IMG/VR virus record: IMGVR_UViG_3300006802_000543
Coordinates: 1-24,451 of that record
Source of the DNA: a virus
Length of the DNA stretch: 24,451 nt
Direction: 5' to 3' (one strand)
Shown here: positions 1 to 24,451 of the stretch, in pieces
How the letters are laid out: every line of letters begins with the position of its first letter
Numbering within the stretch: position 1 is the first letter of the stretch
Translations under genes and position numbers: made by a program
Notes under the pieces: model-generated
What the model was told of the DNA's origin: nothing
The model's database searches: none
The model's input: only the letters and a program-made list of their open reading frames with translations

Positions 1-267
1 GATGCCGTTCTGGTCACGCTTCATCGTCACTCTAATTTTGCTCATATACCGCCCACGAGGCACCGAAAAGAACACCGTCTCGTCATCCTTCAAATAGCCG
101 AACGCCTCACCCTTCAGTTCCCACCCCCATTTGACTTTGGTCGGGGTTGCTCCTTGCTGCGCGACTAATTCAGATTTCAGACTGTCAACTTGTCGCCTCA
201 GTGCCACGATTTCATCGCTGGCGTACTTCGGTAGCTTGGATAGCTGCTCATCGTTCGTCGGCTTCAT
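1..267 (-). CDS. Partial phage protein with N-terminal coiled coil (C-terminus off the window)
   Basis: The gene starts at 265-267 and is open for 89 codons to the left edge, so the C-terminus is missing. The N-terminal 35 residues contain a short charged leucine-zipper-like helix (LPKYASDEI then LRRQVDSLKSEL). A beta-rich part with WGWELKGEAFGYL and VFFSVPRGRY follows. Small phage proteins beginning with this LPKYA-type helix are common in phage early operons and have no assigned function. Its ATG overlaps the stop of the RuvC-like gene as ATGA, so it is translationally coupled to the nuclease gene. Function is unknown; the reading frame itself is well supported. Confidence 0.75.
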   Translation of the reverse strand, partial: MKPTNDEQLSKLPKYASDEIVALRRQVDSLKSELVAQQGATPTKVKWGWELKGEAFGYLKDDETVFFSVPRGRYMSKIRVTMKRDQNGI

Positions 268-758
268 AGAGTCCTCATCTGTTCCCACCCATACCGCGCA
301 ATCAGTAACGCATCGGCGCGGTTGTGGTGCTTCTTCAGGTGCAATTCTGCCGTAGGAAACAGCCCTTGAGCAATGGGCAAGGACTTGTCTTTGTCGGCGC
401 CGATCAGTCCAAAGCGTTTCTTCCACGCTTGCGGCCGGACATGGGTAAGGGGAATCCCTAGTACGGCCGGCACGGTTCGCAAGGCACCATAGGTATCCCC
501 GAAGCTGAACACACTACTTACCCCCTGCTTGGTCATCGCCTGCACTTGCTCGATGATGCCGCACATGTCTCGCATGGGGATATCTGCTCGTCTGAATATC
601 TGCGCCACGGCTGCACTATTGATTTGATTCTGTACCTTCGCCTTCCCTTTGCCGTTCGGCATAACAGGCATATCGAACAGAGTAAGAAATGTCCCATCGG
701 GGTTCAGGAAGGCCAGCGCGCCGGTTAGCCCTGGATCGATGCCGACGATGTAGGTCAT
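264..758 (-). CDS. RuvC-like Holliday junction resolvase / RNase H-fold nuclease
   Basis: A protein of 164 aa with an RNase H-like resolvase pattern. The first acidic strand is YIVGIDPGLTGALAF, with Asp at residue 8. A second acidic strand is IIEQVQAM, and the C-terminal helix HHNRADALLIARYGWEQ supplies the last acidic position. This matches compact phage RuvC-like enzymes that cut branched DNA during recombination or before packaging. The open frame extends 35 codons upstream, but the extension is Arg/Cys-rich. The ATG at 756-758 has a GGAG ten bases upstream and overlaps the preceding stop as ATGA, so I chose it. It lies in the same leftward operon as Bet and the exonuclease, which fits a role in processing recombination intermediates. 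The family call is firm; the exact substrate is inferred. Confidence 0.88.
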   Translation of the reverse strand: MTYIVGIDPGLTGALAFLNPDGTFLTLFDMPVMPNGKGKAKVQNQINSAAVAQIFRRADIPMRDMCGIIEQVQAMTKQGVSSVFSFGDTYGALRTVPAVLGIPLTHVRPQAWKKRFGLIGADKDKSLPIAQGLFPTAELHLKKHHNRADALLIARYGWEQMRTL

Positions 759-1123
759 TGCTTCATGTCTCCTTCTTCTAGTGCCCTGTCCTCGATCACT
801 TCCCCAGTATCCTCGCGGATTACAGTAATGCGTCCGTGGATGTAATCGATTTCCTTCCGGCAAATGATTGGCTTCATTTCGATCCCTTGCGCGACGGTAT
901 CTGAAATCTTATCCATCTGCGCCTTGCGGTGCTTCATCGCCTTAGTCGTGTTGTCTACTAGCTCCTTCTTGTGCCGCTCCAATCGGTTGTATTCCTGATT
1001 GTGCGAGGCCATTTCATCGAGCAATTCCATTTTTCGTGGAAGGGTCAACGGACAAGGCAAATGTCTCGTAATCGTGACAGCGCCAACGCCTACTGGGGTG
1101 GATGTTTGATTGTCGATCGGCAT
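755..1123 (-). CDS. Hypothetical phage protein, helical N-half and beta C-half
   Basis: A 122-aa protein I do not recognise. Residues 30-75 are highly charged and helical (MELLDEMASHNQEYNRLERHK), then a short beta segment is rich in Ile/Val/Thr (ITVIREDTGEVIEDRAL). AAGGAG precedes the ATG by about 12 bases, inside the end of the upstream gene. Its stop overlaps the RuvC-like start by ATGA. Position between a membrane protein and the resolvase suggests an accessory early function; nothing more specific is visible. Confidence 0.75.
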   Translation of the reverse strand: MPIDNQTSTPVGVGAVTITRHLPCPLTLPRKMELLDEMASHNQEYNRLERHKKELVDNTTKAMKHRKAQMDKISDTVAQGIEMKPIICRKEIDYIHGRITVIREDTGEVIEDRALEEGDMKQ

Positions 1124-1125
1124 AA

Positions 1126-1461
1126 TTATTCATCGCTCCTTAATAGCAAGCCGGCAATCGTTGCCGGGAGATAGGTGAAATAATTCTGCGGGAGTATCCC
1201 TGCGAGGGAATTGACTAGATCCCGCATCTTCTCAGTGTCCTCATCATCGAGCTTCTTGATCTTGATAGCAGAACACCCATTGAGGCAGACCGTGGCTAAG
1301 GCAAGGCACGCGCACGCGATAATCACAGCGCGCCCATTGCGCTGCGCGAAAAATGCTTTGACGGCCTCAAACTCTACGTCGAATTCCTCAAAGTTGATTG
1401 AATCGGGCTGCTTCAGGGCATCCCGTAACATCTGATCTACCCAGTCGTGATCGTCGGTCAT
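1126..1461 (-). CDS. Small single-span membrane protein, function unknown
   Basis: Starting at 1461 the protein is 111 aa. The first 45 residues are acidic and soluble (MTDDHDWVDQML, FEEFDVEFEAV). One hydrophobic segment follows (AVIIACACLALATVCL) ending in NGCSA, then a charged region and a second, weaker hydrophobic C-terminus. The LNGC sequence loosely resembles a lipobox, but it lies too far from the N-terminus for a normal lipoprotein signal. The open frame extends 49 codons further upstream, but that part is the antisense-like overlap with the zinc microprotein gene. The chosen ATG forms an ATGA overlap with that gene's stop. I infer a bitopic inner-membrane protein. Confidence 0.65.
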   Translation of the reverse strand: MTDDHDWVDQMLRDALKQPDSINFEEFDVEFEAVKAFFAQRNGRAVIIACACLALATVCLNGCSAIKIKKLDDEDTEKMRDLVNSLAGILPQNYFTYLPATIAGLLLRSDE

Positions 1462-1643
1462 GTTCCCGGCCTTTCTTTGGTCCGTTTGGGTTTGATCGCA
1501 AAGGTCGAGTCTCGGCACAGGCTGCATGCTTTGGCGTGTTTCCCCCAACAATCCGCGCATACGTCCCGCTCGCACCATCCCACGATTCCCGTTTTCATCG
1601 TGCGGCATTCAATACACAGCACGCGGCCTAATTCAGTGTCCAT
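1458..1643 (-). CDS. Zinc-ribbon/RING-like cysteine-rich microprotein
   Basis: A 61-aa protein with three CxxC pairs: CIEC near residue 10, CADC near 29 and CSLC near 40, plus an extra Cys and several basic residues at the C-terminus. This arrangement would bind one or two zinc ions as a treble-clef or ribbon fold. The start lies 11 nt inside the upstream gene and the stop overlaps the next start by ATGA, so it is part of the operon. It is one of several CxxC proteins in the window. Partner and function are unknown. Confidence 0.7.
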   Translation of the reverse strand: MDTELGRVLCIECRTMKTGIVGWCERDVCADCWGKHAKACSLCRDSTFAIKPKRTKERPGT

Positions 1644-2037
1644 GCTCGCGCTCCTCGATCCGCTTCCTCTGCTTCTCTAAGAAGAGGCGATGTTTCGTGC
1701 AATGCGTACCCCCTGGCTCGGCCATATCGTGACAAGGGTACGTGATGCTGCGGAATTGACAAGGCTGCGGCGCAACCTCTTGGGGTGTCAACCAATCCCG
1801 CCACCAGTCATGACGAAGAAAGCGGATCGGATCACGCGGTTCAGGCACAAAGACCTTGGGATTGCGCGTTTGTTTGTAGAATTCACCGTAGACGCCTGCC
1901 GCGCGGCAGCATAAAACCTGGTCCTCCTCTGATAATAGCTGGAACATTTTGTACGCCTGCCCTTTGCCAAGTTTTTTCCCTTGGCGTGCGGGGTATAACC
2001 CCCAAAAGATCTCAAACCGTTCGGGAAACCTGCCCAT
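1633..2037 (-). CDS. Possible replication-associated protein with FxxFWxxYP and WRDW motifs
   Basis: A 134-aa protein whose N-terminal half reads RFEIFWGLYPARQGKK, later FVPEPRDPIRFLRHDWWRDW. In phage replication initiator or replisome-organiser proteins a C-terminal module with an F-x-x-F-W-x-x-Y-P opening and a terminal W-R-D-W is common. Here the module is a stand-alone gene, with a C-terminal tail holding C-x-H/C-x-x-x-H residues (YPCHD, HCTKH) that could bind metal. Two ATGs are possible: the first (2047-2049) is inside the Shine-Dalgarno ATGGAGG, so the second at 2035-2037, six bases after GGAGG, is the real start. The replication role is an inference from motif and place next to Bet. 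Confidence 0.65.
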   Translation of the reverse strand: MGRFPERFEIFWGLYPARQGKKLGKGQAYKMFQLLSEEDQVLCCRAAGVYGEFYKQTRNPKVFVPEPRDPIRFLRHDWWRDWLTPQEVAPQPCQFRSITYPCHDMAEPGGTHCTKHRLFLEKQRKRIEEREHGH

Positions 2038-2061
2038 TTCTACCTCCATTAGAAAGTGGGT

Positions 2062-2087
2062 GGGGTGATACCGCGAAGCATCACCCC
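2062..2087 (-). other. Intercistronic RNA hairpin downstream of bet
   Basis: On the minus strand GGGGTGATGC and GTATCACCCC form a 10-bp stem (one G-U pair) around the hexaloop TTCGCG. It lies between the Bet stop and the next gene's Shine-Dalgarno. No T-run follows, so it is more likely an mRNA processing/stability element or a weak attenuator than a full terminator. Confidence 0.6.
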
Positions 2088-2094
2088 TGCTTAC

Positions 2095-3249
2095 CTACTC
2101 TTCTCCCCCTAGATCCTTCTTCTTCTTCCCATACAGCGTGCTTAATTCCTGCCGTTGGGATACCGCGCATCGATGCCAATTTTTCTGTACTGTCCCGGTG
2201 TAGATCTCTTGGATCTCCTCAAGGCTCGTTGCGCTGTCCATCAATGCCACCAGATCGGCAAAGGCTTTCATTTGCGCCTCGGCCAATGGGCCTGACGGCT
2301 TTTCGGCTGGCTTCTCCTTGGGTTTCTCGGCTGGGGCCTTCGGTTGTTCTGCCGGTTCTTCGGCTGGCATGTCATGGATTTCCAGCGCGGCATGTTTCAA
2401 GTTCCTGAACGGTTCGCCTCCTCGCGGATTCGGTTTCTCCTCATAGGAGAATTGGAACCTTTTACCGATCAAGGCTTCTCCTGCCTTCAAGCAAGCTGGG
2501 GCTTCAAAGGCCGATACTTGAATGTCTCCCCCAGCATCTACGCGGAAAGTGAAACGGTGTGGGGTTTTCCGTTGCGGGTTCTTCGCGTCATACGCTACTA
2601 ACTGGCCGGTGTAGAGTTCTTCCGCCTTCGTGTCGGCGCGCTGCGGCTCTTGTGGCGCGGCGCCTGAGACACCATCGGCTCCCGTTATGTCGATAACGGG
2701 GGATTCATCGGCTGTCGTTAATCCGCTCAAGTCGTAAGGGAACGCTTTACGGAGCGCGCCGGCCTCGGCGCATTTCCCTAGCTGATTGAATGGCATGCCT
2801 TCCGCACTCCACATGCGGGTAGGGCTTCCGTCCTTCTTCTTCTGGTAGTATTCCGACCATCGCACGGTATGGGTGTACGGCATCCGTTCTCCGTTCATCA
2901 TGCGGTAGACGGTCACGGTAGCGGTAGCAGGGTGCCAGGTTTCGTTGGCATCGACTTCAAACACTGGCGCATCGATGCCGGCGAGTTCGCCGGTCCTGCT
3001 GGCAATCAGGCGGTAGCCGTCAATGCCGGTCTGAACCCCCATAATGTAGCCACCGGATTCAGAATCGTAACGTTTGATTGCGTAGATTTGCTTAATAAAC
3101 GGATCCAGCCCAGTGCGTTTGCAGGTATAGAGAAACATCTTGAATTCATCGTCTGTCGTGCCCTTGGCAATCGTGCGCTTCATCAGTTCGATTTGGTCTT
3201 TCGTCCACTTCGGTACGAGGGCGCGGCGCTGGTCTACCAATGCGGTCAT
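2095..3249 (-). CDS. bet: Bet-type single-strand annealing recombinase with long C-terminal extension
   Basis: A 384-aa protein. Residues 1-190 carry the phage Bet/RecT-superfamily signature: FLYTCKRTGLDPFIKQIYAI near residue 39, then GVQTGIDGYRLIASRTGEL and, near residue 157, LGKCAEAGALRKAFP. Such proteins anneal complementary single strands after 5' resection by a partner exonuclease, here encoded just upstream in transcription order. Lambda Beta is about 260 aa. This protein has an added beta-rich segment (about 210-290), a Pro/Lys/Glu-rich linker (about 300-330) and a helical C-terminal tail (about 330-375). The tail could contact host SSB, as reported for other annealases; that is inference. 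The ATG at 3247-3249 follows GGAGG. Confidence 0.93.
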   Translation of the reverse strand: MTALVDQRRALVPKWTKDQIELMKRTIAKGTTDDEFKMFLYTCKRTGLDPFIKQIYAIKRYDSESGGYIMGVQTGIDGYRLIASRTGELAGIDAPVFEVDANETWHPATATVTVYRMMNGERMPYTHTVRWSEYYQKKKDGSPTRMWSAEGMPFNQLGKCAEAGALRKAFPYDLSGLTTADESPVIDITGADGVSGAAPQEPQRADTKAEELYTGQLVAYDAKNPQRKTPHRFTFRVDAGGDIQVSAFEAPACLKAGEALIGKRFQFSYEEKPNPRGGEPFRNLKHAALEIHDMPAEEPAEQPKAPAEKPKEKPAEKPSGPLAEAQMKAFADLVALMDSATSLEEIQEIYTGTVQKNWHRCAVSQRQELSTLYGKKKKDLGGEE

Positions 3250-3262
3250 GTAGCCTCCTGGG

Positions 3263-3835
3263 TTATCTCAGCCTGAATTTCAGGCATGCGAGAGCATTAA
3301 GGAACAGAGTCCATTGTTTTTGGTTGCGCTGGACCTTGCGCGGGAATACATTGCCGTCACGATCCACACGAAACAGCATTAATCGTGGAATGGCGGAAGG
3401 GAAAAACGCCTGATAGCTTTGAATTTGGTCTTGGTACCGCTCATCTAACGATTCCGCAAACTTCCAATCAGGCAACACAGTTGCGTAGCCATCACCTAAG
3501 AAGGCATCTGGGGTGCCGGCGTGTCCGTATACATCGCTGCACCTAGTTACCTCTGCCTCTAGCGGTTTTAGTTCATGATCTTGCAGGCATTTAATTAAGG
3601 CTCGGACTCGATGATTACTAGAAGTCGGCCATTCACCATTGGCGATAAACCAATCACAGGCCGATTTCATATCGGCATGGCAGCGCGTCCCTTCGTCTAG
3701 ATACGCCTGATCGATCCATTCCATTTTTGGTGGATAAAGAAGATCCAGCACGGCACCCGTTGCGGGGTAAAACTTCCACGTTTCTTGGTGCCGATACCCG
3801 CGAATGTCTTTATAGGTTTCCGCTATCAGGCCCAT
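3263..3835 (-). CDS. PD-(D/E)XK (RecB/Cas4-like) exonuclease, Bet partner
   Basis: A 190-aa protein with the core of a PD-(D/E)XK nuclease. GHAGTPDAFL supplies the first Asp, VLPDWKF supplies the D-x-K pair, and DERYQDQIQSYQAFF matches the Q-x3-Y helix of the RecB/Cas4/lambda-exonuclease group. An upstream helix (EGTRCHADM) resembles the conserved 'G..H' motif of these enzymes. It should resect 5' ends at double-strand breaks to give the 3' tail used by Bet. It directly precedes bet in transcription, 13 nt apart. The start at 3835 is preceded by GAGGTAGAA, nearly identical to the ribosome-binding sequence of the gene at 1633-2037. Confidence 0.85.
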   Translation of the reverse strand: MGLIAETYKDIRGYRHQETWKFYPATGAVLDLLYPPKMEWIDQAYLDEGTRCHADMKSACDWFIANGEWPTSSNHRVRALIKCLQDHELKPLEAEVTRCSDVYGHAGTPDAFLGDGYATVLPDWKFAESLDERYQDQIQSYQAFFPSAIPRLMLFRVDRDGNVFPRKVQRNQKQWTLFLNALACLKFRLR

Positions 3836-3837
3836 TT

Positions 3838-4515
3838 CTACCTCACCGCTTGGCTGGGTACGTCATACAATTCCAAGGCCGGCGACATGCCCGACTTGGC
3901 GACCACGTTAGCGCGTGCGGTATCGAGTACCCAGCATTGATCGGGAATCGCTTGCAATTCTGGATGATCGCATCGATAAATTTTCGTTTCGCTCTGCTGG
4001 CAATACTGTGGAGCTTTCGCCACGCGCCAATTCTTAATCAGGCGCATCGTGATACCGGGACCTCCGTTGTCCGTCGTGATGGACTTCGGCGGGGTCTTTT
4101 CGATGACCTTTGGTGGGGCTACCGTGATAGGGTCCTTCCCTTTTGCGATAGCGGCATCAATCTTTTCTTGATGCTTGCGGTTTTCTTCTGCCTGTTTTTT
4201 CCGCTCCTCTTCCAGCTTCTTCATGTAGTAATCGCCGGTCAGTTTCTTGAGTTTTGCCTGCTCCTCTTCCAGCGGAGAGAGAATGCTTTTCTCTTTGTCC
4301 TGTACGGCCTTCAACGCCTTACGGATCGGGGCCTTTAGGGATTCAAAAAACTCTTCGATCTTCTTCCGGCGAACCACAACCCCTTTGAGCCACAACATCC
4401 CCTCGGTGTATTGCTCCTCGGTTTTGATAGCCTTGGGCGCCACATTGATTACTTCAATCACCCGTTGCGCCGCTTCCTGCTCGTCTGTAACTGGCTTCTC
4501 CATAACTTCCTGCAT
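3838..4515 (-). CDS. Coiled-coil recombination-operon protein
   Basis: A 225-aa protein. Residues 45-125 are a long, charged coiled coil (KKIEEFFESLKAPIRKALK, LEEERKKQAEENRKHQEK). A Pro/Lys linker and a globular C-terminal domain beginning NWRVAKAP and ending MSPALELYDVPSQ follow. Phage proteins with this coiled coil plus C-terminal domain are regular neighbours of RecT/Bet genes and have no settled biochemical role. AAGGAGG lies six bases before the ATG. The stop is two bases from the exonuclease start, so the two are almost certainly translated from one message. A scaffold or loading role for the exonuclease/annealase pair is only a guess. Confidence 0.8.
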   Translation of the reverse strand: MQEVMEKPVTDEQEAAQRVIEVINVAPKAIKTEEQYTEGMLWLKGVVVRRKKIEEFFESLKAPIRKALKAVQDKEKSILSPLEEEQAKLKKLTGDYYMKKLEEERKKQAEENRKHQEKIDAAIAKGKDPITVAPPKVIEKTPPKSITTDNGGPGITMRLIKNWRVAKAPQYCQQSETKIYRCDHPELQAIPDQCWVLDTARANVVAKSGMSPALELYDVPSQAVR

Positions 4516-4532
4516 GAATCCTCCTTGTGTGA

Positions 4533-4706
4533 TTACTTCAACCCTTCCGCTTTGCCGACTCTGATAATCCTGCCGCCCTGTCCTGGCTGCGTCCGATCCG
4601 GCATCAGTCCCGCGTTTAACGCCTTCACAAAACGGTTTGCCATCCCTTTAGCCGATCCTGCGCCTAATCCTCTGCGGGGCTTACCCTTAATCCGTGCTTG
4701 AAACAT
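4533..4706 (-). CDS. Small basic protein
   Basis: A 57-aa protein, rich in Arg/Lys/Gly (ARIKGKPRRGLGAGSAKG, GQGGRIIRVGKAEG). The longer open frame begins at 4928, but the ATG at 4704-4706 has a strong AAGGAGG seven bases upstream, and the upstream part would read through a structured non-coding stretch. The charge suggests nucleic-acid contact. I do not recognise a family. Confidence 0.6.
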   Translation of the reverse strand: MFQARIKGKPRRGLGAGSAKGMANRFVKALNAGLMPDRTQPGQGGRIIRVGKAEGLK

Positions 4707-4752
4707 GCACTCCCTCCTTGGTGTGTGGTTATGGGTACTGAGGCCTTCTAAA

Positions 4753-4778
4753 CTGCCGACTCCCGAAAGAATCGGCAG
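4753..4778 (-). other. RNA hairpin with TTTCGG loop
   Basis: On the minus strand CTGCCGATTC and GAGTCGGCAG pair over 10 bp (one U-G) around TTTCGG, followed by only TTTAG. It has a terminator-like shape with a poor T-run, and lies immediately after a larger stem structure and before the next ribosome-binding site. The same loop occurs in the terminator at 20503-20532. Confidence 0.65.
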
Positions 4779-4780
4779 CA

Positions 4781-4823
4781 AACAAGGTCCCACTGTGCGG
4801 AGGCAGCACAAATGGACCTCGTT
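4781..4823 (-). promoter_or_regulatory. Two-tier stem-loop with CCTCC in its loop
   Basis: On the minus strand AACGAGGTCC pairs with GGACCTTGTT (10 bp, one G-U). Inside, after a 3x3 internal loop, TGTGC pairs with GCACA, leaving the loop TGCCTCC. The structure starts at the stop codon of the zinc/membrane gene. The CCTCC loop is complementary to the GGAGG ribosome-binding site 70 nt further on, so it could act as a translational control element. That role is inferred. Confidence 0.55.
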
Positions 4824-5071
4824 TAGCCCATCACGCGCGCATACACCGTGCCAATCACAATCCCTGCAAGGAGTGCGGCGGCAAACAACGCGCTGATTTT
4901 GGCGGTCGTGCAAAGGGTAGCAACCCACGGCGGGGGCGGTTCATTCTTCAGGATATCCTCATAGAGGCACCTGGGACACACTGGATCACCGGCGAAATCA
5001 GGCGGGATGACTGACCAATAACGACAAACATTGCAAACGTGGATACGTGCCCCATGTAACGTGTGTCCCAT
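4823..5071 (-). CDS. Zinc-ribbon protein with C-terminal transmembrane helix
   Basis: An 82-aa protein from the ATG at 5069-5071. The N-terminal half has CNVC and CPRC about 20 residues apart, a typical zinc ribbon, followed by a Pro-rich hinge (NEPPPPW). One membrane helix (ISALFAAALLAGIVIGTVY) comes just before the end. An upstream ATG at 5081-5083 is part of the ATGGAGG Shine-Dalgarno itself, so I prefer the inner start. Topology would put the zinc ribbon in the cytoplasm, anchored to the membrane. Function is unknown. Confidence 0.7.
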   Translation of the reverse strand: MGHTLHGARIHVCNVCRYWSVIPPDFAGDPVCPRCLYEDILKNEPPPPWVATLCTTAKISALFAAALLAGIVIGTVYARVMG

Positions 5072-5088
5072 TCGTGCCTCCATATGGG

Positions 5089-5349
5089 TTACTGCACTCC
5101 TGCCCTGAGCTTGAGAAGATCGGGCCGGTAAATCCGCAATGCGCGCCGGGATGCTGTTAGCTGCACAACCGGCAATCGCTTCCTTCTAATTGCCTCGTCA
5201 ATCGCCGCTCGGCCCACCTTGAGGTATTGGGCCGCTTCGCGGATCGTGAGGAAATCACTTTCGCTTGCGCTTGGGGCTGCGATTGGCGAGGAATTCGCTG
5301 ACGGCAAGCCCAAACGCGACTTCAAGCCTGACTCCGTGCGTGGCCGCAT
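5089..5349 (-). CDS. Excisionase-type helix-turn-helix DNA-binding protein
   Basis: An 86-aa protein with a C-terminal MerR/excisionase-like HTH: FLTIREAAQYLKVGRAAIDE, then IRRKRLPVVQL and IYRPDLLKL. The order 'LT..EAA..L.V.R..I...I..G.LP.....+..RI...DL..L' is the common xis/HTH-17 pattern. The first 30 residues are low in structure. GGAG lies nine bases before the ATG at 5347-5349. The gene overlaps the ribbon-helix-helix gene by 95 nt in another frame. Being next to an integrase-like ORF, it may be an excisionase, or simply the regulator of the divergent promoters. Confidence 0.75.
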   Translation of the reverse strand: MRPRTESGLKSRLGLPSANSSPIAAPSASESDFLTIREAAQYLKVGRAAIDEAIRRKRLPVVQLTASRRALRIYRPDLLKLRAGVQ

Positions 5350-5419
5350 AAACGCGCATCTCCATTAAAAGGTTAGGGGTTAGCCTCGTCGTGAGAGGCA
5401 CTAATTCAGTAGTGGGCAT
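5255..5419 (-). CDS. Small ribbon-helix-helix-like regulator, first gene of the leftward operon
   Basis: A 54-aa protein. A short strand (LVPLTTRLT) is followed by two helices (PNLLMEMRVYAATHGVRLE and VAFGLAVSEFLANR) and a basic tail (SPKRKRK). This size and layout fit Arc/MetJ-type DNA-binding proteins. The ATG at 5417-5419 has AAGGAGG upstream with an 11-base gap. The upstream-extended start at 5467 lacks a ribosome-binding site. It lies directly after the leftward promoter candidate, which suits an early autoregulator. Binding targets are unknown. Confidence 0.65.
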   Translation of the reverse strand: MPTTELVPLTTRLTPNLLMEMRVYAATHGVRLEVAFGLAVSEFLANRSPKRKRK

Positions 5420-5466
5420 ATGCGCTCGATCCTCCTTATGTGAGTGATGCAATGCGATGGGATGCA

Positions 5467-5495
5467 CTACTACGCTCCAAAAATACAGAAGTCAA
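5467..5495 (-). promoter_or_regulatory. Candidate leftward early promoter
   Basis: On the minus strand TTGACT (5495-5490) and TAGTAG (5472-5467) are separated by 17 bp, preceded by a T-rich stretch. The -35 is good and the -10 is weak (3 of 6 bases). It is about 40 bp ahead of the first leftward gene, the only sensible place for the operon promoter. Confidence 0.4.
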
Positions 5496-6069
5496 CAAAA
5501 AAAGGAAAACAGATTGCAATGAGTCTTGTCGCGCGGCATGATGGGGCCATGAAGAAGAAAGCAAAGAAGGCTGCGGCCTCGCATCAACTGCCGGTGCGCT
5601 TCGATGGAGAGTTATCTGAAATGCTTGCGTCATGCCATGCGGCGCGTTGTCCTGCCTCGGAGTTGGGTTATCGACCTGTGGCACACTTCAAATTTGACCA
5701 ACCGAAATCGGTGAGTCCGGTTATCTTATCCCCGGAACAAGAGGCAGCATTGCAGGCGCAACTTGTGAGACGCGACTTGCGTACAATGCGGCTCGCGGTG
5801 CTGATCGGATTGCGGTGCGGTCAGTTCTTCTCGCTCCGGTGGGATTGGCTGCTGTGGGATCTCTCGGCCTTTCGCATCCCTGGATTTAAGGGCCAACATG
5901 CGCGTATCGTTGCCATACCGCAAGAGGGCGTCAAAATTTTGACGGTCATGTATGAGGAACAAGGCAAGCCGTCAAGCAGGTTCCTCTTCCCTCATGCGAC
6001 AAAGAAGGGCGCGCCTGTGGTGGCTAATGACTGGTATAGGTACCACTTCAAAGCGGCAGCAAAAATGCG

Positions 6070-6104
6070 GAAAATATTTCTTGCATTCTTGAAAATATCT
6101 CTTG
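6070..6104 (+). repeat. Phased direct repeat at the rightward early promoter
   Basis: GAAAATATTTCTTG (6070-6083) and GAAAATATCTCTTG (6091-6104) agree at 13 of 14 positions and are exactly 21 bp apart, two helical turns. The second copy runs into the -35 hexamer. This is the expected layout of an activator or repressor site. Confidence 0.65.
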
Positions 6105-6130
6105 ACATTGCTACGCGGTGCAACTATATT
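6102..6130 (+). promoter_or_regulatory. Strong sigma-70-type rightward early promoter
   Basis: TTGACA (6102-6107) and TATATT (6125-6130) are separated by 17 bp. The -35 matches the consensus perfectly and the -10 at 5 of 6 positions. It lies inside the tail of the integrase-like ORF and about 90 bp before the DUF932 gene, with a phased direct repeat overlapping it. Confidence 0.75.
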
Positions 6131-6227
6131 ACATTCAACAGTGCGCGGGATTCTCTCGGCGCACCATCACAAATCGCCGGTGCTGGCGCTGCAACGCTAC
6201 CCGGTACAACCTAATGGAGGTAGGCCC

Positions 6228-7322
6228 ATGCAATCCACTATTTCAACCGTCCTGACTGAGGCTTCAACCCAGTGGCGCAACCGTCCCGATGATGAGCGGT
6301 TCCTATCGCTCGCGGATCTCAAGCAAGCGGTGGAGCAGCGCAAGCGGGAAAGTTGGACCACTCAACAGTCTGCGGCGTCTTGTCGCGTGGTTCCTGAATC
6401 CGATGGCCTCAAGCTGCAAGTCTGGAATAATTCAAAGGGTGAAAGCAACCTGCTTGATTTCAGTAATTACTCTTTCGGTCAATTCGCGGGGCTGGCAAAG
6501 TCTCCTGCTGGATACCTGCGAACCCTCCCGGCTGAATTGGCAGCTATCAACCTGCAATGGTGTCTAGAGAATCGAGCGGCGCGGGAAAATGCGCTGATCC
6601 TGGGGCAAACCAACGGACACAATGAATTGAGGGCGGTAACGTCAACGTCCTACGGGAGAATATGGGACCTCGATGTGGTCAACGCTGTGGAGCGGGTCAA
6701 CGGGGATGGTCGTTGGCAGATTCCAGCGGCGTCCTATGCTACCTCCAACCCTCGGCGCGCTACCACGTTATATGCGTCTGATAGGGATGTGTTTATCTTC
6801 TTGGTCGATCCTAACACCCAAGTCGAAGTGGCTGGGCGTCGGTATTTCCGTGGGTTCTTCACTTGGAATAGTGAAGTGGGCGCGGCGACATTCGGGCTTA
6901 CCACGTTCTTGTACGATCATGTCTGTGATAATCGGATCATATGGGGCGCAACGGAGGTTAAGGAACTCAAGATCCGGCATACAGGCGGGGCGCCTGAACG
7001 GTTTGCCTATGAGGGGGCGCGGTATCTCAAGCGGTATGCTGAGGAGTCCACTTACAACACGGTGGAAACCATCAAGAAGGCTGCGGCGTATGAACTCCCC
7101 CACGCCAAAAGCGATAGTGTAGAGCGGTGGCTGAAAGATCGCGGGTTTACTTCCTCCGTCGCTCAATCGGCGGTAGCGGCTGCGGATCAAGAAGAGGGCG
7201 GGGCGCGGTCCTTGCTCGATATCATCAACGGCATTACAGCGTATGCGCGGGGCCTCAAGCATACGGATGCGCGGGTAGATCTCGAAACCAAGGCGGGAAA
7301 GCTGCTCGATATCGTCAAGTAA
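6228..7322 (+). CDS. DUF932 phage/plasmid-like protein
   Basis: A 364-aa protein from the ATG at 6228, placed eight bases after GGAGG; an in-frame extension to 6102 runs through the promoter and is not coding. Characteristic DUF932 segments are ELRAVTSTSYGRIWDLDVV (about residue 130), DRDVFIFLVD, then RRYFRGFFTWNSEVGAA and LYDHVCDNRIIWG (about 210-245). The C-terminal third is helical. DUF932 proteins occur widely on plasmids and phages, often as an early gene near replication or recombination genes. Their biochemical role is not established. It is the first gene of the rightward early operon, so it is probably made in quantity soon after infection. Confidence 0.88.
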   Translation: MQSTISTVLTEASTQWRNRPDDERFLSLADLKQAVEQRKRESWTTQQSAASCRVVPESDGLKLQVWNNSKGESNLLDFSNYSFGQFAGLAKSPAGYLRTLPAELAAINLQWCLENRAARENALILGQTNGHNELRAVTSTSYGRIWDLDVVNAVERVNGDGRWQIPAASYATSNPRRATTLYASDRDVFIFLVDPNTQVEVAGRRYFRGFFTWNSEVGAATFGLTTFLYDHVCDNRIIWGATEVKELKIRHTGGAPERFAYEGARYLKRYAEESTYNTVETIKKAAAYELPHAKSDSVERWLKDRGFTSSVAQSAVAAADQEEGGARSLLDIINGITAYARGLKHTDARVDLETKAGKLLDIVK

Positions 7323-7329
7323 GATAGTC

Positions 7330-7363
7330 GGGAGTCGGAAGGGCTGCAACCCTCCCGGCTCCC
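7330..7363 (+). other. Strong intercistronic hairpin after the DUF932 gene
   Basis: GGGAGTCGGAAGGG and CCCTCCCGGCTCCC pair over 14 positions (one wobble, one mismatch) around CTGCAA. No T-run follows, so read-through is likely and it may serve as a processing or stability element. Its 3' arm shares the 12-mer CCTCCCGGCTCC with the hairpin at 9526-9551. Confidence 0.65.
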
Positions 7364-7397
7364 TCACCATCAGACTAGAAATGGAGGTTCTAGCATC

Positions 7398-7553
7398 ATG
7401 GCGTCACTTACTCTATCAGATTTCCTCGAAGTATTTGCACTGGCGGCGGTATTCGGCCTGGTGGCGGTCCTGCTGCTCGGTGCGGGGAATGATCCTTTTT
7501 ACGATGCGCCTGTCGATCTGTCGGCGGATCGTGAACCAATAAGGGGGGAATGA
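7398..7553 (+). CDS. Small single-span membrane protein
   Basis: A 51-aa protein with one hydrophobic helix (FALAAVFGLVAVLLLG) after an acidic N-terminus and before a short polar tail. GGAGG lies upstream (7383-7387). The stop overlaps the next gene's first ATG as ATGA. The reading frame is supported by ribosome-binding site, coupling and composition. Function is unknown; size and shape would allow a small holin-like or membrane-targeting role, but there is no direct evidence. Confidence 0.65.
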   Translation: MASLTLSDFLEVFALAAVFGLVAVLLLGAGNDPFYDAPVDLSADREPIRGE

Positions 7554-7873
7554 TGAGTCTGTATATGGTCAGAAAACATCTAAGTAGGATCGTTGAAGTT
7601 GAGGCGAACGGTAACAGCGAACCCGACGCGATGGCTGAGGCTCTCTCAGAAATTGAGTCGGCATCGAGTGAAGCGTTGAAGGCGCTAAACGATTACGAAC
7701 GGCAACAACTAGAGGAACCTCAAGAAATGCGGGATCTCTTCGCGGCTGCTGCGCTCATGGGCCTTCTGAATAACATGGGCGAGTACCACAAAGTCTGGAA
7801 AGATGCTTTGAATCTGTCTGACAAAATGATGGCAGAGAGGCGCGAGAGAATACAGGCGAGAAAGGGGGAATGA
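7553..7873 (+). CDS. Small helical phage protein (FAAAAL-type)
   Basis: A protein of about 106 aa. The C-terminal half contains LFAAAALMGLLNN followed by LSDKMMAERRERI, a pattern seen in many small phage proteins of unknown function that end in an 'A..M+AER' helix. Tandem ATGs occur at 7550 and 7553; the second is better spaced from the AAGGGGGG ribosome-binding site. The end overlaps the next gene's tandem ATG. Confidence 0.75.
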   Translation: MSLYMVRKHLSRIVEVEANGNSEPDAMAEALSEIESASSEALKALNDYERQQLEEPQEMRDLFAAAALMGLLNNMGEYHKVWKDALNLSDKMMAERRERIQARKGE

Positions 7874-8547
7874 TGAACGCTCAAACCCTAACATATGAGG
7901 AAAAACGCAAGAAAGAACAAGCAGAACTCTCCCGGCGTCGGGAAAAATTGCATGGGTTAGCGGCTGCGCTCTGTCAGTCGCCAGCGTTTGCCGGGTGGTC
8001 TGTGGGCCGCAATCCAGACCCCGATTTTGACAACTTGAAGGCTGAAATTGTCGGGCCTGGTGGCGCTCGGCGCTTTATCCTGGCGGCGGATCGTTACGAC
8101 AAGCAAGCCAGGGTGAGAGTCTACGGGCGATATCCTCAGCCGATTACCGGAAGTTATTGGCCTGGGAAGGATGCGCCTGACGTTGGCCTGACGCTAGACC
8201 GGCCAGTAGATGCCCTGATCCGTGATATCTCCCGGCGCTTCCTGCCTGAATATGAAGCGGCATTCATTCGGGCGTCTGAGGCTGTCAATACCACTAACGT
8301 AAGAATGGGCAAGCTCGTTGAGGCGGGGCGGAAATATGCGGCGCTGTTAGAAGTTCCTTTCAATGCTGATCGCGTTCGTGAAGGGGTTGAGGTTTGCGAC
8401 TATCGTCCTGAATGGATCGTTATTAAGTCATCAGATGCGGAGAAGTTCTCTATTCGGGCGGATAATCTCACGGAAAACCAGCTAGACGCGCTGCTGGTGG
8501 TCCTGAATCCACACAAGGCCAAAGATTGCGGGGTGTCCGATGAATAA
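7873..8547 (+). CDS. Hypothetical phage early protein
   Basis: A 224-aa protein (225 if the first of two tandem ATGs at 7870 is used). The N-terminus is a charged helix (TYEEKRKKEQAELSRRREK). The middle is a small beta-rich domain (FDNLKAEIVGPGGARRFIL, RVRVYGRYP), then helical segments. I do not recognise the fold. It is coupled to its neighbours by a 4-nt overlap upstream and an 8-nt overlap downstream. Confidence 0.75.
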   Translation: MNAQTLTYEEKRKKEQAELSRRREKLHGLAAALCQSPAFAGWSVGRNPDPDFDNLKAEIVGPGGARRFILAADRYDKQARVRVYGRYPQPITGSYWPGKDAPDVGLTLDRPVDALIRDISRRFLPEYEAAFIRASEAVNTTNVRMGKLVEAGRKYAALLEVPFNADRVREGVEVCDYRPEWIVIKSSDAEKFSIRADNLTENQLDALLVVLNPHKAKDCGVSDE

Positions 8548-8770
8548 ACTAACCCTCGGCCGGCACGCGCTGAAACAAGAGCGGGAAATGTTGGGCTTGA
8601 CTCAAGAAGGGCTTGCAAAAGAGCTAGGAACAACAAGAAACACCGTCGCCAGGTGGGAAATGGGGCGGCATCCGGTGCCGCATTGGGCGTGTTACTTTAT
8701 CGCTAACATCCTGCCGGGGATTATGGAAGGGAAAGGGGGGCGCAATGTTTCAGCTAACCTCTCAAAGTGA
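8540..8770 (+). CDS. XRE-family helix-turn-helix regulator
   Basis: A 76-aa protein with a classic Cro/CI-type HTH: LKQEREMLGLTQEGLAKELG, TTRNTVARWEMGRHPVP. The five-helix XRE domain fills nearly the whole protein, leaving no dimerisation or cleavage domain, so it is more Cro-like than CI-like. It overlaps the previous gene by 8 nt and the next by 26 nt. The palindromic sites at 9684-9697 and 9878-9891 downstream are plausible operators for it, but this is not demonstrated. Confidence 0.85.
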   Translation: MNKLTLGRHALKQEREMLGLTQEGLAKELGTTRNTVARWEMGRHPVPHWACYFIANILPGIMEGKGGRNVSANLSK

Positions 8771-9011
8771 TGCGATCCAAGCGGCGCGGCTCCTGGCGGT
8801 GCGGGATATGCTGCCGGTGTTGGTGATGGAGTCAATCGACCATACGCGCTGCTCGATCGCTACAACCGATTGTGAGCTAATCCGCTCGCAAGGCTACCAC
8901 GTGGCAACCGTCCACCCATCGGGCCAGGTGGACCGGGAGTGCCTTAGATCTAACTGGCTCCATCGGTGGCTAGGGAATGCCTGCCGGTGCGAGGGAAGGG
9001 GGAAATCATGA
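8745..9011 (+). CDS. Hypothetical small protein
   Basis: An 88-aa protein starting inside the end of the XRE gene, with AAAGGGGGG upstream. It begins FQLTSQSDAIQAARLLAVRD and has several Cys and His residues towards the C-terminus (CLRSNWLHRWLGNACRC). It has no recognisable domain. It ends in an ATGA overlap. Confidence 0.6.
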   Translation: MFQLTSQSDAIQAARLLAVRDMLPVLVMESIDHTRCSIATTDCELIRSQGYHVATVHPSGQVDRECLRSNWLHRWLGNACRCEGRGKS

Positions 9012-9313
9012 CACGAGAAGAGGCTATTGAGAAGTTGGCGGCATATAGGGCTGAGAATTGGGACGAGAACGACACTCAGGACGCTCTTATCGAGGGGCGC
9101 ATTGGGTTCCAGGAAATGAGTAATAGAGAGCTAGAGGAGTGGTGCGAAGAATGGCTTGAGGAGTCAGTCAAGATCGAAGGCAAAGAGCCTGTTCCGCTGT
9201 CTGTGCAATATGCTGCACAGGACCTGCTGGAGGCGGTACGCCTCGCCGCTGTAATGCACCCTTACTGCGTGACATTTACCCAGGCCCTTGCCAAGGCTGA
9301 AGGGAGGGGGTAG
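9008..9313 (+). CDS. Hypothetical acidic helical protein
   Basis: A 101-aa protein from the ATG at 9008, which has GGAAGGGGG upstream and overlaps the preceding stop. It is very acidic (WDENDTQDALIEG, LEEWCEEWLEESVKIEG). The opening TREEAIEKLAAY resembles small phage proteins of unknown role. The longer frame from 8966 is unlikely. Confidence 0.7.
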   Translation: MTREEAIEKLAAYRAENWDENDTQDALIEGRIGFQEMSNRELEEWCEEWLEESVKIEGKEPVPLSVQYAAQDLLEAVRLAAVMHPYCVTFTQALAKAEGRG

Positions 9314-9317
9314 GGAC

Positions 9318-9518
9318 ATGGGATACATAGAAGACCGCGACCATATTTTGAATGATTCTACTACCCCCTATTGGATGGCGGATCTTATCAGGACAGCCGA
9401 CACAAAGGATGCTGTAGAGTCCTGGGCGGTTGTCGATATGGTGGCGGATCTGCTTAGAAAGAGGATGAATGAAGCGCTTGCCTCTGCCATGAAGGAAACC
9501 ATCAAGCACCCATTCTAG
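9318..9518 (+). CDS. Hypothetical small protein, last gene of the right early block
   Basis: A 66-aa protein, mostly helical (AVESWAVVDMVADLLRKRM). AGGGAGGGGG lies upstream of the ATG at 9318, inside the end of the previous gene. It is followed eight bases later by a GC-rich hairpin. Function is unknown. Confidence 0.65.
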   Translation: MGYIEDRDHILNDSTTPYWMADLIRTADTKDAVESWAVVDMVADLLRKRMNEALASAMKETIKHPF

Positions 9519-9525
9519 ATCGCTC

Positions 9526-9551
9526 GGCCTCCCGGCTCCGTCCGGGGGGCC
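9526..9551 (+). terminator. GC-rich terminator-like hairpin at end of early block
   Basis: GGCCTCCCGG and CCGGGGGGCC form a 10-bp stem (one U-G) around CTCCGT, just after the last early stop codon. The following sequence is C-rich rather than T-rich, so it is not a textbook rho-independent terminator. It may stop transcription weakly or with a factor. Confidence 0.5.
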
Positions 9552-9625
9552 TCCCCTCCCCGTTTCCCCCCATGCTACTAGTCGGACCCCTTTCCAATAA
9601 CAGCCTATAAGTCAATTACGGAAGC

Positions 9626-9656
9626 CGTTTTGTAGCGTGAACCCCTCAAAACGCTA
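9626..9656. repeat. Two overlapping inverted repeats
   Basis: CGTTTTG (9626-9632) pairs with CAAAACG (9647-9653), and TAGCGT (9633-9638) pairs with ACGCTA (9651-9656). The two pairings share 9651-9653, so they cannot be complete at the same time. They could be alternative RNA stems or a composite protein site. Confidence 0.45.
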
Positions 9657-9683
9657 ACACCCGCGCTCCTGTCATCCTGATTG

Positions 9684-9697
9684 GTTCTAGCTAGAAC
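9684..9697. promoter_or_regulatory. Perfect 14-bp palindrome, candidate operator O1
   Basis: GTTCTAGCTAGAAC is identical to its reverse complement. A 12/14 copy lies at 9878-9891, and a half-site GTTCTAGC at 7387-7394. Size and symmetry fit a dimeric HTH repressor. Confidence 0.55.
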
Positions 9698-9727
9698 AAT
9701 CTCCTAACCCGCTCCCTTCTCCCCCAC

Positions 9728-9736
9728 TTACCCACA
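9728..9736 (+). promoter_or_regulatory. DnaA-box-like sequence
   Basis: TTACCCACA differs at one position from the DnaA box TTATNCACA. It is alone; an AT-rich patch (ATTTTTAATAAT) lies about 100 bp on. A weak hint of an origin. Confidence 0.25.
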
Positions 9737-9877
9737 ACCTATCCCCAGCGCAATGCTCTACGTAGTGTATCTCATTAGATAACGCCTTACAGCCTGTTTC
9801 GCTCCCCTTTCAGCCTAAGATGGGAATTTTTAATAATCGCCTCTTTCCCCTGTCTAATCCAGCCGATTCTCAGATTC

Positions 9878-9891
9878 GTTCTAGTTAGTAC
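9878..9891. promoter_or_regulatory. Imperfect palindrome, candidate operator O2
   Basis: GTTCTAGTTAGTAC matches the palindrome at 9684-9697 at 12 of 14 positions and ends 12 bp before a TTGACA at 9904-9909. Confidence 0.5.
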
Positions 9892-9950
9892 CAAACATTT
9901 TACTTGACAAAAGTTTGAAAGAACCCCCTTAAGTATCCCCCGAATCCCAC

Positions 9951-9980
9951 TTGACATTGGTCTAATACAGTACCTATATC
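9951..9980 (+). promoter_or_regulatory. Candidate promoter for the late block
   Basis: TTGACA (9951-9956) and TATATC (9975-9980) are 18 bp apart. The surrounding CTTGACATTG and CTATAT are shared with the early promoter at 6102-6130. A second TTGACA at 9904-9909 has only a poor -10. The transcript would start about 9987, giving a leader of about 275 nt. Confidence 0.6.
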
Positions 9981-10170
9981 AAACCCATTCCGAGTGCATC
10001 CCACTCACTCTATATGGAAACAGATGCCCGGCGAAATACATGTGGGAGAACAGCCTTTCTCGGAATCGGAGTTGAAGAGAACAAGAGGAGAGTGAATACG
10101 GGGAAGAGGAAAAACGAGGGGGGGGAGTGTGGGTGGTTCTTGCCCTTCTCCCTCGCGTCATAAAAACATC

Positions 10171-10196
10171 TTTTTTGACGACAAGCATTCAAAAAA
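10171..10196. repeat. A/T inverted repeat
   Basis: TTTTTTGA and TCAAAAAA are separated by ten bases and followed by further A residues (to 10199). It could form a weak stem in RNA, or act as a bent A-tract element in DNA. Its role is unclear. Confidence 0.4.
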
Positions 10197-10203
10197 AAAG
10201 AGG

Positions 10204-10250
10204 CCCACGGAGCTTCAAGCGGAGTGGGAGGGTCCCAGCGGTTAGCTGGG
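10204..10250 (+). promoter_or_regulatory. Paired hairpins in the leader of the first late gene
   Basis: CCCAC/GTGGG (10204-10208, 10224-10228) is a short outer stem. It is followed by the perfect 6-bp hairpin CCCAGC-GGTTA-GCTGGG (10234-10250). The second hairpin directly abuts the GGGGAG ribosome-binding region of the next gene and could limit its translation. Confidence 0.45.
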
Positions 10251-10264
10251 GGGAGTAGAGAGGG

Positions 10265-10564
10265 ATGCAGCTAGAGGAACAAGGGGGAGTGGGTGGTGAG
10301 TCTGGAAGGGGTGAACCGAGGAGTCAGTATCCGTACAACAAGCGGTGGCGGCAGAAGAACCGGGAGCGGTACGAGGCGACAAAGAAGAAGTATTACCGGC
10401 AGTTTGTGGCGGGGGCGAGTAATCGGTTTCGGCGGTGGTTGCCGGAAGAGGATGCGGCGGTGGTGGCACATCGGGAGTGTGATCGAGTGTTGGCGGAACG
10501 GTTGGGCCGCACGGTGCAGGCGATTCAAGTGCGGCGGTCGAAAAAGAAAGGGGGGAGCGTATGA
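10265..10564 (+). CDS. Basic HTH/Myb-like DNA-binding protein
   Basis: A 99-aa basic protein. Residues 20-50 are strongly basic (YPYNKRWRQKNRERYEATKK). The C-terminal part, FRRWLPEEDAAVVAHRE then LAERLGRTVQAIQVRRSKKK, has the W-x3-E-D ... L-G-R-(T/S)-x2-A-I-x2-R pattern of Myb/SANT-like three-helix DNA-binding modules found in phage proteins. As the first gene of the late block it may be a late regulator; that is inferred from position. The ATG at 10265 follows GGGGAG by about nine bases. It overlaps the next gene by ATGA. Confidence 0.7.
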   Translation: MQLEEQGGVGGESGRGEPRSQYPYNKRWRQKNRERYEATKKKYYRQFVAGASNRFRRWLPEEDAAVVAHRECDRVLAERLGRTVQAIQVRRSKKKGGSV

Positions 10565-10770
10565 CCTGGGGAGAGTCGGTGTTCGTGACAGTCATTCTGA
10601 CTGGCATCGTGGGCGCGTGTGTGGCGCTGGTGTGTGTGGTGGCCTCGTACTCCTGCGAAGCGAAGTGGGCGCGGAGTGGCCGGCAGGCGGAGTGGGGGCC
10701 GATCCAAGGGTGTCAGGTGTTTGTGGGGGATGGGTGGATCCCAGAACAGAATTTCAGGGCGATGGAATGA
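10561..10770 (+). CDS. Small membrane protein
   Basis: A 69-aa protein with one long hydrophobic segment near the N-terminus (VFVTVILTGIVGACVALVCV) and a soluble tail with aromatic residues (WARSGRQAEWGPIQGCQVF). It overlaps both neighbours by 4 nt. It could be an N-anchored membrane protein. No catalytic motif is visible. Confidence 0.65.
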   Translation: MTWGESVFVTVILTGIVGACVALVCVVASYSCEAKWARSGRQAEWGPIQGCQVFVGDGWIPEQNFRAME

Positions 10771-10910
10771 GTCTCCCGGACAACCTGCTAGAGGACGATC
10801 GACCGGAGGAGTCGGAGTACTGTGAGGAGCATCCTGATTACCTGCGGCCGTGTCGAGTATGTCGGGCCGAGGCGAGGATGGAACGGGCGGAAGAAGGGAG
10901 GGAGCGATGA
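10767..10910 (+). CDS. 47-aa zinc-knuckle microprotein
   Basis: A short acidic protein containing C-x2-H followed by C-x2-C within 15 residues (YCEEHPDYLRPCRVCRAEA), enough to bind one zinc ion. It ends in a charged helix. It is placed exactly between ATGA overlaps with both neighbours, which supports it despite its size. Confidence 0.6.
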   Translation: MSLPDNLLEDDRPEESEYCEEHPDYLRPCRVCRAEARMERAEEGRER

Positions 10911-11260
10911 ACAAACGGAAGTGGGTGCGACATATAAGCGGCGAGGGCGGGGTGTGGGAAATCATTGGAGACACGGCGCCGAACGTACAAGCGTGGCCTG
11001 TCCAGAGCAATGCAGGCATCCTCATGCTCCCCAAGTCTGAATTCGTCCTTTGCGAATTGCCTCAGCCGCCTGAGCAATGGGTGGATGTGACGAGTGAGTG
11101 CTATATAGCGAGAGACATGACAATTTTCCATGAGGGGGTGGACACGTTCAATGGACCGTATCGCCGCCGCAAGGTGCATCTGTACGAACTGAAGTTGAAC
11201 CATCCTCAGTCGTACATCGCACGCGATGCCTTCATCATCGAAAAGAAGGTGTCGTTATGA
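10907..11260 (+). CDS. Hypothetical protein, beta-rich
   Basis: A 117-aa protein from the ATG at 10907, which follows GGGAGG and overlaps the previous stop. Several beta strands are suggested (WEIIGDTAPNVQAWPV, SEFVLCELP, VHLYELKL). I do not recognise a family. It is coupled to both neighbours by ATGA. Confidence 0.65.
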   Translation: MNKRKWVRHISGEGGVWEIIGDTAPNVQAWPVQSNAGILMLPKSEFVLCELPQPPEQWVDVTSECYIARDMTIFHEGVDTFNGPYRRRKVHLYELKLNHPQSYIARDAFIIEKKVSL

Positions 11261-11418
11261 GCCACCTGGATGCGCTGAACAATGCGGAAATGGTGAAGGA
11301 AGCGGAGCAATGGATACTGAGGACGAAGCTGAAAACGGTGCCGAGTCCTGAGTATTGCGTGATGCCGACGAAGGTAGCGGAATGGTTGCTAGACATGGCG
11401 AGGCGCCACCATGACTAA
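11257..11418 (+). CDS. 53-aa hypothetical protein
   Basis: A small helical protein (LDALNNAEMVKEAEQWILR, TKVAEWLLDMARRHHD). It starts in an ATGA overlap and ends 8 nt inside the next gene. Coupling and amphipathic helices support it; function is unknown. Confidence 0.6.
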   Translation: MSHLDALNNAEMVKEAEQWILRTKLKTVPSPEYCVMPTKVAEWLLDMARRHHD

Positions 11419-11764
11419 ACCACTGGATACGTCGGATTTGCCGTTCTTACGGGCGGCGTTTCTCGCGCAGGCGAAGCAGGATGATCCGCAGGCGCCGGCG
11501 CGGGGGTTGGGGTTGGCGTTAGCGGTGGTGACACAGGCATTGGACGACATTGCGATTGCGGGGCGGCGCAAGGGGCAGGACTTGACGCAAGATCATCATG
11601 CCCGGAATGCGACGAACGCGGCCGAGGACGCAAAGGATTTTCTGTTGCGGCGGTTGTGGGAGCCGGGGAATCCGTGGGGGGAACTGTTACGGATTCATGG
11701 GGCGAAGGGGTTTGCGAAGGCGCGGTTGTGTCATGCGGTGCGGAAAGTGGAACTCACACGGTAA
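11411..11764 (+). CDS. Hypothetical helical protein
   Basis: A 117-aa protein, Ala/Leu-rich and basic. It opens LDTSDLPFLRAAFLAQAKQ and has a mid-section DHHARNATNAAEDAKDFLLR. I see no known motif. The gene is markedly G-rich on the sense strand compared with its neighbours, as are the flanking small genes from 10265 to 12252. Confidence 0.65.
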   Translation: MTKPLDTSDLPFLRAAFLAQAKQDDPQAPARGLGLALAVVTQALDDIAIAGRRKGQDLTQDHHARNATNAAEDAKDFLLRRLWEPGNPWGELLRIHGAKGFAKARLCHAVRKVELTR

Positions 11765-11779
11765 AACAAAGGGGGAGTC

Positions 11780-12058
11780 ATGGGGAGCGTCATTGGGGCG
11801 GTAGGTGCAAGCCGGAATCAAGACACGATAAAGAAGAGTGGCCTGCGGGAAGTTCTCTGCCATTGCCATGCAATCACAACGCAACTTGAGAGTGATGTGA
11901 CGATCGTTGAGGGGGATCTGTTTGGGTACAAACCGGAATGCCCGACTACCGATGGGAAAGCGGCCAGTGACCCGACGATTGAACAGTTAATCGTCGGGTT
12001 GCAGGTGAGGTTGAATGCCGTGGCTGAACAAATGCGGTCAGTGAAGGAAAGCCTTTAA
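11780..12058 (+). CDS. Hypothetical protein with C-terminal helix
   Basis: A 92-aa protein preceded by AAAGGGGGAG. Cys and His residues occur in the N-half (LREVLCHCHAITTQ), and the C-terminus is an amphipathic helix (TIEQLIVGLQVRLNAVAEQM). An 11-bp perfect inverted repeat lies inside the gene at 11970-11999. Function is unknown. Confidence 0.6.
   Translation: MGSVIGAVGASRNQDTIKKSGLREVLCHCHAITTQLESDVTIVEGDLFGYKPECPTTDGKAASDPTIEQLIVGLQVRLNAVAEQMRSVKESL
11970..11999. repeat. Perfect 11-bp inverted repeat inside a coding region
   Basis: ACCCGACGATT and AATCGTCGGGT are exact reverse complements around GAACAGTT. In RNA this is a strong hairpin about 60 nt before the gene's stop. Confidence 0.65.
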
Positions 12059-12072
12059 CCAAGGGGGGGATG

Positions 12073-12252
12073 ATGAAAGCATTGATGATCGTGTGTGCGG
12101 CGCTGTTGGTGAGCGGATGCGGGTTGAATCTGAAGCATACGCAGGTCGAAGAGGCGCCGGCTGGGGGGTACAAGAAGGTGCATCATACGGTGACGTTCGA
12201 TACGGAGCCGCGCTGCGTGGCATCGTGTGATCCAACCGTGAAAAGTTGGTAA
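12073..12252 (+). CDS. Small lipoprotein
   Basis: A 59-aa protein with a lipoprotein signal: MKALMIVCAALLVSGCGLN, a hydrophobic core ending in the lipobox LVSGC. After the lipidated Cys about 44 residues remain, with two further Cys (RCVASC). Tandem ATGs follow a G-rich ribosome-binding site; the second (12073) is better spaced. Its size suits an outer-membrane spanin subunit (Rz1-like), but it is not Pro-rich and no partner inner-membrane spanin is adjacent. I leave the role open. It implies a diderm host or export from the infected cell. Confidence 0.7.
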   Translation: MKALMIVCAALLVSGCGLNLKHTQVEEAPAGGYKKVHHTVTFDTEPRCVASCDPTVKSW

Positions 12253-12254
12253 CG

Positions 12255-12848
12255 ATGAGCGACGAAGAGACAACCGCCCCTCCCCCGCTGCCTGAAAAGC
12301 GGAAGCAGGGACGGCCGAAAGGATCGAAGGACAGCTATATCCGTTCTCCGCATGGCTACACGAAGGCCATGCGGGGGCACGGACACTTGATGTTACGCGG
12401 CGCCGGCCGGTTGCAGGTGTTGAAGGACATTAAGCAGCGGGTGGCGTTGGGGGAAACGATCGCGGAAATTGAAACCTCGCTGAAATTGGCGAAAGGCTCG
12501 GTCTTTCGTGACTTGTACGGGCCGAAAGCGAAGGAATTAGTTAAGGCGATTATCGATGAAGCAACGATTGATAGCCTGCTGATCTTCGCGGAACTCATGG
12601 AAACGATCAAATCTGAAGCCGTCCACATGAAAACGCTGAGTGCGACGGGCGAATTGCGCGCCACCCCGGAACAGCTAGGGACGCTCATGCGTGCGGCAGA
12701 GAAAACGCTGGAAATCTCCAAGATGATTAACGGTCGTGGGCTGTCGATTTTTGGTGACGCCCAAAAAGAGGCGGCGAATCCTGAATTAAACGCGGCGGAA
12801 CGTCGGTTGAAGATCTTGGAAGCGCAGGGGGTGAAGATCGATGACTAA
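12255..12848 (+). CDS. terS: Probable terminase small subunit
   Basis: A 197-aa protein from the ATG at 12255; a TTG at 12246 is possible but less likely. The N-terminus has an AT-hook-like core (KRKQGRPKGSKD). An HTH-like segment (LGETIAEIETSLKLAKGSVF) follows, then helices suited to oligomer formation and a C-terminal helix (AAERRLKILEAQGVKIDD). It lies just ahead of the terminase ATPase gene, the usual position of the DNA-recognition subunit. The call rests on this order plus the DNA-binding features. There is no strong family motif. Confidence 0.6.
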   Translation: MSDEETTAPPPLPEKRKQGRPKGSKDSYIRSPHGYTKAMRGHGHLMLRGAGRLQVLKDIKQRVALGETIAEIETSLKLAKGSVFRDLYGPKAKELVKAIIDEATIDSLLIFAELMETIKSEAVHMKTLSATGELRATPEQLGTLMRAAEKTLEISKMINGRGLSIFGDAQKEAANPELNAAERRLKILEAQGVKIDD

Positions 12849-13170
12849 AGACCCGATGGCCGCGCTACAAACAGCGGTGGATGTGGCGCAAATGAAGGTG
12901 CCGAGTGAATCATTGGCCGAAAAGCTCTCTCCGCTTTCCTCGATGCCACATAAGCAAGGGGATGGAGAACGGATGATCCTGCATGCACTGAATAAGATCG
13001 ATCCTGTGCGCGTTGCCGAGGGCGCATTCTTTGAGTTGAACCGTGTGCTGTACGAAGTGACGCGGGTATCCAAGAGCGGCAAGCTGTTATGCAAGCCATT
13101 TACGGGGCAGTTGCTTGTTCCACGTGGAACCGCGACGGCCACACAGATTCAGGGGGCAAAGAAAGCCTAG
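12841..13170 (+). CDS. Hypothetical protein between small and large terminase
   Basis: A 109-aa protein overlapping the previous gene by 8 nt. The N-half is low in structure (PSESLAEKLSPLSSMPHKQ). The C-half has short strands (FFELNRVLYEVTRVSKSGK). Its TAG stop overlaps the GTG start of the terminase ATPase gene by one base, so it is coupled to packaging. No family is recognised. Confidence 0.65.
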   Translation: MTKDPMAALQTAVDVAQMKVPSESLAEKLSPLSSMPHKQGDGERMILHALNKIDPVRVAEGAFFELNRVLYEVTRVSKSGKLLCKPFTGQLLVPRGTATATQIQGAKKA

Positions 13171-13796
13171 TGGCCGATAAAGCGACCGAAAAGCTGCTGA
13201 AGTATTACGCCAAGAACATCCCCGCGATGATTCTTGAAACGGGATGGTTCAAAACCCGCGACGAAGATAACCCGGACGGCGGCGACCATCCCCTACCCGA
13301 TAAAGAATACCTCCGCTATCTGCTGGAACAGTATTGTCTGCATCAACGGATCATTCTGCCGAAGTCGAGACAGGTGTTAGTTACGTGGTCGTGGGCCGCG
13401 TATGGGTTGGCGCGCTGTCTTACGCGCAAGAACTTCTTGGCGATTTACCAGACCAAGCGCGAAGAGGATGCGGTGGGGTTTATGGATCGCGTACATTTTA
13501 TCTATGAACATCTACCGCCAGAGATACGGGCCGCACGGCCAGCCAAGCTCGATAACAGCCTGAAGCTGGAAATGCTGGATAGTGACGCCAAGTTTTGGGG
13601 CATCCCGCAAGGCGCCGATATTATCCGGTCAAATACGGTGTCGCTGTTCTTTGCCGACGAAGTGAATTTTCAACCGAATGCGCGCGCGTCTTTGCGTGCG
13701 GCGATGCCGTCCTTGGGCAAGAACGGGCAAGGGATATGGGGTTCTTCGGCCAACGCCGGTGGACTCATGGAGAAATTGATTCACGCCACATGGTAA
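13170..13796 (+). CDS. terL-N: Terminase large subunit, ATPase half (split gene)
   Basis: A 208-aa protein starting at GTG 13170. It holds all motifs of the packaging ATPase. A Walker A variant PKSRQVLVTW spans residues 64-73. Walker B SLFFADEV carries Asp163-Glu164. The coupling motif GSSANAGG lies at about 191-198. It stops at LIHATW, where intact homologues go on into the linker and nuclease domain. That missing part is encoded separately at 13968-15173. The motor half alone would be expected to bind portal and hydrolyse ATP but not cut DNA. A longer frame from 13089 overlaps the previous gene heavily and is unlikely. Confidence 0.85.
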   Translation: MADKATEKLLKYYAKNIPAMILETGWFKTRDEDNPDGGDHPLPDKEYLRYLLEQYCLHQRIILPKSRQVLVTWSWAAYGLARCLTRKNFLAIYQTKREEDAVGFMDRVHFIYEHLPPEIRAARPAKLDNSLKLEMLDSDAKFWGIPQGADIIRSNTVSLFFADEVNFQPNARASLRAAMPSLGKNGQGIWGSSANAGGLMEKLIHATW

Positions 13797-13806
13797 GGGA
13801 GTCCGT

Positions 13807-13971
13807 ATGCAGATTGGCGAAGGGAAAGCGAAGCTCGGTGATCCGCTGCATCATACGTTTTCGACGTTGAAGGGGGTTCAATATCGGCTGAAGTATTGCC
13901 CGACCTGCTTGACGTTGCACCGGGAAGTGATCGACACCGAAGAAGAACATGACACGAAAGTAGACTTGTGA
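13807..13971 (+). CDS. 54-aa CxxC protein between the two terminase halves
   Basis: A small protein with one CPTC pair (YCPTCLTLHRE) plus nearby His residues and an acidic tail. It starts ten bases after the ATPase stop with AAGGGAG upstream, and its TGA overlaps the GTG start of the nuclease half. It occupies precisely the break point of terL, so its translation is coupled to the nuclease. It might bridge the halves or be residue of an insertion; neither is shown. Confidence 0.6.
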   Translation: MQIGEGKAKLGDPLHHTFSTLKGVQYRLKYCPTCLTLHREVIDTEEEHDTKVDL

Positions 13972-15173
13972 CGGTTATAACAGGATTCCTCGAAAATCCT
14001 CCCGACGAAGAAGAGGCGAAACAGCCGGAAAAGTTTTGTCCTGGCTGCCGGCGCGCGCTGTTCAAGGAACACTTCGATAAAAACCAGTTTGCCAGCGATG
14101 GGTACTACACCTATTGCAAGGAATGTCGGGCTGCGAAGAAGCGCGAGAGGGAAGATCCGCCCCCCGTTCTCGATACGGTTGAAGTGACACCGGCAGAGCC
14201 TACGGCGAAGCGCGGCAAGGTCCCTGACGGCATCCTCAACGGCATCCAGGTGCCGGATGATGTAGAGGCGCCGATGGAAGGCGTGTGGGCGTGGCACACT
14301 CCGAAGGGGTGGCGCGTCATTGCCCTCCACTACTCAGCCGACCCTGACAAGCGGCCAGGGACCGAAGCCGGCGATGCGTGGATTGCGAAAAAGAAGGCCG
14401 ATACCTCGGAGCGTGACTGGAAGCGGGAATATGAACTCGATCATACGATTGCCGAAGGCGAGCCGTTTTACTCTACGTTCAATCGTTCGCTCCATGTGCG
14501 GCGCTGCGTCTACGATCCCACGCGGCCGCTCTTGCGTGGGTGGGACTTTGGGAAGGGGCATCCATCCATTGTCTTTGCCCAGGTGGACGAAAAAGCAAAA
14601 CTCAAGGTCCTGTGGTCATATATCTATACGAACCTGAACATCTACCAACTTGTTCCCATCGTCATAGCGGAAACGAATGCCCGTTTTCCTGAAGCGAAAG
14701 AGATTCGGGACTATGGCGACCCAGCCGGCGCGCAAGAGACAGACAAGGGCGCAACCACGATGATTCTCTTGAACACCTTCAAGATCAAGTTGATCTATCG
14801 TTTCAGTTTCATCGAGGAAGGCGCCAAGATGATTGAACAAAAGCTCATGCTGCAAGCCGATGGATCGCCGGGGTTGTGGTTGGATCCCTGTAATAAGGAT
14901 CTCAACGAAGGCTTTGAAAGCGGGTATGTGCTGGATACGGGCGCGAGCGGGAAGGACAGTGAAGGGCGGATCAAGAACAGCCCGAAAAAGGATGGCTGGT
15001 ACGATCATGTCATGGATGCCTTACGGTACTTGATCGTAAACGTGTTCTCGATGCTGCCGGATAAGCAGAGCGATCAGGACAAGGCGTGGGAGAAGATAGG
15101 TCTGTGGCGTACCAACGAACAGCATGCGGCGCGGGAATCGGAGAAAGAACCGATGGAGGAATTCAACCTATGA
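13968..15173 (+). CDS. terL-C: Terminase large subunit, nuclease half with N-terminal zinc finger
   Basis: A 401-aa protein from GTG 13968. Residues 24-53 form a C4 zinc finger (CPGC ... CKEC) of the kind often next to HNH nucleases, then a basic and Pro-rich linker. From about residue 104 the sequence is terminase: GVWAWHTPKGWRV, LHYSADPDKRPG, DWKREYEL. The RNase H-fold nuclease has Asp192 (RGWDFGKGH), Asp250 (YGDPAG) and Asp349 (DHVMDALRYL). These match the three acidic motifs that cut concatemeric DNA. No ATPase motifs are present. Together with the gene at 13170-13796 it makes one complete TerL. Confidence 0.87.
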   Translation: MTVITGFLENPPDEEEAKQPEKFCPGCRRALFKEHFDKNQFASDGYYTYCKECRAAKKREREDPPPVLDTVEVTPAEPTAKRGKVPDGILNGIQVPDDVEAPMEGVWAWHTPKGWRVIALHYSADPDKRPGTEAGDAWIAKKKADTSERDWKREYELDHTIAEGEPFYSTFNRSLHVRRCVYDPTRPLLRGWDFGKGHPSIVFAQVDEKAKLKVLWSYIYTNLNIYQLVPIVIAETNARFPEAKEIRDYGDPAGAQETDKGATTMILLNTFKIKLIYRFSFIEEGAKMIEQKLMLQADGSPGLWLDPCNKDLNEGFESGYVLDTGASGKDSEGRIKNSPKKDGWYDHVMDALRYLIVNVFSMLPDKQSDQDKAWEKIGLWRTNEQHAARESEKEPMEEFNL

Positions 15174-15457
15174 ATTTGAGCATTGGCGTATTTATCCCTG
15201 AAGGAATGAAAATACCTCGATTCTATGAAGTGGCGTATCGGTGTTGGGATCGTTCGGGATCGATGTGTTATCCGATCCCGATAAATTGGATCGTGAGATT
15301 TTGTGTTTGGTTTAAGCTGCTAAATCGTCCTGGGTTTGGACGTACAGATAAGGTTGGCCTTAAGGCTTATCAACGAGGATTAAGGCAAGGTAGAAGAGAA
15401 GGGTATATGAAAGCCGTGAAAAGCATTTATCATACAACGCATGGCGTTCATCCATGA
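15170..15457 (+). CDS. Hypothetical small protein
   Basis: A 95-aa protein from the ATG in an ATGA overlap with terL-C. Aromatic and basic (YEVAYRCWDRSGSMCYP, INWIVRFCVWFKL). Sense-strand composition is more A/T-rich than its neighbours, hinting at separate acquisition. The C-terminus is basic (YQRGLRQGRREGYMKAVK). No family is recognised. Confidence 0.6.
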   Translation: MNLSIGVFIPEGMKIPRFYEVAYRCWDRSGSMCYPIPINWIVRFCVWFKLLNRPGFGRTDKVGLKAYQRGLRQGRREGYMKAVKSIYHTTHGVHP

Positions 15458-15684
15458 GCCAACGGGTGAAGATCCATGTTGACCAAAGCGAAGTGCGGCC
15501 GGTCACGCCGGGGAATCGCTGTATTACCGTGTGCGACATGGCCGGCACGATCTTGGAGCGCGGCGAGCGGATTGAACTGCATGGGACATGGATCTTACGC
15601 CAGTATCGGAATCCTGTGCCCTGTGCGGCAAGCGTGGTGCTATATACCGAAGATGACGGCTCAACCTACAGGATGGTGAAGTAA
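15454..15684 (+). CDS. Hypothetical small beta-rich protein
   Basis: A 76-aa protein, probably a small beta barrel (VKIHVDQSEVRPVTPGN, RIELHGTWILRQY, ASVVLYTEDDG). ATGA overlap upstream and a one-base TAATG overlap downstream. Function is unknown. Confidence 0.6.
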   Translation: MSQRVKIHVDQSEVRPVTPGNRCITVCDMAGTILERGERIELHGTWILRQYRNPVPCAASVVLYTEDDGSTYRMVK

Positions 15685-15998
15685 TGAACTGGTTCAAGTC
15701 GAAACCCTGCCAGGTGTGCAAAGTGAAAGACCAAGTGATTGCGGAGCTAGAGAAGCAAGTCACGCGGCTGTCTGGACAGTTGGCCCATTCCCGCGAGCGG
15801 GAAGAAAAGGCGGTTGATGCGCTACTAGAGCGGCAAGGCACGGCGCCAGTGACGCCGCAACCCCGCATGACGTTCAAGGATTCTGAGAACGCCCAAAAGC
15901 AGGCATTCGGCATGTTCTTGGATGAGCATGACGACGGAAGCGGGGCCGTGCTGGAAGTCGATCGCCTCAATGTCGAGAAATCCCCCCTCTTGCCATAA
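15684..15998 (+). CDS. Coiled-coil protein with N-terminal CxxC
   Basis: A 104-aa protein with PCQVCKVKD at the start, a heptad helix (VIAELEKQVTRLSGQLAHSR) and an acidic C-terminal segment. It is coupled to the previous gene and is the last gene before the portal promoter. A role in head assembly is possible but not shown. Confidence 0.65.
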   Translation: MNWFKSKPCQVCKVKDQVIAELEKQVTRLSGQLAHSREREEKAVDALLERQGTAPVTPQPRMTFKDSENAQKQAFGMFLDEHDDGSGAVLEVDRLNVEKSPLLP

Positions 15999-16003
15999 AA
16001 GAC

Positions 16004-16031
16004 TTGACATACCTGCATCCCATGTGATATG
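16004..16031 (+). promoter_or_regulatory. Candidate promoter for the capsid genes
   Basis: TTGACA (16004-16009) with GATATG (16026-16031) after 16 bp, the latter preceded by TGT as in an extended -10. The -35 is perfect and the -10 weak. It lies about 50 bp before the portal gene. Confidence 0.5.
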
Positions 16032-16038
16032 GGGTGCA
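16014..16038. promoter_or_regulatory. 25-bp inverted repeat overlapping the capsid promoter
   Basis: TGCATCCCAT and ATGGGGTGCA match as reverse complements at 9 of 10 positions around GTGAT. The element covers the spacer and the -10, a typical repressor position; as RNA it would be a hairpin. Confidence 0.55.
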
Positions 16039-16083
16039 TTGTCTCACCGTTGCGTCAAACTTTCTTAGCGGTTCTCACATGAC

Positions 16084-18333
16084 TTGGCTAAGAAACTCAC
16101 CGACGCCGAACTTGTTTCAGAAGTCCAGCAAGAGCTAAACCGCTCCAAGCACCTGCGCTTTGCCTTTGAGCGCGATTGGTACGGCAATCTCCTTTTTAAG
16201 CAGGGCCACCAGTGGATTGTGTGGGATGAAACGGGCCGGCGCTTCCGTCAGAAGAAGCTCAAGCCCTGGATCCCCCAGCCTGTCACGAATCGCTTTGCCT
16301 CCACCCTCGATGCGCTTGTCTCCCTCATGCTCCGGGTGCAGCCCGACATGCAATGGCGGTCGGACGATCCCAACAATGAAAGCCTCAAGTCGGTAGCTGA
16401 AACCGCAACTAAGCTGGTGTCGCGCGTCAAGGACATGACGCATTTCAACCTGTGGCGGCAAACGCTGGCCGGCTGGTTGACGTACACCGGCAATGCCTAC
16501 CTGGTGAACTACTACGATCAGGAAGGCGGTATTCCGATCGAGGTTCCCATCTATCGGTGCAAACAGTGCGGCAACGAGGATTTGCCGACTGGGTTTGAGG
16601 AAGGGTGCCAGGAATGCGGCGGGAATGAGCATGAGTACTCGATGGACTCATCCACCGGGGCACCCAAGCAAGTGCAATTTACGGGCGGCAGCGTCAGAAC
16701 CGAAGTGGCCTCCCCGTTTGAAGTGTTCATGGATTTCAGCGTCACCGAATGGCACCGGCAACCCTACATCATTCGCGTGAAAGATCGCACACTTGAATAC
16801 TTCAAGACGCGGTACGGCAAGCGTGGGGAGAAGGTTGAGGCTGGCGGGACTTCAACGCTAGGGGAATTCTACTCAAGTAGTTTGGCATACATGGCGAGCG
16901 GTCCTGGGATTAACCCCTCGGCCGGTCAAGTACATCGGCGCCCTGGCAATGCGGAAGTCTGGTACGTGCGGCGCCCGGATGACACCTACCCCGATGGGTT
17001 GACGGCGGTGATTGCTGGGAACGAACTGCTTGAAAAGAATGAGGAATTGCCAGAGGACCACGCCGGCAATCATTTCCTCCCTGTCACGCAATTTATTTTT
17101 GACCCTATCCCCGGATCTGCTGTGGGCAAGACGGTGGCGAGTGACTTACGCCCGAAGCAGAAACAGCGCAACGAACTCGAAAGCCTCATCCAGCTAATTA
17201 CTATGCGAATGGCAAATCCGGTTTGGATCATCCCCTACGGCACGGACGTAGAGGGATTTTCCGGTCAGCCGGGGGCGGTGCTGAAAGCCATTCAACTTTC
17301 CCCGAACGCCAGTAGCAACCCGCAACGGTTGCCCGGTGAAAACGTACCCTCCTCCGTCATGCAATGGCTCGAAAAGATCGACAACGACATGGAGGAAATG
17401 GCCTCGGTATTTGACGTACTGAAGGGACAGGCCCCTGCTGGGATCACAGCCGGCTATGCCATTCAACTATTGATTGAGCGCGGCCAATCGCGGTGGGGGC
17501 CACTTTTCCAGCGATGGGAAAACGGCATGGTCATGTGGGCACAGCAAGTCACGGCGCTGTGCAAGGAGTACATGCCGGCAGAACAACTCCGCTCGATTCT
17601 TGGCGAACACGGCGAATGGGAAGTAGGCAAGTTCAAAGAGGAGTCGATGGCCGGCCTGAACCTCACGGTTGAGGCGGGATCCGCTAAACCGCAATCGGCC
17701 CTGTCTGAGCAAGCGATGGTCGATCAACTCATTGGGCAAGGGCTGATTGATCCGTCAGACCCCCAAGTGAAAGCGGAAATCCTGCGATCGGTCGGCATGG
17801 GGAAGTACGACAACCTAGCCGATTGGGACATGAAAGACGCCTCACGCGAAGAAGAGGCGTTTTACAAAATCGCCATTGCTTACGATTTAGCGGAAATCTC
17901 CCAGCAAGTTCAGGCAATGGCGCAATCCCCCGGCGCCGACCCCCAACGGGTTCAGTCAGCGGTGATGCAGGTTCAAACCTTGGCGCAAGGGGGCGTGCGG
18001 TACCGCGAGCAAATCGATAACCACATGATCCACCTATGGGCGCACAAGCGGTTTGCCAAGACCGATAAGTTCTTGAAGCTCTCCCCTGAATGGCAAGCCG
18101 TCTGGTTGCAGCATATCACCCAGCACGCCATGCGAATTCAGCAAGAAGCAATGATCCAAGCTGGCGCCGGCATGATGCCGCCTCCACCCGGAGCGGCCGG
18201 TGGGCCGACTCCTCCCGGCAAACCGGCCGGCTCCCCTCCGGGCCAAGCGCAACCGGGGGGCGGTCCTCCTGAACAGGTGGGGGCTTCTCCGCAAGGGGGG
18301 CATATCAATAATCCGGTGAACATGGGCGCCTAA
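16084..18333 (+). CDS. Portal protein with zinc-ribbon insertion
   Basis: A 749-aa protein. The N-terminal part resembles large phage portals: RDWYGNLLFKQGHQW, then FASTLDALVSLML, then WLTYTGNAYLVNYY. An insertion at about residues 158-182 carries two CxxC pairs (YRCKQCG ... CQECGG). Later segments suit the portal core (RPKQKQRNELESLIQLI, LKGQAPAGITAGYAIQLL), followed by a long helical part and a disordered Pro/Gly-rich tail. As the dodecameric head vertex it would seat the terminase. The only in-frame start after a stop at 16066 is TTG 16084, with no clear ribosome-binding site. The portal call rests on size, order and these segments. Confidence 0.85.
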   Translation: MAKKLTDAELVSEVQQELNRSKHLRFAFERDWYGNLLFKQGHQWIVWDETGRRFRQKKLKPWIPQPVTNRFASTLDALVSLMLRVQPDMQWRSDDPNNESLKSVAETATKLVSRVKDMTHFNLWRQTLAGWLTYTGNAYLVNYYDQEGGIPIEVPIYRCKQCGNEDLPTGFEEGCQECGGNEHEYSMDSSTGAPKQVQFTGGSVRTEVASPFEVFMDFSVTEWHRQPYIIRVKDRTLEYFKTRYGKRGEKVEAGGTSTLGEFYSSSLAYMASGPGINPSAGQVHRRPGNAEVWYVRRPDDTYPDGLTAVIAGNELLEKNEELPEDHAGNHFLPVTQFIFDPIPGSAVGKTVASDLRPKQKQRNELESLIQLITMRMANPVWIIPYGTDVEGFSGQPGAVLKAIQLSPNASSNPQRLPGENVPSSVMQWLEKIDNDMEEMASVFDVLKGQAPAGITAGYAIQLLIERGQSRWGPLFQRWENGMVMWAQQVTALCKEYMPAEQLRSILGEHGEWEVGKFKEESMAGLNLTVEAGSAKPQSALSEQAMVDQLIGQGLIDPSDPQVKAEILRSVGMGKYDNLADWDMKDASREEEAFYKIAIAYDLAEISQQVQAMAQSPGADPQRVQSAVMQVQTLAQGGVRYREQIDNHMIHLWAHKRFAKTDKFLKLSPEWQAVWLQHITQHAMRIQQEAMIQAGAGMMPPPPGAAGGPTPPGKPAGSPPGQAQPGGGPPEQVGASPQGGHINNPVNMGA

Positions 18334-18346
18334 CACTTTCGGGACA

Positions 18347-18423
18347 CTCGCCCCCGTCATTAGGCGAGGTTCGGCACGCTGGCCGTTATCCAGCGGATTA
18401 CGGTTCGCCACCCGATAGTGGCG
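18347..18423 (+). promoter_or_regulatory. Three consecutive hairpins between portal and scaffold
   Basis: Three perfect 6-bp stems follow one another: CTCGCC/GGCGAG (18347-18368), CGCTGG/CCAGCG (18377-18395) and CGCCAC/GTGGCG (18406-18423). The last ends four bases before the AAGGGGG ribosome-binding site of the scaffold gene. No T-run. A structured leader or processing element is likely. Confidence 0.55.
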
Positions 18424-18435
18424 TAAGGGGGTCGT

Positions 18436-19176
18436 ATGGAGAACGAAATTCAGGAAGTCAACGAAGCAGGCCAAGAGGGATTGGGGAACGAAGGGAACTC
18501 CGGTGTTCCTCCGCAATCGCCGGCTGAAAAGACGGTGCCGTTATCGGCCTTGGTCAACGAGCGGCGCCAAGCGCAGGGCCGCATTGCCTCGTTGTCGGCC
18601 AGGATTCAGGAATTGGAAGCGCGGACCAATCCTCAACCACGTTCGGCCGGTACGCAGTCGGAAGAGGACTCGCACCGGGAACAGTGGTGGGAAAAGCTGA
18701 AGATCAAAGAGCCGTTGTCGAAGATCGAAGCGATGGAAAAGCGCCTCGAACAGTTACAGGCTAAAGCGGAAATGGGTGAGAAGGCGTTTACGCAAGTTTC
18801 CGCTGCGGCGAATCGGGCCATGAACAAGGTCGAGAAAATCGTGGGGTCCTTCTTTGACAAGGATCTCGAAAGCATCGGGTACAGCAAAGACGAGTGGGAC
18901 ACAATCGTTGCCGCGCAAATGACGGACGACGATGTAGCCGAATGCTTTGCCGATCCAAACCACGCGAGAGAAGTAGCCCAGCGCGTGAAAGCCAAGCTCA
19001 TGCCGAAGATCAATCAAAACAAATCCGCGATTGCGGCGAAGATTGCCAACCTCCCGCGCAACCCTGCGCCTGGGGGCACGCCTCCTGCGCCGCCGTCGCC
19101 CACGCCCGTTAAGGGCAAAGCCCTCCATGCCAGAGCTTTTGAACGGCTCCAAGGCAGAGTGAGTGCAGAAGGGTAA
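18436..19176 (+). CDS. Capsid scaffolding protein
   Basis: A 246-aa acidic, mostly helical protein lying between portal and major capsid genes. Features: a polar N-terminus (NEAGQEGLGNEGNSGVPP), a coiled coil (RIASLSARIQELEAR, MEKRLEQLQAKAEM), a middle helical part, and a Pro-rich linker followed by a basic C-terminal helix (KALHARAFERLQGRV). A C-terminal basic helix contacting the coat is known for scaffolds. The assignment rests on position and this layout. Confidence 0.75.
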   Translation: MENEIQEVNEAGQEGLGNEGNSGVPPQSPAEKTVPLSALVNERRQAQGRIASLSARIQELEARTNPQPRSAGTQSEEDSHREQWWEKLKIKEPLSKIEAMEKRLEQLQAKAEMGEKAFTQVSAAANRAMNKVEKIVGSFFDKDLESIGYSKDEWDTIVAAQMTDDDVAECFADPNHAREVAQRVKAKLMPKINQNKSAIAAKIANLPRNPAPGGTPPAPPSPTPVKGKALHARAFERLQGRVSAEG

Positions 19177-19182
19177 GGAACG

Positions 19183-20490
19183 ATGGCCGCTCTTTCAAAC
19201 GTGCAATCCACGGCAGTAGACGCCTTTAACGAAGTCCTCAAGATCGATTACGAGAAGGGGATTGTTGATTCGCTGAACGATGAACAGCCGTTGTTGGCTG
19301 AGATTCAGAAGGACAGCGAATCATGGACCGGACAGAAGGTGGTATTCCCGGTTCGCCTGAAGCGGAACTACTCTGCGGCAGCGACCACGGAAGGATACCG
19401 CTACCACACTCCCGGCAAACAGCAGTACGACGACTGGGAAATTCCTTGCAAGTTCGCGCATGGGTCGATCCGGTTGACCGCGCAGGTCATTAACGCCTCG
19501 CTCAAGAGCAAGGGGGCGTTTGCGCGTGCGCTGGGATCGGAAATCGATGGCCTTGTCGAGGACATGTCGAACTACCGGGGCCGTGCGGTGTGGGGCTTCG
19601 GGAAAGGCGTGCTGTGCTTGGTCAACGGGGATCCTGGCACGACAACGACAATCACGGTCGATGCGCCTCATGGCGTGGCCGGCAGCGTGAACGGCGCCCG
19701 GTTCATCCAGCCGGGAATGTTCGTGGCGTTTATCAATCCCGGTACTGGGGCCATTCGCGCGGGTGGCGCGCGCACGGTGGACACTGTGGCCGCTGCCGGA
19801 ACCTCCTTCGATATTACAGCGGCCTGCGATGCGGCCGTAGGAGATAACGACTACGTGGTAATCGCCATGCAGTCGGATACCTCCGATGTGAACGAAACCA
19901 CGTATGACCGGGAAATCATGGGCATGCTGGGATTGGTGGATACCACTACCTATGTCAGCACCCTTCATGCAATCGATCGGTCGGCTTCTCCTGGGAATTA
20001 CCTGCAATCCGTGGCAATCGCCTCGGTGGGCGCGTTGAGCGCCGATGTGATGCAGCGCGCGCTCGATACCGTGCATCAGAAGGCGCGCGGCAAGACAGAC
20101 GCCATTTGGTGTGAGCATGCCGTGCGGCGTGCGTATCAGGTGATGTTGGAGAACGATCGCCGGTACATGTCGGCCTCCCTCGTTCGGCCGGATGGCGGAA
20201 CCGCTGCGGCCAAGGGGAAGGATCTGGACTTTGGCGGCATTCCGATCAAGACGGACAAGGATGCCCCTTACGGCATGATGTTCGGCTTGCAGTACGACAC
20301 GTTCACGCACTGGACCTTGACCGAAGGCCAGTGGGCCGACGATCACGGCTCGATCCTCCGGTTCGTGGATGGCTATGACGCCTACGAAGCGGTGTATCGC
20401 GTGTTCGATAACATCGGCTGCGAAGCTCCTCAGCGGAATTGGAAGCTGTCTGGCATTACGAATAACGCGGTCGTGGTTCACCTGCCGTAG
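19183..20490 (+). CDS. Major capsid protein (HK97-type fold)
   Basis: A 435-aa protein. It opens with a helical N-arm (LSNVQSTAVDAFNEVLKIDY), a loop region (SWTGQKVVFPVRLKRN) and the peripheral-domain helices (LVEDMSNYRGRAVWGFGKGV). A beta-rich insertion-like domain (about 148-235) starts at GDPGTTTTITVDAPHGV. The C-terminal half has the axial-domain pattern (DAIWCEHAVRRAYQVMLEND, DLDFGGIPIKTDKDAPYG). Order after portal and scaffold and before a terminator is as expected. The ATG follows AAGGAACG. No protease is visible, so maturation may use the scaffold only. Confidence 0.87.
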   Translation: MAALSNVQSTAVDAFNEVLKIDYEKGIVDSLNDEQPLLAEIQKDSESWTGQKVVFPVRLKRNYSAAATTEGYRYHTPGKQQYDDWEIPCKFAHGSIRLTAQVINASLKSKGAFARALGSEIDGLVEDMSNYRGRAVWGFGKGVLCLVNGDPGTTTTITVDAPHGVAGSVNGARFIQPGMFVAFINPGTGAIRAGGARTVDTVAAAGTSFDITAACDAAVGDNDYVVIAMQSDTSDVNETTYDREIMGMLGLVDTTTYVSTLHAIDRSASPGNYLQSVAIASVGALSADVMQRALDTVHQKARGKTDAIWCEHAVRRAYQVMLENDRRYMSASLVRPDGGTAAAKGKDLDFGGIPIKTDKDAPYGMMFGLQYDTFTHWTLTEGQWADDHGSILRFVDGYDAYEAVYRVFDNIGCEAPQRNWKLSGITNNAVVVHLP

Positions 20491-20502
20491 CGGGTGACTG
20501 GC

Positions 20503-20532
20503 GCGGGGGGCCTTTCGGGGCCTCCCGCTTTT
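20503..20532 (+). terminator. Rho-independent terminator after the major capsid gene
   Basis: GCGGGGGGCC pairs with GGCCTCCCGC (10 bp, one G-U) around TTTCGG, followed by TTTTCCCTTT. It lies 12 bp after the capsid stop codon. Confidence 0.8.
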
Positions 20533-20554
20533 CCCTTTAGCAATGAGGCATGAC

Positions 20555-21079
20555 ATGGCAGACGCATTTAGCGCAATCCCCGTCGTCAACCGGAGAAACG
20601 TGCGATGGGAAGGCATGTTTGACGGGCAAGCGTTGGTCTTTGAACCGCATGAGAAAAAGCATTATCCGCCGAATGTGGCCTATGCCCTGGCGGAACAATC
20701 GACTTTGCGAATCGATCTGGCAAGCGGGTTGGAAACCGTGTTTGCCCTTGGCATTCCGGGGGATCGGCAGTTTCCTGATACCCCGTTGGATGGGCCGCTG
20801 TCAGAGCGTAACGCGGTAGAAATCCTTGATCGGTCCAACGTGGAGCGGTTGACCGAGACAGAGCCGAAAGTCTTGGGACAGGCCGGCGAACAGGATTTAG
20901 GAATTGGGAAGGTTGAAAAGGTAGTGCCGGCGCTGCCGGGATCTGAGCCAAACCCTGATTCCGTGGTGCGCCCAGCCTCGCAAGAGGATGTGCAGACCGT
21001 GACCTTTGCTAACCCGCAAGCGCGCGGGACTTCGCGCCCTGGACGCGCTGAACATCGAATGAGTTTCAAGTCAGCCTAA
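20555..21079 (+). CDS. Head-region protein of unknown role
   Basis: A 174-aa protein from the ATG at 20555, which has GAGG six bases upstream; the ATG at 20543 is part of that site. It contains NRRNVRWEGMFDGQALVFEP, EKKHYPPNVAYALAEQS and AVEILDRSNVERL, a pattern seen in small proteins encoded after phage capsid genes. The C-terminal 60 residues are polar and probably disordered. Possibly a virion component. Confidence 0.65.
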   Translation: MADAFSAIPVVNRRNVRWEGMFDGQALVFEPHEKKHYPPNVAYALAEQSTLRIDLASGLETVFALGIPGDRQFPDTPLDGPLSERNAVEILDRSNVERLTETEPKVLGQAGEQDLGIGKVEKVVPALPGSEPNPDSVVRPASQEDVQTVTFANPQARGTSRPGRAEHRMSFKSA

Positions 21080-21092
21080 GAGGAGATTCGCC

Positions 21093-21455
21093 ATGCAATC
21101 ACGCACAGACGCACAGAACGCGACGGCGACGGAAGTACGATCCGGCGCCACCTTGCTCAAGAATTTCAAGGTGGAACAGCGCACAACCGATGCGCCGCGC
21201 CTATTTCTGCAAATCTTCAACATTGCTTCCCCTACGGTTGGCACCGATGCGCCTGAAGTGGTGATTCCCGTTCCTGCTGGTAGCGGGAATTTTGATTCAG
21301 CGCGGTTGGGTGGGCAATTCCAAGGCAACGGCGGGGGGCTGTATCTCTCTACCGCCCTCTCCTATGCGGTGACGACGACACATGACGGCAACACGGCGCC
21401 GGATGCCGGCGATGAGCCGGTCGTCATTCTGGACTATGAACAGCTTGGCGCATAA
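21093..21455 (+). CDS. Small virion-type beta protein
   Basis: A 120-aa protein with AGAGGAG upstream. Gly/Thr-rich beta composition (EVVIPVPAGSGNFDSARLGG, GGLYLSTALSYAVTTTHDG) ending DEPVVILDYEQLG. The last segment resembles small structural proteins of several phages. It is probably a head- or tail-associated minor protein; no direct family match is claimed. Confidence 0.6.
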   Translation: MQSRTDAQNATATEVRSGATLLKNFKVEQRTTDAPRLFLQIFNIASPTVGTDAPEVVIPVPAGSGNFDSARLGGQFQGNGGGLYLSTALSYAVTTTHDGNTAPDAGDEPVVILDYEQLGA

Positions 21456-21466
21456 CGGGGGGCATC

Positions 21467-21874
21467 ATGGCTGAAAGAGATTTTACGGTGAGCATCCCGG
21501 TTGACGCGGCCGGCAACAACATCATGGGCGCGCTGCTGGTGGTCTGGACCGGATTGACCGGCACGGATACCGGCAAGGCGTATGTCTGCCCTCATCGCGC
21601 GGAAAAGAGTGTGCAAGTCACCGGCACCTACGCAACTGCCACAGTCAATATCCAAGGTACTAACCAACAGTGCTACGACTCGGCCGGTACCGCGCTCTCT
21701 CCGACTTGGGGCAATCTCAGTGACATTGAGGGCGCCGTGGTTGCCATTTCAAGCGGCAATGTCCCGCTGCAACTTCAAGAAAATACGCTGGGCGTGCGTC
21801 CGTCCCTCTCTGGCGGTGGCGGTGGAGATTCCTTAACGGTGTCAATGCTTATTAGCTCTCCGGCTCGCTTGTAG
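21467..21874 (+). CDS. Beta-sandwich virion protein (decoration-like)
   Basis: A 135-aa protein. The series LLVVWTGLTGTDTGKAYVCP, EKSVQVTGTYATATVNIQGT, LSDIEGAVVAI and DSLTVSMLIS is typical of small phage proteins near the capsid genes. They read 'W.gL..gDtG.......d+sVqv.Gtfg...v.i.GS', and are suggested to be decoration or minor structural proteins. It has a Gly-rich stretch before the last strand. Confidence 0.65.
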   Translation: MAERDFTVSIPVDAAGNNIMGALLVVWTGLTGTDTGKAYVCPHRAEKSVQVTGTYATATVNIQGTNQQCYDSAGTALSPTWGNLSDIEGAVVAISSGNVPLQLQENTLGVRPSLSGGGGGDSLTVSMLISSPARL

Positions 21875-21896
21875 TGAGCCGATTGGGGGATTGCCC

Positions 21897-22763
21897 ATGC
21901 TTAAAAGGTTGAGCGGATTCATTACGATTACGCTCCTAGTTGCACTACTGGCAGGTGGGGCTGGAGCGGGAACAGGTTTACCGGAGGGGCCGATTGCCGG
22001 TTTCCCGACTTCTGGCCCGGACGGAATGGCGCGGGTGGCGCTGGATGGCAATGCACTTGATGACTGTACGAGTGGCGGCGGTGAATATCGCGTTTTGTGT
22101 GTGTTCGATGGCGTCTCTACATGGAGCGTGGTTTCTCCCTCAACGGTGTTTGCTCCGTATGGTGCGGATTTCTTGGTGGTGACGGCGAATGCTGGCCTTT
22201 CGTCTGAAGTGGTGATCGGTAAGGTAGACGATACGGTGATTGTAGCGAATGGGACTACATGGCAAGCCAAAACGCTTCCCTCATGCTCGGATGCGACGAC
22301 AAGCAAGCTCCTCTACGACAACAGTACCAACACCTTTAGTTGCGGGACCGATCAAAGTTCCGGTGGCGGAACCACATTTGACGCGATCGGAAGCGGCTCT
22401 AATACGGCGGCCACGATGACCTGTGGGGCAGGATGCTCTCTAATCCCGTCATCCACTGGAATCATTACCGCCACGGCGGTGCGGCCAGCCGTGACGACGG
22501 TGAATTTCGCCGCCTCCCCATACACGGCGCTGATTACCGACTACGTGATTCTCTGCGACTCCACAGGGGGAGCCGTTTCGGTCACCCTCCCAGCCGCGAC
22601 GAATAAACTGATCTTGCGATTCAAGAACGTCGGGACAAACTCCTGCACGATTAGCCGAGCGGGGGCTGACACGATTGACGGTGGCACCAGCGCCACCCTA
22701 ACGCTTCAATATCAAGCGGTTGATCTTGCAGCAGACGGCACTTCCGCCTGGTCTGTATTTTAA
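21897..22763 (+). CDS. Tail-fibre-like protein with Sec signal peptide
   Basis: A 288-aa protein from the ATG at 21897, eight bases after GGGGGA. The N-terminus is a signal-peptide-like segment (LKRLSGFITITLLVALLAGG, then AGAGTG). The C-terminal 85 residues match the small beta domain common in tail fibres: YTALITDYVILCDSTGG, VSVTLPA, ISRAGADTIDGG, VDLAADGTSAWSVF. It has several Cys in pairs, unusual for a cytoplasmically assembled fibre. It is the first of three genes in a row with export signals. It may be an exported receptor- or surface-interacting protein rather than a virion part. Confidence 0.65.
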   Translation: MLKRLSGFITITLLVALLAGGAGAGTGLPEGPIAGFPTSGPDGMARVALDGNALDDCTSGGGEYRVLCVFDGVSTWSVVSPSTVFAPYGADFLVVTANAGLSSEVVIGKVDDTVIVANGTTWQAKTLPSCSDATTSKLLYDNSTNTFSCGTDQSSGGGTTFDAIGSGSNTAATMTCGAGCSLIPSSTGIITATAVRPAVTTVNFAASPYTALITDYVILCDSTGGAVSVTLPAATNKLILRFKNVGTNSCTISRAGADTIDGGTSATLTLQYQAVDLAADGTSAWSVF

Positions 22764-22774
22764 GGAGGCTATTA

Positions 22775-23569
22775 ATGCAACGTCTATTGATTCTCCTGTG
22801 TGCCGTACTCATGGCCCCCCATCTTGTCCAGGCCGAATACCTTCCCATTGGCATCGCGGAAGATGCTCCGCATACGAACGGCGAGGCTATCGCTAAAATG
22901 GGTTGCCGCCGCAATGACACCCGCGCAACGAGTGCAGGGCTAGACGGAGACTGGGCGACTGTAGACTGTACGGGCGGGGCGCTATGGACAATGCCCGTAT
23001 TTATCACGCCGTTGGGCGATGCCATGACCGACGACACGAACGATGCGATCCGCGTTACGGGAGTCACGGTACAGGCGGTTAGTGGGAATGCGGCCCACGA
23101 TGCGGCGGACTCGCAATACCCTGTTGTCTTAGGCGGACATGCGACTGCTAGCGTTGCGGGTGAAACCGCCGTTGCGACGGGTGACGTTGTGCGGTGGTAT
23201 TTTGGCACAGACGGTATCCCCATTGTACGATCTCGCTGCTCGCTGGAAGATGTGATTACCCCTGTTCCGACATCAAGCATCACAGATACCACTTCGACGC
23301 AAGCCGTTGCCGCACAGGCGGCAGGCGTGAAAGTGATTGTTAATTGGATCTCCATACTGAATACATCTGGCACAGCAACGGGTGTCAAGATTCTCGACGG
23401 AAATGGTGGGACGAATCGAGCCACTATCCCTATCGGGGCAAACGGCGCGACAATGGCGTTTGATCCGCCCTTGACAGGCTTTACAGCCGCAACTCGCGTG
23501 GACGTGCAAGCGACCACAGGCGTATCGGGATTGATCGTAACGGTCGGCGCGTGCAAGAGCAAAATCTAG
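22775..23569 (+). CDS. Signal-peptide beta-rich protein
   Basis: A 264-aa protein with AAGGAGG six bases before the ATG. It begins with a clear Sec signal peptide (MQRLLILLCAVLMAPHLVQA before EYLPIG). The mature part is Thr/Ala/Val-rich beta (TVQAVSGNAAHDAADSQYP, ATGVKILDGNGGTNRATIP, GLIVTVGACKSKI). The C-terminal domain resembles small beta-sandwich phage structural proteins. Function is unknown; the export signal is the outstanding trait. Confidence 0.7.
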   Translation: MQRLLILLCAVLMAPHLVQAEYLPIGIAEDAPHTNGEAIAKMGCRRNDTRATSAGLDGDWATVDCTGGALWTMPVFITPLGDAMTDDTNDAIRVTGVTVQAVSGNAAHDAADSQYPVVLGGHATASVAGETAVATGDVVRWYFGTDGIPIVRSRCSLEDVITPVPTSSITDTTSTQAVAAQAAGVKVIVNWISILNTSGTATGVKILDGNGGTNRATIPIGANGATMAFDPPLTGFTAATRVDVQATTGVSGLIVTVGACKSKI

Positions 23570-23582
23570 GGAGATTCCAACG

Positions 23583-24451
23583 ATGATACTGAATCTTGCG
23601 ATAGCTATTCTGCTGCTGCTGCTTCCGTCGCTGGCTCATGCGGCGGCGATTACCAGTAATGGCACCGGAGGCGGAGCCTACGGGACTGGCTCCACATGGA
23701 CTGGAGGGGTGGTGCCAACCGGATCAGATACCGTGACGATTTCCGGCACCGATACCGTGACCTGTAGCGATGCGCGATCCGTCCTGGCGACGGCGATCAA
23801 TGGCACACTCACGGCGGATACGAGTTGCGTCATCACGTTTGACGGTAATGTGACCGGCACGGGTACGCTGCGAGTCAATGCAGGCGGAACCGTGCAACTT
23901 GAGGCGACCACGGCAGCGCGCACGATCAATGTAGCCAACATCATGATTCGTGGGGCGTCAGGTAATCGCGGGCTGATCCAGTCCGTCAACGGCACGAGCG
24001 CGACCTGGGGCTACTTCGCGGCGTCGGCGGCAGGGAAAAATGCGCTGGACATTCAGTACGGGCGGTTCTATCGGTTGGGTAGCTCGTCCAATGCTAATAC
24101 CTTTCGTGGGGCGAGTGAGACGTTATCGTACATGGAGTTTGACACCTGCGGTCGGCCCGACCGCACTGTAGCGGCAGATCTCACCGGCACATTGACTTGG
24201 GATCATGTCACCGTCAAAAACTCCACGGCGGCGACAGCGGCCAGCGGGCGGCATTTCCTCCCTGCTGGGAAAGCAGCTTCGTACAGCAACATCGTGCTCG
24301 ATAGCGTCTGGTTTTTTGACGGGACGCCGACTGGGACGATCACGCTCAGTAATTGGTACACCAATAGCTACGTGCGCCTGGGGTTCTCGTCTACGGCGGG
24401 CATGACGAATCTTTCTGCGACGAACATTATGGGCGGGGCAATCCCTGGGGC
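23583..24451 (+). CDS. Partial signal-peptide beta-helix protein (continues off the window)
   Basis: Open to the right edge (at least 289 codons). The N-terminus is a signal peptide (LNLAIAILLLLLPSLAHA). TWTGGVVPTGSDTVTI follows, the W-x-G-G-x-x-P ... D-x-V-x-I pattern that opens G8-like and parallel beta-helix proteins. After that come repeating short strands (TLRVNAGGTVQLEATTA, ITFDGNVTGTG). It is likely a right-handed beta-helix, as in tailspike depolymerases, but the catalytic part, if any, is beyond the window. GGGAG precedes the ATG by ten bases. Confidence 0.7.
   Translation, partial: MILNLAIAILLLLLPSLAHAAAITSNGTGGGAYGTGSTWTGGVVPTGSDTVTISGTDTVTCSDARSVLATAINGTLTADTSCVITFDGNVTGTGTLRVNAGGTVQLEATTAARTINVANIMIRGASGNRGLIQSVNGTSATWGYFAASAAGKNALDIQYGRFYRLGSSSNANTFRGASETLSYMEFDTCGRPDRTVAADLTGTLTWDHVTVKNSTAATAASGRHFLPAGKAASYSNIVLDSVWFFDGTPTGTITLSNWYTNSYVRLGFSSTAGMTNLSATNIMGGAIPG

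What the first reader, a model, noticed from the sequence alone, without database searches (positions are those of the whole stretch)
13170..15173. Large terminase split into ATPase and nuclease genes, with zinc modules at the break
The ATPase motifs (Walker A variant, DE, SSAN) are in one gene and the three nuclease Asp motifs in another. The break holds a 54-aa CxxC protein and a C4 finger fused to the nuclease half. TerL is normally one chain. The finger is of the HNH-associated type, so the break could be the scar of a homing endonuclease. Alternatively it is a true two-chain terminase joined by zinc modules. All three genes are translationally coupled, which argues they are used.
Basis: partly seen in the sequence, partly recalled or inferred. 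Interest (0 to 1): 0.8.

Follow-up and report, generated by a model that had tools for sequence, protein, structure and literature searches.

The report
Two-chain phage DNA-packaging motor protein
A protein that in nearly all tailed phages is one chain, the large terminase that pumps DNA into the capsid and cuts it, is here made as two proteins broken inside the motor domain itself, and at least 21 diverse viral genomes share the same break, so it is an old, probably working design and not sequence damage.

Summary
ATPase motifs (13170-13796) and nuclease motifs (13968-15173, with a C4 finger) are separate genes, with a 54-aa CxxC gene between. It is no sequencing error: 21 distinct genomes, from IMG/VR and six MAG contigs, carry the break at the same point, and I found no fused member. 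Split ATPases form one side of a branch (91/87; 94% of bootstrap trees), beside T4-gp17-type terminases. The break lies inside the ATPase fold, not between the domains: the nuclease chain carries the last ATPase strand and the lid. A model joining both chains superposes on the T4 gp17 ATPase domain (254 residues, 3.0 Å, Z 23.5). The window's nuclease chain is itself chimeric: its lid matches only other split terminases, its nuclease domain an unrelated clade of single-chain terminases. The gap holds different genes in different genomes, including HNH endonucleases in two, and none in at least three. The finger is missing in one close relative and all distant ones, so zinc does not join the chains. 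Best explanation: an obligate two-chain terminase whose ATPase site is completed in trans, with an exchangeable nuclease domain. That the chains assemble and work is inferred, not shown.

The parts
13170..13796 (+). Terminase ATPase chain (208 aa): P-loop KSRQxxxTW, Walker B with catalytic Glu (DE), motif III SSAN; stops after the following helix
   Evidence: T4 gp17 3ezk E 1.5e-7
13807..13971 (+). 54-aa CxxC protein in the gap; only in the window, L007 and L008; accessory
   Evidence: dN 0.61-0.72; dS 1.33 or saturated
13968..15173 (+). Terminase lid + nuclease chain (401 aa), GTG start overlapping the 54-aa stop
14028..14141 (+). C4 zinc finger (residues 21-58) of the EndoVII/HNH-associated type, in frame with the nuclease; purifying selection
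14220..14465 (+). Conserved PxxILNGI...GVWxW segment, last ATPase strand (RVIAL) and lid subdomain (HYSADPDKRPGT...), on the nuclease chain
14466..15053 (+). RNase H-like nuclease domain, related to a different terminase clade from the ATPase
12246..12848 (+). Probable small terminase (HTH-like, upstream of the ATPase; a similar ORF abuts the ATPase start in L008); no family match
   Evidence: inference from position
12841..13170 (+). Small gene of unknown function upstream of the ATPase; a similar protein lies inside the gap in L131
   Evidence: resemblance read by eye

Best explanation
This is a stable two-chain large terminase. Chain 1 is the RecA-like ATPase core up to motif III and its helix. 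Chain 2 supplies the last strand and lid of that same ATPase domain and then the nuclease. The two must assemble in trans, the lid docking on chain 1 as in T4 gp17, to make a nucleotide site and a packaging motor. The split arose once, in a T4-gp17-like terminase. The gap is now a permissive site that gains and loses genes (HNH endonucleases, a methyltransferase, small zinc proteins). Because only the lid has to fit the ATPase, the nuclease domain behind it could be exchanged: in the window's lineage it came from another terminase clade, and a C4 finger of the EndoVII/HNH type became fused to its front. Shown by sequence: the conserved break, varied gap contents, and different ancestry of lid and nuclease domain. 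Predicted: that chain 2 completes the ATPase fold. Inferred: assembly, activity, the order of events.
For: Same break in 21 distinct genomes, no fused member found. One change split/fused on the tree, 91/87, 94% of bootstraps. Gap contents differ; no intervening gene in L059, L150, L151, L153. Frame relation varies. Finger dN 0.20-0.24 against dS 1.3-2.3 or saturated, as in the nuclease. Lid HMM hits type-3 split chains at 30-47 bits and 0 of 94 fused terminases above 10; nuclease HMM hits 82 fused terminases (up to 135 bits) and no type-3 chain. ATPase profile hits T4 gp17 in the PDB, nuclease profile hits D6E. Joined model on gp17 ATPase domain 101-360: 254 residues, 3.0 A, Z 23.5, model range 1-429, i.e. 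into chain 2. Lid pLDDT is mostly 91-95 in the joined model, 65-89 for roughly the same residues in chain 2 alone. Only the split terminase is matched by phrog_2 in ten records up to 46.6 kb.
Against: All members are uncultured, so there is no proof that both chains are made, bind or package. The P-loop (KSRQxxxTW) lacks the canonical GK[ST], so ATPase activity could be doubted, though the leading Lys, DE and motif III are kept. The joined model has modest overall confidence (pLDDT 69.7, pTM 0.52) and an artificial linker; the two models also used different alignments. Branch support for one origin is good but not starred. An undescribed intron or trans-splicing cannot be excluded by sequence alone.
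Confidence: 0.85

Rival explanations
1. The halves are exons of one protein, joined by a self-splicing intron (as in Jug phages, ICP1, Moonbeam and LL-H terL) or by trans-splicing.
For: terL introns are common and often missed by annotation (PMC12363816, PMC10448857, PMC4299906). HNH genes sit in the gap of L133 and L140.
Against: No Rfam match to any intron in four loci, nor at E up to 5 around the break. The L059, L150, L151 and L153 chains abut or overlap, leaving no room. The finger, which would have to lie in the intron, is under purifying selection in frame with the nuclease. Unrelated complete genes fill the gap in different genomes.
Confidence: 0.07
2. A decayed or damaged terminase: one or both halves are remnants, or the frame was broken by a sequencing error.
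For: In-frame stops between halves in the window. Isolate phiPDS1 has a terL in two CDS that looks like a simple frameshift.
Against: 21 genomes from separate assemblies share the break; dN well below dS in both halves; no second terminase match in ten records. phiPDS1 breaks elsewhere and is unrelated to these profiles.
Confidence: 0.03
3. The separated halves do not form one ATPase: chain 1 has lost ATP hydrolysis (odd P-loop) and another protein powers packaging, chain 2 acting only as the cutting nuclease.
For: P-loop lacks the usual Gly-Lys in all split ATPases; K, R and Q are kept instead.
Against: Catalytic DE and motif III are kept. The lid is kept on chain 2 even when the nuclease domain changed, which is hard to explain unless it docks on chain 1. 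A fused relative, L039, also has a leading-Lys loop without GK[ST], KARQIGFST.
Confidence: 0.05

Closest known systems
Phage T4 gp17 and T4-like large terminases
   Same: Chain 1 is closest to their ATPase core (RM378, immuto, PA5oct, S-H34; T4 gp17 is the best PDB match); the joined model superposes on the gp17 ATPase domain
   Different: gp17 is one chain; here the chain is broken after motif III, the P-loop is KSRQxxxTW instead of SRQLGKT, and the nuclease comes from another clade
Single-chain large terminases of phage D6E, MW202477, MW202637, SSU5 and Rollin type
   Same: Nuclease domain of chain 2 matches theirs (up to 135 bits; D6E best fold)
   Different: Their own ATPase domains do not match chain 1, and they have no finger or separate lid chain
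terL genes interrupted by group I introns or inteins (LL-H, Moonbeam, ICP1, Jug phages, Mic1)
   Same: Terminase coding sequence is interrupted, often with homing endonucleases nearby
   Different: Those are rejoined by splicing; here no intron is found, some members have no gap, and both parts are complete genes with conserved ends
Terminase of Parabacteroides phage phiPDS1, reported as two CDS
   Same: Terminase read as two ORFs
   Different: Broken in the nuclease part by what looks like a plain frameshift; unrelated to these profiles
Other split phage enzymes (jumbo-phage RNA polymerase beta and beta' chains; split DNA polymerase III; PMC7824862)
   Same: A large enzyme encoded as separate chains thought to reassemble
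   Different: Not terminases; exchange of one part between clades was not examined there

Membership tests
Large terminase (TerL) | RecA-like ATPase with Walker B DE and coupling motif III | tested here: met
   Motifs conserved in all split ATPases; T4 gp17 hit E 1.5e-7; fold match Z 23.5
Large terminase (TerL) | RNase H-like nuclease with three acidic motifs | tested here: met
   D193, D251 and the KKDG..H..DA motif invariant in the window clade; D6E terminase best fold, E 2.2e-8
Large terminase (TerL) | ATPase and nuclease in one polypeptide | tested here: not met
   Two genes in 21 genomes. Filed as a two-chain variant, not as a typical member
Large terminase (TerL) | Genes beside small terminase and portal | tested here: inconclusive
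   P22-like portal downstream (PF16510 2.8e-11); upstream HTH-like protein is a probable but unmatched TerS
Large terminase (TerL) | Classical or deviant Walker A ending in GK[ST] | tested here: not met
   KSRQxxxTW; leading Lys kept, GK[ST] absent in the split members aligned. Some fused relatives also lack it (L039)
Intron- or intein-split terL | Group I/II intron or intein between the parts | tested here: not met
   No Rfam intron match; no gap in four members. Inteins were not searched by profile; the gap ORFs show none by eye
Homing-endonuclease-interrupted gene | Endonuclease gene in the break, with an uninterrupted sister | tested here: inconclusive
   HNH in L133 and L140, missing in L141/L142, but the sisters are split too
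HNH / EndoVII endonuclease | Catalytic HNH or His-Me finger domain with the C4 finger | tested here: not met
   Only the 45-residue C4 part matches EndoVII/HNH PHROGs; no Pfam hit in the chain

The most novel reading that the evidence does not exclude
A clade of tailed phages packages DNA with a terminase whose ATP site is completed by a second polypeptide (lid in trans). This turned the nuclease into a swappable cartridge, so the same motor has been paired with at least three different nucleases in nature.
Probability: 0.6. Interest if true: 0.85.

Novelty: new variant of a known kind. Interest (0 to 1): 0.75.

Why it matters
TerL is used as a one-gene marker for tailed phages and is taken to be a single chain in which ATPase, lid and nuclease move together. 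A natural two-chain form makes long-argued questions testable: whether translocation needs the nuclease domain covalently attached, how the lid couples to hydrolysis, and whether motor and cutter can be exchanged. It also warns that terminase-based surveys may miss or mislabel these phages: neither half of the window's terminase has a Pfam or NCBIfam hit.

Tried and rejected
Frame arithmetic: in the window, L007, L008 and L009 both halves share a frame, which suggested read-through; more relatives show all three relations, so it is chance. Pfam and NCBIfam give nothing for either half. Rfam finds no intron. A genome-contig scan with the window-type nuclease found nothing; one with the ATPase found eight MAG contigs, six of them usable. 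L017-L019 match only the finger. L154/L155 are fragmentary and not counted. In one search some 'uvf' rows took the wrong ORF and are ignored; replace them. Searches failed on coordinates; one search was a report with a format error. Literature searches found no report of this two-chain form in the held open-access library; subscription papers are not covered.

Full report
Observation. The ATPase gene is 13170-13796 (208 aa), a 54-aa CxxC ORF is 13807-13971, and the nuclease gene is 13968-15173 (401 aa) with a C4 finger at its front. PHROG terminase family phrog_2 matches the two proteins at consecutive profile positions 267-401 and 419-594. A P22-like portal and a major capsid protein follow. 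Between the halves the shared frame holds three stops.

It is not an error or a lone damaged copy. Relatives from other assemblies have the same break: L007 (75% identity in the ATPase), L008 (67%), L009 (50%), then L012, L020, L058, L059, L128, L131. A search with the ATPase of L133 found further split groups (L133, L136; L137; L140, L141). A scan of bacterial genome contigs found six more in MAG contigs labelled Betaproteobacteria, Phycisphaerae, Omnitrophota and Acidobacteria (L148-L153); these may be phage contigs in the bins. That makes 21 distinct genomes, counting near-identical contigs once. All chain 1 proteins stop soon after the helix that follows motif III. No fused member was found. 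The closest fused proteins are T4-like terminases at 36-69 bits to the split ATPase profile. On a tree of 32 ATPase domains, split and fused are separated by one change, support 91/87, 94% of bootstrap trees (an earlier 26-row tree gave 96/92).

The gap is a variable site. Window: the 54-aa gene. L007: its homologue plus another small ORF. L008: a DNA methyltransferase (PF01555), a 73-aa ORF and the 54-aa homologue. L009: a different zinc-ribbon-like protein. L131: a protein resembling the gene that in the window lies upstream of the ATPase (by eye). L133: an HNH_3+AP2 endonuclease. L140: an HNH_3 plus zf-His_Me_endon protein that its sisters L141/L142 lack. L059, L150, L151 and L153: nothing; the stop of chain 1 and the start of chain 2 overlap or lie 2 nt apart. 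In L151 a GAGGAGG lies just before the start of chain 2. Distances run from an overlap to 1.7 kb and all three frame relations occur. This rules out frameshift or read-through as a general mechanism and makes an intron very unlikely. Rfam found no intron.

Where the break is. The profile of chain 1 finds T4 gp17 in the PDB. To test the fold I let AlphaFold2 predict chain 1 and chain 2 of the window on one string, joined by the frame-0 codons of the gap with stops read as serine (alignment A7). Chain 1 came out at about 90 pLDDT. Residues 95-154 of chain 2 came out at 77-95, most above 90, where chain 2 predicted alone gave 65-89 for most of the same stretch and 53 at its end. The joined model superposes on the gp17 ATPase domain, residues 101-360, over 254 residues at 3.0 Å, Z 23.5, the model range running 1-429, that is into chain 2. 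Chain 1 has only 208 residues, so the ATPase domain seems to be built from both chains. Caveats: overall pTM is 0.52, the linker is artificial, the alignments of the two predictions differ, and a range gives only first and last aligned residues.

Chain 2 is a mosaic. Over 22 fused terminases, those that match chain 1 do not match chain 2 and the reverse (the panel was drawn from hits of either half). Cutting chain 2 into a lid part and a nuclease part sharpens this. The lid profile matches the type-3 split chains (L137, L140, L141) at 30-47 bits and none of 94 fused terminases above 3.6 bits. The nuclease profile matches 82 fused terminases, up to 135 bits, and no type-3 chain. L133 and L136 carry a third kind of nuclease that weakly resembles T4-like ones (20-27 bits). 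On the ATPase tree the window type is one clade (100/100), and the L133/L136 pair groups, with modest support, with L149 and L150, which carry type-3-like nucleases, the L149 match being weak. So the nuclease domain was probably exchanged at least twice, while the lid that fits the ATPase was kept in the window's lineage. Direction and order are inference.

Zinc parts. The finger is under clear purifying selection (dN 0.20-0.24, dS 1.3-2.3 or saturated) and is translated with the nuclease; the linker after it is looser. It matches only the zinc part of EndoVII/HNH families. It is absent in L020, which branches first in the window clade (that order is weakly supported, 87/28), and in all distant split terminases. 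A gain after L020 branched off, possibly from a decayed endonuclease in the gap, is plausible but not shown. The 54-aa protein is weakly conserved (39-41% identity) and limited to three genomes. Neither can be the general joint.

P-loop. The split ATPases have K[SGC]R[QD]xxx[TS]W-like loops without the usual GK[ST]. A fused relative, L039, has KARQIGFST, so a leading lysine may do the work, as is known for lambda gpA (own knowledge). Whether these ATPases hydrolyse ATP is untested.

Known background. terL genes broken by introns are known and are spliced: Moonbeam and LL-H (PMC4299906), ICP1 (PMC10448857), Jug phages (PMC12363816); Mic1 has inteins (PMC7156551). phiPDS1 has terL in two CDS, which its authors put down to codon table or assembly (PMC10773633); I find what looks like a frameshift inside the nuclease part and no relation to these profiles. 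I found no report of a conserved two-chain terminase cut inside the ATPase fold, within the limits of the held library.

Verdict. Real, old and unusual. The two-chain reading is strong; the trans-completed ATPase site is a well-supported prediction; the homing-endonuclease origin is a reasonable guess.

Noticed in passing
L140 6672-7169 versus L141 2686-2926: An HNH endonuclease sits in the terminase gap of L140; its near sisters have about 230 nt of other sequence there, with an HTH-like ORF. A natural homing pair worth testing.
   Followed up: partly
L008 6615-7256: A DNA methyltransferase gene lies between the terminase halves, its GTG overlapping the ATPase stop.
   Followed up: partly
window 13362-13388 and homologues: P-loop KSRQxxxTW without the canonical Gly-Lys, kept in the split ATPases found.
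   Followed up: partly
window 15684-15998: Small gene with a CxxC start (MNWFKSKPCQVC) between nuclease and portal, with look-alikes in L007, L009 and L020; no family match above cut-off.
   Followed up: no
window 19183-20490: Major capsid protein matches phrog_14242 (5.6e-47), so the head genes are otherwise ordinary.
   Followed up: no
L156 (phiPDS1) 24501-24620: The reported two-CDS terminase of this isolate looks like a single frameshift in the nuclease part.
   Followed up: partly
L056 3995-4834: The ORF just downstream of the uncultured phage's terminase ORF resembles an intein-containing protein (CVSGDTRVLTNNGY...), by eye.
   Followed up: no
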